Shown piece after piece: positions 1-64,000 of a stretch of 64,000 bases of DNA. Within the stretch, counting starts at the first letter, position 1. Each line of letters begins with the position of its first letter. Source of the stretch: Blautia coccoides (lineage in GTDB: Bacteria > Bacillota > Clostridia > Lachnospirales > Lachnospiraceae); NCBI RefSeq assembly GCF_034355335.1, contig NZ_CP136422.1, positions 2,886,501 to 2,950,500 of the forward strand, in the 5' to 3' direction. The position numbers and the translations under genes were made by a program. The notes beneath the pieces are model-generated. The model was not told the origin of the DNA. It searched no databases and saw only the letters and a program-made list of their open reading frames with translations.

Positions 1-419
1 CAGCAGTGGTGACACCAAATCTTATGGAAGCGGCTGCGCTCTGTGGATTTTCTGTCTCTGTCCGGCAGGAAATGGAAGGCGCAGCAGAAAAAATAGCAAA
101 ATACGGTTCCGGTGCGGTCCTTTTAAAAGGCGGGCATCTGGCAGAAGGAGCAGATGATCTCCTGTACGAGAAGGGAAAATATACCTGGTTTTCTTCAAAG
201 AGGATAGAAAATCCTAACACACACGGAACAGGATGTACCCTGTCCTCAGCCATTGCCTGCAGTCTTGCCGCTGGATATTCTCTGGAAAGAGGAATCAGGA
301 ATGCTAAAAAGTATCTGACCGGTGCGCTGCAGGACGGACTTGATCTGGGGCATGGCAGAGGTCCCTTGAATCATATGTACAGATTACCACCTTTTGCCAA
401 TGGTTATCCGTTTCGGTAA
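1..419 (+). CDS. thiD: Hydroxymethylpyrimidine/phosphomethylpyrimidine kinase, C-terminal part
   Basis: This is the C-terminal half of a ThiD-type kinase, which phosphorylates HMP and HMP-P in the cytoplasm for thiamine biosynthesis. The gene is cut by the left edge, and the open frame runs from base 3. Visible family signatures are the VTPNL(M)EAAAL segment, the VLLKGGH strand and, near the C-terminus, the NTHGTGCTLSSAIA anion-hole motif with the catalytic Asp region typical of ribokinase-fold kinases. The last residues (about HMYRLPPFANGYPFR) look like a strain-specific tail. It ends 318 bases before pflB and is separated from it by a hairpin, a promoter and a riboswitch, so the two are probably not cotranscribed. 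Confidence 0.9.
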   Translation, partial: AVVTPNLMEAAALCGFSVSVRQEMEGAAEKIAKYGSGAVLLKGGHLAEGADDLLYEKGKYTWFSSKRIENPNTHGTGCTLSSAIACSLAAGYSLERGIRNAKKYLTGALQDGLDLGHGRGPLNHMYRLPPFANGYPFR

Positions 420-448
420 TATGTAATTATTTCTGAGGCCATACATAG

Positions 449-492
449 CTGCTGTTCACAGAACTGTGCTTTTTTGAGGGCTGTGAACAGTA
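449..492. repeat. Inverted repeat, copy A of a CTGTTCACAG/CTGTGAACAG element
   Basis: The arms CTGTTCACAG (452-461) and CTGTGAACAG (481-490) are perfect inverted repeats around a T-rich loop. It lies just after thiD and may serve as its terminator. A closely similar unit is present at 33635-33673 and a degraded one at 31817-31883, so it belongs to a dispersed intergenic repeat family. Confidence 0.6.
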
Positions 493-533
493 CCAATGTA
501 TACTAAAAAGAACATAAAATTCCATTCCTTTTA

Positions 534-563
534 TTGACAATCCTTAAAAAAATGCTTTATACT
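534..563 (+). promoter_or_regulatory. Sigma-A type promoter of pflB
   Basis: TTGACA at 534-539 and TATACT at 558-563 are separated by 18 bases. Transcription would begin around 570, exactly at the 5' strand of the riboswitch P1 stem. Confidence 0.75.
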
Positions 564-569
564 ACAAGT

Positions 570-640
570 GTTATATGACTGACGGAAGTGGAATGAACCA
601 CAGGGAGTATAACATTGATTTAGCCGACCGTCTGGGCAGA
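570..640 (+). promoter_or_regulatory. ZTP (pfl motif) riboswitch
   Basis: The leader of pflB carries the hallmarks of the ZTP/ZMP-sensing pfl motif. P1 is GTTATA (570-575) pairing with TATAAC (608-613). An inner hairpin is formed by GTGG (588-591) and CCAC (598-601). The conserved 3' domain CCGACCGTCTGGGCA lies at 624-638. In the known class, ligand binding stabilises the pseudoknot with the CCGCCTGGGC element and prevents terminator formation, so pflB would be expressed when ZTP accumulates (folate or one-carbon shortage). Here the same 3' element overlaps the 5' arm of a terminator, which fits that mechanism. Confidence 0.9.
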
Positions 641-668
641 AGCTGTCTGGAGAGGACCGGCTTTTTTT
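622..668 (+). terminator. Riboswitch-controlled intrinsic terminator
   Basis: AGCCG near 622 can pair with CGGCT at about 658-662, followed by seven T residues (662-668). The 5' arm contains the conserved CCGTCTGGGCA of the ZTP aptamer, so aptamer and terminator are mutually exclusive. Confidence 0.75.
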
Positions 669-736
669 AATGAATCCGGTCACATTACAGGACAGTTTCC
701 GACACAATTATTGTCTTAGAAGGAGGACTTGCAAAG

Positions 737-2989
737 ATGAATAACTTCAAACAATGGGATGGATTTAAAGGTAGAATCTGGAAAGAAGAAGTCAACACAC
801 GTGACTTTATCCAGCATAACTATGTACCCTATGAAGGGGATCAGGAGTTCCTGGAAGGACCTACCGAAGCCACGGAAAAACTCTGGTCTGCACTTTCAAA
901 ACTGCAGAAAGAGGAGCGTGCGAAAGGCGGCGTTCTGGATATGGATACTGAAATTGTATCCTCACTGACTTCCCATGGGCCGGGCTACATCAGTGAAGAA
1001 TTAAAAGACCTGGAAAAGGTGGTAGGATTACAGACCGATAAGCCGCTGAAGAGAGCATTTATGCCTTTTGGCGGTATCAAAATGGCAGAGGATTCCTGTA
1101 CATCCAATGGCTACACACCTGCTCCGGAACTTCATAAAATCTTTACAGAATATCACAAAACGCACAATCAGGGTGTTTTCGATGCCTACACACCGGAGAT
1201 GAAAAAAGCCCGTCATAACAAAATTATCACAGGACTTCCGGATACCTACGGCCGTGGCCGTATTGTGGGCGATTACAGGAGAGTGGCTCTCTACGGAATT
1301 GATTTCCTGATGGAAAAGAAAAAAGAAGATTACGATAACTGCGGCTGCGGTATCATGACAGATGAGATCATTCGTCAGAGAGAAGAGATCAGCATGCAGT
1401 ACAGAGCTTTGGCCGATATGAAGAAGATGGCTGAGAGCTACGGATATGATATTTCCAAACCGGCTGTGGATGCCAAGGAAGCCGTTCAGTGGCTGTATTT
1501 TGGATACCTGGCTGCTATCAAGACACAGAATGGCGCTGCCATGAGTGTTGGCCGTGTGGGAACTTTCCTGGATATTTATATTCAGAGGGATCTGGAAAAC
1601 GGCACTTTGACAGAAAAAGAGGCACAGGAGCTGGTTGACCACTTTATCATGAAACTGAGAATGGTCAAATTCGCCCGTGTACCTTCTTACAATCAGTTGT
1701 TCTCCGGAGACCCGGTATGGGCTACTGTGGAGGTGGCCGGTATGGGACAGGATGGCCGTTCCATGGTGACAAAGACAGACTACAGGATTCTCCACACACT
1801 AGAGAACATGGGACCGGCTCCGGAACCGAATCTGACTGTTCTTTACTCCTCAAGGCTGCCTGAGAACTTTAAGAAATATGCTGCGTATATCTCTGTTGAG
1901 ACCAGCTCCATTCAGTATGAAAATGACGATGTGATGCGCCCTGTATGGGGAGATGACTATTCCATCTGCTGCTGTGTATCAGCTACCCAGACAGGAAAAG
2001 AGATGCAGTTCTTCGGAGCACGCGCAAACCTGGCAAAATGTCTCTTATACGCAGTCAACGGCGGTATGGATGAAAAATCAAGAGTGCAGGTGGGACCTGA
2101 GTATAAACCCATTACCTCCGAGTATCTGGAGTACGATGAGCTTGTCCGTAAATATGAGATCATGATGGACTGGCTGGCAGGACTGTATGTAAATACCCTT
2201 AATCTGATACAGTACATGCACGACAAATATTACTATGAGGCTGCGGAGATGGCACTGATAGACACAGATGTCCGCAGAACTTTCGCAACAGGAATCGCAG
2301 GATTTTCCCATGTGGTGGATTCCTTGTCTGCTGTAAAATATGCCAAAGTGAAGGTTATAAGGGATGAAGAAGGCATGGCAGTGGATTTTGAGACAGAAGG
2401 TGATTTCCCGCGTTATGGAAATGACGATGACAGAGCCGATGATATTGCAGTATGGCTGCTCCACACGTTCCTGGAAAAACTGAAAAGATATCCGACTTAC
2501 CGCAATTCAGAGCCTACAACCTCAATCCTGACCATTACATCCAATGTGGTTTACGGAAAAGCGACAGGTGCGCTGCCGGACGGCAGAAAAGCAGGGGAAC
2601 CTCTTTCACCGGGAGCAAACCCAAGCTACGGCGCAGAGAAAAACGGTCTTCTGGCTTCCCTGAACTCCGTTGCGAAGCTTCCGTATGAGTGGGCACTTGA
2701 CGGAATCTCCAATACACAGACCATTAATCCCGGTGCCATCGGACATTCCGAGGAAGAGAGAATCAACAATCTGGTGCACATCCTGGATGGATATTTTGAT
2801 CAGGGTGCACATCACTTAAATGTAAATGTATTCGGCATAGAAAAGCTGGTGGATGCCATGGAACATCCGGAAAAAGAAGAGTATGCAAACTTTACCATCC
2901 GTGTATCCGGTTATGCGGTAAAATTCATTGATCTGACACGCGAGCAGCAGTTGGATGTGATCGCTCGTTCTGCACATGAGCGCATATAG
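737..2989 (+). CDS. pflB: Pyruvate formate-lyase (formate C-acetyltransferase)
   Basis: A glycyl-radical enzyme that converts pyruvate and CoA to acetyl-CoA and formate in anaerobic fermentation, and supplies formate for one-carbon metabolism. The 750-residue length is normal for the family. The active-site cysteine pair lies in [10 protein letters not shown] (Cys412/Cys413), and the radical-bearing Gly725 is in RVSGYAV near the C-terminus. The start at 737 has a strong AAGGAGG site about ten bases upstream. The gene overlaps the start of its activating enzyme by 14 bases, so the two are translationally coupled. Expression is predicted to be under the upstream ZTP riboswitch, linking formate production to the folate/purine state. 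Confidence 0.97.
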
Positions 2990-3743
2990 TTCCAGAAAAG
3001 GCTCCATCCATTCTATAGAAAGCTTCGGCTCTGTGGACGGACCCGGTGTCCGGTTTGTGATTTTTCTGCAGGGCTGCAGAATGCGCTGCCAGTTCTGCCA
3101 CAACCCTGATACCTGGAGCACCAGCTCCATGGATATGATGTCAGCCGATGAGCTTTTAAGCCAGGCTCTGCGTTATAAGGCATACTGGGGAGACAAAGGA
3201 GGAATCACCGTCAGCGGCGGTGAGCCTCTGCTCCAGATGGATTTCTTACTGGAGCTGTTTACTAAGGCAAAGGAGAATGGAGTGCATACAGTTTTGGATA
3301 CTTCGGGCAATCCATTTTCCAGACATGACCCGTTTTTTCATAAATTCAACCGCCTTATGGAAGTTACAGATCTGCTGCTCCTTGATATAAAGCAGATTGA
3401 CAGTAAAAAACACAAAATTCTGACAGGATGCGGAAATGAAAACATTCTTGATATGGCCAAGTATCTGGCTGAAATCAGGAAGCCTGTATGGATCCGCCAC
3501 GTTCTCGTACCGGAACGGAACGATTATGACGAAGACCTTATGAAACTGGATGCATTTGTTAAAGGCCTGGGCAATGTACAGCGCTTTGAGGTGCTGCCAT
3601 ATCACACACTGGGAATTTTCAAATGGCAGGATATGCGTATCCCGTATCCCCTGCAGGGAATCGAACCTCCCACAAAAGAGCGGGTGGAGAACGCGAACAG
3701 ACTACTTCATACAAATGAATATACAGGTTATTTGAACGCATAG
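2976..3743 (+). CDS. pflA: Pyruvate formate-lyase-activating enzyme (radical SAM)
   Basis: It installs the glycyl radical on PflB using S-adenosylmethionine and a [4Fe-4S] cluster. The radical-SAM CX3CX2C motif is CRMRCQFC (Cys34, Cys38, Cys41), followed by HNPDTW. The GGEPLLQ segment and the [13 protein letters not shown]-terminus are typical of PFL activases. At 255 residues it has the usual length. The ATG at 2976 lies inside the last codons of pflB in another frame, giving a 14-base overlap. A strong terminator follows directly, so pflB-pflA is a two-gene operon. Confidence 0.96.
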
Positions 3744-3749
3744 ACTGTG

Positions 3750-3786
3750 CGGCAGCAGAAATACGAAAAACTTCTGCTGCCGTTTT
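3750..3786 (+). terminator. Intrinsic terminator after pflA
   Basis: An 11-base-pair perfect stem, CGGCAGCAGAA (3750-3760) with TTCTGCTGCCG (3772-3782), is followed by TTTT. Confidence 0.85.
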
Positions 3787-3824
3787 GCGTTTTGGACAGT
3801 CAGTGCAAATATTGCAATCCGCCG

Positions 3825-3853
3825 TTGAGTTTATTGCGGTTTTGTGCTATCAT
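3825..3853 (+). promoter_or_regulatory. Promoter of the heavy-metal exporter gene
   Basis: TTGAGT (3825-3830) and TATCAT (3848-3853) are separated by exactly 17 bases and lie about 85 bases before the start codon of the next gene. No known riboswitch is recognised in the intervening leader. Confidence 0.5.
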
Positions 3854-3937
3854 TAGAAACTGGCGCAGAACTTTGCAGGCGTCGGTAATTTTAAGCAGAG
3901 AAAGTAATGGGTTCTGCTGCGGAAGGGAGTTGTGTTA

Positions 3938-4834
3938 ATGATACTTGATGTGATTTCAGATGCTTTGCTGGATACGGCGAAGCTGATCCCTTTCCTGTTC
4001 CTGACCTATCTGGTCATGGAATATCTGGAACACAAGACAAAGAATAAATCAAAACAGATCATGCAGAAGTCAGGGCATTTAGGCCCTCTTATAGGCGGCG
4101 TTGCAGGTGCGTTTCCTCAGTGCGGGTTTTCTGCCGCTGCGGCAAGCCTCTATTCCGGCGGAGTTATATCCGCGGGTACCCTGTTGGCCATTTTTCTCTC
4201 CACCTCTGATGAGATGATTCCTATCTTTATCTCCGAATCTGTAGCTTTGGGAACAATTTTGCGGATCCTGGGACTGAAAATAGTGTTGGGAGCTGTCTCT
4301 GGTTTTGTCATAGATATATTATGGCGCTTCAGCAGCAGGAAGAGAAGAGAACGGGAGGAACACAGGCATATACACAGGGAACACCATGAGAAAGATATCC
4401 ACGATCTGTGTGAATCCGAACATTGCCACTGTGAGAACGGGAGCATTATCAAATCTGCTTTTCTGCACACCCTGCAGATCACCGTTTTTATATTTTTAGT
4501 ATCTCTGGCTATTGGATTCTGCGTGGAGCTGGTTGGAAGTGATAATATCGGATATTTTATCAGCAGCAAGCCCTTTATCGGAGTATTTTTGGCGGCATTG
4601 GTCGGCCTTATTCCAAACTGCGCGTCCTCCGTTGTTATAACTCAGCTCTATCTCACAGGCATTCTGGGAGCCGGGCAGATGATGGCGGGACTATTGGTAG
4701 GAGCCGGTGTGGGTATCCTGGTACTTTGCAGAACCAATAAGGGAATGAAAGAAAATCTGGGACTCATTGGGATTCTTTACGGAACAGGCGTGTTCTGGGG
4801 AATTCTGATAGAAGTGTTGGGAATTGTTCTTTGA
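3938..4834 (+). CDS. Putative heavy-metal/manganese exporter, ArsP_2-like (about 10 TM)
   Basis: A polytopic membrane protein of 298 residues resembling the ArsP_2 (putative 10TM heavy-metal exporter) family. It has two related halves, each with a conserved polar turn between helices: FPQCGFSAAAASLY in the first and IPNCASSVVITQLY in the second. A central cytoplasmic loop (about residues 138-172) is rich in His and Cys (eight His and three Cys within about 26 residues), suggesting metal binding. A GTG at 3932 is possible, but the GGAAGGGAG site (3921-3929) is properly spaced only for the ATG at 3938. The gene stands alone between its own promoter and a strong terminator. The substrate is not determinable from sequence; manganese, zinc or organoarsenicals are candidates. 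Confidence 0.8.
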   Translation: MILDVISDALLDTAKLIPFLFLTYLVMEYLEHKTKNKSKQIMQKSGHLGPLIGGVAGAFPQCGFSAAAASLYSGGVISAGTLLAIFLSTSDEMIPIFISESVALGTILRILGLKIVLGAVSGFVIDILWRFSSRKRREREEHRHIHREHHEKDIHDLCESEHCHCENGSIIKSAFLHTLQITVFIFLVSLAIGFCVELVGSDNIGYFISSKPFIGVFLAALVGLIPNCASSVVITQLYLTGILGAGQMMAGLLVGAGVGILVLCRTNKGMKENLGLIGILYGTGVFWGILIEVLGIVL

Positions 4835-4863
4835 TAAAAAGAATCTGGTTTGCGGACAGTGGA

Positions 4864-4898
4864 AAGCTGGCATTTCTGTGTGAAATGCCAGCTTTTTT
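4864..4898 (+). terminator. Intrinsic terminator after the metal exporter
   Basis: A perfect 12-base-pair stem, AAGCTGGCATTT with AAATGCCAGCTT, is followed by a T tract. Confidence 0.9.
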
Positions 4899-4935
4899 GT
4901 CAGTGACAAGGCTTCTGAGAAGATGACAGTGTTCG

Positions 4936-5526
4936 TTATATAATCTGTATTCGGTATGCAGCGGTCTGAGGCGGTATGCTGGCTGTCTGGAAGTCTGCAT
5001 GGGTGATCCTGACCATCTGCCCGGGGCGGAGCGCACGCAGGGGGATAGGGTTTCCGAAACGGTTTAATATAACGGTGTCATCTGAAATTGTATATCGTAT
5101 CTGGCTGTTGATATCATCCGGATTTCCTGTGATCAGGAATCTGTTTCGAGGGTCAACGGACGCGATCCTTCCATCTGTGGTGTTGTTCTGCGGGCGTGGA
5201 TTTCTTTTGACAATAATGAGAAAAGCATTTGCCTGGGGAGGTATGCTCCTGGTCATTCGGGAAGAGAATACAGCATTTATCCACATGCCTTTTCTGAGCT
5301 GACATGCGTTGATGCGCCTGCCGAACATATTCAGAATAACTGTATTTCTGCCTGTATTCAGACGTAAGGTCTGTATAGAGGTGACTTGATCAGCATCGCG
5401 AACAGCATAAGAAATCAGAATATGTCCGACAGAATTGTCATAACAAAAAACTTCTTCCACCAGGGCATTGTCAATGCGCATGATATTACCCTGCTGAATG
5501 ATCGTACCACGTGGGTCATTACTCAT
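4936..5526 (-). CDS. Hypothetical protein made of two related domains
   Basis: A 196-residue protein with no family I recognise. It has no signal peptide, membrane segment or cysteine cluster. It consists of two copies of a roughly 90-residue unit. Each contains a strand like NTVILNMFGRRI / DTVILNRFGNPI, then a segment like LRKGMWINAVFSS / LRPGQMVRITHAD, and ends with SIPPQANAFLI / SIPPQTAAYRI. The pattern suggests small beta-barrels, possibly ligand or nucleic-acid binding. The start at 5526 is preceded by only a weak AGGT-like site. Convergent with the upstream exporter gene; function unknown. Confidence 0.65.
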   Translation of the reverse strand: MSNDPRGTIIQQGNIMRIDNALVEEVFCYDNSVGHILISYAVRDADQVTSIQTLRLNTGRNTVILNMFGRRINACQLRKGMWINAVFSSRMTRSIPPQANAFLIIVKRNPRPQNNTTDGRIASVDPRNRFLITGNPDDINSQIRYTISDDTVILNRFGNPIPLRALRPGQMVRITHADFQTASIPPQTAAYRIQII

Positions 5527-6001
5527 AATATGTGTACCTGAACATTATTTGTTGGTCTTATTATATGCGGACTTTTAAAAAATGCCAGTGTATCTTTGGG
5601 TTATTGGGGGGAATAAAGAAAAATTTTGGTTTAAAGAATTGTTTAAGTGTAAGATTTTATATAAACGATCTGTATAAATGATACGTTTGAGTTTAACTGT
5701 AAATTTAGGTTGAGCCAGCAAGGAATAATAAGATAAACCCCGCCGACTTAGCTGTAATGATTAATCATAGCTCTGACTAATTAATATACAGGTTCTCAAT
5801 ACCTGCTTCAACGGTTCAGTACCCTCACAGTTATAAGCAAAAATCCATGCAGAATTGCTTTTGACCATGGATTTTTGCCTGGCTGATGAGCGTTTTTACT
5901 TTTCACAGGGGAGCACAGTAAATGTACAGACCTGCGGAACAGTTATTTCCTGTCACCGAGGATTACAGGTATTAAGAAAATAGTGAAATGATTATTCTGG
6001 T
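5527..6001. other. Gene-free stretch with a palindrome and repeat R1a
   Basis: No credible gene is present. A perfect 12-base palindrome ATGATTAATCAT lies at 5757-5768 and could be an operator. A dispersed repeat element (R1a) occupies 5818-5932. The rest is AT-rich without recognised features. Confidence 0.6.
5818..5932. repeat. Dispersed intergenic repeat R1, copy a
   Basis: About 115 bases matching, with scattered differences, the copy at 9299-9390 plus 10884-10901 (which is split by an IS256-family element). Shared blocks include AGTACCCT, CAGTTA, AATCCATG, GATTTTTGCCTGGCTG, CGTTTT and CAGTAAATG.CAGACCT. The inner part forms a hairpin (AAAATCCATG and CATGGATTTT). Confidence 0.75.
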
Positions 6002-6202
6002 TTAAGCTGCACACACATTAACGGCCTGCATACCGCGGTTTCCTCTTGTTAAATCATAAGTTACGCTCTGACCGTCTTCAAGAGATTTGTAGCCGTCACA
6101 ACTGATTCCTGAGAAATGTACGAATACATCAGATCCGTCTTCTCCTGTGATAAATCCAAATCCTTTTTCTGAGTTAAACCATTTTACTGTACCTTTATTC
6201 AT
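6002..6202 (-). CDS. Cold-shock protein, CspA family
   Basis: A 66-residue single-domain OB-fold nucleic-acid chaperone. The RNP1 motif KGFGFI and RNP2 motif VFVHF are intact, as is the N-terminal GTVKWFN. It binds single-stranded RNA/DNA in the cytoplasm and prevents secondary structure. A textbook AGGAGG site lies eight bases before the ATG. A sigma-A promoter about 130 bases upstream leaves a leader of roughly 120 bases, typical of cold-shock mRNAs whose folding responds to temperature. Confidence 0.95.
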
Positions 6203-6356
6203 GAAAGATACCTCCTAATTTTTATATGCATTTTACAAAACAAAAAAAGCATATAGCAGTAAATCATTAATAAAAGAATGACTTACGGATATATGCGAAA
6301 TCAAGGCTTTATCAAAACACTTCCTGTATCCTATCACATGAAATTCAGAATGTCAA
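6203..6356 (-). promoter_or_regulatory. Promoter and long leader of the cold-shock gene
   Basis: Read on the minus strand, TTGACA (window 6351-6356) and TAGGAT (6328-6333) are 17 bases apart, placing the transcript start near 6321. The roughly 118-base untranslated leader may be a thermo-responsive element; that function is inferred from the family. Confidence 0.65.
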
Positions 6357-6772
6357 GAAGAAATTGAAAATTTTTGTTGTGGTAAAATTTACAATAATAA
6401 AGTAAAATCGATTATAAGGGGAAATCGGCTATAAGGGATAATTTTAACAGGAGAGGGGAATGAGCTTGTAAAATAATGAAAAAATCGTTATACTACATAC
6501 TTGCAGGAGCTCTAAAATGTGAGGGTTCTCACTGTGCAGCGATGTTCTTTTAGTTAGTGAACTGTTGCGAAGTGAAATATATGGATCACAAAAGAAATTT
6601 GCTCCGGAAAATTAAAAAATAGTATTTGATTTTGCGGTATCGAAAAATTTTTTAGAACAACAAAGACTTTTGATGCTTTGGTGCCCGAAGGGAGTCCGGA
6701 TTTTCTAAGACGATATGGGCAGATATAAGGGAACATATACTCGACAAATCGGAATCTCATGGAGGTCAAATC
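6357..6772. other. Gene-free AT-rich stretch
   Basis: No supported gene is seen. Short hairpins (for example GTGAGGGTTCTCAC near 6519) and a GGAGG site before the next start codon are the only recognisable signals. Confidence 0.5.
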
Positions 6773-7009
6773 ATGCAATATGCAATAGAATTATATTATG
6801 ATAAAGATACTGAAAAAAAATTATTTCAGTTATCCGAAGGGATTGCAGATAAGAAAATCAGCACAAAGTTTTTGGAGTGGAAGACAAGGCCGCATCTTAC
6901 TTTGGCCTGTTTCAATGATGTAGATGAGTTATTATGTATAGAAAAAATAAAAAAATTTGCAGTTTGCTACGGAACTTTTGCAGTCCTTTTTCTCAGCGGC
7001 GGATTTTAG
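6773..7009 (+). pseudogene. Truncated 2H phosphoesterase (2'-5' RNA ligase-like)
   Basis: The 78-residue frame resembles the N-terminal half of 2'-5' RNA ligase-family (2H) proteins: it starts IELYYD and contains the first HxT-type motif in RPHLTLACF. The second HxT motif and the C-terminal half of the bilobal fold are missing, and after residue 62 the sequence (VCYGTFAVLFLSGGF) looks like a frameshifted continuation. A good GGAGG site precedes the ATG. Downstream, another short frame (7070-7173) may be further debris. Probably a non-functional remnant. Confidence 0.55.
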
Positions 7010-7243
7010 GTAAGGAATGGAAAAACTGTCCAACAATGAATAGCAGATTTATGATATTTGGAATGTTATGCAGTTAAAGGTTGATTTCAAGTGCCAAGGT
7101 ATAATTCCCTTGCTATTTGAAAATCAAGCCGGTAAAGCTCTTATTTTCAATGCTTATTCTACTTCTACCCCGTAGTTGTGCCACAGCCTGGGAAGGCCAT
7201 CATGCAGCGACTTTGTTCAATAGGCATTTATGGAGGACAATAT

Positions 7244-7438
7244 ATGGATAAGAAAGTATTAAAGAAAATTCTTTTTTTGTTAAGTATCCTTTTCACAATT
7301 TTAACTTTTTTGGGAACTGTATATGTATTGCTAAACAAAGGGCAGGTCAGTGCGGGATATGCAGTAGTTCCTATGCTTTGGGCTGTATTGTTCATAACAA
7401 CCTATAACAAAGTAAAAAAGGATTTGAAAAGCGAGTAA
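7244..7438 (+). CDS. Small membrane protein with two TM segments
   Basis: A 64-residue protein with two hydrophobic helices (about residues 9-29 and 37-55), a positively charged N-terminus (MDKKVLKK) and a charged C-terminus (KVKKDLKSE). GGAGG at 7232-7236, seven bases before the ATG at 7244, decides this start over the longer upstream frame. No family is recognised and the neighbours give no functional clue. Confidence 0.65.
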   Translation: MDKKVLKKILFLLSILFTILTFLGTVYVLLNKGQVSAGYAVVPMLWAVLFITTYNKVKKDLKSE

Positions 7439-7629
7439 TAAACTAAGGGTGCCGGGCCGATTTAAGTATGCCTTATTTGTAAAAATGACAGGGCGGCTGC
7501 GTTTGTTTTTCAGGAGTTAAGATAATAGGAGCATTTATTTGTGGTTTAGGTTCGGATATTTTGAACTCCTGAAAGGAATCTAAAAAGAGGTTAGTAATAG
7601 CAATAAAAAAATAAAAGGAGTATGCAATT

Positions 7630-9120
7630 ATGCCAGTATTTGATTTCAGCAACAGTTCAGATGAGAAAAAGAATAATGAATTTCAGTGCACGTACACCGT
7701 ATTCCGTTCTAATGAGAACGCAGCCTCGCCGGAAAAACCCATCCTGCTTTTGGACAATCATAAGCGGACATGGAAACATCATTCCTGTGGTGTTTTTGCC
7801 AATCAGGACAAGCAGACGGCTTTTGAGTTTAAGGAAGAGGATGGGACATTTAGCGCGGATATTCTGCAGATAGATGCCCGTTTTGTCAGCCTTCTTCACT
7901 GGCTGGGCGAAAACCATATTAATGTGCGTCTGTCCGGCAAAAACAGGGAAGAGGGCTATGCAGTATACAAGATTCGGGAAACCGCTTTTGGAGGGGGAAC
8001 GAAGCTGTCCGCCGAGGACGGTTTCCTTCAGTTTATGATAGAAAGACTTTTGTCAGGCAGTGCGCCTGCAGAGGAAAATGAGGACGAGGATCAGGATGAA
8101 GCCGGTGACAGCATGAAACTCACAAGTCTGCAGAGCATTACAGACTTTATGACCTGCGCGGGTAAAACAATGCCTGACAATATCCGCCTTTGGGCAAGAA
8201 GGAATCTGGCAGTTGCCCGTTCTCATGAGGTTTCTCCTGAAGAGAGGCGCCACGCCCAGCGCGCGCTTTCTATTATGATGAACATCCAATGGAAAAATAA
8301 TTATTTTGAAGCCATTGACCCTCAGGAAGCACGCAGGATTCTGGATGAAGAACTTTACGGTATGGAACGGGTGAAACAGCGCATCATGGAAACTATCATA
8401 CAGATCAACCGTACTCATACCCTTCCGGCATATGGCATTCTGTTGGTGGGGCCTGCCGGAACTGGAAAGTCTCAGATCGCATATGCGGTTGCCCGTATTT
8501 TAAAACTGCCATGGACAACATTGGATATGAGCTCCATCAATGATCCGGAACAGTTGACAGGCAGTTCCCGGATCTATGCCAATGCAAAACCGGGAATCAT
8601 TATGGAAGCATTCTCAATGGCAGGAGAGTCCAATCTTGTATTTATCATCAATGAGCTGGACAAAGCGTCCGCAGGAAAAGGCAATGGAAATCCCGCAGAT
8701 GTCCTTCTGACTCTCCTTGACAATCTGGGCTTTACAGATAACTATATTGAATGTATGGTTCCGACTGTGGGTGTGTATCCCATAGCTACAGCCAATGATA
8801 AAGATCAGATCAGCGCGCCCCTCATGTCAAGATTTGCCGTCATTGATATACCGGATTACACAGCAAAGGAAAAGAAAATCATATTTTCACGGTATGCTCT
8901 GCCTAAGGTCCTGAGGCGTATGGGTCTGCAGGAGAATGAATGTGTCATAACTTCGGAGGCCGTTGACGCAGTTGTGGAAAAATATGCGGACACAACCGGA
9001 ATCCGTGATCTGGAGCAGGCAGCAGAACATATGGCAGCCAATGCGCTGTATCAGATAGAAGTAAATCGCGTGTCAGAAGTGGTTTTTGATGCGGAAATGG
9101 TAGAAAATCTGCTGGCATAA
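7630..9120 (+). CDS. Lon-like AAA+ ATPase lacking a protease domain
   Basis: A 496-residue protein whose C-terminal half is a AAA+ module closest to that of Lon. It shows Walker A GPAGTGKS (about 274-281), a Lon-like region with GSSRIYANAKPGIIMEAF, Walker B LVFIINELDKA, sensor 1 ATANDKD, arginine finger LMSRF and a sensor-2 helix TTGIRDLEQ. The Lon serine-lysine protease domain and the Lon N-terminal domain are absent. Residues 1-150 are an unrecognised domain, ending in an acidic linker (about 146-158). In Walker B the usual Asp before Glu is Asn (INEL), which may alter Mg2+ coordination. Likely a remodelling ATPase; substrate unknown. An AAAAGGAG site precedes the ATG, and a strong hairpin follows the gene. 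Confidence 0.8.
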   Translation: MPVFDFSNSSDEKKNNEFQCTYTVFRSNENAASPEKPILLLDNHKRTWKHHSCGVFANQDKQTAFEFKEEDGTFSADILQIDARFVSLLHWLGENHINVRLSGKNREEGYAVYKIRETAFGGGTKLSAEDGFLQFMIERLLSGSAPAEENEDEDQDEAGDSMKLTSLQSITDFMTCAGKTMPDNIRLWARRNLAVARSHEVSPEERRHAQRALSIMMNIQWKNNYFEAIDPQEARRILDEELYGMERVKQRIMETIIQINRTHTLPAYGILLVGPAGTGKSQIAYAVARILKLPWTTLDMSSINDPEQLTGSSRIYANAKPGIIMEAFSMAGESNLVFIINELDKASAGKGNGNPADVLLTLLDNLGFTDNYIECMVPTVGVYPIATANDKDQISAPLMSRFAVIDIPDYTAKEKKIIFSRYALPKVLRRMGLQENECVITSEAVDAVVEKYADTTGIRDLEQAAEHMAANALYQIEVNRVSEVVFDAEMVENLLA

Positions 9121-9134
9121 ATATAAATATTTTA

Positions 9135-9181
9135 AGAATGTAAGGCATCATTTTAGAGTTCAAAATGATGCCTTACATTCT
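9135..9181. terminator. Perfect 20-bp hairpin after the AAA+ gene
   Basis: The arms at 9135-9154 and 9162-9181 are perfectly complementary over 20 bases with a seven-base loop. A T-rich tail is weak, so it may act as a terminator, an mRNA-stabilising hairpin or both. Confidence 0.65.
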
Positions 9182-9298
9182 GTCTATTATCCCCAAACTG
9201 CCCTTAAGCACCTGTGCAGCCGGCAATATCTCTTGGTTGTAAAGAAAATGTAACTGTTTTGCAGATCTGCGCATTTGTTATGCGGACTGTAAGAAAAT

Positions 9299-9390
9299 AG
9301 TACCCTTACAGTTACGAGCAGAAATCCATGCAAATCGTCGTTGGCGATGGGATTTTTGCCTGGCTGCTGAACGTTTTCTTACGGTCAGCG
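9299..9390. repeat. Dispersed intergenic repeat R1, copy b (left part, split by IS256)
   Basis: This matches R1a (5818 onward) and stops at the target-site duplication GGTCAGCG (9383-9390). The remaining piece of the same repeat, CAGTAAATGCGCAGACCT, is found at 10884-10901 on the far side of the IS element. The repeat was therefore present before the IS arrived. Confidence 0.75.
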
Positions 9391-10875
9391 AGGGTATGAA
9401 GAAAAGTCTGTAAATAGGATTCTTCTATGATAAGACTTGGTGGAATGCTTAGAAATTAGGTATTCCACCTTTGTTTTATATATACCATCCAGAGGATGGC
9501 ATGTCAATAGCAGGCGGCTTTTCCGCCTGTTTTAACCAAACTGTTTTTTATTCTGGAAGCCGTCCCTCATACATAATACTCAGTTCACCGTAGACCTGGC
9601 CCCAGTTCCGGATGGTGGTAGTCCACCTTTTTGTTGCTTCAAAAGTGGCTAGATACAGGGCTTTCAGCAGCGCTGTATCGCTCGGAAATACACTTCTCTG
9701 CTGGTTTAATTTCCGATACGTGGAATTCAGGGATTCTATGGCATTGGTCGTGTATATGACCTTCCGGACATCTGCTGAAAACTTGAAGATCGGAGAAATA
9801 GAATCCCAGTTATCCTTCCAGCGTTTCATGGAATTCGGATATTTTGGTGTCCATTTCTCTGTTACCCTCTCAAGGGCTGCCAGAGCTTTCTTTTCGTCTG
9901 GCGCCTGATAGATTGTCTTCAGATCCGTTGCAAAAGCCTTCCTGTCTTTATCCGGAACATATTTCAGGGTATTTCTTACTTGATGGACAATACAGCGTTG
10001 ATATTCTGTTTTGGGGAAGGCAGCCGCAATGGCTTCTTTGATCCCGGCCAGACCGTCGGCACAAAGGATCAGGATGTCTTTTACACCCCGGTTTTTTAAT
10101 TCATTCAGAACAGAAAGCCAATATTTAGAGCTTTCATTATCTCCAACCTGAATGGTAAGGACTTCCTTTTTTCCTTCCGTATTGATCCCCAGGATCACAT
10201 ATGCCGCTAGTTTGCGGATCACCCCGTTATCCCGGACAGAATAGTGGATCGCATCGATAAAAAGGATCGGATATATTTCATCTAAGGGTCGGTTCTGCCA
10301 GTCTTCGATCTGAGGAAGGATCTTATCTGTTACATCAGAAATAAATCCTTCCGAAGTTTCAAAGCCGTAAATATCTTCGATCGTTTCAGAAATCTGTCTG
10401 GTGGTCATCCCTTTGGCGTACATAGAAATGATCTTCTGATCAATATCTGAAATATCTTTCTGACGTTTTTTTACGACCTGAGGCTGAAAAGTGGATTTGC
10501 GATCCTGAGGGACCTCAATCTCCATGGTGCCATAACTGCTGTTTACGCGTTTGCGTTTGTAGCCATTTCTGTAATCCTCGTTATCAGAGCGTTCAGATTT
10601 TTCATATCCCAGATGATCCTCCATTTCTGCTTCCATCATTTCTTTGATCGTTCCACCCAGAAGATCTTTCAGAGCATCCTGAATATCTTCAGCTGTCTTA
10701 ATATCGTATTCTTCCAGGAGCTGATGGATAATGTTACGTTTTCCTTCTGTCATTTGTACCCGATGTACAGGTTTCTTCTCTCTTGCCATAATAAAAGGCC
10801 CTCCTATGATTATTTTGATTTTATCATAGAAGAACCCTTCAATCACATATTTACAGAAAAAGTTTCACACTCCCC
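9391..10875 (-). mobile_element. Complete IS256-family insertion sequence
   Basis: About 1.48 kb. The ends carry imperfect terminal inverted repeats sharing TCTGTAAATA and TTCTTCTATGATAA in inverted orientation (left 9405-9435, right 10820-10860). The element is flanked by a direct repeat GGTCAGCG (9383-9390 and 10876-10883; nine bases if the preceding C is counted), the size expected of IS256-type target duplications. The single transposase gene is intact. The duplication is still perfect, which points to a recent insertion. Confidence 0.85.
9548..10789 (-). CDS. IS256-family transposase (mutator type)
   Basis: A DDE transposase of 413 residues from the ATG at 10789, which has a good AGGAGGG site; the longer frame up to 10846 lacks one. 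Catalytic residues are visible in FIDAIHY (first Asp), CADGLAG (second Asp) and TTNAIESLN (Glu), together with the family's C/D-x2-H cluster (RCIVHQVRN). No frameshift or stop is seen, so it should be functional. It catalyses cut/copy-type transposition of its own element in the cytoplasm. Confidence 0.95.
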   Translation of the reverse strand: MAREKKPVHRVQMTEGKRNIIHQLLEEYDIKTAEDIQDALKDLLGGTIKEMMEAEMEDHLGYEKSERSDNEDYRNGYKRKRVNSSYGTMEIEVPQDRKSTFQPQVVKKRQKDISDIDQKIISMYAKGMTTRQISETIEDIYGFETSEGFISDVTDKILPQIEDWQNRPLDEIYPILFIDAIHYSVRDNGVIRKLAAYVILGINTEGKKEVLTIQVGDNESSKYWLSVLNELKNRGVKDILILCADGLAGIKEAIAAAFPKTEYQRCIVHQVRNTLKYVPDKDRKAFATDLKTIYQAPDEKKALAALERVTEKWTPKYPNSMKRWKDNWDSISPIFKFSADVRKVIYTTNAIESLNSTYRKLNQQRSVFPSDTALLKALYLATFEATKRWTTTIRNWGQVYGELSIMYEGRLPE

Positions 10876-10923
10876 GGTCAGCGCAGTAAATGCGCAGACC
10901 TACTTAATAGTCACAAACATAAA

Positions 10924-12048
10924 TTATTTATCATATATTTTATATCCGTTTCTATTCTGATTCTTTACTTCGTAGAGCATGGTGTCAGCCTGAACATACA
11001 ACTCCTCAAAGCTTGTGCATTCCCGGCAGAGTGAAATCCCAATGCTGACAGTAAGGTGCAGGTTTTTATTGAACGAGAAGGAGCCTTCCCGTACATTTTG
11101 GTTCAGACTTTCCGCATACGTCTGTATCCGGGCAGTATCCTCCACATTTTTCATGAAAACCAGAAATTCATCGCCGCCCAGTCTTGCCTTGCAGTCTGTC
11201 TCAGGAAAGCTGTCCCTGATAATGTGTGCGACTTCGATCAGGATGTGATCCCCTTCCAGATGCCCATAGGTATCATTAATATCCTTAAAATGGTCAATAT
11301 CTATGATAAATAATGCACCAATACCGGAACTTGGGGAGCGATAGTATTTTTCAATCTCTCTTATAGCAGCATTTCTGCTCATAAGCCCTGTGAGGGAATC
11401 GGTCTCTAACTGTTCCAGGATCATATACTTTGTCCGGATATCTAAGAACTTTAACTGTATAGTATACATTCCGATCAAACAGGAAATGAAGCAGAAACTA
11501 AATGCATTGACGCAGTCGATCAAAGCAACGGAAGAATCCTTGGCCATAAAGGAAAAAATAATAAACAATGAGCAGATACTGATGTCAAAGAGACAGAAGC
11601 GCCATTGTTTGTCAAACAGCAGGATAGGCATGCACGCAATGCATCCGATCATGACAGCGGAAGCACTGTCTCTGTAAAAATAGGTGCCGGAAATGATCAT
11701 GGAAATCATAATGCCGGCTAAATATATGTATAATACGGCAATGGCGTGATTGAGTATCCATTGCTTCTTCCAGAGACAGAGCAGGAACATACAGCAGGAG
11801 GAACCCACCCAGTAAAGATAGATGTATTTTGTAACGCTGTTAAATATGTGGAAAAATGAATTGACAGTTAAAAATAATATTCCTAAAAACAGCAGACTGA
11901 AGCTTACATAAAACAACATTTTATAGTTGCGTTTTTGAATGTCTGTTTTATACAAAGTATATGTATTTTTGTCTTTAATAAACCCGGCCTTACCGTCGGT
12001 GTCTTTTTCACAATCAGTATTCATAAGGGCAGCAGAGTCCTTTCTCAT
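10924..12048 (-). CDS. Membrane-anchored diguanylate cyclase (GGDEF)
   Basis: Up to 374 residues. About six transmembrane helices occupy residues 40-210, followed by a GGDEF domain that makes cyclic di-GMP. The active-site motif is intact (ARLGGDEF), and DSLTGLMSRNA begins the domain. The RxxD inhibitory site usually found five residues before GGDEF is absent (the sequence there is ETDCK), so product inhibition may be lacking. The ATG at 12048 has no ribosome binding site; the ATG at 12024 has GAAAGGA thirteen bases upstream and is an alternative start. It is the only c-di-GMP gene in the window. Confidence 0.88.
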   Translation of the reverse strand: MRKDSAALMNTDCEKDTDGKAGFIKDKNTYTLYKTDIQKRNYKMLFYVSFSLLFLGILFLTVNSFFHIFNSVTKYIYLYWVGSSCCMFLLCLWKKQWILNHAIAVLYIYLAGIMISMIISGTYFYRDSASAVMIGCIACMPILLFDKQWRFCLFDISICSLFIIFSFMAKDSSVALIDCVNAFSFCFISCLIGMYTIQLKFLDIRTKYMILEQLETDSLTGLMSRNAAIREIEKYYRSPSSGIGALFIIDIDHFKDINDTYGHLEGDHILIEVAHIIRDSFPETDCKARLGGDEFLVFMKNVEDTARIQTYAESLNQNVREGSFSFNKNLHLTVSIGISLCRECTSFEELYVQADTMLYEVKNQNRNGYKIYDK

Positions 12049-12334
12049 TACAAGTATTATTTGATTATATCACATTTTATGACATTAATGTTTTTTCATT
12101 ATGAAAAAAATATCCAGTAGTTAAAAGAAATACAGGGATAAGCAATGATTTGAAATTTTCCGTATTCCAAGCCATATAGTGCGTTTGATCCATGACGTAT
12201 AATTGAATAGGCCAAGTAAAAGCTTATTAAAAAATGGTTTCAATGAAACTTAGGTTGAAGATGGATATTAGCTGATTTGAGCAGATGATAAATCAGGATA
12301 GTCCGAATCGTCAGGGTAAACAGCAGAAAAAGAT

Positions 12335-12387
12335 AGTTGACTATCCAACTGATTTGTGTTATATTTTATTTCGTTGACTATCCAACT
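12335..12387 (+). promoter_or_regulatory. MarR-type promoter with two operator palindromes
   Basis: AGTTGACTATCCAACT at 12335-12350 and GTTGACTATCCAACT at 12373-12387 are near-identical imperfect palindromes, 37 bases apart. The first contains the -35 hexamer TTGACT (12337-12342); TATATT (12360-12365) follows after 17 bases as -10. The second copy sits just downstream of the transcript start. A repressor bound to both would block the promoter, so autoregulation by the MarR protein encoded next is likely. Confidence 0.75.
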
Positions 12388-12413
12388 AATTACACGGTGA
12401 ATGGTGGAACATA

Positions 12414-12851
12414 ATGAAAGAGTATACCATAATGAGCCATATATCTATGATGTATCGGCAGGTGCACAGGTTTTATGACAGAAAGCTGGCAGAATACCAT
12501 ATCGGCAGCGGGCAGCTTTCTTTTCTCGTATGTATTCATGAACATGAGGGGATCAGTATGTATGAGGTGGCACGTCTGGGCCATTTTGACAAGGCAACTG
12601 TGACAAAAGGAATGCGGAAGCTGGAAGAACAGGAATATATCCGAGTGGAGACAGACAAGGCAGACAAGCGGCTCCGGCGTTTATATACTACCAAGAAAGC
12701 TGTCTTGATCATAGAACAGCTCTATGACATCCGTCAGGAGTGGAATGAGATTCTGGTGAATGGCCTGACACCGGATGAATGCACAGAAGCAGAGCGTTTA
12801 CTTGACAAAATGGCACAAAATGCGTGGAGGTATATGAATGAAAGGAGTTAG
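12414..12851 (+). CDS. MarR-family transcriptional regulator
   Basis: A 145-residue winged-helix regulator. The recognition helix region is SMYEVARLGHFDKATVTKGMRKLEEQEYI and the wing carries the conserved D-x-R-type segment KADKRLRRLY. It has the usual length and the two flanking dimerisation helices. It is followed after six bases by a MATE exporter and sits behind a promoter with twin palindromes, so it probably represses the marR-MATE operon and is relieved by a small-molecule ligand such as a drug or bile compound; the ligand is not known. Confidence 0.93.
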   Translation: MKEYTIMSHISMMYRQVHRFYDRKLAEYHIGSGQLSFLVCIHEHEGISMYEVARLGHFDKATVTKGMRKLEEQEYIRVETDKADKRLRRLYTTKKAVLIIEQLYDIRQEWNEILVNGLTPDECTEAERLLDKMAQNAWRYMNERS

Positions 12852-12857
12852 ATAAGA

Positions 12858-14303
12858 ATGAGTGACAATACAATAGTACATAAAAATAATCCGTTGGGTA
12901 CAGAACCGATCGGCAAACTATTGCTGTCTTTCTCTGTACCCTCGATCATTGCTTGTCTGGTCAATTCTGTGTATAACATTGTGGATAAGATTTTTATTGG
13001 ACAGGGGGTAGGATATCTGGGAAACGCCGCAACGACGGTTTCTTTCCCGATGATGACCATTGTGATGGCATTTGCCACACTGGCAGGTTCTGGAGGCGGT
13101 GCCTACGCAGCAATCAAGCTGGGAGAAAAGGATGACCGGGAAGCCAACCTGACCTTGAACAATTTATTTACCATGTCTCTTATCATGGGGATTTCCATCG
13201 CTGCACTGGGATTGATCTTTTTGGAGCCGCTTCTCAAAATGTTTGGTGCTACGGAGACAGTCATGCCCTATGCAAAGGATTACGCCTCTATTGTACTGGC
13301 AGGGGTACCTTTCAGTGTATTGGGAATCACCATGTCAAATATGGCCAGGACCGACGGGAATCCCCGTCTATCCATGTACGGAATCCTGATTGGCGCAGTT
13401 TTAAACACGATTCTGGATCCGCTCTATATATTTGTCTTCCATTGGGGTGTGAAAGGCGCAGCCATTGCAACTATAACGTCCCAGATCTTGTCAGCCGGTA
13501 TTCTCTGCCACTATTTCTGGAAGCGGGGGAATATGCGCTTTCAGTTAAAGCTCATGAAGCTGGTCCCGCGTGTCTGCAAGAAATCCCTTACCCTGGGAGC
13601 CTCCTCAGGTATTTCCCAGTTGGTTGCCTGTGCAATGCAGGTGGTGATGAATAATTCCCTGGTTTATTACGGAAATCAGAGCGAAGTGACCGGGGATGTG
13701 GCGCTCAGCGCAATGGGTATCGTCATGAAGATCGTGATGATCCTGGGTTCCTTCTGTATTGGTATTGGTGTTGGTTCCCAGCCTATTCTGGGATTCAACT
13801 ATGGAGCGGGAAATTATAAACGTATACGCACCACTTATTTCAAGGCCATCGTTTATGCAACGGTGTCCATCTCTGTGGGGTGGCTGATCTGCCAGACAAT
13901 GCCTCATCTGATCCTGAAACTGTTTGGAAGCGGCAACGTACAGTTTACGCAGTTTGCTGTGAAGTGCATGAGAATTTATCTGGGCGGACTTTTCTATGCC
14001 GGCTTCCAGATCGTGTCAACTAATTACTTCCAGGCAACAGGACAGCCGTTTAAAGCATCCATTCTTTCTATGATGCGTCAGTTGATCCTTTTGATTCCGC
14101 TGTTACTTATCCTGCCCAGATTTTTCGGATTGGATGGCATTCTCTATGCCGGACCTGTGGCAGATATTGGATCTGCGGTCATTGTAGCCTGCTTTGTCAT
14201 TCCTTCCGTAAAAAAATTGAATCGGAAGATACGGGAAGCACAGGAACATGAGAACAGAGGGTTGTTGTTGGAGAACTGTCAGCCGGCGGATGCAGCACAC
14301 TGA
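12858..14303 (+). CDS. MATE-family multidrug efflux transporter
   Basis: A 481-residue membrane protein with the twelve-helix MATE layout in two six-helix halves. The N-terminus shows the family pattern PIGKLLLSFSVPSIIACLVNSVYNIVDKIFIG, with the expected GNAATTVSFP in helix 2. It exports cationic drugs or metabolites using Na+ or H+. AAAGGAG lies ten bases upstream of the start. It forms an operon with the MarR regulator (six-base gap). The C-terminal tail is charged and cytoplasmic. Confidence 0.95.
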   Translation: MSDNTIVHKNNPLGTEPIGKLLLSFSVPSIIACLVNSVYNIVDKIFIGQGVGYLGNAATTVSFPMMTIVMAFATLAGSGGGAYAAIKLGEKDDREANLTLNNLFTMSLIMGISIAALGLIFLEPLLKMFGATETVMPYAKDYASIVLAGVPFSVLGITMSNMARTDGNPRLSMYGILIGAVLNTILDPLYIFVFHWGVKGAAIATITSQILSAGILCHYFWKRGNMRFQLKLMKLVPRVCKKSLTLGASSGISQLVACAMQVVMNNSLVYYGNQSEVTGDVALSAMGIVMKIVMILGSFCIGIGVGSQPILGFNYGAGNYKRIRTTYFKAIVYATVSISVGWLICQTMPHLILKLFGSGNVQFTQFAVKCMRIYLGGLFYAGFQIVSTNYFQATGQPFKASILSMMRQLILLIPLLLILPRFFGLDGILYAGPVADIGSAVIVACFVIPSVKKLNRKIREAQEHENRGLLLENCQPADAAH

Positions 14304-14421
14304 TTTTTTTATGGGCTGTGGAGAATTCGTTTAAAATGGCGTGTCAGTTATAGCGGGACAGGATAGTCCGGCAATTTCCGGTATCTTTATAGTGGATGGT
14401 ATGTGAATTGGATAGGTTGTA

Positions 14422-14485
14422 ATTGAGCAGTCTGTGGATTGAGCAACCAGCGGATTGAGCAGTCTGTGAATTGAACAGCTTTAAA
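14422..14485. repeat. Tandem 16-base repeats (four units)
   Basis: The units ATTGAGCAGTCTGTGG, ATTGAGCAACCAGCGG, ATTGAGCAGTCTGTGA and a degraded ATTGAACAGCTTTAAA follow each other without gaps at 14422, 14438, 14454 and 14470. Sixteen is not a multiple of three and no gene spans them, so the array is non-coding. Confidence 0.75.
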
Positions 14486-14526
14486 ATTAAACCATCTAAG
14501 AAATTAAATGGGAAAGTTTTATTTAT

Positions 14527-14557
14527 GGCGCCTTGCATATGCAGGGCGCCCTTTTTA
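14527..14557 (+). terminator. Intrinsic terminator after the MATE gene
   Basis: GGCGCC (14527-14532) pairs with GGCGCC (14545-14550), extended by TTGCATATGCAG in the loop, and is followed by CTTTTT. Confidence 0.75.
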
Positions 14558-14921
14558 TAATACTGAAAAGTGTATCACATCGTTTTGAAAGATAGATGGT
14601 ACGTGATTAGGTGGTTTATAATTTGATGACTTATTATAAGCAGGATTGTTTAAGAATTAAGAGAATTGTCTTTGGCTGAAAGAATTGTTTTAAATGGCTT
14701 AAGGGCAATAGGGGCAGCAACAGAAATAAACACACTCTGCCTCAATAATATTGTTTTGGAGATAACATGGAAGATTTCGTATTCCATGTCATTTTTATAT
14801 TTACAATTAATATATAAAAAATAATAAATGCCTGTTTTTGCTAAAGTAACGGGTAAAGGTCAATATGCCGGAGCATAACAAGATACTTTTAAATTGAAGA
14901 TTGCAATTTTCAATTATTTGA
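14558..14921. other. Gene-free AT-rich boundary of the accessory island
   Basis: No gene or RNA is recognised. Base composition becomes clearly AT-richer here and stays so across most of the following 16 kb, marking the left side of the accessory region. Confidence 0.5.
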
Positions 14922-14950
14922 TTGTCTTTAACAGTGCAAGATGCTAAAAT
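14922..14950 (+). promoter_or_regulatory. Promoter of the small XRE regulator
   Basis: TTGTCT (14922-14927) and TAAAAT (14945-14950) are separated by 17 bases, 48 bases before the start codon. Confidence 0.6.
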
Positions 14951-14998
14951 ACTAGTAATGACTTGTTGGTTACACAGAAAATATGGGGTGGTGGATCA

Positions 14999-15196
14999 AT
15001 GGCTGTTAGTTACAATAAATTATGGGGAATCCTTGAAGAACGCAAAATGTTAAAAACAGATTTGATCAAGGCTGCAAAAATCAGTACCAATGCTATGGCA
15101 AAGCTCGGGAAAAATGAGGACGTACGTGTGGGTGTTTTAGTTAAGATATGTGAGGCCTTGAATTGTAAATTGGACGATATCATGGACATTCTTTGA
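14999..15196 (+). CDS. Small XRE-family (Cro/C1-type) regulator
   Basis: A 65-residue protein that is little more than a helix-turn-helix: YNKLWGILEERKMLKTDLIKAAKIS is followed by the recognition helix TNAMAKLGKNE and the closing VLVKICEALNCKLDDIM. The start at 14999 is preferred over an upstream ATG because of the GGTGGTGG site. Regulators of this size often stand at the head of restriction-modification or mobile modules; here it opens the island, upstream of the broken GIY-YIG helicase gene. Its targets cannot be read from the sequence. Confidence 0.85.
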   Translation: MAVSYNKLWGILEERKMLKTDLIKAAKISTNAMAKLGKNEDVRVGVLVKICEALNCKLDDIMDIL

Positions 15197-15457
15197 CTGC
15201 ATGGAAAGGATCATATAAAGTGCTCAGTGTGAAAAGGTACTTACCGAAAGGTGATACAGTTATCTGTCTATACCTGATTGGAATGGTAAAAGAAATACTC
15301 TGGATTATGATTCTGAAATTTAATTGAATAGTTTTAGTTTAATAGAACATGAATTAGTGTGACAAATTATGAGAGAAATACCGGATACTGCAGATATGCA
15401 TATCAAACGAAGATTCGGATTTGATAAAAATCAATCATTATTTGAAGGAAGATTAAC

Positions 15458-16318
15458 ATGTTTAAAATTACAGAAGGTGACTTTAAAAACCAGAAATACG
15501 GAGAGGAAAGCTATCTGTCAAATTGGCCAATGCTTTATATACTAGATAATGGTAAGCAAGCTTATATTGGAGAGTCTAACCATGTTAAAAACCGAATGTC
15601 TCAGCACCATGGTTCTTTGGATAAGAGGATTTTTGACAAGGTGCATTTTATTTATTCATCCAAATTTAATCAATCGGTTACGTTTGATTATGAGTCAAAA
15701 CTTATTCAGTATATTGTAGCAGATGAACTTTACGAAGTTCGTAATAAGAATGCCGGAATGGCTGAAAAAGAATATTATGGCAAAAAAGAATATGACGAAA
15801 AATTCCAAGTCCTCTGGAGAAGATTACAACGTGAAAAAATAGTAAAACATTCTCTGGAAGAATTGGAGAATTCTGATTTATTTAAGTATTCGCCGTATAA
15901 GGAGCTGAATAATGATCAAAGGACCGCTGTAGAAGAGATCATTACTTCACTAAAGCAAGATGAGAATCAGACAGTCATTGTAAATGGCTGGCCGGGAAGC
16001 GGAAAGACGATTGTTGCAATCTTTTTACTTAAGTATTTGCGGGACAGTGAAGAGTTTCAGGATAAAAAGATTGGTTTTGTTGTTCCGCAGACTTCTCTAA
16101 GAAAGACGCTAAAAGGAATTTTCAGGAGCATTTACGGACTCAAATCTTCGGATGTATTATCCCCATCGGATGTGACAAAACAATTTTATGACATTTTGCT
16201 TGTGGATGAAGCGCATAGACTGCACCAATATAAAAATATTTCATATATGGGTGCTTTTAAAAAGAACTGTGAAAAGATTGGATTGACAATAGAAAGTGAT
16301 GAATTAGCCTGCAAATAA
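15458..16318 (+). pseudogene. GIY-YIG nuclease / DUF2075 helicase, 5' part (interrupted by IS110)
   Basis: The first 283 residues of a gene split by an IS110 element. A GIY-YIG endonuclease domain opens the protein (LYILDNGKQAYIGES, residues about 27-41, with RMSQH). A DUF2075/Schlafen-like P-loop helicase core follows: Walker A NGWPGSGKT (about 178-186) and Walker B ILLVDEAHRL (about 247-256). Host sequence ends at the AG at 16306-16307; the last few codons to the stop at 16318 come from the element. Joining at this point to 17911 restores one continuous frame of about 527 residues. Such nuclease-helicase fusions occur in phage-defence islands. As it stands the gene is disrupted. Confidence 0.85.
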
Positions 16319-16424
16319 AAAGTCAAGGCTAAATTGAAGAACATTGAAAATTTTATACAGGTTGAAAATTAGGTATCAAAATAAGACCACCACACCAGTG
16401 CTGGTCTGAGAATTATAATGATGA

Positions 16425-17633
16425 TTAGGATTCTGGAAGAGATGAAAGATATTCTTTCACTCGTCCGTAATAGATTCTTAGAAACTTGTTGGCACCTGCA
16501 GTCATATAGACATAATAAGGCTTGCCTTGTGCCCGTTTCTTATCTATGAACTGATACACAGGATCATCCTGTGGGTGTGTTTTTATTAAGACATCCATTA
16601 CCTGAAATAAAGTCTTTCTAAGATCAGATGAGCCTCGTTTTGAAGTTGGAACACTTTTTTGTTCATAACTTCCCGATTCATTAACACCGGGATCTACACC
16701 GGCAAAAGCAGTAATAGCACCTTTATGGGTAAAACGGGAAACATCACCAATCTCAGCCATCAATTGAGGACCAAGCGAAGCACCAACCCCTTTCATCGCC
16801 ATAACAATAGGATACTCTGGGAGTTTGGATGCAGTTTCATTCATAAGTGTGCGTAGTGATTCAACGGTTGTAGAAGCACTGTTAAGCTGGTTTACAGCCT
16901 GCTTGATAATAAGCTTTGTAATGTCATCCTTAGGAAGTACAGGAACAAGTTCCTTTGCTTTTCCATAGATTTCCTCAGCTTTGGATTGGCTGAAGTTGTA
17001 CTTCTTACGTTTGCACCAGTTTTGATAATGGTCGATAAAGGCATTCAGAGACATTTTACGGACACAGTCCACATGCCAGTATGTAGATGCAAAATCAACC
17101 CATTTCTGGCTGCCGTCACTGCGTGCAGGACTGTCAAAGTAAGTATTAACACCAGGATAGGTTTGGTCAAGGATGCCGATAAGATTATTTTTCATAGCCG
17201 TCTTGTGCTTCATGTAAAAGCCGAACTGACGGTTCATGGTTTTGAGCTGATTGCGTAATTCATCCATAACATTATACTGTTTAAGATTTTGCCATTTGTC
17301 AAGAGCATATCGGGCAATCTTAACAGCATCCGCTTTATCAGATTTCACTTTACGAAGAGAATCATTATCAAAGTCTTTGATAAGTTTTGGGTTAATGGCA
17401 CTGACGAAAAGATTTGCCTTTGAAAGCTGATGGGCGAGGACTTCATAATAACGTCCTGTGTGCTCCATCACGATTCGGGACTCCCCTTCAACAGAGTTGA
17501 TGAGTTCTACAAGTGAATGGATATCACTGGCTGTGTGTTTGATTTCGAAAGGTGCGGAAACAATTTCACCGAAAGGTCGCATGATAGCAACCATACTCTT
17601 ACCTTTTGAAACATCGATACCTACTGCGTTCAT
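16425..17633 (-). CDS. IS110-family transposase (RNA-guided serine/DEDD recombinase)
   Basis: A 402-residue recombinase. The N-terminal RuvC-like DEDD domain starts GIDVSKGKS, and continues with MEHTGRYYE and KSDKADAVKIARYA. The C-terminal Tnp20 domain has MAMKGVGASLGPQLMAEIG and AFAGVDPGVNESG, and the serine-bearing segment SVPTSKRGSSDLRK. In this family the protein works as a tetramer with a bridge RNA that pairs with target and donor DNA. A CTTAAGGAGTG site lies just upstream of the ATG. No internal stop is seen, so the enzyme should be active. Its insertion has broken the GIY-YIG/DUF2075 gene. Confidence 0.96.
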   Translation of the reverse strand: MNAVGIDVSKGKSMVAIMRPFGEIVSAPFEIKHTASDIHSLVELINSVEGESRIVMEHTGRYYEVLAHQLSKANLFVSAINPKLIKDFDNDSLRKVKSDKADAVKIARYALDKWQNLKQYNVMDELRNQLKTMNRQFGFYMKHKTAMKNNLIGILDQTYPGVNTYFDSPARSDGSQKWVDFASTYWHVDCVRKMSLNAFIDHYQNWCKRKKYNFSQSKAEEIYGKAKELVPVLPKDDITKLIIKQAVNQLNSASTTVESLRTLMNETASKLPEYPIVMAMKGVGASLGPQLMAEIGDVSRFTHKGAITAFAGVDPGVNESGSYEQKSVPTSKRGSSDLRKTLFQVMDVLIKTHPQDDPVYQFIDKKRAQGKPYYVYMTAGANKFLRIYYGRVKEYLSSLPES

Positions 17634-17664
17634 AAATTGTCACTCCTTAAGATTATTGCAATGG

Positions 17665-17828
17665 ATAAATACCAGTTTTACTCATTGCCTATTCAATCTA
17701 CTGTGGTGTGACGCGAATGCACCTATGGCGATTCAACCTGCATAAAACGAACGCTGCGAATGAGGAGCTGGTTATCAGTCTAATTTACGGACGCGAAGTC
17801 CAAGATTGGAAGACGATATACCGATTGC
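17665..17828 (-). ncRNA. IS110 bridge RNA (target- and donor-guide RNA)
   Basis: Read 5' to 3' on the minus strand. A TATAAT at window 17840-17835 gives a start near 17828. The target loop is closed by GGT(A)TATC with GATAACC. It holds left guide TCCAATCT (17810-17803), hairpin GGAC/GTCC (17801-17789) and right guide AATTAGA (17785-17779). In transposase orientation the pre-insertion host site is TCCAAT-CT-AATTC: the left guide equals its left half plus core, and the right guide is complementary to TCTAATT. The donor loop, closed by ACCAG/CTGGT and CTCATT/AATGAG, holds TGCAGGTT (17742-17735; right end is TGCAGG-CT, one mismatch) and AGTAG (17702-17698; complementary to CT-ACT at the left end). 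RNA ends are approximate. Confidence 0.82.
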
Positions 17829-17910
17829 TCCATCATTATACAGCTTAAGCAACAAGATGGATAATTCCTTACTGGCTGTAAGGGATATTAACCATAAACA
17901 TATTGTAGTA

Positions 17911-18645
17911 GATTGGATACTTCATCAATGTAAATGCCCTGTACTGTTTTATGATGAGATGCAGGTGGTTGGCCCGTCCGGAATTGATGTGAGTAGATTT
18001 CATAAGAAGATGGAAATTGAACAGGCTAAACGTATGATAACTTACTATAATTTATTTACACAGATGCGGGTAAATGGCGGCAATGATTATATTGAATATG
18101 TGAAAAATATTTTGTCAGGAACAGTCAGAGAAAAGAAAAACTTTGAAAATTATGAATTTAGGTTGATGACGGATTTTAAGGCATTTAATGATCTGATGTA
18201 CCAAAAGGAAGAAGAGGTGCAGCTTGTAAGAATGGTGGCTGGATATGCCTGGGAGTGGATCAGTAAGAACGATAAAACCGTTTTTGATATTGAAATTCAG
18301 GGCATAAAGAAACAATGGAATCATTGCACGGAGGGCTGGGTCCATTCAAAAGAAGCAATTAACGAGGTGGGATGTATTCATTCTACGCAGGGTTATGATT
18401 TGAATTATGCCTTTATCATTCTGGGCGATGAAATCGGATATGACCCGGTCAAGAAAAAAATAATGATCCGGCCTGAAAACTATTATGATCAAAACGGTAA
18501 AAAGACAGTAGGGTATGAAGAACTTAAGGAATACATACAGCACATATATTATGTTCTTATGACCAGAGGAATACGAGGGTCTTATTTATATGTATGTGAC
18601 CAGGAGTTACGAAAATATATTTCACAGTATGTAGATACAGTATAA
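17911..18645 (+). pseudogene. GIY-YIG nuclease / DUF2075 helicase, 3' part
   Basis: The remaining 244 residues of the interrupted gene. It starts with DWILHQCKCPVLFYDEMQ, a motif that directly follows the Walker B region in DUF2075 proteins. It also has a glutamine/glycine motif STQGYDLNYAFIILG and the C-terminal arginine motif YVLMTRGIRGSYLYV, both typical of superfamily 1 helicase cores. An open frame extends upstream to 17806, but that part is IS110 sequence. Without a start of its own this half is probably silent, unless transcribed from the IS. MazG follows after 21 bases, so both once belonged to one operon. Confidence 0.8.
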
Positions 18646-18666
18646 TTTGAAAAGAGGTATAGCAAA

Positions 18667-19008
18667 ATGACTCAGGATACTATAAACAAAGTGTTGAAAT
18701 TCCGGGATGATAGAGATTGGAAACAATTCCATAATCCCAAGGATCTGGCAATTTCCATCAGCCTGGAGGCTGCTGAATTGTTGGAGGTGTTCCAGTGGAG
18801 TGCTGAGGATGTAGTGTGCGAAAATAAGATTGATAAGATAAGAGAAGAACTTGCAGATGTAGTGAATTACTGTATCCTTATGGCAGATAGCTGTGGATTG
18901 GATTTGGATGAGATCGTTCAAGAAAAAGTGAAATTGAATAGTGAAAAATATCCGGTGGAAAAGGCGTTTGGGAGTAAGGAGAAGTATACGGAATTAAAGG
19001 ATAAATAA
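18667..19008 (+). CDS. MazG-like nucleotide pyrophosphohydrolase
   Basis: A 113-residue all-alpha NTP pyrophosphohydrolase of the MazG/RS21-C6 type. The metal-binding motifs are intact: EAAELLEVFQW (ExxE-type) and EELADVVNYC (ExxD). It hydrolyses (d)NTPs, often non-canonical ones such as dCTP analogues, to monophosphates. An AAAGAGG site precedes the ATG. It follows the broken helicase gene by 21 bases. MazG-type enzymes recur in defence islands, where they may deplete or clean the nucleotide pool; that role here is inference. Confidence 0.88.
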   Translation: MTQDTINKVLKFRDDRDWKQFHNPKDLAISISLEAAELLEVFQWSAEDVVCENKIDKIREELADVVNYCILMADSCGLDLDEIVQEKVKLNSEKYPVEKAFGSKEKYTELKDK

Positions 19009-19109
19009 AGTTATAAAATAAAAGCTTTTATTGGGCTTTATTGTGAGAGATAAAGAAAGAAGAAAAAGTTGTTGAGTTTATTTCCATGAAATTGGCTTCC
19101 GGTAAGTGA

Positions 19110-19500
19110 ATGCATGAGCTTGAAATGCCGAATCGTCTATTGTCATATCGGCATGGGATTTATAAAAGCTTTGGTGAGATGTTGAAAAAAGAGGAATTTT
19201 ATGCAATTATAAAAGAACTGGTTGAATTTGGTATATCTAGATATAAGACATATTTCAGTAAGAGGTATCAGGATACGATTTTTGTTTTATATCAAAAATA
19301 TACTTACGAGGATGCATGTCAACTTACAACTGGGAAAATAGTGAAGTGCCCTTGAATATGGGTGGATATAAATACGATGAAAAGACGAAAACTTTCCCAG
19401 TGTTTATAAATTATGACAAATCTGATGATATTAGTGAAACGACGAAGTATGGGGATCAATTTGCTGAAGGATATTTACGGAAAGGAAGAGATCGTGAAAA
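19110..19500 (+). pseudogene. DUF3427 helicase, C-terminal remnant with frameshift
   Basis: Two overlapping frames together resemble a stretch of the DUF3427 domain found at the end of large DEAD-type helicases. The first reads NRLLSYRHGIYKSFGEML and FVLYQKYTYEDACQL; the second, shifted at about 19316-19330, continues NWENSEVPLNMGGYKYD and FPVFINYDKSDDIS. The helicase core upstream and the end of DUF3427 downstream are both missing, and the sequence runs directly into the NUDIX gene. The full gene probably belonged to the same defence module as the GIY-YIG helicase and MazG. Confidence 0.7.
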
Positions 19501-19880
19501 AAGTAAAGGTGGTTGCGGCAATCATACGAAATAATAACAAAATATTTGCAACTCAGCGAGGTTATGGTGAATTTAAAGATGGTTGGGAATTTCCGGGAGG
19601 TAAGGTGGAGGTAGGTGAAACACCAGAATGCGCATTGATTAGAGAAATTCAGGAAGAACTTGACACAAAGATTTCCGTAGGAGAAAAATTGGATTGTGTC
19701 GAATATGATTATCCGACTTTTCATCTATCCATGGAATGTTTTTGGGCTGAAATAATTTCCGGAGATTTGGTTTTGAAAGAACATGAAGCTGCGAAATGGC
19801 TTTCAAAAGATGAATTGGATAGTGTGGAATGGTTGCCTGCGGATTTGGAATTGATTGAAAAGATTAAAGTGGAAATGTAG
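19494..19880 (+). CDS. NUDIX hydrolase, MutT-like (8-oxo-dGTP diphosphatase type)
   Basis: A 128-residue MutT-type enzyme from the GTG at 19494, chosen because AAAGGAAGAG lies just upstream; longer in-frame starts belong to the DUF3427 remnant. The NUDIX box is complete (GKVEVGETPECALIREIQEE). The N-terminus VVAAIIRNNNKIFATQRGYG and the WEFPGGK motif match oxidised-nucleotide sanitising enzymes. It probably hydrolyses 8-oxo-dGTP or a related nucleotide. It is physically joined to the helicase remnant, suggesting either an original fusion or a tightly coupled operon. Confidence 0.85.
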   Translation: MKKVKVVAAIIRNNNKIFATQRGYGEFKDGWEFPGGKVEVGETPECALIREIQEELDTKISVGEKLDCVEYDYPTFHLSMECFWAEIISGDLVLKEHEAAKWLSKDELDSVEWLPADLELIEKIKVEM

Positions 19881-19946
19881 CATGTTGGCAAGCGAATAAT
19901 AAAATATATGCATAATGCGAATCTTTGTATAGGACTTTGATTTTTG

Positions 19947-20135
19947 AATAAAGAAAAGTTCTATAAAGCTAGAAGTAGAGTGCGTGACAGAAAAAATGAA
20001 AGTGACGCGTAGGCAGAAGAGTGGGACAATGAAAACGGATATCTGATAGATACATGCCTGACGGCACAGGATAAGTATAAAGCTTATTTGGAGCATTTCA
20101 GGATTTGGTATGAAAGAATTATTTTTGATTTGTAA
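19947..20135 (+). pseudogene. Short coding remnant with one in-frame stop
   Basis: A 62-codon open frame interrupted by a single TAG after about 21 codons (FYKARSRVRDRKNESDA, stop, then EEWDNENGYLIDTCLTAQD and KAYLEHFRIWYERIIFDL). The composition is protein-like on both sides of the stop, so it looks like a decayed small gene. No family is recognised. Confidence 0.4.
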
Positions 20136-20248
20136 AAATAAGAATATGTGGGGAATTGGCAAAAATAGGTGATATGGATGGTGGTATGCGGATTTCGTTA
20201 CCTGGTGTTTCATATAAAAAAGGTAATAATTGAAATTAGGAGAGGAAT

Positions 20249-20593
20249 ATGAATATACAGATTTTCGGAAGTAAGAAAGACTTTGATACCAAGAAAGCAG
20301 AGCGCTATTTTAAAGAGCGTGGAATCAAAGTACAGTTTATCGATATGAAGGAAAAGGGAATGAGCAAAGGTGAGTTCAACTCGGTTTGCCAGGTTGTGGG
20401 TGGATATCAGAATCTGATCGATCAGAATTGTAAGGACAAGGATCTTCTTGCATTGATCACCTACATTGCTGAAGAGGACAAGGTGGAAAAGATCCTGGAG
20501 AATCAGAAAATTATCAAGCTTCCTGTTGTTAGAAATGGAGGACAGGCGACGGTAGGGTATCAGCCGGATGTCTGGAAAGGATGGAATTTGTAG
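20249..20593 (+). CDS. ArsC/Spx-like thioredoxin-fold protein without the catalytic cysteine
   Basis: A 114-residue protein of the arsenate reductase-like (ArsC/YffB) family. The fold signature is clear: IQIFGSKKDFDTKKAERYFKE, then RGIKVQFIDM and a late KLPVVRNGGQATVGYQPDVWKGW. The N-terminal motif that normally carries Cys (CxxC or CxxS) here reads SKKDFD, so redox activity of the classical type is not expected. AGGAGAGG precedes the ATG. It lies among island remnants but looks intact; role unknown. Confidence 0.8.
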   Translation: MNIQIFGSKKDFDTKKAERYFKERGIKVQFIDMKEKGMSKGEFNSVCQVVGGYQNLIDQNCKDKDLLALITYIAEEDKVEKILENQKIIKLPVVRNGGQATVGYQPDVWKGWNL

Positions 20594-20820
20594 ACGGAAA
20601 CCATGAGAATTTTGACCGTCTTTATGAATATCCGGTAGAGGAATGGCACGGGTGTAAGGTTCATAAGATACGACCGTTAGTTATTCATATGATGCGTGGG
20701 CAGGTGTTTGAAATTGAAGGACAGAACATATTCACATTTGGTGGCCCAAGCAGCCGGTATTTGATAGAACACATCTTTTATATGTGTATGCTAATGGAGC
20801 GGAAGAGAAACTCGTATTAA
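20581..20820 (+). pseudogene. Internal fragment of a metallophosphoesterase
   Basis: About 60 residues match the middle of calcineurin-like phosphoesterases: the metal-binding GNHE motif in VDGNHENFDRLYEYPV, and a later VFEIEGQNIFTFGG. The N-terminal DxH motif and the C-terminal GHxH motif are missing, and the last 20 codons (after FGGPSSR) look unrelated. It overlaps the stop of the ArsC-like gene. A deletion remnant. Confidence 0.65.
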
Positions 20821-20846
20821 ACAGACATTTGTAGGAGGAGTAATCT

Positions 20847-21443
20847 GTGAGCCATACATTAGATTATTATAATCATAACGCGGCTTCTTACGTAGAAAAC
20901 ACCAGACAGGCAGATATACATCTACTGCAGGAAAAGTTTCTTGCATTGCTGAATGAAGGGAATACCATTCTGGATTTTGGCTGTGGGTCAGGACGAGATA
21001 CAAAGTATTTTCTTGAGAAAGGATATTGTGTTATTGCAACGGATGGATCGGAGGAGTGCGTTCGATTGGCCCGCGCATACACAGGAATAGAAGTGCGTGA
21101 GATGCTGTTTCAGGAGTTGAGGGATATGCAGACATATGACGGAATCTGGGCCTGTTCCTCGATTCTGCATTTGCCAAAAGAGGAATTGTTATCGGTCTTT
21201 CAAAAAATGTGCAATGCATTGAAAATGTCCGGTGTGATTTATACATCCTTTAAATACGGTAGGTTTGAAGGAGAGAGAAATGGCAGGTTTTTTACAGATT
21301 TTACAGAAGAATCGTTTCGAAATTTCATCAAAGAAGTTCCGGGTCTGATTGTGGAAGAGTACTGGATTACCGGTGATGTAAGACCTGAAAGGGGTGAAGA
21401 GAAATGGCTCAATATCATACTTCGAAAGAAGGATATTCGCTGA
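20847..21443 (+). CDS. Class I SAM-dependent methyltransferase (TehB-like)
   Basis: A 198-residue Rossmann-fold methyltransferase. Motif I is ILDFGCGSGRDTKYFLEKG, motif II ends VIATDGSEE, and the following acidic/aromatic segment WACSSILHLP stands where motif IV lies. It resembles tellurite-resistance and small-molecule methyltransferases rather than DNA methyltransferases, since no NPPY or PC motif is visible. The start is GTG at 20847 with AGGAGGAG upstream. Its end overlaps the next (HNH) gene by 40 bases, so the two are translationally coupled and probably work together. Confidence 0.88.
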   Translation: MSHTLDYYNHNAASYVENTRQADIHLLQEKFLALLNEGNTILDFGCGSGRDTKYFLEKGYCVIATDGSEECVRLARAYTGIEVREMLFQELRDMQTYDGIWACSSILHLPKEELLSVFQKMCNALKMSGVIYTSFKYGRFEGERNGRFFTDFTEESFRNFIKEVPGLIVEEYWITGDVRPERGEEKWLNIILRKKDIR

Positions 21444-22612
21444 TTCTTGAGGGAGAATATCATAATACACTGGATATAGAAGGATTTTCTCAGATGATGA
21501 AAGATCCATCCTATTGCTATAAATTCTATTGGCTGGAAGCCATTGTAGATCTTATCTCAGAAGGAATACAGAATACAACCTTTGACGCAATTATTGATGA
21601 AATGATCTGCAATGCATGGTATTCGGTACGGGAATACCATATTCATTTAAGCGGCTTACTAGCAGACGGAGTGGTAAGAGATGGTCTGGAGAAGGTGATT
21701 TTGCGGTTGACGGAGCTGAGCGGCCTTTCTGCCAATGCTTCTAAAGTTGAAATTAAGAATGAGATTACAAAATACAATCAGGAGTTAAAGGAATGTAAGG
21801 AACAGCTCACCAATATGGTTCCGGGGCGTGCCCTGGCAGGATTTTTTGCAAAGAGCCATGAAGAAGTACCGTGGGGAAGTATTCGCAGACTGACAGAATA
21901 CATTCGCCGTATAGACAGCACACTGACCCGGCTTCCCTATATCTTCGGAGACAGCAGTAAGTTGAAAAAAGAAGTCTATTTCAATGAGGAATGGATGCGG
22001 ATGATTCAGGATAATACGGTAAACATACTAGGGTGGATCCAGTTCGAAAAGGTAAAATGGCTGCAGAACAATAATCCAGAAGTCCCGGGCCTGATCTATA
22101 AGCTGGCGCCAATGGATGAGAAGGTGCGTAAGCTGAGCCGTGTCCGCAGACTCTGGGAAGGGATCCTGGATATTCGAGAGGTGAGAGATGTATTCACCGA
22201 TCGCCCAATCGCTGCAAAAAAGTACGATGTAGATCATTTTATCCCATGGTCTTTTGTAATGAATGATGAGCTGTGGAACCTGATGCCGATGGAATCTTCT
22301 CTAAATTCAGTAAAAAGCAATAAGCTGCCCAAATGGGATCCATTCTTTGGAGTGTTTTGGGAAAATCAATATCTGATGTACCAGGTGATTCAGGAAAAGG
22401 AAGAACTGCATAAGAGATTTGAAGCATGTTACCGGGATAATCTACATTCTATCTGGGCGGGACAGGAGTTGTACCGGCCGGGGAATACAAGAGAAGAGTT
22501 CTGTAATATCCTGTGGAAAAATATGCGGCCGGTTTATGATTCGGCAAGACGGCAGGGGTATGAGGTTTGGGATTATATTTGCCATGGCGAGCGAGTCGGC
22601 GTTGGCGCATAA
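21404..22612 (+). CDS. HNH endonuclease-domain protein
   Basis: A 402-residue protein. The first 260 residues are a helical region with no family I recognise. The C-terminal part carries an HNH nuclease motif: KKYDVDHFIPWSFVMND (about residues 270-286) followed by WNLMPMESSLNSVKSNKLP, where the Asp-His pair, the Asn and the later Asn/Lys fit the ββα-metal fold. The start at 21404 lies inside the methyltransferase gene and has a GGGGTGAAGAG site. A methyltransferase overlapping an HNH nuclease suggests a modification-restriction or self-immunity pair, but the methyltransferase is not an obvious DNA enzyme. Confidence 0.82.
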   Translation: MAQYHTSKEGYSLILEGEYHNTLDIEGFSQMMKDPSYCYKFYWLEAIVDLISEGIQNTTFDAIIDEMICNAWYSVREYHIHLSGLLADGVVRDGLEKVILRLTELSGLSANASKVEIKNEITKYNQELKECKEQLTNMVPGRALAGFFAKSHEEVPWGSIRRLTEYIRRIDSTLTRLPYIFGDSSKLKKEVYFNEEWMRMIQDNTVNILGWIQFEKVKWLQNNNPEVPGLIYKLAPMDEKVRKLSRVRRLWEGILDIREVRDVFTDRPIAAKKYDVDHFIPWSFVMNDELWNLMPMESSLNSVKSNKLPKWDPFFGVFWENQYLMYQVIQEKEELHKRFEACYRDNLHSIWAGQELYRPGNTREEFCNILWKNMRPVYDSARRQGYEVWDYICHGERVGVGA

Positions 22613-22659
22613 TGCAGAATTATCGCAGTAAAATGGGGCAATTTGTGTCAGAGGAAAAT

Positions 22660-22866
22660 CAACAAGTGTAAAAAATAAGTTTGATTCTGCCAGAGTATTA
22701 TGGTGGGTTAATGCAGATAATGAAAAGCATACCCTAAATTATCTACGTGTAGATTCGATGTTGGATTCACATCAAGAAGACTCGTGATGATGATGAATTT
22801 ATTGATAAAGCATATCCTAAGGGATTAGATATGTCAGATGAATTTGAAATGTGTGACTCCAAATGA
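22660..22866 (+). pseudogene. Frameshifted remnant ending at the mcrB start
   Basis: Two short frames look like one decayed gene: FDSARVLWWVNADNEKHTL then, in a second frame, KKTRDDDEFIDKAYPKG ending at the TGA at 22864-22866. That stop overlaps the first ATG of mcrB as ATGA, the arrangement of a translationally coupled upstream gene. No family is recognised. Confidence 0.4.
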
Positions 22867-25800
22867 CAATGGAAGAATGGTTCTTCTTTGTAAAGGAGCA
22901 ATACCCAGAGGTGATAAAGAAGATGCAAAAAATAGATATAGATTATACAGGTGTGTTGGATTACTTGGCTAATAACCAGGAAGTTCCATACTCAAATCCG
23001 GAAGCACCTAGTTTAGCACAGGATGTTAAGGCTAAACTGTTAAAGGTTAAGGAAAAAGGACAAGCGGCAGCTGCAGAAATGAAAAAGATTGCAGCACGTT
23101 GCGAGGAATTATATGGCCTTGATAAGTGCTTACCTATTGCATGGTTGGATGGTTCAAATACAAAAACGAGAAAGTATCTCTGGGCACAGATGAAATATAA
23201 GGATTATGCAGCTAATCCTACTAGCGTATCTTTATTCGTTGAGAAAAACGGTGATGCGGCCAGATATCGCATCAGTTTGGAAATAAAGAATGATGGTACT
23301 GATAAGAAGACAATGGCTATTTACCATTCTCATTTGGATATTCCGAAGGAAGATGGAATGATATATGTGTCTGGTAGTAATGAATGGGGGAACCCAGATG
23401 TTATTACAGAAACAGTAGACAAGATCAAAAAGAAGATTGATTCTGGAGAAATACGAAAAGTTCAGCTTTGTATTTATGTTGAATCGTCAGCAGATAAAAC
23501 AAATGAACAGTATGATGCTGATGTGATGGACGCAGTAAAAAGGATTATTCCATATTACGAGCATGTTATTGGAAAAACATTAAAGATGCCAGCAACAGGA
23601 CGAGCATGGCTTTTGACATGGAATCCTGCAAGTTGGTATTGGGCGGATTATAAAGAGTGGTGTGCAGATACAAAACTTGGTAATAAACACACAGAACCTT
23701 GGACTTGTTCCAGCAAGCAGCCAGCGGTAGGCGATGAGATTTTCTTAATTAAGACTGGTGCTAAGCCTAGAGGTATTCTTGCTCATGGATACGTATCGAA
23801 GGAAGCCTATGAATCTGATCACTATGATCCAGCAAAAGTGGCACAGGGTGTTAAGTCAAATCATATTGATGCAGAATACGATTGGATTCAGGACTACAAC
23901 TCAGAACCAATGTTAATGCAGGATGACTTAAAAGATAAACTTCCAGATCAGCAATGGAGTCCGATGGGATCTGGTATTGAAATTAAATCAAGCGTCTTAC
24001 CAGAACTGAAAAAGATGTGGCTTGAGCTTATTGGAAAGAAAGCAGACGAAGTAACATATTGGCCTAGTTTAGAAGAATATGATCCAGGTATCACAAAAGA
24101 AAGATGGACCGAGTTATTAAGTGATTCTGAGGTTGCCGCTGTGGAGAATCTTGGAATGTTTAAGATGATGCTTGAATTAGGTGGTGAATCTACTTGTGCG
24201 AACTTGGCTGAAACATACGGAGGTACCGCAGGTTTTTATAACGGCTTAGGCAGAGCATTTAGTGAAAGAGTGCATAAAAAGACAGAATGTCCATTATACG
24301 TTGATGAAGATCGCGAGCGTTATTACACAATACCGTTTGTAGGTAGAAACGTTATAGAAAAAGGGAAAACAAGATATTCATGGAAGTTTAGAACTGAGCT
24401 AAAGGAGGCGTTGAAAGAGATGGACTTATCCTCAATAGACATTGAAAAGAAAAAAGACGTGACCACAGAATTTGATAAGAACATAATTCTCTATGGCCCT
24501 CCTGGAACTGGAAAGACATATAATACTGCTATTTATGCAGTTGCTATTTGTACAGGTAGAACTATTTCGGATGTTGCAAGCGAACCATACAGTCATATCA
24601 TGGATACATACGATAGATTGAAGAAAGAAAATAGGGTGGCCTTTACCACTTTCCATCAGTCATATGGATATGAGGAATTCATCGAAGGAATAAAACCAGT
24701 TGTAGATCAAACAAAGAACGAAATTGGGTATACAGTAGAACCAGGTGTTTTCAAGAAATTCTGTGATGATGCAAGGTCAATTGATAGTAATGAAACTGGC
24801 ACATTAATAAATGCTCATGCTCAGATTTGGAAGTTAACAATTATGAGCGGGGAGATGAATCAGATAAAGCAGGAATGCTTCAAGGAAGGAAATGCCAGAA
24901 TGGGATTCGATTATGATGCTCCAGATGCTAGAGCTTTCGTTGAAGATGTGGCACTTGGTGATATTATTCTGTCATTTAAAACTAGAAAGACAATTGATGG
25001 CATTGGTGTTGTAACTGGTGAAATTGAAGAGTTGACTACAAAGGATACTTATCAACTTTCTCGTAAAGTAACTTGGCTTGCAATAAATATCGATGAGGAT
25101 ATAACAAACATTAATGCAGATAAACTTCTTCATAGAATGACATTTGCAAAAGTACCTAATATGCAGTTGAAGGATATTCTTGAAGTGGCAAAGAAGTATT
25201 CTTTAAGTGATAATACAACAGAGGTTGTAGAAAACGTAAAACCATATGTTTTTATTATTGATGAAATTAACAGAGGTAATATTTCAAAAATATTCGGTGA
25301 GCTTATCACGTTAATTGAGGGAACGAAGCGTGCTGGTATGCAGGAAACAACCTCTGCTATACTTCCTTATTCTGGTGAGCCATTCAGTGTTCCATCTAAT
25401 GTATATATTCTTGGAACAATGAATACTGCAGACCGTTCAATTGCATTGATGGATACAGCGCTTCGCAGAAGATTCCAGTTTGTTGAAATGATGCCAGATG
25501 CAAATGTTCTTAGGGATATCGGCGCTGATTTTGTAGAGGATATTGATGTAGCTGCAATGCTTGAGAAGATCAATGAGAGAATTACCTTCCTATACGACAG
25601 AGAACATACAATAGGTCATGCATTCTTTACAAAGCTTGCAGGCAATAATGATTTAGTAACTTTGAAATCTATCTTTGAAAAATCAGTAATTCCTTTACTT
25701 CAGGAATACTTTTATGAAGACTACCAGAAGATTCAATTGGTTCTTGGAGATAATGGAAAAACTGACCCTTCAACAAAGTTCATTCTTGATGAAGTGGTAA

Positions 25801-25916
25801 AGGTAAAAAATATATTCAAGGGTAATGCAGATGACGTGGTTGATCTGCCAGAAAAGAAATACACCATCAATACAGAAGCATTTGGTAACCTTGAAAGCTA
25901 TAAGCAGATTATTTAA
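22863..25916 (+). CDS. mcrB: McrB-type GTPase with two EVE-like modules (type IV restriction)
   Basis: A 1017-residue motor of a modification-dependent restriction system. Order of parts: an N-terminal DUF3578/MrcB-type domain (1-190; LPIAWLDGSNTKTRKYLWAQ); a first PUA/EVE-like domain (about 243-400; RAWLLTWNPASWYWADYKEW, GDEIFLIKTGAKPRGILAHG); a winged-helix-like stretch (435-510); and the AAA+ GTPase with Walker A GPPGTGKT (about 545), Walker B VFIIDEINRGNISKIFGELI (about 796) and the McrB signature LGTMNTADRS (about 849). Between Walker A and B sits a second EVE-like domain (about 650-765; GDIILSFKTRKTIDGIGVV). EVE domains can read modified bases. There is no strong ribosome site; translation may be coupled to the upstream remnant. 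mcrC follows after 14 bases. Confidence 0.93.
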   Translation: MTMEEWFFFVKEQYPEVIKKMQKIDIDYTGVLDYLANNQEVPYSNPEAPSLAQDVKAKLLKVKEKGQAAAAEMKKIAARCEELYGLDKCLPIAWLDGSNTKTRKYLWAQMKYKDYAANPTSVSLFVEKNGDAARYRISLEIKNDGTDKKTMAIYHSHLDIPKEDGMIYVSGSNEWGNPDVITETVDKIKKKIDSGEIRKVQLCIYVESSADKTNEQYDADVMDAVKRIIPYYEHVIGKTLKMPATGRAWLLTWNPASWYWADYKEWCADTKLGNKHTEPWTCSSKQPAVGDEIFLIKTGAKPRGILAHGYVSKEAYESDHYDPAKVAQGVKSNHIDAEYDWIQDYNSEPMLMQDDLKDKLPDQQWSPMGSGIEIKSSVLPELKKMWLELIGKKADEVTYWPSLEEYDPGITKERWTELLSDSEVAAVENLGMFKMMLELGGESTCANLAETYGGTAGFYNGLGRAFSERVHKKTECPLYVDEDRERYYTIPFVGRNVIEKGKTRYSWKFRTELKEALKEMDLSSIDIEKKKDVTTEFDKNIILYGPPGTGKTYNTAIYAVAICTGRTISDVASEPYSHIMDTYDRLKKENRVAFTTFHQSYGYEEFIEGIKPVVDQTKNEIGYTVEPGVFKKFCDDARSIDSNETGTLINAHAQIWKLTIMSGEMNQIKQECFKEGNARMGFDYDAPDARAFVEDVALGDIILSFKTRKTIDGIGVVTGEIEELTTKDTYQLSRKVTWLAINIDEDITNINADKLLHRMTFAKVPNMQLKDILEVAKKYSLSDNTTEVVENVKPYVFIIDEINRGNISKIFGELITLIEGTKRAGMQETTSAILPYSGEPFSVPSNVYILGTMNTADRSIALMDTALRRRFQFVEMMPDANVLRDIGADFVEDIDVAAMLEKINERITFLYDREHTIGHAFFTKLAGNNDLVTLKSIFEKSVIPLLQEYFYEDYQKIQLVLGDNGKTDPSTKFILDEVVKVKNIFKGNADDVVDLPEKKYTINTEAFGNLESYKQII

Positions 25917-25930
25917 AGCGTGGTGAGAAA

Positions 25931-27289
25931 ATGGATAAATTGCTAGAGGTGAGAGAGTTCGATACGATTACCGGAAACGCTGACTTTAAAAGTGATGAAA
26001 AATATAAATATCTTGATACAGCAGCTTTTCATGACCTTGTAGAATTTATCCATGAATTCTCAGGAGATGAAGAAAATGCTGATGCATTGGATTTCATGCG
26101 CATCTCTTATAAACGTAATGTTGGTGATGTTGTAACCATTAAGAATTATGTTGGCTTGATTCAAATGAGGAATGGATATCAAGTACAAGTGCTTCCAAAG
26201 ATCAGTTTTGATTCTGTTGATGATACAGGAAACAAAGATACAAAAAGAGTATTCCTAAAAATGCTAAAAAGCATGAAAGATTTTCCAAGTAAGGTGTTTA
26301 ATGATGCGAGTCTAAAAGTGGATCGCATGAATCTCTATGAGATTTTTATTAACATGTATCTTCAGGAAGTAAGGCAGTTGGTAAAGCGTGGAATTAAGTC
26401 TGCGTATGTTAGACAGGAGGATAATCTGAAATTTTATAAAGGAAAGCTTTTGACTAGTCAGCATATAAAAACGAATATGACACATAAAGAAAGATTCTAT
26501 GCTGCCTATGATGAGTTTCATCCAAATAGACCAGAGAATAAATTGGTTAAAGCGACATTGCTTAAATTGCAGCAATTAACCACAAGTGCAGAAAATTCAA
26601 AAGAGATCAGACAACTTTTAACCGCATTTGGAATGGTGGAACCTTCAACAAATCATATGAAGGAATTTTCCCAGATAAAAATAGATAGAAATACAAAAGA
26701 CTATGAGATGTTAATGCAATGGTCAAAGATATTTCTGATGAATAAATCATTTACAACATTCTCCGGTAAGAATACATCTAGAGCGCTTCTTTTCCCGATG
26801 GAGAGTGTGTATGAAAGTTACGTTGCACAGCAGATGAAGAAGGTTTTAGGACTGGCGGGATGGGAGGTTTCAAGTCAGGACAAGGGTTACTACTTGTTTA
26901 CGGAACCGAGACGTCAGTTTGCGCTTAGACCAGATATCGTTTGTAAACGTGGTGATAGAACGGTCATCATGGATACAAAATGGAAAAGTCTTATCAGTAG
27001 CGAACGTGCTAACTATGGTATCTCTCAGAGTGACATGTATCAGATGTATGCTTACTCAAAGAAATATGAAACATCAGAGATTTGGCTTCTTTATCCGTTA
27101 AACGATGAAATGCGCGGACATTCAGAGATTAAATTTGAATCTGGTGATGGAACAACAGTGAGATTACATTTTGTCGATGTTGCTCATATTGAAGAAACGC
27201 TGGAAGAATTGAAAAAGAAACTGGAGGTGACTGAGTATGAAAATAGAAGAAAAAGTAACAGAGGTCATCAACGACTATGTCAGCTCTAA
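25931..27289 (+). CDS. mcrC: McrC nuclease subunit (type IV restriction)
   Basis: The 452-residue partner of McrB. It carries a PD-(D/E)xK nuclease domain near the C-terminus: RPDIVCKRG (about 334) and VIMDTKWK (about 346-353). The N-terminal half has the McrC-typical strand region GLIQMRNGYQVQVLPKISF, which binds and stimulates McrB hexamers. In known systems McrC cleaves DNA carrying modified cytosines after GTP-driven translocation. A GTGGTGAG site lies before the ATG. Its last 53 bases overlap the next gene in another frame, so at least three genes are read as one operon. Confidence 0.93.
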   Translation: MDKLLEVREFDTITGNADFKSDEKYKYLDTAAFHDLVEFIHEFSGDEENADALDFMRISYKRNVGDVVTIKNYVGLIQMRNGYQVQVLPKISFDSVDDTGNKDTKRVFLKMLKSMKDFPSKVFNDASLKVDRMNLYEIFINMYLQEVRQLVKRGIKSAYVRQEDNLKFYKGKLLTSQHIKTNMTHKERFYAAYDEFHPNRPENKLVKATLLKLQQLTTSAENSKEIRQLLTAFGMVEPSTNHMKEFSQIKIDRNTKDYEMLMQWSKIFLMNKSFTTFSGKNTSRALLFPMESVYESYVAQQMKKVLGLAGWEVSSQDKGYYLFTEPRRQFALRPDIVCKRGDRTVIMDTKWKSLISSERANYGISQSDMYQMYAYSKKYETSEIWLLYPLNDEMRGHSEIKFESGDGTTVRLHFVDVAHIEETLEELKKKLEVTEYENRRKSNRGHQRLCQL

Positions 27290-27905
27290 TGGAACATCGT
27301 CTGAAATGAATCGAGAACAGCTGTACCAATTAGTAACAGCGAATTATCCGATGAATAAGAACAGTTTTTTACCAGCTGATTATTGCTATAACAGAACTAA
27401 TGAAGGTATTGATTTCGAGAAGCATGTTCATCTTTTTGCAAGAACTGATGAAGGTAACTATCTCATTTTAGGAGAAGATTATTCTTATTCTGGGCCTGTG
27501 TATTATAGGAGAAGAGGAGAAACTGAAGATAGTGTTTGCGGCATTTGGACCAATGGCGTATATGAAGCAGGTATACCAATTGCTGGTACAACGGAATTGC
27601 GTTTGAATGATTTGTTGAGTGGGGTGAAAACAGCTCTTAAAACAATTCCTGTTACAGTAGCTACATCTGGAAAAGCCGTTCTAGTTCGTTTTCAGGAGCT
27701 GTTTGTTTGCGGGGTAAATGTTGAGGAGGAAGTTTACAAAATCTATAGTGTTACTTCCGATTGGGTGGATTGTACATCATATCATTGTGATTCTGCTGAA
27801 GATGGAACTTGGTACTACTACCTAGAAACAATAGATGAATGTATTGGTGAGGTACAACGACTTGTAATGTTCGTGGCACAGAAGAACAACATACAAGTGA
27901 ATTAA
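27237..27905 (+). CDS. Unknown protein encoded overlapping mcrC
   Basis: A 222-residue soluble protein I do not recognise with confidence. Its N-terminal part contains YQLVTANYPMNKNSFLPADY and CYNRTNEGIDFEKHVHLF, resembling short domains of unknown function appended to nuclease and restriction genes. It then has a beta-rich middle (YLILGEDYSYSGPVYYRR) and an acidic C-terminal half with four cysteines but no spaced metal motif. No catalytic motif is evident. The start at 27237 lies 53 bases inside mcrC, with CTGGAGGTGA upstream, so synthesis is tied to McrC. Position suggests an accessory or specificity factor of the McrBC system. Confidence 0.75.
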   Translation: MKIEEKVTEVINDYVSSNGTSSEMNREQLYQLVTANYPMNKNSFLPADYCYNRTNEGIDFEKHVHLFARTDEGNYLILGEDYSYSGPVYYRRRGETEDSVCGIWTNGVYEAGIPIAGTTELRLNDLLSGVKTALKTIPVTVATSGKAVLVRFQELFVCGVNVEEEVYKIYSVTSDWVDCTSYHCDSAEDGTWYYYLETIDECIGEVQRLVMFVAQKNNIQVN

Positions 27906-27992
27906 GCCGAATGGTAACAGATGAGGTATTTGAAAAAGCATATGCACATTTCATTGAGAATGTTGATGCTGAATATACAAAGATGATGGCTG

Positions 27993-28181
27993 ATGCAAAG
28001 AATAAAGAAACCTGTATATGTTGCGCTGGTTATACCAAAGCTAGAACCTAAGTCTTTGGTAGTGATACCGACAAATATTGTAGGTAAACAGGCGAAGTTT
28101 AAGTCACTTGGTGTTGGCGCGATTACGGCTATTAAAGGTACTTCAATTGAGGTGGTGTTTGAAAATGGATTATGTGCGTAA
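27993..28181 (+). CDS. Small Tudor/SH3-like ORF, probably frameshifted
   Basis: A 62-residue frame whose second half, LGVGAITAIKGTSIEVVFENG, resembles the Tudor/SH3-like beta-barrel found at the end of UvrD/PcrA helicases. A separate frame from the ATG at 27911 (MVTDEVFEKAYAHFIENVD, then EYTKMMADAKNK) has a protein-like sequence and overlaps it. Removing one base near 28005-28010 would fuse both into a protein of about 90 residues. Either a real frameshift, a sequencing error or programmed slippage is possible. The 3' end overlaps the helicase start by 17 bases. Confidence 0.5.
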   Translation: MQRIKKPVYVALVIPKLEPKSLVVIPTNIVGKQAKFKSLGVGAITAIKGTSIEVVFENGLCA

Positions 28182-30270
28182 AACAGTATTTGAGCTATTA
28201 GAAATAAATACTCATCAAAGGGTTGTAGATTTTATCAGAGAACTCATTAAACATTCTGAAAAGAGATTGATAATTCAGGATAGTGTTCTTTGGGATTTGG
28301 TACAAACGTATTATAAAAATCAGCGAGTAACCTATGCTGCGAACACATCTGATGAAAAGAAAAAGGTAATGTCTTGGATAGACTGCCTGGAGTTTTTACA
28401 GAGATTTTTTGCTGGAAAATCGGAACTGTATGGTGTGAAATTATGCTTTGAGTATCATACACCAGATAATGCCTGGTTTGATGTTGTTGTTCTAGATAAT
28501 AATAGAATCACGATTCTTGAGTTTAAGAGTGGTGAAAGTACAAATGAAGATAATTTAAGCGACTATGAGGAACAACTTGATGCATACTGTAATAAAATGT
28601 CGCATGCAAATGTAAGAGTATGGCAGCAATTTGAAAAAGGTCTTCAAGCAAGAGGCTTTCTGGTATATACAAGTGAGAAAATGAAAAACATAGGTTTTCA
28701 AGAAAAAATAGTTAAGGTCTGTGAAGAATTTGCTGAGGTTGTTGATGGCTTGAGCGGAACTATGGATGACGTTTTGGAAACAGCCGTGATGAATTTTGAT
28801 CCTGATCTTGATTCATCAACTCTAAGTGCTTTTATAAATGTTTTAGATGAAAAAGTGCTTGATGGAATTTATATTCCCGATATTTGCAAAGATAGATGTA
28901 TAGATATCATCGATGAAGACAAAGATGCTCAAGTCAAGAACATTTCTGTTCCAAAAGTTAATATCATCTTTGTTAATGGAAAACCAGGTTCTGGAAAAAC
29001 TGGTGTTGCATTATCGCTTGTTTCTGAATATTGCAAACGAAGGAAAGATGGAAAATCATCGAAGCGAATAAGATACGCGACAGGGAATGGTAATTTATAT
29101 TCCTTGTTTAATCAAGCTGCTAAGAACAAGAAAACGGCTGGAACAACGGCATTTGTTTTTTCGAGAATACGAGAACTATATAAGATAGATGACATTATCA
29201 ATAATCCGTCAGGCCATTTAGAGTACCGTGCAAAAACAAAAGAGGATATTATTATAATTGATGAAGCGCAGCGTATGTGGTCTTCAGAGAAAATAGCCTT
29301 TGATCATAGCTCTAAAAAGGTCGGGGATCAGTATATTAACACGTACCACTATGACCGAAGAACCGTTTTAGCTAATGGGTTGTCTGAACCCGTAATGGTA
29401 CTTAGAGATATTTATAAAGGGGCGTTAGAAAGTAATAAAACAAAAACAGTGCTTTTTCTAATTGGTAATGGACAAGAAATCTATACTGGGGAGGAACTCG
29501 GAGAAGATCAAATTGTTCAGGCCATTGATGTAGTGAGCAAGTTATTTGAGAATAAAGTAATTACAAGAGTTTACTCTTCGAAACAATATGAAGCTCTTGG
29601 TGCAAATATTCAAGATAGCTCAGAAGAAAACAGGGGGCTATTCTTACATTCTGAAAAAAGGAACAAGATGTGCTGTGAAGCAGGTGCCATGGTTGATGCT
29701 CTTTTAAATAATGAAAAAATTACAACATCAGGAAACATTCCATTTGTAGTATTAGGTACGAAGAAAGACTTAAATACTAAATACTTCTCTATTAAAAAAG
29801 CTGACCCGAAAGCAAAGCAAAGACTTTTTATTGATTCATATGATCAGAAAGATATTTGCACGTATTTCGAGACTCCAAAGGTAGCAATAAAAAACACACA
29901 ATTGTTTGATTTTTTCATGAATGACTTAGGAGCGAAAATGGACTACTTTGCAACAGAGTTTAATGCACAAGGTCTAGAAACTGACTATGTATATTTTGTT
30001 TGGGGTAGAAGAATTAAAAGAATTGATAATGGCTGGGACGTTAATACCAGAAATGCGGGGCAGATATATTACTATTACAAAGAGATAGAAGAATTTAGAA
30101 GAGCTAATCCGGATCTAAATATCAAAGCGCATAACATTAATGAAGAAATACATAAGATGATCATTAATGCTTTTAGAGTTTTACTGACAAGAGCACAGAA
30201 AAAGACATTTATTTATGTGGAGGATGAAGTTACGCGTAAATATTTGTTGAATTATTTTTCGGGAAAATAA
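28165..30270 (+). CDS. PD-(D/E)xK nuclease - DUF2075 helicase fusion
   Basis: A 701-residue protein starting at the ATG at 28165; the longer open frame from 28108 runs through the preceding ORF. Residues about 90-125 look like a PD-(D/E)xK nuclease core (WFDVVVLDN, then ITILEFKSGE). A DUF2075 superfamily-1-like helicase follows: Walker A NGKPGSGKT (about 270), Walker B IIIIDEAQRM (about 361), LGTKKD and the C-terminal arginine motif FRVLLTRAQKKTFIYV. It overlaps the small Tudor-like ORF and ends the mcrB-mcrC operon. Its N-terminal nuclease is not the GIY-YIG type of the island's other DUF2075 protein. Likely a defence effector or processing helicase. Confidence 0.85.
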   Translation: MDYVRKTVFELLEINTHQRVVDFIRELIKHSEKRLIIQDSVLWDLVQTYYKNQRVTYAANTSDEKKKVMSWIDCLEFLQRFFAGKSELYGVKLCFEYHTPDNAWFDVVVLDNNRITILEFKSGESTNEDNLSDYEEQLDAYCNKMSHANVRVWQQFEKGLQARGFLVYTSEKMKNIGFQEKIVKVCEEFAEVVDGLSGTMDDVLETAVMNFDPDLDSSTLSAFINVLDEKVLDGIYIPDICKDRCIDIIDEDKDAQVKNISVPKVNIIFVNGKPGSGKTGVALSLVSEYCKRRKDGKSSKRIRYATGNGNLYSLFNQAAKNKKTAGTTAFVFSRIRELYKIDDIINNPSGHLEYRAKTKEDIIIIDEAQRMWSSEKIAFDHSSKKVGDQYINTYHYDRRTVLANGLSEPVMVLRDIYKGALESNKTKTVLFLIGNGQEIYTGEELGEDQIVQAIDVVSKLFENKVITRVYSSKQYEALGANIQDSSEENRGLFLHSEKRNKMCCEAGAMVDALLNNEKITTSGNIPFVVLGTKKDLNTKYFSIKKADPKAKQRLFIDSYDQKDICTYFETPKVAIKNTQLFDFFMNDLGAKMDYFATEFNAQGLETDYVYFVWGRRIKRIDNGWDVNTRNAGQIYYYYKEIEEFRRANPDLNIKAHNINEEIHKMIINAFRVLLTRAQKKTFIYVEDEVTRKYLLNYFSGK

Positions 30271-30379
30271 AACAAGGAAGTATACATAAATGAAACATGT
30301 AGCAGAGAAAATCGAAATAGAAGAAACTACGGAATAAGTGAAGAAAATGCTGAAGACGAATCAGAAAGGATAAGTTGCC

Positions 30380-30770
30380 AACATTCAAGGAAATTACAAA
30401 ATTATTTTTCTGCATGATCCTGAACTGAAAGGAGCATTCAGCATTAATCTTCTGACGGTGCTGAGATCAGTGATTATAATTACGAGGTGACTTTACTTTT
30501 TGCGTTGGGGGCAATCTCAAGAGTCTTTCATCCGGGTGTCAAATTTGATGTTATGCTTTGCCTGACAGGAGGACAGTGAGTTGGGGAATCTACGTCTTTT
30601 TTTGCTTTCTGGCAGTGAAGAAGGACTGGTTTTCCGATGATATGTAAACATTGGATGATGAGAATATTTTTCAAAAATTGCAAGGCCACTGGATTATTAA
30701 AATACCGGAAATAATTGCATCTGAAAGACCACAAGAGACAATTCGTATTTGGTGGTTCTTCTAATTCTCT
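30380..30770 (+). pseudogene. Remnant of a VapE-type mobile-element protein
   Basis: Frames with several stops together resemble virulence-associated protein E (a P-loop replication protein of prophages and integrative elements): NYKIIFLHDPELKGAF, then VFHPGVKFDVMLCLTGGQ, GESTSFFAFLAVKKDWFSDD and LQGHWIIKIPEIIASERP. The Walker A segment is interrupted by a stop. Not functional, but evidence that an integrative element once occupied this place. Confidence 0.65.
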
Positions 30771-30784
30771 TGACTTACAAAGAA

Positions 30785-31075
30785 ACAGGAAAAAGATTTT
30801 CTGGAATTTATAAAAAATGATAATCATTTCGGCAAATATTATGAAGGCATTTATATTTTTTCCATACAAGTCTTCGAATCCTTGAGTTTGCAGGACCCAC
30901 TATAAAAAATATTGATACGGGAAACAAAAGAATTGTTGTGGACCATCAGCACCAGAGGAGAAGGGACATGATGTATGTGATCGAAACAAAAGCGATATGC
31001 GTATTGTGCCAATAACACCGGAAGTAAAAGAGTGTTTCCGGCATATTTTTGCCAGAAGAAGGAAGCCAAAGTAAG
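30785..31075 (+). pseudogene. Remnant of a tyrosine recombinase (integrase)
   Basis: Frameshifted pieces resemble the catalytic domain of Tn916/ICE-type integrases: FLEFIKNDNHFGKYYEGIYI, LRILEFAGPTIKNIDTGNKR, IVVDHQ followed by RRDMMYVIET, and MRIVPITPEVKECFRHIF. The C-terminal RHxxR...Y part is missing. Together with the VapE remnant it marks the right border of the island. Confidence 0.65.
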
Positions 31076-31149
31076 TATTTCTGTTATGGAAATGCCGGAA
31101 AGTGGCGTAAAATCAAGAGAAATCAGTATTTTAAAGGAGTTTTTTAAGT

Positions 31150-31614
31150 ATGATTAGAGTATTATTCGTCTGCCACGGCAACATCTGCCGTTCCCCCATG
31201 GCCGAATTTGTCCTAAAAGACATAACCCAAAAAGAAAACCTATCGAACAAGTTCTACATCGCATCCGCTGCCACCAGTACAGAAGAAATCGGCAACCCGG
31301 TACATCACGGAACCCGAAATAAACTGCGCGAGGTAGGCATTTCCACAGCGGGTAAATATGCAGTACAGATGAAAAAATCGGATTATGCAAAATACGATTA
31401 TCTTATAGGTATGGATGAGTGGAATATCCGCAATATGAATCGTATTACAGGCCATGATCCGGATCATAAGATCTGTCGTTTGTTGGATTTTTCTGCGCAT
31501 CCAAGAGACATTGCAGACCCATGGTATACAGGCAATTTCGAGGTGACCTATTCCGACGTTGTAGAAGGCTGTCAGGCATTTCTTGAGACTTTGCGGCGTC
31601 AAAAGAAAATCTAG
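31150..31614 (+). CDS. Low-molecular-weight protein-tyrosine phosphatase
   Basis: A 154-residue cytoplasmic phosphatase with the signature CX5R loop at the N-terminus, VCHGNICRSPMAEF (Cys8, Arg14), and the catalytic acid in DPWYTGNFE. Length and order of motifs match the family. In bacteria these enzymes often reverse tyrosine phosphorylation linked to polysaccharide export. AAAGGAG lies ahead of the ATG. It is the first normal-composition gene after the island. Confidence 0.95.
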   Translation: MIRVLFVCHGNICRSPMAEFVLKDITQKENLSNKFYIASAATSTEEIGNPVHHGTRNKLREVGISTAGKYAVQMKKSDYAKYDYLIGMDEWNIRNMNRITGHDPDHKICRLLDFSAHPRDIADPWYTGNFEVTYSDVVEGCQAFLETLRRQKKI

Positions 31615-32021
31615 CTCTAGTACAGGCGGCGGAAAAACCATCAGCAAAATAAATACCAAAAGAAGGTCTGATACTATGCGGAAAAGTCAATCAAAAAATA
31701 AACAAAAATAAAAACACCCCCACGCATTTTCATCAAGGGAATACTGTGCGATGCGCAGCGCCCCCGAGTTCGTCAACGCCAAAATGCAGTTCACTGCATT
31801 TTCCCCCAAAAAAGGACAGAACTGTGCGCCTCGAAGCGTATTACTATATAAAAACTATATTTTTAGCATACTGTGAACAGCAATGAAAAAGCGGTTAATT
31901 GAAAAAGCAGTTAATTGAAAAATCACAAACAGAACAATCAAAAATATTCCGGACTGGAATAACTTCCGGATATATGGTATATTGATGATAATAAGAGGAG
32001 ACAGCGTAATACCCCAAAGCC
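31615..32021. other. Gene-free stretch with hairpin and repeat fragments
   Basis: No gene is supported. A perfect hairpin AAAATGCAG-TTCA-CTGCATTTT (31781-31802) may terminate the phosphatase transcript. A degraded member of the CTGTGAACAG repeat family occupies about 31817-31883, with CGAAGCGTATTACT and CTGTGAACAGCA recognisable. Two 16-base tandem units (GAAAAAGCGGTTAATT, GAAAAAGCAGTTAATT) lie at 31885-31916. Confidence 0.6.
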
Positions 32022-32714
32022 TTAATACCCCAAAGTCTTCAGTGACCCATAAACGGTCTGAGCAATGGCTTCTGCTCCCAGTTCGTTGGGATGGACACCG
32101 TCTTGGAGGAAGAATTCGGGATGTTTGGCAGTCACCTCATGAATATCGATAAAAGGCAGTCCTAGCTCTTCTGCAAGCTCACGGACTGCTTTTGCCGCTT
32201 CACAGGCTGTGTCAGCTTGTATCTTATAAGGCTTTGCGGGATTGAAATTCTCCGGGAACACAGATGCGGGTGACATGAGGATCACGTCCGGTCTGGAAGA
32301 CAGCTCCTGGTAGGAGCGGATCAACTGCCGGTAGTCATCCTGAAAGGCTTCTGTGCTGATCCAGTTGTAAGGCTTTGTATCGTTGGTCCCCAGCATGATC
32401 AGGACCACATTAGGTTTAAAATCCAGGCTCTTTTTGTAGCGTTTATGGCTCGTATAAGGTCTGTCACAGCTTTCCTGAAGTGTGTATCCGCTGGCACCAA
32501 AATTTTTCACAGTATATTTGCGGCCAAGCAGACTTCCAAGCTGCGCAGGATAACTGTCATGGCTTTTATCTTTGATCGTGGCACCGTATGTGATACTGTC
32601 CCCCACACAGGCGATTCGTGTCTGGGAGGAATGGTCCAGCCAGAGAGCGGAGAGTATGACTGCCAAAAGAACGGCAATGCACAGCAGGCGATAAGAGAAT
32701 TTTTTTTGTCTCAT
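32022..32714 (-). CDS. SGNH/GDSL-type hydrolase, membrane-anchored
   Basis: A 230-residue esterase/acyl hydrolase with one N-terminal transmembrane or signal segment (about residues 8-26), so it acts outside the membrane. All SGNH blocks are present: GDSITYG (Ser40), FGASGYT, MLGTNDT, and DGVHPNELG with the Asp-His pair. Substrates of such enzymes in Clostridia are usually acetylated cell-wall or surface polysaccharides; the actual substrate is unknown. AGGAGAAAAA precedes the ATG. Divergent from the Crp/Fnr gene, with about 100 bases between. Confidence 0.9.
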   Translation of the reverse strand: MRQKKFSYRLLCIAVLLAVILSALWLDHSSQTRIACVGDSITYGATIKDKSHDSYPAQLGSLLGRKYTVKNFGASGYTLQESCDRPYTSHKRYKKSLDFKPNVVLIMLGTNDTKPYNWISTEAFQDDYRQLIRSYQELSSRPDVILMSPASVFPENFNPAKPYKIQADTACEAAKAVRELAEELGLPFIDIHEVTAKHPEFFLQDGVHPNELGAEAIAQTVYGSLKTLGY

Positions 32715-32814
32715 AAAGGAATTTTTCTCCTTTTTTCATATTTCGCAGGCATATTTCACAGACATATCTTATTGTAAGGGCTAAAAAATGGAATTGCAAG
32801 GGAAGGATATAAAA

Positions 32815-33486
32815 ATGGAAAATAGAATAAAAGAAGTTCTGGTGCGGACACCCTTCTGGGAACATTTGACAAAAGAACAGCAGGAGAGGGTGTGCCGGGA
32901 TTCCAGAGTAGTGCAGTATCCCGCGGGAAGTCTGATCTATTCCCCTACCAGGGAATGTCTGGGAACCGTATTTATTTTAAAAGGTGTCATCCGTGCGTAT
33001 CTCTTGTCTGACGAGGGAAAAGAGGTGACAATATATCGGATCAGGGAAGGGGATACCTGTGTACTCACAGCATCCTGCGCCCTGTCGGCCATTACCTTTG
33101 ATGTGGAGATAGAGGCGGAAGCTGACTGCGAAGTCCTGCTGATACCTGCACCTGTATTTTCCGCTCTTGCGGCAGATAATATCTATGTGGAGAACTTTGC
33201 CTACAAGATTGCCACGGAGCGTTTTTCAAGCGTTGTGGAGGCTTTGCAGCAGATCATGTTCCTGAGCCTGACCCAGAGGATCGCGGCTTTTCTCATCGAC
33301 GAATCCGCCCAGAGGAAGGATGACAGCATCCGTATGACTCATGAGGAAATCGCGAAAGCTATCGGAAGCGCCAGGGAAGCGGTGAGCAGAACCTTGAAAC
33401 AGATGGTTAAAAAGGGGGATATCTCCCTGTTCCGCGGCGGGATCAGGATTGAAAATAAGAGCAGTCTTTATGAAATGCTGCCTTAA
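32815..33486 (+). CDS. Crp/Fnr-family transcriptional regulator
   Basis: A 223-residue regulator with an N-terminal cyclic-nucleotide-binding-type beta-roll (about 10-120) and a C-terminal winged helix with recognition region THEEIAKAIGSAREAVSRTLKQM. Only scattered cysteines are present and the Fnr iron-sulfur cysteine pattern is not seen, nor is a full cAMP pocket, so the effector is unknown. The ATG at 32815 has GGGAAGGATATAAAA upstream and is preferred over the ATG at 32788. The gene is divergent from the SGNH hydrolase. Confidence 0.9.
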   Translation: MENRIKEVLVRTPFWEHLTKEQQERVCRDSRVVQYPAGSLIYSPTRECLGTVFILKGVIRAYLLSDEGKEVTIYRIREGDTCVLTASCALSAITFDVEIEAEADCEVLLIPAPVFSALAADNIYVENFAYKIATERFSSVVEALQQIMFLSLTQRIAAFLIDESAQRKDDSIRMTHEEIAKAIGSAREAVSRTLKQMVKKGDISLFRGGIRIENKSSLYEMLP

Positions 33487-33622
33487 AACAGACACTGCGG
33501 ACAGTGATCTGATGTCTGCTATACACAGCCACTGTCCCGCGAGACATTTTTATGTGCCAGTGCATGATAATCCCGAGGCAGCCAGCGCGAAATGGAGCAG
33601 AATGCTCTATTTCTGTACATCG

Positions 33623-33673
33623 CGAAGCGTGTTGCTGTCCACAGAACTGCATTTTTTGCGGAGCTGTGAACAG
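33623..33673. repeat. CTGTGAACAG repeat family, copy C
   Basis: CGAAGCGTGTTGCTGTCCACAG (33623-33644) and CTGTGAACAGCA (33664-33675) match copies A (449-492) and B (31817-31883). The arms CTGTCCACAG and CTGTGAACAG are inverted. Confidence 0.6.
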
Positions 33674-33700
33674 CAAAATCTGACGGCTTCCTGCCATATA

Positions 33701-33733
33701 CAAAAGGGTGCGGCACTCAGCCACACCCTTTTG
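33701..33733. terminator. Bidirectional terminator between crp-type gene and trxA
   Basis: CAAAAGGGTG(C)GGC pairs with GCC(A)CACCCTTTTG around ACTCA; the A and T arms provide U-tracts for both converging transcripts. Confidence 0.85.
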
Positions 33734-33750
33734 TCATATTCTCACTGCTC

Positions 33751-34059
33751 TTATTTCAGCAGATTTACAAGCTGTGATTTGGGAACAACACCCACGGATT
33801 TTTCAGCAACCTTTCCGTTTTTGAACACCAGCACGGTTGGAATGTTCATAACACCGTAGGAGGAAGCAAGCCCCGGATTCTCATCCACGTTTACTTTGCC
33901 TACTTTGTACGCACCCTCGGATTCCGCTGCGATTTCTTCGATAACCGGTCCGAGCATACGGCAGGGCATACACCAGGTGGCCCAGAAATCCACCATTACA
34001 GGGACATCAGATTCCAGAACTTCACTTTTAAAATTTTTCTCATTAAATACCATTGCCAT
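33751..34059 (-). CDS. trxA: Thioredoxin with CMPC active site
   Basis: A 102-residue thioredoxin that reduces protein disulfides in the cytoplasm. The active site is WCMPC (Cys30, Cys33) instead of the usual WCGPC, which should shift its redox potential. The cis-proline is in [18 protein letters not shown] precedes the ATG by eight bases. It lies 93 bases downstream of the thioredoxin reductase gene on the same strand, so the two form a redox pair and probably one transcript. Confidence 0.95.
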
Positions 34060-34152
34060 AATTATACACTCCTTATTTTCTATGATTGATCTTGGTTACT
34101 CGTCTTTATGGGCATATTCTATCAGATGCCGGTTTGTTTTTCTGTGACTGTG

Positions 34153-35028
34153 TCACACTGTGCTGGTATGTTTTTTTAAGTATTTCACAGCTCTGGTTCC
34201 TGCAAGCGCCCCTTCATAGACCGCTTTGGATACCTGGAGCAGGCCTCCGGTACAGTCGCCTGCGGCAAAAAGTCCGGGAAGGGCAGTGCTGGTGTCAGTC
34301 TCTACCATGATATGATTGTTTTCAATCATTAATCCCAATTTTCTCGCAATATCTGTACTCCCTGCGGTTCCCAGCGCCACGAAAAGTCCGTCCAGAGGAA
34401 ACTTTTCATGATCCTCCAGCTCCAGCCATTTCAGAGTGGGATCTCCTCCGGCAGAAATGATCTTTCTTGTCTCAACCTGGATCGTTCCTAAGGCTTCTTT
34501 TTCAAAAGTCGGCTCCATACCGTTGGTGAGGATGGTGACTTTTGCTGCCAGAGGTTCCAGAACCTTTGCTTCATGCAGGGCATATTCACCGTTGCCGATC
34601 ACGGCCACATCTTTCTGACGGTAGAAAAAACCGTCACAGATGGCACAGTAGCTGATGCCGCTGCCCTCATATCTACGGGCTTCCTTCAGGGCAAGGGTGT
34701 TTCGCTTTGTTCCTGTGGCCAGGATCAATGCCTTTGTCTGATAAGTGGATAGAATCGTGTGGACTGTGTAGTCGCCGTCATACTCCACAGACAGCATTTC
34801 ATCCTCTACAACCGGGACACCTAAAGCCTTGATCTGCTTTAGTCCGTTTTCATACAGCTCCTGCCCGGAAACAGGGTCGGGCAGTCCGTAATAGTTTTCA
34901 ATCTTTGCGGCTTTTTCCAGGGCACCGATACCCTTGTGTATGATGAGCGGCGTGATGCCGGAGCGTACTGCGTATAATGCGGCGGAGATACCGGCGGGAC
35001 CTGCGCCGGCGATGATCAGTTTTTCCAT
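34153..35028 (-). CDS. trxB: Thioredoxin reductase (FAD-dependent)
   Basis: A 291-residue NAD(P)H-dependent flavoprotein. FAD-binding GAGPAGISAALYAVR is at the N-terminus, the redox-active pair is in YCAICDGFF, the nucleotide-binding motif is VIGNGEYALHEA, and the FAD C-terminal motif is GLFAAGDCTGG. The pyridine-nucleotide motif is GNGEYA, not the strict GGGxSA, so cofactor preference is uncertain. The ATG at 35028 with AAGGAAG upstream is the likely start, not the longer frame to 35088. It supplies electrons to the adjacent CMPC thioredoxin. Confidence 0.95.
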   Translation of the reverse strand: MEKLIIAGAGPAGISAALYAVRSGITPLIIHKGIGALEKAAKIENYYGLPDPVSGQELYENGLKQIKALGVPVVEDEMLSVEYDGDYTVHTILSTYQTKALILATGTKRNTLALKEARRYEGSGISYCAICDGFFYRQKDVAVIGNGEYALHEAKVLEPLAAKVTILTNGMEPTFEKEALGTIQVETRKIISAGGDPTLKWLELEDHEKFPLDGLFVALGTAGSTDIARKLGLMIENNHIMVETDTSTALPGLFAAGDCTGGLLQVSKAVYEGALAGTRAVKYLKKHTSTV

Positions 35029-35191
35029 ATATTCAGGCACTTCCTTTCTTTCTACTCTTATCTTATCACAGATTTTACCAAAAGACACAGATTTTGTTGG
35101 TGACCTGGTTACATAAGAAAAAATCCTTTATAAAAACAGAGAAAAATGGTACAATATAGACATCAAGAAACGCCGGGAGGAGGAAAAATTG

Positions 35192-35929
35192 ATGGAAGAG
35201 GAAAAAAAGATTGAAAGACTGAGGGCAATCATTGATGAAAGCGCCTATACAGTTATTTTAAGCGGTTCCGGCATGATGGCAGAGTGTGGATACATGGGAA
35301 TGAAGACGCCGGAAAAGGCATATGAGATTGAAAAGACATACGGCGTGTCACCGGAGGATATTTTTACCAGTGTGTATTACAATAACAGGCCGGCAGAGTT
35401 TTTTAAATTTTACAGGAATGAGGTCCTTCAGGGAGATGTGGATACCAGTGAAACCTTTCGGACAGCCGCCAGAATGGAGCAGAAGGGAAGACTTAAGTGT
35501 ATCATTACCGGAAATATATATGAGTATCCGCAGAAGGCAGGCTGCCGCAATGTGATCAACCTGCACGGAAGTATTTATGAGAATATCTGTCCCCACTGCG
35601 GAAGAAAATATCCGCTGAAATATATAAAGGCATCAAAGAAAGTACCTCTGTGTGAGGACTGCAGCCGTGTTATCCGCCCGCAGGTAGCTCTATTTGGCGA
35701 GATGATGGACAGCCGGCTCATGACAAAGGCAACCTGGGAGATTGAGAATGCGGATACACTGATCCTCCTTGGGACGACACTGGATTCAGAGGTGTTTTCC
35801 AAGTATATCAAATACTTTGAGGGAAGGAATCTTGTCATTATCCATAAAGAGCACCACCACTCAGACAGCAGGGCAGACCTTGTGATCTGGGATGAGCCGA
35901 GAAATATTTTTACTAAACTAGGCTATTAA
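35192..35929 (+). CDS. Divergent sirtuin (Sir2-family NAD-dependent deacylase)
   Basis: A 245-residue Sir2-fold protein. Catalytic His is in NLHGS; the zinc ribbon has four Cys (CPHC and CEDC); RPQVALFGEMM and LILLGTTLDSEVF match the NAD pocket. The canonical GAGxSxxSGIPDFRG motif is replaced by SGSGMMAECGYMGMKTP, and TQNID by TGNIYEY, so NAD+ use may be altered. A TTG at 35189 is next to the ATG at 35192; the GGAGGAGG site favours the ATG. Divergent from trxB, with an extended -10 (TGGTACAAT) at about 35147-35154. Strong terminator after the gene. Confidence 0.82.
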   Translation: MEEEKKIERLRAIIDESAYTVILSGSGMMAECGYMGMKTPEKAYEIEKTYGVSPEDIFTSVYYNNRPAEFFKFYRNEVLQGDVDTSETFRTAARMEQKGRLKCIITGNIYEYPQKAGCRNVINLHGSIYENICPHCGRKYPLKYIKASKKVPLCEDCSRVIRPQVALFGEMMDSRLMTKATWEIENADTLILLGTTLDSEVFSKYIKYFEGRNLVIIHKEHHHSDSRADLVIWDEPRNIFTKLGY

Positions 35930-35944
35930 TATGAAAACCTAACA

Positions 35945-35981
35945 AAAAAGCGCCCTGTTTTTCGTGAATGGGGCGCTTTTT
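35945..35981 (+). terminator. Intrinsic terminator after the sirtuin gene
   Basis: AAAAAGCGCCC pairs with GGGCGCTTTTT around a 15-base loop. Confidence 0.88.
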
Positions 35982-36186
35982 AGATGTGGGTTTTGAGAAA
36001 ATGCCCACATTATTCACAAAAATTAAACGAAAATACAACTTGTATTTGTGAAATAAAGCAGTTGTATTTTTCTGTATACCGATTGGTACACGAAAACCTT
36101 CCAAAAACGGAGAGAAAACCATAAAAGAAATTGAAAAAATGTCTGAAAAAATGTCTCGAAAATCATAAGAAAGCCACATCTAAAAA
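35977..36186. repeat. MITE-like element with 13-bp terminal inverted repeats
   Basis: TTTTTAGATGTGG (35977-35989) and CCACATCTAAAAA (36174-36186) are perfect inverted repeats bounding 210 AT-rich bases. Inside are further palindromes: ATGTGGG/CCCACAT (35984-36010) and AAATACAAC/GTTGTATTT near 36030-36068. No ORF of note. The left arm overlaps the T tract of the sirtuin terminator. Confidence 0.5.
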
Positions 36187-36200
36187 AATATAAAGAAAGA

Positions 36201-36229
36201 TTGACAAATGAAAAAATTAGCTGTAATGT
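36201..36229 (+). promoter_or_regulatory. Promoter of the ATP synthase operon
   Basis: TTGACA (36201-36206) and TAATGT (36224-36229) with a 17-base spacer. The transcript would start near 36236, about 60 bases before atpB. Confidence 0.75.
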
Positions 36230-36298
36230 TTTCTGGAATCATAAATAAATAAGAAAGGAGAAGTTAAAAAATCATAAAATAGAAAGGGAGGATGTCCT

Positions 36299-36988
36299 AC
36301 GGGAACTATAGCGGATAGGATTACGGAAGAGCTGAACTGCGAGACCGTATTTACCATCCCAATTTTTGGCGGGATACCAGTCACGGAGTCTGTGGTGGTC
36401 ACCTGGATCATTATGGCAGCATTGACGATAATATCGATCGTTCTTGTCAGAAATCTGAAGGTGGAAAATCCCGGTAAGAAACAGTTGGCTCTGGAATCAG
36501 CTATTGGATTTCTGAATGACTTTTTCGCAGATATTCTGGGCGAGAGAGGAAAACAGTATATTCCTTACTTGATTACCGCTGCCATCTATATTGGCGTGGC
36601 TAACTTAATTGGTCTTCTGGGCTTCAAACCGCCCACAAAGGACTTAAACGTGACAGCAGGGCTGGCGATCATAAGCATCTTCCTGATTGAATATTCAGGA
36701 TGGAAGCAGAAAGGGTTTAAGCGGTTCATGCACAGTTTTGCAGAACCCATGGCCATTGTTACGCCGATCAACATTATGGAGATATTCATCCGTCCGGTGT
36801 CGCTGTGTATGCGACTGTTCGGCAATGTGATCGGATCATTTGTTGTAATGGAATTGATCAAAATGATCTTACCGGTTGTTTTACCCATTCCGTTCAGCTT
36901 TTATTTTGACATTTTCGATGGTCTGATCCAGGCCTACGTATTTGTTTTTTTAACTTCGCTCTTTATAAAGGAGCAGATAGAGGAGTGA
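36299..36988 (+). CDS. atpB: ATP synthase F0 subunit a
   Basis: The proton-channel subunit of F0, about 230 residues with five to six membrane helices. The essential arginine lies in helix 4, in SLCMRLFGNVIGSF. The frame is open well upstream of the first GTG (36392), and the upstream residues IADRITEELNCETVFTIPIF look like a genuine N-terminus preceding helix 1. No ATG, GTG or TTG exists there in frame. The best-placed codon after the AAAGGGAGG site (36283-36291) is ACG at 36299, seven bases on. An ATG at 36292 is in another frame and ends after eight codons. The start is therefore uncertain: a rare ACG start, a one-base error or a real frameshift. Confidence 0.85.
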   Translation, partial: TGTIADRITEELNCETVFTIPIFGGIPVTESVVVTWIIMAALTIISIVLVRNLKVENPGKKQLALESAIGFLNDFFADILGERGKQYIPYLITAAIYIGVANLIGLLGFKPPTKDLNVTAGLAIISIFLIEYSGWKQKGFKRFMHSFAEPMAIVTPINIMEIFIRPVSLCMRLFGNVIGSFVVMELIKMILPVVLPIPFSFYFDIFDGLIQAYVFVFLTSLFIKEQIEE

Positions 36989-37059
36989 CCGCAACTGTGA
37001 AAACAGCGAACAGCTGCGGGTGATTATTAAAAATATATTTGGAAAAGGAGAACAGAGAT

Positions 37060-37275
37060 ATGTTAACAGCAATTGGTGCAGGTATGGCAGTTTTAACAGG
37101 TTTAGGAGCAGGTTTAGGTATCGGTCTTGCAACATCTAAGGCAACAGAAGCGATCGCAAGGCAGCCGGAGGCAGAGGGAAAGATCAGCAAAGCACTGCTG
37201 CTTGGATGTGCACTGGCAGAGGCAACTGCTATTTACGGTTTCGTAATCGCTTTATTACTCTTATTCGTAAAATAA
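37060..37275 (+). CDS. atpE: ATP synthase F0 subunit c
   Basis: A 71-residue hairpin of two membrane helices joined by the ARQPEAEGK loop; it forms the rotor ring. The ion-binding carboxylate is Glu in [12 protein letters not shown]. The Gln and Ser ligands found in Na+-dependent c subunits are replaced by Ile (GLGIGL) and Ala (EAT), so a proton-driven ring is more likely. Start at 37060 with AAAGGAGAA upstream; the longer frame to 37039 contains only leader codons. Confidence 0.95.
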
Positions 37276-37294
37276 GGAAGGCAGGTGAAGACAG

Positions 37295-37792
37295 GTGCTG
37301 AGTTTAGGCTGGGGCCTTATCTGGACCATAATTAACCTGATAGTTCTTTATCTCTTACTGAAAAAATTCCTGATCGGACCGTTACTGGGAATCATGGAAA
37401 AAAGAAAGACACTCATCGCACAGCAGCTTGAAAATGCCAGAACGACAGAAGGAAAGGCGAATGAGCTGAAAGGCCAGTATGAAATGGCAATAAGCGGTGC
37501 AAAATCCGAGTCCGCACAGATCATCGAGGAAGCAAAAGCCGATGCAAGGACCCTGACAGAGCGTACCGTTCGGGAAGCTAATGAGCAGGCGGCAAGAATC
37601 CTGGAAAGTGCCAGAAAGACGGCAGAACAGGAAAAGGAAAATGCCCTGGCAGGCGCAAAATCCGAGATTGCAGGTCTTGCTGTGGAAGCAGCTAAGAAGA
37701 TGCTTGCAGGCGGAAGCGAAGCGGGAAGCAGAATGCTCTACGATACATTTTTAGCAGAAGCGGGTGATGCAGATGACAGAGAGTCTGAATAA
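37295..37792 (+). CDS. atpF: ATP synthase F0 subunit b
   Basis: A 165-residue peripheral stalk subunit: one N-terminal membrane helix (WGLIWTIINLIVLYLLLKKF) followed by a long, charged, Ala-rich coiled coil. It holds F1 to F0. The start is GTG at 37295; no ATG fits. Nineteen bases separate it from atpE, and its end overlaps atpH by 20 bases. Confidence 0.93.
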   Translation: MLSLGWGLIWTIINLIVLYLLLKKFLIGPLLGIMEKRKTLIAQQLENARTTEGKANELKGQYEMAISGAKSESAQIIEEAKADARTLTERTVREANEQAARILESARKTAEQEKENALAGAKSEIAGLAVEAAKKMLAGGSEAGSRMLYDTFLAEAGDADDRESE

Positions 37793-38276
37793 TTACGGGA
37801 AAGTGCTGTATGAGCTGAATATTTCACCGGAATCTGCAGCCGGCGCACGAGAACTTTTAGAGAAAGTTCCCCAGGTGTCGGAAGTGCTTTCAAGCCCTGT
37901 TGTATCCCTGGCGGCGAAGCAGAGAGTGGTAGACCGGATTTTTCCGAGAGAGATACATAATTTTATGAAAATACTGTGCAGATACCACAAAGCTGGTGAG
38001 GCACAGGAGATTTTTAAGGCATATCAGGAATATTACAACGAAAAAAACAATATTTTAAATGCAACTCTGTCTTATGTGGTACTTCCTACAGAGGAGCAGC
38101 TTACAGGAATCAAAAGATTTCTCTGCAGGCAATACCACGTAAAGGATGTAGCATTTCAGTTACAGGAAGAAAAAGACCTGGTGGGCGGATTTACCCTCCG
38201 CGTAGGTGACCAGGAGATTGATTACAGCCTGAAAGGCAAGATCAATGCACTACAACAAAAATTGACCTGGAGGTGA
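37773..38276 (+). CDS. atpH: ATP synthase F1 subunit delta
   Basis: A 167-residue OSCP/delta subunit linking the peripheral stalk to F1. Family features include [11 protein letters not shown] at the N-terminus, the central [11 protein letters not shown] segment and a C-terminal [20 protein letters not shown]. The ATG at 37773 with GCGGGTG upstream is preferred over the GTG at 37764. It overlaps atpF, showing translational coupling, and its stop overlaps the atpA ribosome site. Confidence 0.93.
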
Positions 38277-38281
38277 ACGCT

Positions 38282-39790
38282 TTGAGTTCAATCAATTCAG
38301 AGGAGATTATTTCCATTCTGAAAGAAGAAATAGAGAATTTCGATATGACAACGGGTGTCCGTGAAGTGGGAAACGTAATCTGGGTCGGTGACGGAATTGC
38401 GACTGTTTATGGAATAGACCATGCGATGTACGGAGAAATCGTGACGTTTGAGAACGGTGTCAAAGGTATGGTGCAGGATATCAAGAGAAATGAAATTGGT
38501 GTCATCATATTCGGAAAAGACATGGGGATCAAAGAGGGCACAAAAGTGGTCCGCACAAAGAAAAGAGCAGGTATCCCGGTTGGTGAAGGCTATATCGGAA
38601 GGATCGTGGATGCCCTGGGCGCGCCCATTGATGGAAAAGGCGGGATCGAAGCAAAAGATTACCGTCCCATTGAGCAGGAGGCACCCGGTATCATTGACCG
38701 TAAATCCGTCTCTGTTCCCATGGAGACAGGTATTCTGGCCATTGACTCCATGTTTCCTATCGGCCGGGGACAGCGTGAGCTGATCATCGGTGACCGTCAG
38801 ACAGGTAAGACCTCGATCGCCATTGATGCCATCCTGAACCAGAAGGGCAAGGATGTCATGTGTATTTATGTGGCGATCGGACAGAAAGCGTCTACAGTTG
38901 CAAAACTGACCGGCACTCTGGAGAAATACGGAGCTATGGACTATACCACAGTTTTTGCCGCAACGGCCAGCGACTGTGCACCCCTTCAGTATATTGTTCC
39001 TTACTCGGGAACAGCTCTGGCAGAGTATTTTATGCATCAGGGTAAGGATGTGCTCATCGTATATGACGACCTGTCAAAACACGCGGTGGCTTACCGAGCC
39101 CTTTCCCTGCTTCTGGAGCGTTCTCCGGGACGTGAGGCATATCCGGGTGACGTATTCTACCTGCATTCCAGACTGCTGGAGCGTTCCAGCCGTTTGAGCG
39201 ACGAGGCAGGCGGCGGTTCCATCACAGCACTGCCCATCATTGAAACCCAGGCAGGCGATGTTTCCGCGTATATACCGACCAATGTAATTTCCATTACAGA
39301 CGGACAGATCTTCCTGGAGAGCGACTTGTTTTTTGCCGGCAACCGTCCGGCGGTCAATGTGGGTCTCTCCGTATCACGTGTAGGCGGTGCAGCCCAGACA
39401 AAAGCTATGAAAAAGGCTTCCGGAAGCATGCGTATCGACCTGGCACAGTACAGGGAAATGGAAGTGTTTACACAGTTTGCGTCTGACCTGGATGATGCCA
39501 CGAAAGAGCAGCTCTCCTATGGAAAGACGCTGATGGAGCTTTTGAAACAGCCTCTGTGCCATCCGCTTTCCAACCATGAGCAGGTTATCACCCTCTGGAC
39601 TGCAACACATAAGGTATTTTCCGATGTGGAAATTAAGAACGTGAAGGCATTCCAGGCAGATATGCTTGCATACTTCGAGAAAAACCATCCGGAAGTCGGT
39701 CAGGAGATTGAGGAGAAAAAAGTCCTCTCTGACGAGCTGGGTGAGAAGATTTTAAAAGTGGCAGAGGAATTTAAGAATAAGAGCAGGTGA
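38282..39790 (+). CDS. atpA: ATP synthase F1 subunit alpha
   Basis: A 502-residue non-catalytic nucleotide-binding subunit of F1. Walker A is GDRQTGKT (about 169-176), and the signature near the C-terminus includes [17 protein letters not shown] with the Arg that reaches the catalytic site. CTGGAGG ends at 38273, eight bases before the TTG at 38282, which makes this TTG a better start than the GTG at 38273 inside the ribosome site. The sequence before helix one ([19 protein letters not shown]) is typical. Confidence 0.96.
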
Positions 39791-39794
39791 TGAG

Positions 39795-40694
39795 ATGGCA
39801 AGTGCAAAAGAGATACAAAGCCGTATAAATAGTATCCAGGACACGATGAAGATCACCAACGCCATGTATATGATATCCTCCTCCAAATTAAAGAGAGCCA
39901 GGAAGGTGCTGGCAGATACAGAACCGTATTTTTACGCTCTGCAGTCTGCGATCGGCAGGGTCCTTCGTCATATGCCTCCCGATACGGAGGGAAACCGCTA
40001 CTTTGATGAGCGGTCATCCGTACCAAAAGAGGAACGCAGAACAGGCTACATCGTAGTTTCTGCAGACAAAGGTCTTGCCGGCGCTTATAATCACAATGTG
40101 TTTAAGATAGCGGAAGAATGTATGGAAAAAGACGCGCATCCCCAGCTCTTTGTATTGGGCGAGGTGGGAAGGCAGTATTTCTACAAGAAAAATGTGGATG
40201 TGGATACCAATTTCCGGTTCACGGTACAGAAGCCCACAATGCACCGGGCCAGGGTGATCTCAGAGAAGATGATCGCCAGCTATCTGACCGGCGAATTGGA
40301 TGAAGTGTATATTATCTACACGAGAATGGCCAATGCCGCCAATATGGTGGCAGAGATGCAGCAGCTTCTTCCCCTTAAAAAGGCAAGCTTCCATACACCG
40401 GCACAGGTGATGGTGGATATTCATCAGGAGGAGATCGAGATGGTTCCCTCCGCAGAAGAAGTCCTGAACAGCATTGTTCCCAATTACCTGCACGGTATCA
40501 TTTACGGCTGTCTGGTGGAGTCTTATGCCAGTGAGCATAATTCCCGTATGATGGCCATGGATGCAGCTACCAGCAGCGCAAAAGACATGCTGAAAGATTT
40601 ATCAATAAAATATAATCGTGTGCGTCAGGCTGCGATCACCCAGGAGATCACTGAGGTCATCAGCGGCGCTAAGGCGCAGAAGAATAAAAACTAG
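39795..40694 (+). CDS. atpG: ATP synthase F1 subunit gamma
   Basis: A 299-residue central shaft subunit. The N-terminal helix (KEIQSRINSIQDTMKITNAMYMI) and the C-terminal helix (MLKDLSIKYNRVRQAAITQEITEVISGA) form the antiparallel coiled coil that turns inside the alpha-beta ring; the Rossmann-like middle part has SADKGLAGAYN. Four bases after atpA, with a CAGGTGATGAG ribosome site. Confidence 0.96.
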   Translation: MASAKEIQSRINSIQDTMKITNAMYMISSSKLKRARKVLADTEPYFYALQSAIGRVLRHMPPDTEGNRYFDERSSVPKEERRTGYIVVSADKGLAGAYNHNVFKIAEECMEKDAHPQLFVLGEVGRQYFYKKNVDVDTNFRFTVQKPTMHRARVISEKMIASYLTGELDEVYIIYTRMANAANMVAEMQQLLPLKKASFHTPAQVMVDIHQEEIEMVPSAEEVLNSIVPNYLHGIIYGCLVESYASEHNSRMMAMDAATSSAKDMLKDLSIKYNRVRQAAITQEITEVISGAKAQKNKN

Positions 40695-40726
40695 CGAACA
40701 GGAAGGAGGTTTCCTCACGACTGTGA

Positions 40727-42127
<1,401 letters not shown>

Positions 42128-42154
42128 TGCCGGGCGGAAAAGGAGTGCATGTAT

Positions 42155-42568
42155 ATGAATACATTCGGACTGAATATCGTTTCCAGTGATAAAGATTTTT
42201 ATCACGGCAGAGGAACCAGTATCATGCTTCCTGCAAAGGACGGACAGATTTCCATTCTGGCCCACCATGCGGATATGATGGTCGCCATTGTACCCGGTGA
42301 AATGCGTTTTAAACCCGCTGACAGCCAGGAGTGGAAGACAGCGATCGTGGGAAACGGGTTTGCGCAGATCATCAATAACCGTGTGACAGTTTTGGTAGAC
42401 AGCTGTGAATACCCTGAAAATATTGACCTGAAGCGTGCCCAGGATGCGCTGGACCGCGCTGAGGAACAGCTCAGGCAGCAGCAAAGTCTGCAGGAATACT
42501 ATGTATCCAAGGCATCCCTTGCAAGAGCCATGGCCCGTATGAAAGCGGCGAAAAAGCATGATATATAA
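42155..42568 (+). CDS. atpC: ATP synthase F1 subunit epsilon
   Basis: A 137-residue subunit with an N-terminal beta-sandwich (LPAKDGQISILAHHADMMVAI) and a C-terminal helical hairpin that can inhibit ATP hydrolysis. AAAGGAG ends nine bases before the ATG at 42155, favouring it over the ATG at 42149. It closes the atpBEFHAGDC operon and is followed by a terminator. No atpI is seen upstream. Confidence 0.94.
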   Translation: MNTFGLNIVSSDKDFYHGRGTSIMLPAKDGQISILAHHADMMVAIVPGEMRFKPADSQEWKTAIVGNGFAQIINNRVTVLVDSCEYPENIDLKRAQDALDRAEEQLRQQQSLQEYYVSKASLARAMARMKAAKKHDI

Positions 42569-42581
42569 GTTGTTTTAACAG

Positions 42582-42613
42582 GAGATGAGGAAATGTTCCT
42601 CGTCTCTTTTTTT
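42582..42613 (+). terminator. Intrinsic terminator of the ATP synthase operon
   Basis: GAGATGAGG pairs with CCTCGTCTC (one G-U) and is followed by seven T residues. Confidence 0.9.
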
Positions 42614-42617
42614 AACC

Positions 42618-42673
42618 GCTGCCGGGAATGCAGCGGACGAATGTTTACATTCACCCACCGCACTCCCGGCAGC
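42618..42673. repeat. 10-bp inverted repeat between converging operons
   Basis: GCTGCCGGGA (42618-42627) and TCCCGGCAGC (42664-42673). It lies at the end of the minus-strand ABC cassette and may stop that transcript, though a T tract is lacking. Confidence 0.45.
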
Positions 42674-42689
42674 ATAGGATCCTTTGATA

Positions 42690-43460
42690 TCATAAGGACT
42701 TTTTATTAAAAATGAGAATGGATAGCAGCAGATTCACCACTGAGAGAATGGCAGTAACTATCACTGCATAAGTAAAATCAGAGATATCCGCTGTCTTCGG
42801 AAGCAGACTGTAAGAGGCCATTAACTGTGCAGGCAGATATTTTTTCAGAGCAGGGATAAATGCCAGAAGATAGAAAACAAAAAAGGTGCCTCCGGTACCG
42901 GCCAATACCATATAGTTGGTACTGCACAGGGCGGACATGAGCATTATAAGCGTGATCAGCCATATTCCTGTCATATAGAGACAGAAGGCCCCGAAAAATA
43001 TATGGGATGCCATGCTGTTGTCCCAGAAATACATATTGTAGGCATAGGTGACTCCGAAAGAGATCCAGTAGCAGCCGGTCCAGAGAAGAAAGGCGGCGAT
43101 GGATTTTGAGAGGAGCAGTTTCCACCTATGCATGCCTTTGGTGAGAATATTGATCAGAGTGCCCTTCTGATATTCTGTAGTTAAGATCCCACTGGTGATG
43201 ACAATAAAAATGATCAGAAACAGCGGAATATTTTTGTAAAACTGCGTCCAGGATGTAAAGACATCCACCTTGATTTCAGTCAATACCATGCCGCTTTCTT
43301 CCAGGGAACCGGTAAAGGTTTTAAGCATCCAGGGCAGCAGCTTGGCAGTCAGAGGATTCATGATCCCAAATAAAACAGACAGGATCACAAGCAGAGGCAT
43401 TCGGCCGGTGCGCAGAGATTCCAGAAATTCTTTTTTGGTAAATGCTGTGAGCTGTCTCAT
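42690..43460 (-). CDS. ABC-2 type transporter permease
   Basis: A 256-residue integral membrane protein with about six helices, arranged as in ABC-2 export permeases (N-terminal FTKKEFLESLRTGRMPLLVILSVLFG, then a helix pair after TTEYQKGTLINILTKGMHRWKLLLSK). It partners with the adjacent ATPase, whose gene overlaps it by four bases. Together with the PLDc_N protein and the XRE regulator it forms a cassette common in Clostridia; the exported compound is unknown (lantibiotic or stress-related export has been proposed for relatives). Confidence 0.88.
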   Translation of the reverse strand: MRQLTAFTKKEFLESLRTGRMPLLVILSVLFGIMNPLTAKLLPWMLKTFTGSLEESGMVLTEIKVDVFTSWTQFYKNIPLFLIIFIVITSGILTTEYQKGTLINILTKGMHRWKLLLSKSIAAFLLWTGCYWISFGVTYAYNMYFWDNSMASHIFFGAFCLYMTGIWLITLIMLMSALCSTNYMVLAGTGGTFFVFYLLAFIPALKKYLPAQLMASYSLLPKTADISDFTYAVIVTAILSVVNLLLSILIFNKKSL

Positions 43461-44359
43461 ATTCCAACCACCTCCATAAACAGATTTTCCAGAGTGGCTT
43501 CCCGCATTTCCACCTTCTGGACACAGATTTCATTGTCCGCCAGAAGCCTCATGGCATTTGTCATATCTCTTTCACTTTTTCCGGGGAAAAACAGGTGGAC
43601 AGCGCCAATCCTCTCGCTGCCGGGCATGGATGCCGCTATGGCATCGGCATCCTGTGGATTGAAAAACTCCATATCAAATCCTGTGCCTTTTCGTTTGTTT
43701 TTTATTTCTTCCAGGGTACCCTGCAGGGCAGTACATCCGTTGTGAAGAAGAGCGATCTCATCACAGATCCGCTCCACATCTGAGAGGATATGTGTGGAGA
43801 AGACAACTGTGGTATGGTCCTTCACAGAGAGGAGGATGTCCAGGATCTCTTTTCTGCCCAGGGGATCCAGGGCGGATGTGGGCTCATCGCAGATCAGCAG
43901 CCGGGGTTCGTTTAAAAGTGCTTGAGCGATTCCGAGACGCTGTTTCATTCCCCTTGAGAAGCCATGGATACGCTTATTTTCTTTGTCCAGCCCCACCAGA
44001 TCCAGCAGCTCATGGGAATTTCGGCGGATTCTGTCTGAGGGCATTCCTGTAATCTCTCCGCAGAGCCGGAGATACTCAGAAGGGGTCATGTATCCGTAAA
44101 ATTCGGGGACATCTGGAAGATAGCCGATAAAACGGTTGGTCCTGTTTTGACCGTAGCGGACGGTTTCCCCGTTTACCGTGATCTTTCCGCTGTCTGCCTG
44201 CAGAAGTCCCAGGATCATCTTCATAGTGGTGGTTTTCCCCGCTCCGTTTTGCCCGATAAATCCAAAAATAGAGTGTTCCGGTACGGTAAAGCTCAGGTCA
44301 TCTATGATTTTTTTGCTCCCGAAGGATTTTGATAAATGGGAGAGGGTCAGCATATCCAT
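43457..44359 (-). CDS. ABC transporter ATP-binding protein
   Basis: A 300-residue ATPase of the BcrA/drug-export type. Walker A GQNGAGKTT, signature FSRGMKQRLGIAQAL, Walker B LLICDEPTSALDP and switch His in VFSTHIL are all intact. A C-terminal extension of about 80 residues follows the ATPase core. Its ATG directly follows the stop of the PLDc_N gene and overlaps the permease gene by four bases at its end, so the proteins are made together. Confidence 0.94.
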   Translation of the reverse strand: MDMLTLSHLSKSFGSKKIIDDLSFTVPEHSIFGFIGQNGAGKTTTMKMILGLLQADSGKITVNGETVRYGQNRTNRFIGYLPDVPEFYGYMTPSEYLRLCGEITGMPSDRIRRNSHELLDLVGLDKENKRIHGFSRGMKQRLGIAQALLNEPRLLICDEPTSALDPLGRKEILDILLSVKDHTTVVFSTHILSDVERICDEIALLHNGCTALQGTLEEIKNKRKGTGFDMEFFNPQDADAIAASMPGSERIGAVHLFFPGKSERDMTNAMRLLADNEICVQKVEMREATLENLFMEVVGI

Positions 44360-44560
44360 TTAGCTGTCCTCCCTTCCCAGCAGAAGGTACAGTACCGGAC
44401 CGATAAATTCCATACCGATGATGGTAATGACCAGCCACAAGGCCCGTGAGCCTCTCTTGTAATTTTTATGGGTGAGTATGTGCCGCAGGGTTATAAAAAG
44501 CAGAAGGAACTGCACAACGGCCAATGGAATGAGAAACGGTAAAAGGTCAGAAAATATCAT
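44360..44560 (-). CDS. PLDc_N domain membrane protein
   Basis: A 66-residue protein with two membrane helices and the PLDc_N motif (HKNYKRGSRALWLVI, then GPVLYLLLGRED). Such small proteins accompany ABC exporters in Bacillota and may modulate them. Its ATG overlaps the regulator's stop by four bases (ATGA), and the ATPase gene follows without a gap. Confidence 0.9.
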   Translation of the reverse strand: MIFSDLLPFLIPLAVVQFLLLFITLRHILTHKNYKRGSRALWLVITIIGMEFIGPVLYLLLGREDS

Positions 44561-45684
44561 AGGGATTCTCCTTTCGCTGTAAAAATGTTTTTGATCTTTC
44601 GGAATTCTTCTTTGTCTTTTATGGAGTCAAACACAGGATTTTCCAGAGCTTGAACCACGCTTCCGGAGATGACTTTTTTATCCCGGACCAGGTTCCCGCC
44701 CAGATCCAACTGTTCAAAATAATCGTCAATGGAATCGAAATAACTGTCCCCCTGTAAGTAAATCTTATCCCGCCCCAGAAGGGCTTTTGTTATGGATGCA
44801 AACTTCTGTATACGTTCCAGAGCCATCTTTGGTTTCTGATGTATGCAGTAAACGACAGCAGCCTGATAGTGGAACTGGGCGGCTGTGTTCTGGTGCAGGT
44901 TCTCCAGATCATAAATTTCCATCACACGGTTTATGCGGTCAATGGTCTTTTCGCAGGTGTCCAGATTGTCTGCGTGGAGGGACAGATACTGCACAGCTCC
45001 GAATATGAGGGCAAGCAGGTGAGTGTACATGCCGTACTGGCTGTACTTGTTGGCTTTTTCCCTCTGGCCGGACATCTCATAAGCCTGAACCAGGATTGTT
45101 TCTCCCTGGAAAGAATAATGGTAAGGATTCAGAAGTTCCTCCAGCGTGTCGATCACTTCAGGAACCTTGCCGCACAAAAGGTCAATACTGGCTTTTAAAA
45201 GAACAGCATCGTTGCATAGACCAATATCTCTGCTGTCGGTGATAATGCGGGTACACAGGCCGGATGCCTCCTCCAGAATTTCCGTCTGTCTCGCAGGGTC
45301 AGGGGTAAGCGAAACATGGTTCAGCCAGAGTATGCAAATCTGAAAAAGGAAGGAGTGGCAGGCGTAATACTTTTTTGCCATCTGCCGGCTCTTGGCTATC
45401 ACCTCCTCAAAGGGCTGTTTTGCGAACTCAGCCATGAGATCAAAATAAATTTTCCGGATCTGTTCTCTGCTGAGATTTGGTTCATACCCCAGAAGTTCAT
45501 CCACAGTCACATCGAAAAAAGCGGCAAGCTGGGGCAGCAGCGTAATATCCGGCATACTCTGCTTTGTCTCCCATTTTGAAACAGAGGCTTTGGTGACACC
45601 GATGAAATCAGCCAGTGCTTCCTGGGTGATCCCTTTTTTATGACGTAAATTTACAATATTATTGGAAAAATTTAGAATACTCAT
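44557..45684 (-). CDS. XRE regulator with C-terminal helical-repeat domain
   Basis: A 375-residue regulator. The N-terminal helix-turn-helix (ITQEALADFIGVTKASVSKW, then PDITLLPQLAAFFDVTVDEL) is followed by about 300 residues of TPR-like helical repeats, the layout of Rgg/PlcR-like peptide- or ligand-responsive regulators. It is the first gene of the cassette with PLDc_N and ABC genes and presumably controls it. AAGGAGGTTAAAAAG precedes the ATG. Confidence 0.9.
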   Translation of the reverse strand: MSILNFSNNIVNLRHKKGITQEALADFIGVTKASVSKWETKQSMPDITLLPQLAAFFDVTVDELLGYEPNLSREQIRKIYFDLMAEFAKQPFEEVIAKSRQMAKKYYACHSFLFQICILWLNHVSLTPDPARQTEILEEASGLCTRIITDSRDIGLCNDAVLLKASIDLLCGKVPEVIDTLEELLNPYHYSFQGETILVQAYEMSGQREKANKYSQYGMYTHLLALIFGAVQYLSLHADNLDTCEKTIDRINRVMEIYDLENLHQNTAAQFHYQAAVVYCIHQKPKMALERIQKFASITKALLGRDKIYLQGDSYFDSIDDYFEQLDLGGNLVRDKKVISGSVVQALENPVFDSIKDKEEFRKIKNIFTAKGESL

Positions 45685-45926
45685 CTTTTTAACCTCCTTA
45701 TATGGTGATTATAAGCAGGTAACAGAAAATTATCAATGGATTCCGGCGATACTTTGGGAAACAAAATCAACTAACAAGAAACATTCTGAAACTCCTGTTT
45801 TTCAGGTGCGAAAAAGTGTATTCTATGCAAATGAATTTCAATCTTTTTTTATTCTGTTATAATATTTTTAAAGGAAAGTACAGATATACAGAGAGTATAA
45901 AGTTTTTTCAGAAAAGGGGGATTTCT

Positions 45927-46685
45927 ATGTTGATCATTTGGGGTATTGCGGTGTTCATGGGTATATTGACAGTGGTTCTGCTGATGGGAAAAGGAAGCTT
46001 TTTGATCGCGGGATATAATACTTCAAGCAAAGAAGAGAAACAAGAATATGATGAAAAAAAGCTGTGCCGGGTCGTGGGTGGAGGCATGGGAGTTATCACT
46101 CTTATGCTGATCGGCTGGGGATTTATGGGAGAAAAATTCCCCGTATCCGTTTTTCTTATTGTCACGATCGTCACAGTGATCATCATACAGATATTGAGCA
46201 ATACCATCTGCCGCGCGCAGGCAAATGACGGAAGTGTTCAAAAGAAAAAAACAGCCGGAGACAAGATTTACATGTATGGTTCTTTTCTGTTCACCGCAGT
46301 CATTTTGGCAGGAGTTACTTTTATGCTTTTTACCGGTCATGTAACCCCGGTCATGCATGAGGATTCCATTGAGATCCAGGTATCCTATTGGGCGGATAAA
46401 GAAGTGCCTTATAATTCCATCAGATCCGTTAAGTTAGCAGAAGATTTACAGCGCGGCAGCAGGAAAAACGGTGTGGGAGGCCCAACGCTGCAGGCAGGCC
46501 ATTATAAAAACGGAGAGTTTGGCGATTATATGTTGTATTCTTATACATCGTGTGATACGTTTGTGGTGCTGGACACAGAGCAGGGGATCGTGGTGCTGAA
46601 CGGAAAAGATGACGCGGCGACCAGAAAACTTTACAGTGACATTCAGACAGCAGTTGACAGAGGGTTTTCTCTCCCTATACAATAA
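45927..46685 (+). CDS. DUF3784 membrane protein with PH-like C-terminal region
   Basis: A 252-residue membrane protein. The N-terminal third is DUF3784: a helix, then LLMGKGSFLIAGYNTSSKEE, which is the family hallmark, and two more helices. After another helix (about 140-160) lies a soluble region of about 100 residues (YNSIRSVKLAEDLQRGSR, TFVVLDTEQGIVVLNGKD) resembling bacterial PH-like domains. The ATG at 45927 with AAAAGGGGG upstream is the start, not the longer frame to 45816. Function unknown. Confidence 0.82.
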   Translation: MLIIWGIAVFMGILTVVLLMGKGSFLIAGYNTSSKEEKQEYDEKKLCRVVGGGMGVITLMLIGWGFMGEKFPVSVFLIVTIVTVIIIQILSNTICRAQANDGSVQKKKTAGDKIYMYGSFLFTAVILAGVTFMLFTGHVTPVMHEDSIEIQVSYWADKEVPYNSIRSVKLAEDLQRGSRKNGVGGPTLQAGHYKNGEFGDYMLYSYTSCDTFVVLDTEQGIVVLNGKDDAATRKLYSDIQTAVDRGFSLPIQ

Positions 46686-46716
46686 GAGTATCACGGGAGA
46701 AAAGGCAGGCGAACAC

Positions 46717-47595
46717 ATGAATACAAAAGATTTAAAATGTTTTGAGGCCGTCTATCAGGAAAATAGTATCAGCAGGGCTGCCAGACGTCTCTATATCACA
46801 CCTCAGGGATTGGGAAAAAATATCAGAAATTTGGAGGCAGAACTGGAAACCGTTCTTTTTGAGCGCACCAAACAGGGTGTGTGCCCAACAGAGAGCGCGG
46901 ATTTTCTCTATGGAAGAACAAAGAAGATCATACAGGAGCTGGAGGAACTGGAAAACGGCTTAAGACAGCTGGAGAACAGAAAGATAGTCCTTCGTATCGG
47001 ATGCGCCTGTGGTGTCTTTAATGTTCTTCCTTTTCAGTTGATCTTGAATTTCATAGAGGAGAACCCCAATATTCGGGCAGAGTGGAATGAATATTCCAAT
47101 GAGGAAGTCAAGGCTATGCTGGCGGATTCCAAACTGGAATACGGCTTCATTGTGGGAAGACATGAGGGGGAAGGCATGATACAGCATAAACTGGAGGGAA
47201 GGGAAATTCTTCTGCTGGTCTATGAAGGCCATCCTCTGTACGAAAGAGAAAAGGTAAACGCGGAGCTGCTCAGAGACGAAAACATGATTCTCATGAATGA
47301 ACATTTCCATATGTTCCACGATTTTACCGCTGTCTGTCGTGCGAAGGGGTTTTCTCCAAACATCACTGCAAAGACCTCCGACGGAGCTGTACTTTACAAG
47401 CTCTGCCGTCAGAAAGTCGGACTGGCAGTTATACCGGAATTTATGCTGGAGGATTTCCGAATGGAGCATATGCGCGCCATCCCCTTTGAAGAGCACCTGA
47501 CCTGGGATGTGTTCGGTGTTTATAAGGAAGATACGAAAAATTATGAGACCATACGGCGGTTTGACAGCTTTCTAAAACAAAAAGTTTCTACCTGA
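46717..47595 (+). CDS. LysR-family transcriptional regulator
   Basis: A 292-residue regulator with N-terminal winged helix (LKCFEAVYQENSISRAARRL, TPQGLGKNIRNLEAEL) and a periplasmic-binding-type effector domain. The ATG at 46717 starts the domain properly; earlier frame overlaps the DUF3784 gene. It stands 85 bases before the flavin oxidoreductase gene on the same strand and is a plausible regulator of it. Confidence 0.9.
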   Translation: MNTKDLKCFEAVYQENSISRAARRLYITPQGLGKNIRNLEAELETVLFERTKQGVCPTESADFLYGRTKKIIQELEELENGLRQLENRKIVLRIGCACGVFNVLPFQLILNFIEENPNIRAEWNEYSNEEVKAMLADSKLEYGFIVGRHEGEGMIQHKLEGREILLLVYEGHPLYEREKVNAELLRDENMILMNEHFHMFHDFTAVCRAKGFSPNITAKTSDGAVLYKLCRQKVGLAVIPEFMLEDFRMEHMRAIPFEEHLTWDVFGVYKEDTKNYETIRRFDSFLKQKVST

Positions 47596-47680
47596 CAAAC
47601 AAAGGTTGCTGGCAGGATGCGGTTGTCCTTTTGTATACTGGTGTTAAAAGATAAAGAATCAAGTAAAAAAGGAGGACACA

Positions 47681-49672
47681 ATGAAGTACAAAAACTTATA
47701 TACCCCTGTCAGCATAGGCAAGGTTACTCTTAAGAACCGCTTTGCGCTGGCGCCTATGGGACCCTTAGGTCTGGCAGATGCTCAGGGAGGATTTAACCAG
47801 AGAGGGATTGATTACTACACAGAGAGGGCAAAAGGAGGCGCCGGCCTGATCATCACAGGTGTCACTTTCTCAGACTGCCAGGTAGAGACGCAGAGTATGC
47901 CAAACTGTCCAAACTCTACATACAATCCCGTTCATTTTATCCGTACCAGCAGGGAGATGACAGAGCGGATCCATGCATACGGCAGCAAAATATTTCTTAT
48001 GATGTCCGGTGGTTTCGGACGTGTGACGATTCCGACCAATTTGGGAGAGTTCCCGCCGGTAGCGCCCTCCGCCATTCCCCACAGATGGCTGGACAAGATC
48101 TGCCGTCCCCTGACAAAAGAGGAGATACGCAGCATTGTAAAATCTTTCGGTGACGGGGCTTACAATGCCAAGCGCGGAGGCTTTGACGGCATTGAGGTGC
48201 ACGCCGTACATGAGGGATATCTGCTTGACCAGTTTGCTATCTCCATGTTTAACCAGAGAGAGGATGAGTACGGCGGATCTCTTAAGAACCGCCTTCGCTT
48301 CGCAAGAGAAGTGGTGGAGGAGATCAAATCCCGCTGTGGAGAGGATTTTCCGGTTGTCCTGCGCTACAGCGTAAAAAGCATGATAAAAGACTGGAGAGAG
48401 GGCGCCCTTCCCGGTGAGGATTTTGAGGAAAAGGGCCGTGATATAGAGGAAGGCCTGGAGGCCGCAAAACTGCTTGTCAGTTATGGCTACGACGCTCTTG
48501 ACACTGACGTTGGAACCTATGATGCCTGGTGGTGGAATCATCCCCCTATGTATCAGGAGAAAGGCCTGTTCCGTCCTTACTGTAAAATGGTAAAGGAAGT
48601 GGTGGACGTGCCTGTACTCTGTGCGGGGCGTATGGATGATCCGGATATGGCTTCTGAGGCTGTGGAAAATGGAACCTGTGACATTGTTAGTCTTGGCCGC
48701 CCTCTTCTGGCTGACCCCGACTATGTGAATAAACTCCGGGCGGGACGCAGAGAGGATATCCGTCCCTGTATCTCCTGCCAGGAAGGGTGTATGGGAAGAG
48801 TACAGGAATATTCCATGATCAACTGTGCAGTGAATCCCCAGGCTGCCCGTGAGAGGGTGACTGCCTACGAGCCTATATTAAAAAGTAAAAAGGTAATGAT
48901 TGTAGGCGGCGGCGTGGCAGGCTGTGAAGCGGCCAGAGTGCTGTCAGTCAGGGGACACAGGCCGGAGCTGTTTGAGAAGTCCGGATGTCTCGGCGGCAAT
49001 CTGATCCCGGGCGGTGCCCCTGAGTTTAAAGAAGACGACCTGGCACTGGCAAAATGGTATGAAACTGCATTGAAAAAGTTGGAAGTTCCGGTGCATCTCC
49101 ATACAGAGGTTAAAAAAGAGGATGTACTGCAGGCAGACTATGACGCAGTGATCGTTGCCACCGGCTCCAGTCCTAAGGTGTTCCCTCTGGGTGATGATGC
49201 ACATGTATACACTGCGGCGCAGGTGCTCACAAAAGAGAAGGACTGCGGCAGCAGTACAGTGATAGTGGGCGGCGGTCTGGTGGGCTGTGAGACGGCTCTA
49301 TGGCTTGCGCAGCACGGAAAAAAAGTGACGATCGTGGAGGCGCTGGATAAGCTGATGGCAGTCAACGGCCCTCTGTGCCATGCCAACAAGGATATGCTGG
49401 AACGCCTGATCCCCTACAACGGTGTGGATGTGGTGACCGGCGCAAAAGTGACAGGATTTCAGAATGAAGAATTGTCATATCTTGTACAGAATGAAACGAG
49501 GACAATTTCCTGTGACAGTGTCATTTTATCTGTGGGTTACAGAGAAGAAAATACACTCTACAATGACCTCCAATTTGATATTCCGGAAATTTATCTCCTG
49601 GGAGACGCCAAAAAGGTCTCCAATATTATGTATGCAATCTGGGATGCCTTTGAAGTGGCAAACCATATCTGA
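47681..49672 (+). CDS. NADH:flavin oxidoreductase / 2-enoate reductase family (BaiCD-like)
   Basis: A 663-residue iron-sulfur flavoenzyme. An N-terminal FMN-binding TIM barrel of the old-yellow-enzyme family (residues 1-370; NRFALAPMG, FDGIEVHAVHEGYLLDQF, EYGGSLKNRLRFA) is followed by the [4Fe-4S] cysteines (CISCQEGCMGR, NCAVNP) and an FAD/NADH domain (VMIVGGGVAGCEAARV, VIVGGGLVGCETALWL). Relatives reduce enoates, trimethylamine or the 4-en-3-one of bile acids (BaiCD/BaiH). The substrate here is unknown. AAAAAGGAGG precedes the ATG; a strong terminator follows, so it is monocistronic. Confidence 0.9.
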   Translation: MKYKNLYTPVSIGKVTLKNRFALAPMGPLGLADAQGGFNQRGIDYYTERAKGGAGLIITGVTFSDCQVETQSMPNCPNSTYNPVHFIRTSREMTERIHAYGSKIFLMMSGGFGRVTIPTNLGEFPPVAPSAIPHRWLDKICRPLTKEEIRSIVKSFGDGAYNAKRGGFDGIEVHAVHEGYLLDQFAISMFNQREDEYGGSLKNRLRFAREVVEEIKSRCGEDFPVVLRYSVKSMIKDWREGALPGEDFEEKGRDIEEGLEAAKLLVSYGYDALDTDVGTYDAWWWNHPPMYQEKGLFRPYCKMVKEVVDVPVLCAGRMDDPDMASEAVENGTCDIVSLGRPLLADPDYVNKLRAGRREDIRPCISCQEGCMGRVQEYSMINCAVNPQAARERVTAYEPILKSKKVMIVGGGVAGCEAARVLSVRGHRPELFEKSGCLGGNLIPGGAPEFKEDDLALAKWYETALKKLEVPVHLHTEVKKEDVLQADYDAVIVATGSSPKVFPLGDDAHVYTAAQVLTKEKDCGSSTVIVGGGLVGCETALWLAQHGKKVTIVEALDKLMAVNGPLCHANKDMLERLIPYNGVDVVTGAKVTGFQNEELSYLVQNETRTISCDSVILSVGYREENTLYNDLQFDIPEIYLLGDAKKVSNIMYAIWDAFEVANHI

Positions 49673-49698
49673 TCATAGTTATCAAAATTTGAATTTAT

Positions 49699-49730
49699 AT
49701 CCCCCCACGTGGCTTGTGGGGGGATTTTTT
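49699..49730 (+). terminator. Intrinsic terminator after the flavin oxidoreductase
   Basis: ATCCCCCCAC pairs perfectly with GTGGGGGGAT around GTGGCTT, followed by TTTTT. Confidence 0.92.
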
Positions 49731-49792
49731 GTCTGCTATACTATGGATAGTCAAAAAAATAACAGAAACTTACCGGATAAGAGGAAACTACA

Positions 49793-50785
49793 TTGAATAC
49801 ACCACAGAAGTTTGAATTTTTACTGAAAAAGCTCATACAGATCCTGTTGTCTATGCTGGTTCTGTCCATATTGGTATTTTTTATTGCCCGCCTTTCTCCC
49901 GGGGATCCTTTGAAATCCTATTACGGAGAGAGTGTGGAGCGGATGAATGAGGGCCAGAAGGAGAAAGCCAGAGAACGTCTGGGCCTGGATGCGCCTATGA
50001 CGGTACAGTATGTGCGCTGGGTGGAAAATGCCCTGCACGGGGATTTCGGGATTTCCTATAAATATAAGCAGGATGTGGGGGCAGTCATAGAGAAGGTATA
50101 TGCCAATACTCTGATATTGGGGGGATTATCCTATGTGCTCACCTTTGTTTTCGCTGTTTTGCTGGGTGTTTTCTGCGCCATGCGGGAGAATACCTTTATT
50201 GACAGGTGCATATGTAAGATTGGGACAGTGACCAACTGTATCCCTTCCTTTTTTGTGGCGCTTGTGCTGATCTTAATCTTCGGTGTGAATCTGGCCGTGC
50301 TTCCCACAAGCGGGGCTTATGCCCTGGGAGGAGAGCATTCCCTGGGTGACAGGCTGGTGCATCTGATCCTGCCTGTAACGGTTATGGTGTTATCCCATCT
50401 GTGGTATTACACATATATGGTAAGGAACAAACTTTTGGAGGAGATCCGCGAGGACTATGTGCTTCTGTGTAAGGTAAAGGGCATGGGAAAATGCCGCATC
50501 ATGTTCACCCACTGCCTGAGAAAAATACTGCCTTCTCTGATCAGTATCATGGCCATATCCGTTCCCCATATTATCGGCGGAACCTACATTGCAGAGAGTG
50601 TCTTTTCCTATCCGGGGCTGGGAACTCTTAGTATGGAAAGCGCCCAGTACCATGACTATAACATGCTGATGGTATTAAGTCTTATCACAGGTTTTGCAGT
50701 CATTGTGGCAAATGTGGCGGGGCAGATCATCAGTGAATGGATAGACCCGAGAATGAAACAGGAAAGAGGGGAAAAGGCAGTATGA
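49793..50785 (+). CDS. Peptide/nickel-type ABC transporter permease (DppB/NikB-like)
   Basis: A 330-residue permease of the oligopeptide/nickel importer family with about six helices. The N-terminal LLSMLVLSILVFFIARLSPGDP and DAPMTVQYVRWVENALHGDFGISY are classic for DppB/NikB; the EAA loop is in VKGMGKCRIMFTHCLRKILPS. The start is TTG at 49793 after an AAGAGGAAA site. First gene of a four-gene importer operon; its stop overlaps the next start (ATGA). Confidence 0.92.
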   Translation: MNTPQKFEFLLKKLIQILLSMLVLSILVFFIARLSPGDPLKSYYGESVERMNEGQKEKARERLGLDAPMTVQYVRWVENALHGDFGISYKYKQDVGAVIEKVYANTLILGGLSYVLTFVFAVLLGVFCAMRENTFIDRCICKIGTVTNCIPSFFVALVLILIFGVNLAVLPTSGAYALGGEHSLGDRLVHLILPVTVMVLSHLWYYTYMVRNKLLEEIREDYVLLCKVKGMGKCRIMFTHCLRKILPSLISIMAISVPHIIGGTYIAESVFSYPGLGTLSMESAQYHDYNMLMVLSLITGFAVIVANVAGQIISEWIDPRMKQERGEKAV

Positions 50786-51600
50786 AAAAGAAAAAATTCC
50801 CTGTTTTCTCCCTGGTGATCCTGGGGCTTATTATCCTTGGGTGTCTGTTTGGAAAGCTTTTGGCAACAGGAGACCCTTTTTATATGAACCTGACAGAGGT
50901 CAGCCTGCCGCCCGGCGGTGCGCATTATTTTGGCACAGATACCATGGGGAGGGATATCTACTCCATGATATGGGAGGGCGGAAGGGTATCCTTGTATATA
51001 GGGATACTGGCAACTGTGATCTCCTCCGGGATCGCCATTGTATACGGCTGCGTCAGCGGCCTTGTGCCGGATCCGCTGGATGATCTGCTCATGCGTTTCA
51101 CGGAGATCATTCTAAGTATTCCATCCATTCTGCTTGTGATCTTCCTGCAGGCACTTCTCGGGAAGGCCACAGCTACCAGTATCGCTGTGGTGATAGGACT
51201 TACAAGCTGGATGAACATTTCCAAAGTGATCAGAAGTGAGGTGCGGCAGATACGGAGCAGTGATTTCGTCCTGGCGTCCAGACTGGCCGGAGGAAAATTT
51301 TTCTACATACTGCGGAAACATCTGTTTCCCAATTTTATCTCCTCCACCATGTTCATGATCGTCACAAATGTAAGCGCGGCGATCGGAACGGAAGCGACCC
51401 TGAGCTTTTTGGGAATCGGTCTTCCCATGGAGATCATCTCCTGGGGAAGTATGATGTCTCTGTCCCAAAAGGCGCTGTTGTCCAATTCTTGGTGGATCAT
51501 TCTGATCCCCGGAATCTTCCTGGTGACGACCCTTGTGTGTATCACCAATGTGGGCGAGTATATCCGCCTGAGAAATAACAGAGAACACAGCAATCTATAA
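50782..51600 (+). CDS. Peptide/nickel-type ABC transporter permease (DppC/NikC-like)
   Basis: A 272-residue second permease with the family marks HYFGTDTMGRDIYSMI, the EAA loop ASRLAGGKFFYILRKHLFPN and TLSFLGIGLPMEIISWGSM. It pairs with the DppB-like protein to form the membrane channel. The ATG at 50782 overlaps the preceding stop; GGGGAAAAGG lies upstream. Confidence 0.92.
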   Translation: MKKKKFPVFSLVILGLIILGCLFGKLLATGDPFYMNLTEVSLPPGGAHYFGTDTMGRDIYSMIWEGGRVSLYIGILATVISSGIAIVYGCVSGLVPDPLDDLLMRFTEIILSIPSILLVIFLQALLGKATATSIAVVIGLTSWMNISKVIRSEVRQIRSSDFVLASRLAGGKFFYILRKHLFPNFISSTMFMIVTNVSAAIGTEATLSFLGIGLPMEIISWGSMMSLSQKALLSNSWWIILIPGIFLVTTLVCITNVGEYIRLRNNREHSNL

Positions 51601-51648
51601 AAAAAGCCGCTGCCGGTTATCCGGCAGTAAACGAAAAGGAGAACAGAC

Positions 51649-53232
51649 ATGAAGAAGAAAATACTGACATTATTTCTGGCAGCATCTATGACAGCCGCAT
51701 TGCTGGCGGGCTGCGGAAGCGGGGATAATAAAGCAAAAGGTGACACTGAGACAAAGTCAGAGTCCGCGGAAAAGAGTACGGATGAGAAAACTCTTGTCTA
51801 CGGAAGCGGAGACTACACTAACATCAATCCTGCGCTCTACGAGCATGGAGAGATCAATTCCCTGATATTTGCAGGCCTGACCGCCCACGATGAAGAGGAT
51901 AAAGTGGTGCCTGCCCTTGCAGAGAGCTGGGAGTGGGATGAGGCTTCAAAGTCCTACACCTTTCATCTGAGAAAAGATGTAAAATTCCATGACGGTGAGG
52001 CCTTTACCTCCGCAGATGTGAAGTTTACACTGGATACGATCATGGATCCTGACAATGCCTCTGAGATCGCATCCAACTATGAGGATATCACAGGGATCGA
52101 GACTCCGGATGACAGCACAGTGAAGATCACTCTGAAAGCGCCCAATGTTGCCATGCTGGATTATCTGACTATCGGAATCCTGCCAAAACATCTGTTGGAG
52201 GGAAAGGACGTTGTGACAGATGACTTCAACAGAAACCCTGTGGGCTGCGGTCCTTACAAGCTGGTTTCCTGGGATGAAGGACAGAGCATCACCCTTGAAA
52301 AATTCGATGACTTTTATCTCGGAGCCCCCAAGATTGATAAAGTGGTATTTAAAATCGTGGAGGATACACAGGCAAGAGCCCTTCAGCTAAAATCAGGGGA
52401 GCTGGACCTGGCTCAGGTAACGCCCAAGGACGCAGAGCAGTTTGAGAACGCGGATGGATTTGTTGTGGATATTATGAAAACAGCAGATTACAGAGGTATT
52501 CTTTATAATTTTGGAAGTGAGTTCTTTGGCAAACACAGGGAACTGCCCAATATTTTAAGCTATGCCATTGACCGCCAGTCTATTGTGGACAGCGTGCTGT
52601 TAGGCCATGGTCAGGCAGCATACTCTCCTCTGCAGATGGGGCCTTATAATAACCCTGACATTGAAAAATATGAGTATGATCCGGAAAAAGCCAAACAGCT
52701 TCTGGAAGAGAATGGCTGGACGATGGGTGATGACGGATATTATGAAAAAGACGGGGACCAGCTCGCGTTTACCATCTCCAACGGTCAGGCAGACCAGGTT
52801 CGTATTGATATGTCCAATATCTGCGCGCAGAACCTGCAGGACATTGGTGTGAACTGCAAAGTGGAAGTGGTGGCAGAGACAGACTGGGCAAACCAGGACG
52901 CGTACCTGATCGGATGGGGAAGCCCCTTTGACCCGGATGACCATACCTATAAGGTGTTCGGTACAGACAAAGGAGCCAATTACAGCAGCTATTCCAATGC
53001 AAAAGTAGATGAACTGCTGCAGCAGGCAAGGGAACTGGAAACCCAGGAGGAAAGACTTCCTCTGTATAAGGAATTCCAGGTGGAACTGTCAAAAGACCTT
53101 CCTTATACTTTTATCGCATACATTGACGCCATGTATGTCTCAAAGGACAATATTACCGGGCTGACAAAAGATACCGTACTCGGTCATCACGGCGTAGGCA
53201 TCTTCTGGAATATATATGACTGGGATATGTAA
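51649..53232 (+). CDS. ABC transporter substrate-binding lipoprotein (SBP_bac_5)
   Basis: A 527-residue extracellular receptor of the peptide/nickel type. A lipoprotein signal (AALLAGCGSG, lipobox LAGC with Cys22) anchors it in the membrane. Typical segments are LTAHDEEDKVVPALAESWEW, LRKDVKFHDGEAFTSADVKF and NPVGCGPYKLVSW. It captures peptides or metal-metallophore complexes and hands them to the permeases. AAAAGGAGAA precedes the ATG; 48 bases separate it from the permease gene. Confidence 0.93.
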   Translation: MKKKILTLFLAASMTAALLAGCGSGDNKAKGDTETKSESAEKSTDEKTLVYGSGDYTNINPALYEHGEINSLIFAGLTAHDEEDKVVPALAESWEWDEASKSYTFHLRKDVKFHDGEAFTSADVKFTLDTIMDPDNASEIASNYEDITGIETPDDSTVKITLKAPNVAMLDYLTIGILPKHLLEGKDVVTDDFNRNPVGCGPYKLVSWDEGQSITLEKFDDFYLGAPKIDKVVFKIVEDTQARALQLKSGELDLAQVTPKDAEQFENADGFVVDIMKTADYRGILYNFGSEFFGKHRELPNILSYAIDRQSIVDSVLLGHGQAAYSPLQMGPYNNPDIEKYEYDPEKAKQLLEENGWTMGDDGYYEKDGDQLAFTISNGQADQVRIDMSNICAQNLQDIGVNCKVEVVAETDWANQDAYLIGWGSPFDPDDHTYKVFGTDKGANYSSYSNAKVDELLQQARELETQEERLPLYKEFQVELSKDLPYTFIAYIDAMYVSKDNITGLTKDTVLGHHGVGIFWNIYDWDM

Positions 53233-53272
53233 CAGTTACCTTTACTACATTATTAGATAAAGAGAGAATATT

Positions 53273-54883
53273 ATGGAGACATTATTGGAGATTCGTGACC
53301 TGTCTGTTACCTTTCAGGATGTGGAGGGAACACGTGCCGCAAGGCACGTGAACCTTCAGCTTAAAAAGGGAGAACTGGCCGCCCTTGTGGGGGAGTCCGG
53401 TTCAGGAAAGACTGTGCTGTGCAAAACCATATTACAGCTTCTCGGAAAAAAGACCCGTGTGGAAAGCGGTCAGATTCTGTACCGGGACAGCAATATTTTA
53501 GAATACACGGAAAAGCAGATGCAGAAGTTCCGCGGCAAGGAAATTTCCATGGTGTTTCAGGACCCATATCTGTCTTTGAATCCAACGATCTCTATCGGAA
53601 AGCAGATCATGGAGACGATCCTTCTTCACGAAAAGATTTCAAAAAAAGAGGCAAAAGCCAGAACTCTGGAGCTTTTGGAACTCACCGGATTTGACCAATG
53701 TGAAAAACGGTTTTTCCAGTATCCCCACCAGTTTTCAGGGGGGATGCGGCAGAGGGCGGCCATCGCCATAGCCCTTGCCTGCAGTCCGGGCCTTTTGCTG
53801 GCGGACGAGCCTACCACTGCGCTGGACGTGGATACTCAGCAGCAGATTATGGAGCTTTTGGCAAAGATAAGAAAAGAGACAGGAGTTGCCATTTTATTCA
53901 TCACCCATGACCTGGGTCTGGTAGAAAATGTGGCGGACAGTGTCTATGTCATGTATCAGGGAGAAATCGTGGAAAGCGGCAGTGTCGGTGATATTTTTAA
54001 ACACGCACAGAATCCCTATACCATAAAACTGCTGGGATACCGGAATTACGGAAAGGGCATCGGACACACCCATGGCAGGATACACTTCCACGATGGTATG
54101 CCCCATACCCATGGCGGCACGCACGATCACATGCATCCCCGGGTGGAGGGGGATATTTCCCATCCGGCTGTCCAGGTAGAGGAGAAGACAGTCCGGGATG
54201 ACCGGGTAGTGCTGTTAAAGGAGCCGGAACCGGAAAAACTGATCGAGATCCAGCACTTGTCCAAGAATTTCCGTTTGGATAGACATACGGTTTCCCGTGT
54301 CCTTGAAGATTTTTCCTTGGATGTATACAGAGGGGAGATCCTGGGGGTGGTAGGGCCTTCCGGCTGTGGAAAATCCACGCTTGCCAGATGTATAGTAGGG
54401 CTTTATGAGCCGGACGGGGGAAAGATCCTCTACCATGGGGATACTGCCCGTATCTACAGACGACAGATGATTTTCCAGGACAGTTCCTCGGCTTTTAATC
54501 CTCATATGACACTGGAAGAGATCATCGGGGAACCGCTTAGAATACAGAAGCTGTGCAGAGGCAGGCAGGAGCTTAAGGAGCGGGTGCGTTCCTTGATGGA
54601 GCAGGTGGAGCTTGACCCGGCTCTTGGAGGACGTCATCCTTATGACGTATCAGGAGGCCAGCGCCAGAGAGCTGCCATTGCCAGAGCCTTGACTGTGGAG
54701 CCGGAGTTTATTGTGGCGGATGAGCCTATTTCCTCCCTGGACATTTCCATTCAGGCACAGATCATGCACCTTTTCAGAAAGCTCCAGGAAGAACACCATC
54801 TGACCATTATGCTCATTGCCCATGACCTCCCTATGGTCATGCATGTCAGTGACCGTATCATCAAAATGGATCAGGAAAAATAA
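53273..54883 (+). CDS. Fused double ATPase of the importer with His-rich linker (DppD-DppF type)
   Basis: A 536-residue protein carrying two ABC ATPase domains that are usually separate. First domain: GESGSGKTVL, FSGGMRQRAAIAIAL, LLADEPTTALD. Second: GPSGCGKSTL, VSGGQRQRAAIARAL, IVADEPISSLD. Between them, at about residues 262-300, a stretch with ten histidines in 37 residues (segments GHTHGRIHFHDG and HTHGGTHDHMHP) suggests binding of nickel, cobalt or zinc. The fusion fits a heterodimeric ATPase driving the upstream permeases. A good terminator follows. A metal rather than peptide substrate is an inference from the linker. Confidence 0.92.
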   Translation: METLLEIRDLSVTFQDVEGTRAARHVNLQLKKGELAALVGESGSGKTVLCKTILQLLGKKTRVESGQILYRDSNILEYTEKQMQKFRGKEISMVFQDPYLSLNPTISIGKQIMETILLHEKISKKEAKARTLELLELTGFDQCEKRFFQYPHQFSGGMRQRAAIAIALACSPGLLLADEPTTALDVDTQQQIMELLAKIRKETGVAILFITHDLGLVENVADSVYVMYQGEIVESGSVGDIFKHAQNPYTIKLLGYRNYGKGIGHTHGRIHFHDGMPHTHGGTHDHMHPRVEGDISHPAVQVEEKTVRDDRVVLLKEPEPEKLIEIQHLSKNFRLDRHTVSRVLEDFSLDVYRGEILGVVGPSGCGKSTLARCIVGLYEPDGGKILYHGDTARIYRRQMIFQDSSSAFNPHMTLEEIIGEPLRIQKLCRGRQELKERVRSLMEQVELDPALGGRHPYDVSGGQRQRAAIARALTVEPEFIVADEPISSLDISIQAQIMHLFRKLQEEHHLTIMLIAHDLPMVMHVSDRIIKMDQEK

Positions 54884-54892
54884 AGAAATCGG

Positions 54893-54934
54893 AAAGCTGT
54901 TACAAAAATCAGGCGATTTTGTGACAGCTTTTTT
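54893..54934 (+). terminator. Intrinsic terminator of the importer operon
   Basis: AAGCTGTTACAAAA pairs with TTTTGTGACAGCTT (one G-U) and is followed by six T residues. Confidence 0.9.
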
Positions 54935-54961
54935 AAATATAAAAAAGATGGGATAATCAAC

Positions 54962-54990
54962 TTGAACTTTCAGTTTTCAGCGTCTATAAT
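54962..54990 (+). promoter_or_regulatory. Promoter of the surface acylation cluster
   Basis: TTGAAC (54962-54967) and a consensus TATAAT (54985-54990) with a 17-base spacer, 67 bases before the SGNH gene. Confidence 0.85.
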
Positions 54991-55056
54991 TTATTAAACG
55001 ACAGGAATCGGGGAATCTGTCGAATAGGGGAAAAGGACATAGGATTTGAAGGGAAA

Positions 55057-55836
55057 ATGAAAAAAATCAAAGAGTACATATCTGAAACCCGTTTTTGGGT
55101 TCTCCTGGCAGTGGTGCTGATAGTCATCATTGCCGTTGTTGTTATCTTCAAAAAGGTTGAAAACGCTGAAGAAATTCCATATGAAAAAAACAGAAAGACC
55201 GTAGCCGCATTGGAAAAAGCGGATATCTCTGAGACGGAGCGTGCGTTAAAGGAGCTGAATGGCGGGGAGGATTCCCAAAACAGTCAGGGCGAGGAGCGGG
55301 ATACGGCAGAATTAAAAAGGGCATTTCAAAATGCCGTGATACTGGGAGATTCTTTTTCGGAATCTATAGTAGAGTATGGTTTCCTGGATACAGATGTTGT
55401 CCTTTTCAAACGGGGACTCAGTGTGAGCCAGGCAGATGAACTTGTGGACAAGGCCATTTCTCTGCGCCCCTCGGCAGTGTTCTTTGTCTTCGGAACAAAT
55501 GACATGGAAATCTGTGAGGGGGACAGTGCAAAGTTTATTGAGGCATACAGGCGTCAGATCGAACGGCTGAAAGCAGGACTTCCGGATGCTGCAGTCTATA
55601 TCAACAGTATTTTGCCTGCCACAAAAGAGGCAGTGGAAGAGACCCCTAGCTATGCGTACTGCGGGCAGTTCAATGAAGCGCTTCAGGCTATGTGCAAAGA
55701 GGATGGGTATACCTATGCGGACTGTTCTTTTTTAATAGAAGGAAAAGACGGAATCTATGAGCCAGACGGCATCCATGTGGTTAAGAGTTATTATCCGGCA
55801 TGGCTGTCTTATCTGGCGGATACGGCAGGATTATAA
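55057..55836 (+). CDS. SGNH/GDSL hydrolase-family membrane-anchored protein
   Basis: A 259-residue protein with an N-terminal membrane helix (about 12-31) and an extracellular SGNH domain. The catalytic Ser is in ILGDSFSES (Ser99), followed by VFGTNDME and the Asp-His pair in PDGIHVVKSYY. Such proteins act as O-acyl transferases or esterases on surface glycans. It opens a four-gene cluster with DUF4358, MBOAT and DHHW proteins, which supports a role in acylating an exported polysaccharide. Confidence 0.88.
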   Translation: MKKIKEYISETRFWVLLAVVLIVIIAVVVIFKKVENAEEIPYEKNRKTVAALEKADISETERALKELNGGEDSQNSQGEERDTAELKRAFQNAVILGDSFSESIVEYGFLDTDVVLFKRGLSVSQADELVDKAISLRPSAVFFVFGTNDMEICEGDSAKFIEAYRRQIERLKAGLPDAAVYINSILPATKEAVEETPSYAYCGQFNEALQAMCKEDGYTYADCSFLIEGKDGIYEPDGIHVVKSYYPAWLSYLADTAGL

Positions 55837-55840
55837 GAGG

Positions 55841-56311
55841 ATGAAAATAAGATGGGTGAAAGCGGGAACCCTTGTGTTTTTGACGGTCTATCTTGGCTTT
55901 TTATGTACAAGAGGCTGGGCGAGGGATATTCCTATAGATAAAATAGCTTCAGAGTTGGAGCGGGATGAGACGATCACCTCCATGGAAAAGTGCGGGGCAA
56001 GAGAACTGAGCAGATTCTATGGATTGGAGACAGGTGATCTTGAAGGGTATTTTTTTTACAAGGCAGAATCCCCCATGTCTGTGGATGAATTTCTGGTTGT
56101 GAAGGCAGAGAGTCCCCAGGGAGCAGAAGAGATATTGGACAGTGCGGAAAAGCGTCTGGAGGAACAGAAAAAAAGCTTTGAGGGATATGGGGTGTCGCAG
56201 ACGAAGCTCCTCTCGGAGGCAGTAGTGGAAATAAGGGGAAATTATGTTCTGTACGCGTCCGGAAATTATGCACAGCAGTGGAGAAAGGAATTTCTGGATT
56301 TGATCAAATAG
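55841..56311 (+). CDS. DUF4358 lipoprotein-like secreted protein
   Basis: A 156-residue protein with an N-terminal hydrophobic segment (about 6-24) and a DUF4358 domain (ELSRFYGLETGDLEGYFFYK, MSVDEFLVVKAES). Conserved in Lachnospiraceae next to MBOAT and SGNH genes; no activity is known. The ATG at 55841 follows the preceding stop by four bases, with AAGAGG just upstream, so it is cotranslated with the hydrolase. Confidence 0.85.
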   Translation: MKIRWVKAGTLVFLTVYLGFLCTRGWARDIPIDKIASELERDETITSMEKCGARELSRFYGLETGDLEGYFFYKAESPMSVDEFLVVKAESPQGAEEILDSAEKRLEEQKKSFEGYGVSQTKLLSEAVVEIRGNYVLYASGNYAQQWRKEFLDLIK

Positions 56312-56357
56312 CGGAAAAGGCAGGATATGGTCCTGCCCACATCAGGGGAGAATAGAT

Positions 56358-57749
56358 ATGTTGCTGAACAGCTTATTTTTTATTTTTGCATTTTTACCGG
56401 TTGTATTGTTTCTGTACTATGTGCTGCCTGCCGGGGGAAGGAACCTTTTTCTTCTGGCAGCCAGCCTTATGTTTTATGCCTGGGGAGACCCGGTTTATCT
56501 TATCCTGCTGATTTTCTCCACGGTCTTCCATTACGTTATGGGACAGCAGATTGGAAGGGAAGCACAGGAAAAAAGGCGGCAGAAATTGGATCTTCTGTTT
56601 GCCGCAGGAGTAGATGTGTTCCTGCTTTGCTTTTTTAAGTATTTCGGACCTGCAGCAGAACTGTTAGGAAGCCTTTTGCATACACAGCTTCCTGTCAGGG
56701 AACTGGCGCTTCCCATAGGGCTGTCCTTTTATACTTTTAAGAATATGTCCTACCTTTTCGACATCTATTACGGCAGAACGGAGGCAGAGAAGAATTTTAC
56801 GGATTTTGCCGCCTACGGGGTATTTTTCCCTGTCATGACTGCCGGGCCTATTGTGCGGTACGAGGATGTGAAGAGGCAGATAAAAAAGCGCAGGGTAAAT
56901 GCGCTGCAGCTTGGTTACGGAGCAAGAAGGTTTATCCTGGGTCTGGCAAAAAAAGTGCTTCTGGCCGATACACTGGCGTCCCTCTATGGAGAGATCAGTG
57001 CCGGAGCAGGGGACATTTCCGTGCTCACCGCGTGGATCGGTATGTTTGCCTTTACTATGGAAATATATTTTGATTTTTCCGGGTATTCCGATATGGCGAT
57101 TGGGATCAGCAGGATGCTGGGATTTACGGTCAAGGAGAATTTCGACTATCCGTATACATCTAAAAGTATTACTGAGTTCTGGCGGAGATGGCATATTTCC
57201 CTGGGGAGCTGGTTCAGGGATTACATCTATATACCCTTGGGCGGCAACCGCGCAGGCATTGGAAAGCATATACGCAATATCCTTATTGTCTGGTGCCTTA
57301 CAGGAATGTGGCACGGAGCGTCGCTGAATTTTCCTGTATGGGGGCTTTATTACGGCATACTTCTGATTGGGGAAAAATATTTTCTGGGAAGCAGACTGAA
57401 AAAACTTCCCGGCTGGATATCCGGGGCTTACACTATGCTGTTCGTGATGGTGGGCTGGATGCTGTTCTCCCATGAGTCTCTGGGAGACGCGGGTATTTAT
57501 CTGAAGCGTCTGGCAGGGATCGGGGCTGCGGGCTTTGCGGACGGGATGGCACTGTACTATCTGAAGACAAACTTTTTGATCTTCCTGTTTTGCATACCTG
57601 CCTGCAGACCTGGTTTTTTCCGGTGGGTGGAGAGCAGGATCCATGATTCCGCTGTGGGTTCTGCGCTTTTGTACGGAGCGTTGTTCCTTCTGAGCACAGC
57701 CAGCCTTGTCTTCAGTTCCTATCATCCTTTTTTATATCTGCGTTTTTAG
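56358..57749 (+). CDS. MBOAT-family O-acyltransferase (AlgI/DltB-like)
   Basis: A 463-residue integral membrane acyltransferase with about ten helices. Conserved MBOAT elements are FWRRWHISLGSWFRDYIYIP (first His), and the catalytic His in TGMWHGASLNF. It moves acyl groups (usually acetyl) across the membrane to an outside acceptor glycan or teichoic acid. GGGGAGAA lies before the ATG. It works with SGNH/DHHW proteins encoded on both sides, as AlgI does with AlgJ/AlgX. Confidence 0.95.
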   Translation: MLLNSLFFIFAFLPVVLFLYYVLPAGGRNLFLLAASLMFYAWGDPVYLILLIFSTVFHYVMGQQIGREAQEKRRQKLDLLFAAGVDVFLLCFFKYFGPAAELLGSLLHTQLPVRELALPIGLSFYTFKNMSYLFDIYYGRTEAEKNFTDFAAYGVFFPVMTAGPIVRYEDVKRQIKKRRVNALQLGYGARRFILGLAKKVLLADTLASLYGEISAGAGDISVLTAWIGMFAFTMEIYFDFSGYSDMAIGISRMLGFTVKENFDYPYTSKSITEFWRRWHISLGSWFRDYIYIPLGGNRAGIGKHIRNILIVWCLTGMWHGASLNFPVWGLYYGILLIGEKYFLGSRLKKLPGWISGAYTMLFVMVGWMLFSHESLGDAGIYLKRLAGIGAAGFADGMALYYLKTNFLIFLFCIPACRPGFFRWVESRIHDSAVGSALLYGALFLLSTASLVFSSYHPFLYLRF

Positions 57750-57891
57750 ACAGGTCCCGGAGAGATAGGTGACGTGGAATGTGTTATTAGATGATAACTG
57801 TTAAGCAGTCTATAGTTACGTTACTTTTGAGGTAAAATAGAGATCATAAAAGATGCCGCAGGCGCACTGCGGCCATGGAACGGAGAAGCTC

Positions 57892-59049
57892 ATGAGCGAA
57901 AGAAATAAAAACTTACACAGGAGGGCGGCAATCATCACAGGCTGGGTTTTTATAGCTGTCATAGCCTTTTTCTTTCTGGGCAGCCTGGCCGCAAAAGACA
58001 GGACCTTTTCTGAAAAAGAGAACAGAATGCTTGAAAAAGCACCGAAGATAAATGCGGGACAGATCGTGTCCGGTAGATATGAGGAGAAATTTGAGACATA
58101 TTTCAGTGACCAGTTCCTGCTGCGGGATATGTGGATCGAGATAAAGGCCGGTTTTGACCGGCTGACCGGCAAAGTGGAATCTAACGGTGTCTATCTGGGG
58201 AAGGATGGATATTTGATCGAAAGCTTTACAGAACCGGATAAAAAAAATCTGGAGAAAACCTGCCGTGCCATGGGGGATTTTGCAGAAAGACATAAGGATA
58301 TAAAACAATATGCCATGGTGGTTCCAAATGCGGTGGAGATCCTTTCCGACAAACTTCCTGCATTCGCACCTGGGGCAGACCAGGGAGAATATCTGGATGA
58401 GCTTGGAACAACTTTAGAAAAGCAGGGGATTTCTTTTCTGGATATGCGCAGTGTTCTGGAAAAGAACAGGGATAAAAAGTTGTATTACAAGACCGATCAT
58501 CACTGGACCACAGAAGCGGCATATCTGGCATTTTTGGAGGCTGGGAAGACCATGGGATATCAGGGGACCCAGACAGAGTACAGCGTACTGCCTGTGACCG
58601 GGCGGTTCCAGGGGACATTGTCTGCAAAGAGCGGGTTTCGTTTGGGGGAGAAAGAAGAGCTGGAGGTGTTTCTTCCAAAAGACGGGGCTGCGGGCTCTGT
58701 TGTCAATTATGTGGATGAACAGAAAAAGACAGCCAGTTTTTATGACACGAAAAAGCTGGACACCAGAGATGGATATGCCTGTTTTTTGGGCGGCAACCAT
58801 CCCCTGATCCGCATTGAGACGCCTACGCAGTCAGATAAGACGCTTCTGGTCCTGAAAGATTCCTATGCCAACTGTTACCTGCCTTTTTTGGCAGCTTCGT
58901 ACAGGAAGATCGTAGTAGTGGACCCCAGGTATTACTACGGGGATCTGGAAGAACTGATACAGGCGGAGGAGATAGAGGAAGTATTGTATCTTTATAATGC
59001 CAATACCTTCTTTTCCGACACCGCTCTGCAGATGGTTCTGCCGGTATAG
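57892..59049 (+). CDS. DHHW-family (AlgJ/AlgX-like) surface protein
   Basis: A 385-residue protein with one N-terminal membrane helix (about 13-34) and an extracellular SGNH-like domain. The family motif is KTDHHWTTEAAYLAF, with the later serine region LLVLKDSYANCYLPFL. DHHW proteins accept the acyl group from MBOAT partners and place it on the glycan. The ATG at 57892 has CGGAGAAG upstream; the longer frame lacks a site. A gap of 142 bases separates it from the MBOAT gene, so it may have a promoter of its own. Confidence 0.9.
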   Translation: MSERNKNLHRRAAIITGWVFIAVIAFFFLGSLAAKDRTFSEKENRMLEKAPKINAGQIVSGRYEEKFETYFSDQFLLRDMWIEIKAGFDRLTGKVESNGVYLGKDGYLIESFTEPDKKNLEKTCRAMGDFAERHKDIKQYAMVVPNAVEILSDKLPAFAPGADQGEYLDELGTTLEKQGISFLDMRSVLEKNRDKKLYYKTDHHWTTEAAYLAFLEAGKTMGYQGTQTEYSVLPVTGRFQGTLSAKSGFRLGEKEELEVFLPKDGAAGSVVNYVDEQKKTASFYDTKKLDTRDGYACFLGGNHPLIRIETPTQSDKTLLVLKDSYANCYLPFLAASYRKIVVVDPRYYYGDLEELIQAEEIEEVLYLYNANTFFSDTALQMVLPV

Positions 59050-59097
59050 CTTTCGGTTATGATTTACATACTAATTAGTTATAACGCTTTAAATGCA

Positions 59098-59126
59098 TTG
59101 ACAAAAATTTGAATAGTTGATAGAAT
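59098..59126 (+). promoter_or_regulatory. Promoter of ilvN-ilvC
   Basis: TTGACA (59098-59103) and TAGAAT (59121-59126) with a 17-base spacer. The leader of about 50 bases is too short for a T-box or a leader-peptide attenuator. Confidence 0.8.
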
Positions 59127-59182
59127 TACAAGAAAAGTTAAGCTGTTTCGTTAAAACGAAGGAGCATGGGAGAAGGTGCTGT

Positions 59183-59695
59183 ATGAACAAAAGAATTTTG
59201 TCTATTCTGGTTGAAAATACGGCCGGTGTTCTGAGCCGGGTATCCGGTTTGTTCAGCCGACGCGGTTATAATATTGACAGCGTTTCCGTAGGCATCACGA
59301 CAGATCCGAATTATTCCCGTATGACTGTTGTCTGCAGCGGGGACGAACTGATCTTAGAGCAGATCACCAAACAGGTGGAAAAGCTTGAGGATGTACTTAC
59401 AGTAAAAGTCCTGAGGGATGGACAGAGTGTCAACAGAGAGCTGATTCTGGTGAAGGTCCGCGTGGAGCCTGAGCAGAGACCGAGTATTTCTTCTATCGTG
59501 GATATTTTCCGGGCCAATATCATTGATGTGGGCAAGGAATCCATGATCATTGAACTGACAGGTACCAAGTCAAAGCTGGAAGCGTTTATTGACCTGCTGG
59601 ACGGCTATGAGATCCTGGAACTGGCAAGAACGGGTATCACCGGACTTTCCAGAGGAATTGATGATGTCTTCTACTTAGAAGAGGACGAAGAGTAA
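59183..59695 (+). CDS. ilvN: Acetolactate synthase small (regulatory) subunit
   Basis: A 170-residue regulatory subunit for branched-chain amino acid synthesis; it confers valine feedback and activates the catalytic subunit. The N-terminal ACT domain (ILVENTAGVLSRVSGLFSRRGYNIDS) and C-terminal domain (PSISSIVDIFRANIIDVGKE, SGRGIDDV-like end) are complete. The ATG at 59183 has GGGAGAAGG upstream. The catalytic subunit gene (ilvB) is not in this window, so it must lie elsewhere. ilvC follows after 71 bases. Confidence 0.95.
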   Translation: MNKRILSILVENTAGVLSRVSGLFSRRGYNIDSVSVGITTDPNYSRMTVVCSGDELILEQITKQVEKLEDVLTVKVLRDGQSVNRELILVKVRVEPEQRPSISSIVDIFRANIIDVGKESMIIELTGTKSKLEAFIDLLDGYEILELARTGITGLSRGIDDVFYLEEDEE

Positions 59696-59754
59696 TTTTA
59701 CATACGTTAGCTAGAGAATGATTTTTTATTCCCTAAGATAAAACAATATGCTAG

Positions 59755-60780
<1,026 letters not shown>

Positions 60781-60815
60781 GAGCACATTTGTGAACATTA
60801 TGTGGTAAGAAAAGT

Positions 60816-60854
60816 CCGCCGGGAGCAGGAGAAATCCTTTTCCCGGCGGTTTTT
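60816..60854. terminator. Terminator between ilvC and the converging lysR
   Basis: CCGCCGGGA pairs with TCCCGGCGG around a 16-base loop, followed by TTTTT. Confidence 0.9.
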
Positions 60855-60879
60855 ATGAGCTGGACAGGCAGTTTCGTAT

Positions 60880-61776
60880 TTACGGCCGCTTGCTGTTGTA
60901 AAAGTCAATGAAATCTTTGACAGCGGTGGTCTGCTGCAGGTTATCCAGGAAGGCGAAACCGATATTCCGCTTGTGGATCGGGAAGGGCAGGGGAATCTCC
61001 ACCAGGGTTTTGTCATTCAGTTCTTTTTCCACGAACTGACGGATAACGCAGGCCACTCCTAAACCGATCTTGGCAAATTCGATCAGCAGATCCATAGTGG
61101 ACACTTCCAGAAGATTGTTTGTCTCAATATGGTGCATGGAGAGGTAGTCATCAATATACTGCCGGGTCATATTTTCCTTGTCAAGCAGCATCAGAGTGGC
61201 TGTGTGGAAGATATCGTCCTTGCGGTTGGTGCGCAGGGAAAGATTATCCAGATAGGAACTGGTACTGACAAAGATATCCTCAATCTCTCCAAGAGAATCA
61301 AAATGTATATGGTGCAGCCGTTCCGGTTCTCCGATAAGTCCCAGGTCAATTTTGTTCTCTTTTAAAAGCTGCAGGGTGTGGTTGGTGGACTGGCATTCTA
61401 TGGTGATCTTCACGTGGGGATGCAGCTTGATAAACTCCTGCAGATAGGGAAGCAGCATGTATTTGCAGAGGGTGGTGCTGACACCGATATGTAAATGTCC
61501 GATCCCCAGGTCGTTTATTTTTTTAATGCGGGATTCTCCCATCTGCAGGGAATAGAATGCTTTCTGCACGTAGTCATAGAGGATTTCCCCTTCTTCGGTG
61601 AGCTGTACACCTCTGGAATTTCTGGAAAATAAAGTGACATCCAGACTCTGCTCCAATTTGCGGATAGATTTGCTTATGGCCGGCTGGCTGATGTAGAGCT
61701 GTTCAGCGGCTTTGGAAATATTGCCCGCGTTGGCAACTGTATAGAAAACGCGGTACAGGGATAAGTTTTGCTCCAT
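60880..61776 (-). CDS. LysR-family regulator, divergent from leuC
   Basis: A 298-residue regulator with an N-terminal winged helix (SLYRVFYTVANAGNISKAAEQL, SQPAISKSIRKLEQ) and a two-lobed effector domain. It is transcribed away from leuCD across a 211-base gap that contains an inverted repeat AGTTGC/GCAACT, the usual layout for a LysR activator of the neighbouring operon. The effector could be a pathway intermediate, as isopropylmalate is for LeuO-like or CbbR-like systems; not shown by the sequence. Confidence 0.93.
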   Translation of the reverse strand: MEQNLSLYRVFYTVANAGNISKAAEQLYISQPAISKSIRKLEQSLDVTLFSRNSRGVQLTEEGEILYDYVQKAFYSLQMGESRIKKINDLGIGHLHIGVSTTLCKYMLLPYLQEFIKLHPHVKITIECQSTNHTLQLLKENKIDLGLIGEPERLHHIHFDSLGEIEDIFVSTSSYLDNLSLRTNRKDDIFHTATLMLLDKENMTRQYIDDYLSMHHIETNNLLEVSTMDLLIEFAKIGLGVACVIRQFVEKELNDKTLVEIPLPFPIHKRNIGFAFLDNLQQTTAVKDFIDFYNSKRP

Positions 61777-61816
61777 TGTAGAACCTCATTTCTGTTTTGC
61801 ATTTGACTCCATATAC

Positions 61817-61913
61817 AGTTGCAGTTTTCTCTGTGATCGGCAACTATATAAATTGGAGTTATGGTAGATATATTTAATATGTATTTCTATTATAACAAAA
61901 GATATGCTATGAT
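61817..61913 (+). promoter_or_regulatory. leuC control region with LysR-type inverted repeat
   Basis: AGTTGC (61817-61822) and GCAACT (61840-61845) form an inverted repeat beside the lysR start. TATGAT (61908-61913) is a possible -10 for leuC, with a poor -35, fitting an activator-dependent promoter. Confidence 0.5.
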
Positions 61914-61987
61914 AGCAATAGATGAAATCAAGGTGGCTGTGAAGAGTTACAAACAGTCACAAATTAAGAAAACAAGGAGGAATACCC

Positions 61988-63256
61988 ATGGGAATGACAA
62001 TGACACAGAAAATTCTGGCTGCAGCAGCCGGACTTGATAAAGTGGAAGCCGGACAGTTGATCGAGGCTGATCTGGATCTGGTGCTGGGTAATGATATTAC
62101 ATCTCCTGTAGCAATTCACGAGATGGATAAAATGACGGTTAAAAATGTATTTGATAAAGACAAGATCGCGCTGGTTATGGACCACTTTATTCCGAACAAG
62201 GATATCAAATCAGCAGAGCACTGCAAATGCGTGCGTGAATTCGCATGTAAGAATGAGATCACCAATTATTTCGATGTGGGTGAGATGGGTATAGAGCACG
62301 CGCTGCTTCCGGAGAAAGGCCTGACAGTGGCAGGAGATGTGGTGATCGGAGCGGATTCCCATACATGCACTTACGGAGCGCTGGGCGCTTTTTCCACAGG
62401 TGTGGGCAGTACAGATATGGCGGCAGGCATGGCGACAGGAAAAGCATGGTTTAAAGTGCCCTCAGCCATCAAATTCAATATTGTGGGCAAGCCGGCCAAA
62501 TGGGTCAGTGGAAAAGACGTGATCTTACATATCATCGGCATGATCGGCGTGGACGGTGCTCTTTACAAATCCATGGAGTTTGTGGGAGAGGGCATCAAAA
62601 ATTTGAGTATGGATGACCGTTTTACCATTGCCAACATGGCTATTGAGGCAGGCGGAAAGAACGGGATCTTCCCGGTTGATGAGCTGGCTGTAGAATACAT
62701 GAAAGAACATTCCAAACGCCCGTATAAAGTTTACGAGGCAGATGCGGATGCGGTTTATGATGAAGAATATACCATTGATCTGAGCCAGCTTAAACCGACC
62801 ATCGCATTCCCGCATTTGCCGGAAAATACAAAGACAATGGATGAGATCACAGAGGATGTTGTGATCGACCAGTCTGTGATCGGTTCCTGTACCAACGGCA
62901 GGATCGAGGACCTTCGCTGTGCAGCAGAGATCTTAAAGGGCCGCAAAGTGAAAAAAGGTGTGCGCTGTATCATTATACCTGCAACACAAAACATCTATCT
63001 TCAGGCAATGGAGGAAGGGCTTCTGAAAATCTTTATCGAAGCAGGCGCTGTTGTCAGCACTCCTACCTGCGGACCATGCCTGGGCGGATATATGGGAATC
63101 CTGGCAGAAGGAGAGCGCTGTATCTCCACCACAAACAGAAACTTTGTGGGACGTATGGGACACGTGGACTCTGAAGTATATCTGGCAAGCCCGGCCGTAG
63201 CAGCAGCAAGCGCAGTGACCGGCAAAATTTCCGTGCCGGAAGAACTTGGATTATAG
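61988..63256 (+). CDS. leuC: 3-isopropylmalate dehydratase large subunit
   Basis: A 422-residue aconitase-family subunit that isomerises isopropylmalate in leucine synthesis. The [4Fe-4S] ligands are Cys in GSCTNG and the pair in PTCGPCLGG (about 360 and 363). The substrate motif [15 protein letters not shown] is intact. Length and lack of long insertions match the short (HacA/LeuC2-type) large subunit common in Clostridia. AAGGAGGAATACCC precedes the ATG. leuD follows after 14 bases. Confidence 0.96.
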
Positions 63257-63270
63257 GAGGGAAGGAAGAC

Positions 63271-63759
63271 ATGAAAGCAAACGGAACAGTTTTTAAATAC
63301 GGCGACAATGTGGATACGGATGTTATCATTCCGGCAAGATATCTGAATTCTTCTGATCCTGCGGAACTGGCACAGCACTGTATGGAAGACATTGACAAGG
63401 AATTTGTGAAAAAGGTTAATAAAGGCGATATTATTGTGGCGAACAAGAACTTTGGCTGCGGCTCCTCCCGTGAGCATGCGCCCATTGCTATCAAGGCGGC
63501 AGGGGTGAGCTGTGTCATAGCAGAGACGTTTGCCCGCATTTTTTACCGAAACTCCATCAATATTGGTCTGCCTATCATTGAATGTCCGGAGGCGGCACAG
63601 AACATTGAGGCAGGAGATGAGGTGGAAGTGGATTTCGACAGCGGGATCATTACCAACAAGACAAAGGGAACCAGCTTCAAAGGCCAGGCGTTCCCGGAAT
63701 TCATGCAGAAGATCATCAAGGCTGAAGGTCTAATCAACTATATTAATAGCCAGCAGTAA
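63271..63759 (+). CDS. leuD: 3-isopropylmalate dehydratase small subunit
   Basis: A 162-residue swivelling-domain subunit. Key segments are [32 protein letters not shown] (active-site Ser and Arg) and a C-terminal beta domain. It completes the LeuCD enzyme. GGAGGGAAGG precedes the ATG. The operon ends with a terminator; leuB is not in the window. Confidence 0.96.
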
Positions 63760-63773
63760 AAAGCAGGACAAAG

Positions 63774-63815
63774 AACGGTTCATTTTGCAAAAAAAGAGCA
63801 GAATGGGCCGTTTTT
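63774..63815 (+). terminator. Intrinsic terminator after leuD
   Basis: ACGGTTCATTTTGC pairs with GCAGAATGGGCCGT (several G-U pairs) and is followed by five T residues. Confidence 0.8.
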
Positions 63816-63840
63816 CCAGTCCAGCGGGAAGGGGATACGT

Positions 63841-64000
63841 ATGAAAAGACAGACAAAGTTTTACAATTCTCCCAATGCTCCAAAACCCAATCGGCCCATA
63901 CATATGGGAGCGGTAGGTATTATAAGAAAGAATGAAAAGGTACTTCTGGAACGACGCACAGATTCTGAGAGGTGGGCTTTCATCGGCGGCGGGTTGAAAA
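63841..64000 (+). CDS. NUDIX hydrolase, N-terminal part
   Basis: The first 53 codons of a gene cut by the right edge. HMGAVGIIRKNEKVLLERRTD and WAFIGGGLK are the strands and glycines that lead into a NUDIX box, which would follow beyond the window. GGGAAGGGG lies before the ATG. Substrate cannot be judged. Confidence 0.75.
   Translation, partial: MKRQTKFYNSPNAPKPNRPIHMGAVGIIRKNEKVLLERRTDSERWAFIGGGLK

Follow-up and report, generated by a model that had tools for sequence, protein, structure and literature searches.

An IS110-group element of Blautia coccoides and its relatives, with predicted bridge RNAs whose left target guides mostly resemble the anti-Shine-Dalgarno tail of 16S rRNA

The element and its insertion site

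The DNA analysed here, termed the window, is a stretch of 64,000 nucleotides from Blautia coccoides, whose genome consists of a single contig of 6.10 Mb. Within the window a complete IS110-group element interrupts a protein-coding gene (Table 1). The assignment to IS110, already made in a preliminary description of this DNA, is upheld by the recombinase, which carries both Pfam domains of the group (DEDD_Tnp_IS110 and Transposase_20) and scores 194.7 bits against NF033542 (cut-off 140). Its residues D7, E57, D99, D102 and S331 align, in an alignment to IS621 and ISCro4, with the DEDD and Ser active site of IS621, where the residues needed are given in the accessible text of PMC11208158 as D11, E60, D102, D105 and S241. 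The noncoding region is longer upstream of the gene than downstream (276 against 117 nt), as the IS110 group requires; the trait of the IS1111 group, a guide RNA housed in a long right end, is absent, as the right end (RE) measures 117 nt and the guides lie within the left end (LE).

Table 1. Window coordinates of the element, its predicted bridge RNA and the interrupted gene
Feature	Position	Strand	Remarks
Interrupted gene, GIY-YIG and Schlafen-group-3 helicase domains	15458-16318, 17806-18645 (span 15458-18645)	plus	
Core dinucleotide AG, RE side	16306-16307		CT on minus strand
IS110-group element	16308-17909	minus	1602 bp, core excluded; five identical copies in host genome, this one included
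RE, 117 nt noncoding	16308-16424	minus	terminus TTTGCAGG
-35-like box TTGACT in RE	16321-16326	minus	
IS110 recombinase, 402 aa	16425-17633	minus	Pfam PF01548 and PF02371; NCBIfam NF033542
LE, 276 nt noncoding	17634-17909	minus	predicted to encode the bridge RNA
ACCAG/CTGGT stem	17768-17772 / 17671-17675	minus	both-side changes in 2/5 pairs
Donor-binding loop (predicted)	17681-17764	minus	closing stem CTCATT (17759-17764)/AATGAG (17681-17686); both-side changes in 0/6 pairs, conserved
Right donor guide AGTAG	17698-17702	minus	complements core and LE CT-ACT
Donor-loop apical hairpin	17715-17734	minus	both-side changes in 5/8 pairs
Left donor guide TGCAGGTT	17735-17742	minus	matches RE end TGCAGG-CT save T for C, first core base
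Target-binding loop (predicted)	17770-17822	minus	closing stem GGTATATC (17815-17822)/GATAACC (17770-17776); both-side changes in 4/7 pairs
Right target guide AATTAGA	17779-17785	minus	longer stretch TAAATTAG used for counts
Left target guide TCCAATCT	17803-17810	minus	
5' stem-loop CCTTAC/GTAAGG	17867-17883	minus	both-side changes in 4/6 pairs
-10-like box TACAAT in LE	17902-17907	minus	joined to RE -35 box only in circular form
Core dinucleotide AG, LE side	17910-17911		CT on minus strand

A search of 98 genomes with the 3' portion of this gene gave nine homologous loci other than the host's own, of which seven (L148-L154, of the same family) align to both window flanks and two (L155, L156) could not be aligned to them. 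At the core position each of the seven has one dinucleotide, AG in two, GG in four and TG in one, from which it follows that intact copies of the gene exist elsewhere; AG, which is CT in the sense of the element, thus occurs at the core in two of the seven. The in-frame join DEL-DWIL that had been predicted for the uninterrupted gene is borne out by these loci (seven of the nine are uninterrupted), since the six that were translated all read DELDWIL or DELDWVL. The empty site that the preliminary description proposed to seek in relatives is found in part: uninterrupted loci are present, with the exact target letters AATTAGATTGGA confined, among the aligned intact loci, to the nearest of them (L148, genome G005). 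Judged by the seven of nine loci with one core dinucleotide, insertion took place at a CT core, and nothing outside the core was duplicated.

A predicted two-loop RNA and a putative junction promoter

All of the guide and stem strings that had been read in the LE, including a GGAC/GTCC hairpin, are present where the preliminary description placed them. The predicted fold of a single strand does not differ significantly from shuffled sequence (z -1.0, with 31 of 200 shuffles folding as well), and covariation was therefore needed. In 61 aligned LEs, scored at 31 pairs in five helices, 98.5% of cells are paired as against 28-39% in slid controls, and compensatory changes on both sides occur in 14 of the 31 pairs, the inner hairpin of the target loop contributing one of its four pairs. 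By covariation, the LE thus shows the conserved two-loop structure characteristic of bridge RNAs. Compensatory changes accordingly favour the two-loop design claimed for the enclosing stems; the GATAACC and ACCAG stems, which had been listed side by side, share bases, so the two are mutually exclusive. A long outer stem proposed by RNAalifold (columns 36-45 with 214-223) is nearly invariant and competes with the stem of the donor loop. A search of the whole window with Rfam at gathering thresholds returned no bridge-RNA family, a ZTP riboswitch being the one match.

The ends of the element, when joined as RE-LE, bring together a promoter-like arrangement. In the window copy TTGACT and TACAAT, 17 nt apart, span the junction, and the pattern TTGAC/T-16 or 17 nt-TACAAT is found in all 78 elements with both ends (spacing 17 in 77 and 16 in one). 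A promoter across the RE-LE junction has been described for IS621 (PMC11208160, PMC11208158, accessible text). Given this arrangement, the start of the RNA is probably farther upstream than the preliminary description had it, and the sequence suggests a start near LE position 15, with the 5' stem-loop included in the transcript. The TATAAT box previously taken for the promoter did not hold up in that role, as a consensus scan gave it no consensus sigma-70 partner on that strand and the junction promoter was found instead; lying in a stretch conserved among relatives, the box may have a structural role.

One guide at five sites

The host genome contains five identical copies of the element and one relative at 63% identity. 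For scoring the sites of the five copies over 14 positions the guide was read as TCCAAT-CT-AATTTA. The window copy has a diverged left guide, TCCAATCT, lies inside a gene, and matches its site nearly perfectly (13/14), a score reached by none of the 7464 CT-centred sites in the window flanks, so that the match exceeds chance. The five sites score 13, 12, 11, 10 and 5, and 0, 0, 4, 30 and 4665 of the 7464 flank sites, respectively, score as high. The preliminary description had named identical guides at unrelated sites as evidence against its reading, and on this point four of the five copies sit in register at 10-13 of 14 positions, while the copy at 5/14 (L005) lies out of register by 2 nt, and a slide of that length lets it match seven of eight left-guide bases. 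The same slide brings two further sites to 8/8 (L014) and 7/8 (L022). An empty site for L005 was not found among 20 genomes of the genus, the host's own included. Some off-target sites of IS621 are said by Durrant et al., in the accessible part of their paper (PMC11208160), to seem tolerant of insertions in the target. The donor guides, which are nearly invariant, agree with the RE and LE ends apart from one U where the donor has C.

Guides and flanks across relatives

Relatives were collected in one genome scan, from which the best 80 of 218 were kept (55 of the 80 are Lachnospiraceae by name); an LE is present in 76 of the 80. Together with new copies from further genomes these gave 93 distinct sites at which the left guide could be read, of which 72 have the eight right-flank letters used for the right-hand match. 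Rows were dropped where there was no LE (L070, L071, L073, L080), no readable guide (L067) or a flank of only 3 nt (L017), and L111 was left out as its extra hit was a false LE and its other hit a duplicate. At the occupied sites examined, the core reads CT on the LE side in 91 of 93 and on the RE side in all 79.

The target guides agree with the insertion flanks and covary with them, as is expected of a bridge RNA. On the left the match is 5.19 of 7 non-core positions against 3.69 (sd 0.11) for permuted guides (93 sites), and on the right 4.24 of 6 against 2.31 (sd 0.12; 72 sites), with none of 2000 permutations equalling the observed value on either side. The agreement persists at 27 sites with one and the same left guide, TCCTTTCT, where the right match is 4.07 against 2.60 when permuted, and among 30 sites with other left guides, where the left match is 5.40 against 2.84. 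The left match is strong over the five core-proximal bases and weak further out, the two outermost of the seven positions matching at 0.43 and 0.60 against 0.30 and 0.56 for permuted guides. A better fit is obtained at 11 of 91 sites when the guide is slid by 1-3 nt, and the left-guide core reads CC in eight guides and GC in one, though the target cores are CT in 91 of 93. Agreement over 93 sites, far above that of permuted guides, supports the earlier reading that the guides set the target.

Left guides and ribosome-binding sites

The commonest left guide, TCCTTTCT, occurs in 22 of 66 distinct guide pairs. The 16S gene of the host was not found by a family search, and the tail was therefore taken from B. 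subtilis, whose mature 16S rRNA ends in GAUCACCUCCUUUCU according to the accessible text of PMC5732282. When the two are compared, the guide equals the end of the tail, with the core at the tail's last two bases. Over the six bases before CU, the left guides of 65 transposase rows match the tail at all six in 32, at five in 14 and at fewer in 19, so that 46 of the 65 rows stand at five or six; the guide of the window copy is among the 19 below. For some guides that end in CCTC-CT, the resemblance is to the part of the tail at a CU further in. That the left guide is anti-Shine-Dalgarno-like in most relatives examined here is a wider pattern absent from the preliminary description.

The end of the B. 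subtilis tail lies optimally 15-21 nt from the start codon (PMC5732282, accessible text). A site was scored here as resembling a ribosome-binding site (RBS) where reading outward from the LE edge meets, at a distance of 13-20 nt, an ATG that opens a reading frame of at least 60 codons, or of at least 30 if open to the end of the stretch, the starts thus being taken from open reading frames rather than from annotation. The sample comprised 99 distinct sites with a flank of at least 150 nt, duplicate and shorter flanks being left out. This test was passed by 49 of the 99 sites, as against 5897 of 149856 background positions (3.9%), and by the RE side of the elements in one of 62 cases; the 50 sites that failed include four of the five copies in the host genome. 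A Shine-Dalgarno (SD) word, that is any of six purine 5-mers, was found at 71 of the 99 sites against 4.9% of the background. Divided by guide, 39 of 62 sites with anti-SD guides pass as against four of 28 with other guides (Fisher P 2.5e-5, a value that, like all P values over these elements, is too small, since they share descent and the counts are not independent). An earlier, slightly different grouping of the guides gave 40 of 67 against three of 23. Nine sites whose left guide is not readable stand outside this comparison, and six of them pass. The SD pattern first came to notice in the very sites on which it was then tested; 22 of the 99 were extracted afterwards, some of their loci having been fetched before, and of these 15 pass.

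Among positions with an SD word, insertion sites resemble an RBS in 48 of 71 cases and background positions in 189 of 2067, so the SD word cannot account for the whole effect, to which the right guide, selection or the two together must contribute. The open reading frames downstream of the elements that are at least 200 aa long number 30 among those listed; of ten that were tested, eight carry Pfam domains, which include those of transporters, solute-binding proteins and radical SAM proteins. On a tree of 65 transposases, with four core-adjacent bases considered for each guide, a minimum of 48 changes is required by the right guide and of 19 by the left, from which the left guide looks held and the right guide freer.

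Discussion

Taken together, the evidence makes it very probable that the window holds a recently active IS110 insertion sequence with a bridge RNA driven from a junction promoter, and that it belongs to a set of relatives whose left guides are mostly anti-SD-like and whose sites are often ribosome-binding sites. By homology, the circular form, the RNA and the chemistry would be as follows. On excision the ends would join as RE-core-LE and so create the promoter, from which the LE would be transcribed into a bridge RNA composed of the 5' stem-loop, the target-binding loop and the donor-binding loop. The donor loop would let the recombinase hold the junction while the target loop picks a CT-centred site, and the recombinase would then join the two without duplication beyond the core. 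In the relatives the left guide mostly resembles the anti-SD tail of 16S rRNA; CCUUU-CU is its main register, CCUC-CU a rarer one, and both terminate in the core CU. A guide of this kind would pair with the DNA strand that bears the SD sequence of a gene, and for that reason the element would often enter an RBS with its LE towards the gene. Such an insertion would leave the SD sequence and the start codon in place, and the right guide, which appears to change often, would read the variable and often AT-rich DNA upstream.

The agreement of guides and flanks might be thought fortuitous, if a protein read the target and the guide-like strings were conserved noncoding DNA, with chance or common descent accounting for their likeness to the flanks. 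The LE is indeed strongly conserved overall among relatives, as such a scheme would have it; yet the guide segments are precisely its variable part and vary with the flanks, as the 2000 permutations attest, and two elements with close transposases (L013 and L016) differ in guide and flank together, each agreeing with its own flank (left guide TTCCTTTCT, 8/9; left guide AATTAATCT, 9/9). A protein-read target is thus most improbable, and an RNA-guided choice is preferred.

The bias towards SD sequences calls for a separate judgement. It could have arisen through selection after insertion, with intergenic sites surviving, or from a preference for purine-rich DNA, and the excess of RBS-like sites even among SD-word positions does point to some factor beyond the word itself. 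Elements with other guides, on the other hand, are RBS-like at only four of 28 sites, and the opposite, RE side is so in one of 62, which makes such an origin of the bias unlikely. The target may instead once have been the 3' end of the 16S rRNA gene, SD sequences having entered only through their complementarity to the tail; the guide carries the sequence of the tail in the same strand sense, as this would demand. Against it, CACCTCCTTTCT is found within 200 nt of the element in none of the 99 flanks, a count to be read with the caution that draft assemblies may miss rRNA operons; by that test the sites are not rDNA insertions, and sequence like the 14-nt tail, at no more than two mismatches, is present in two flanks. 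The right guides, moreover, are variable, unlike what a single fixed rDNA flank would impose, and this origin seems quite improbable, if slightly less so than a target read by protein. Guide-directed entry into ribosome-binding sites is the reading retained here. It is reasonably probable that in gut Clostridia one lineage of IS110 elements has adopted an anti-SD-tail guide with the core at the terminal CU, and that its left guide is kept by selection for this universal target.

This suggests that the guide RNA of a transposon has converged on the ribosome's own reader of start sites. If so, target choice in an IS110 element would be set by a universal translation signal and not by a repeat or a single locus; the element would find many gene-adjacent sites in any host that uses SD sequences, with mostly the right guide being retuned. 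Such targeting could help to explain spread between hosts, and could alter the expression of the genes behind the element. The five sites of one guide and the 93 guide/target pairs also constitute a natural data set on target choice by bridge RNAs and on its tolerance.

Comparison with known systems

The bridge-RNA mechanism is already known, and the window copy is another IS110 element; what appears to be new, as read from the sequences, is the anti-SD-like left guide predicted in most of the relatives examined. SD targeting is not mentioned in the accessible text of PMC11208160 or PMC11187229, and a literature search, judged by titles and the openings of abstracts and covering sources other than subscription journals and preprints, gave nothing recognisable on SD targeting by IS110 elements or bridge RNAs.

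Among solved structures the best match to the recombinase is the ISCro4 transposase (PDB 9t56), whose two matched domains lie about 80 residues closer together than those of the recombinase described here. With IS621 of E. coli, as described in the accessible text of PMC11208160 and PMC11208158, the window element shares the DEDD and Ser recombinase, the CT core, the RE-LE junction promoter and an LE-encoded two-loop RNA upstream of the gene with four guides that include the core. The two differ in the length of the recombinase (402 aa here, 326 aa in IS621) and in the left match, whose strong part here is limited to the five or so bases preceding the core, whereas the core of the IS621 target is at positions 8-9. 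A further difference from IS621 lies in the left donor guide, which in all 61 aligned relatives has U as its first core base, the donor having C at that position. With the seekRNA systems of IS1111 and IS110 elements (PMC11187229, accessible text) the element has in common an RNA-guided choice of target and, with the IS110 members, the longer upstream noncoding region; IS1111 elements differ in having the noncoding region downstream, and they carry subterminal inverted repeats. The sites themselves also set the present elements apart from IS621: REP elements there, and often ribosome-binding sites here.

Target and donor guides

The left target guide does not always carry CT as its core: the dinucleotide is CC in eight loci (L012, L032, L044, L047, L074, L133, L137 and L142) and GC in L081, and the core of the right target guide is still AG in all nine. 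In L142 and L044, the guide could extend one base into the hairpin. The left guide fits best 1 nt off register at the insertions of L031, L044 and L142, and 2 nt off register at L014, L022 and L005, the last being one of the five identical copies in the host genome.

In the donor-binding loop, all 61 aligned relatives have U as the first core base of the left donor guide, despite a donor core of CT; against the bottom strand this base would therefore make a U-G pair.

Other features of the window

Upstream of a 750-aa ORF lies a ZMP/ZTP riboswitch, and elsewhere a possible defence-type cluster is suggested by PADLOC, whose hits to mad2, REase_II and PDC-S41 range from weak to moderate.

Positions of the features discussed
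Feature	Position	Strand	Source
ZMP/ZTP riboswitch	window 565-644	+	Rfam RF01750, 62.5 bits
750-aa ORF	window 737-2989
Left donor guide	window 17735-17742
Possible defence-type cluster	window 20847-30270	+	PADLOC
L006	G000:C1:1579344-1580756
L005	G000:C1:2431160-2432775

A relative in the same genome

The host genome itself also holds L006, a relative at 63% identity, which adjoins AGGAGGAG, followed by ATG. Its guide region, read by eye and kept outside the guide/site counts, is AGTTCTCCT, 5' of the conserved hairpin, and on that reading resembles the anti-Shine-Dalgarno tail of 16S rRNA, as do the left target guides of most of the relatives examined.
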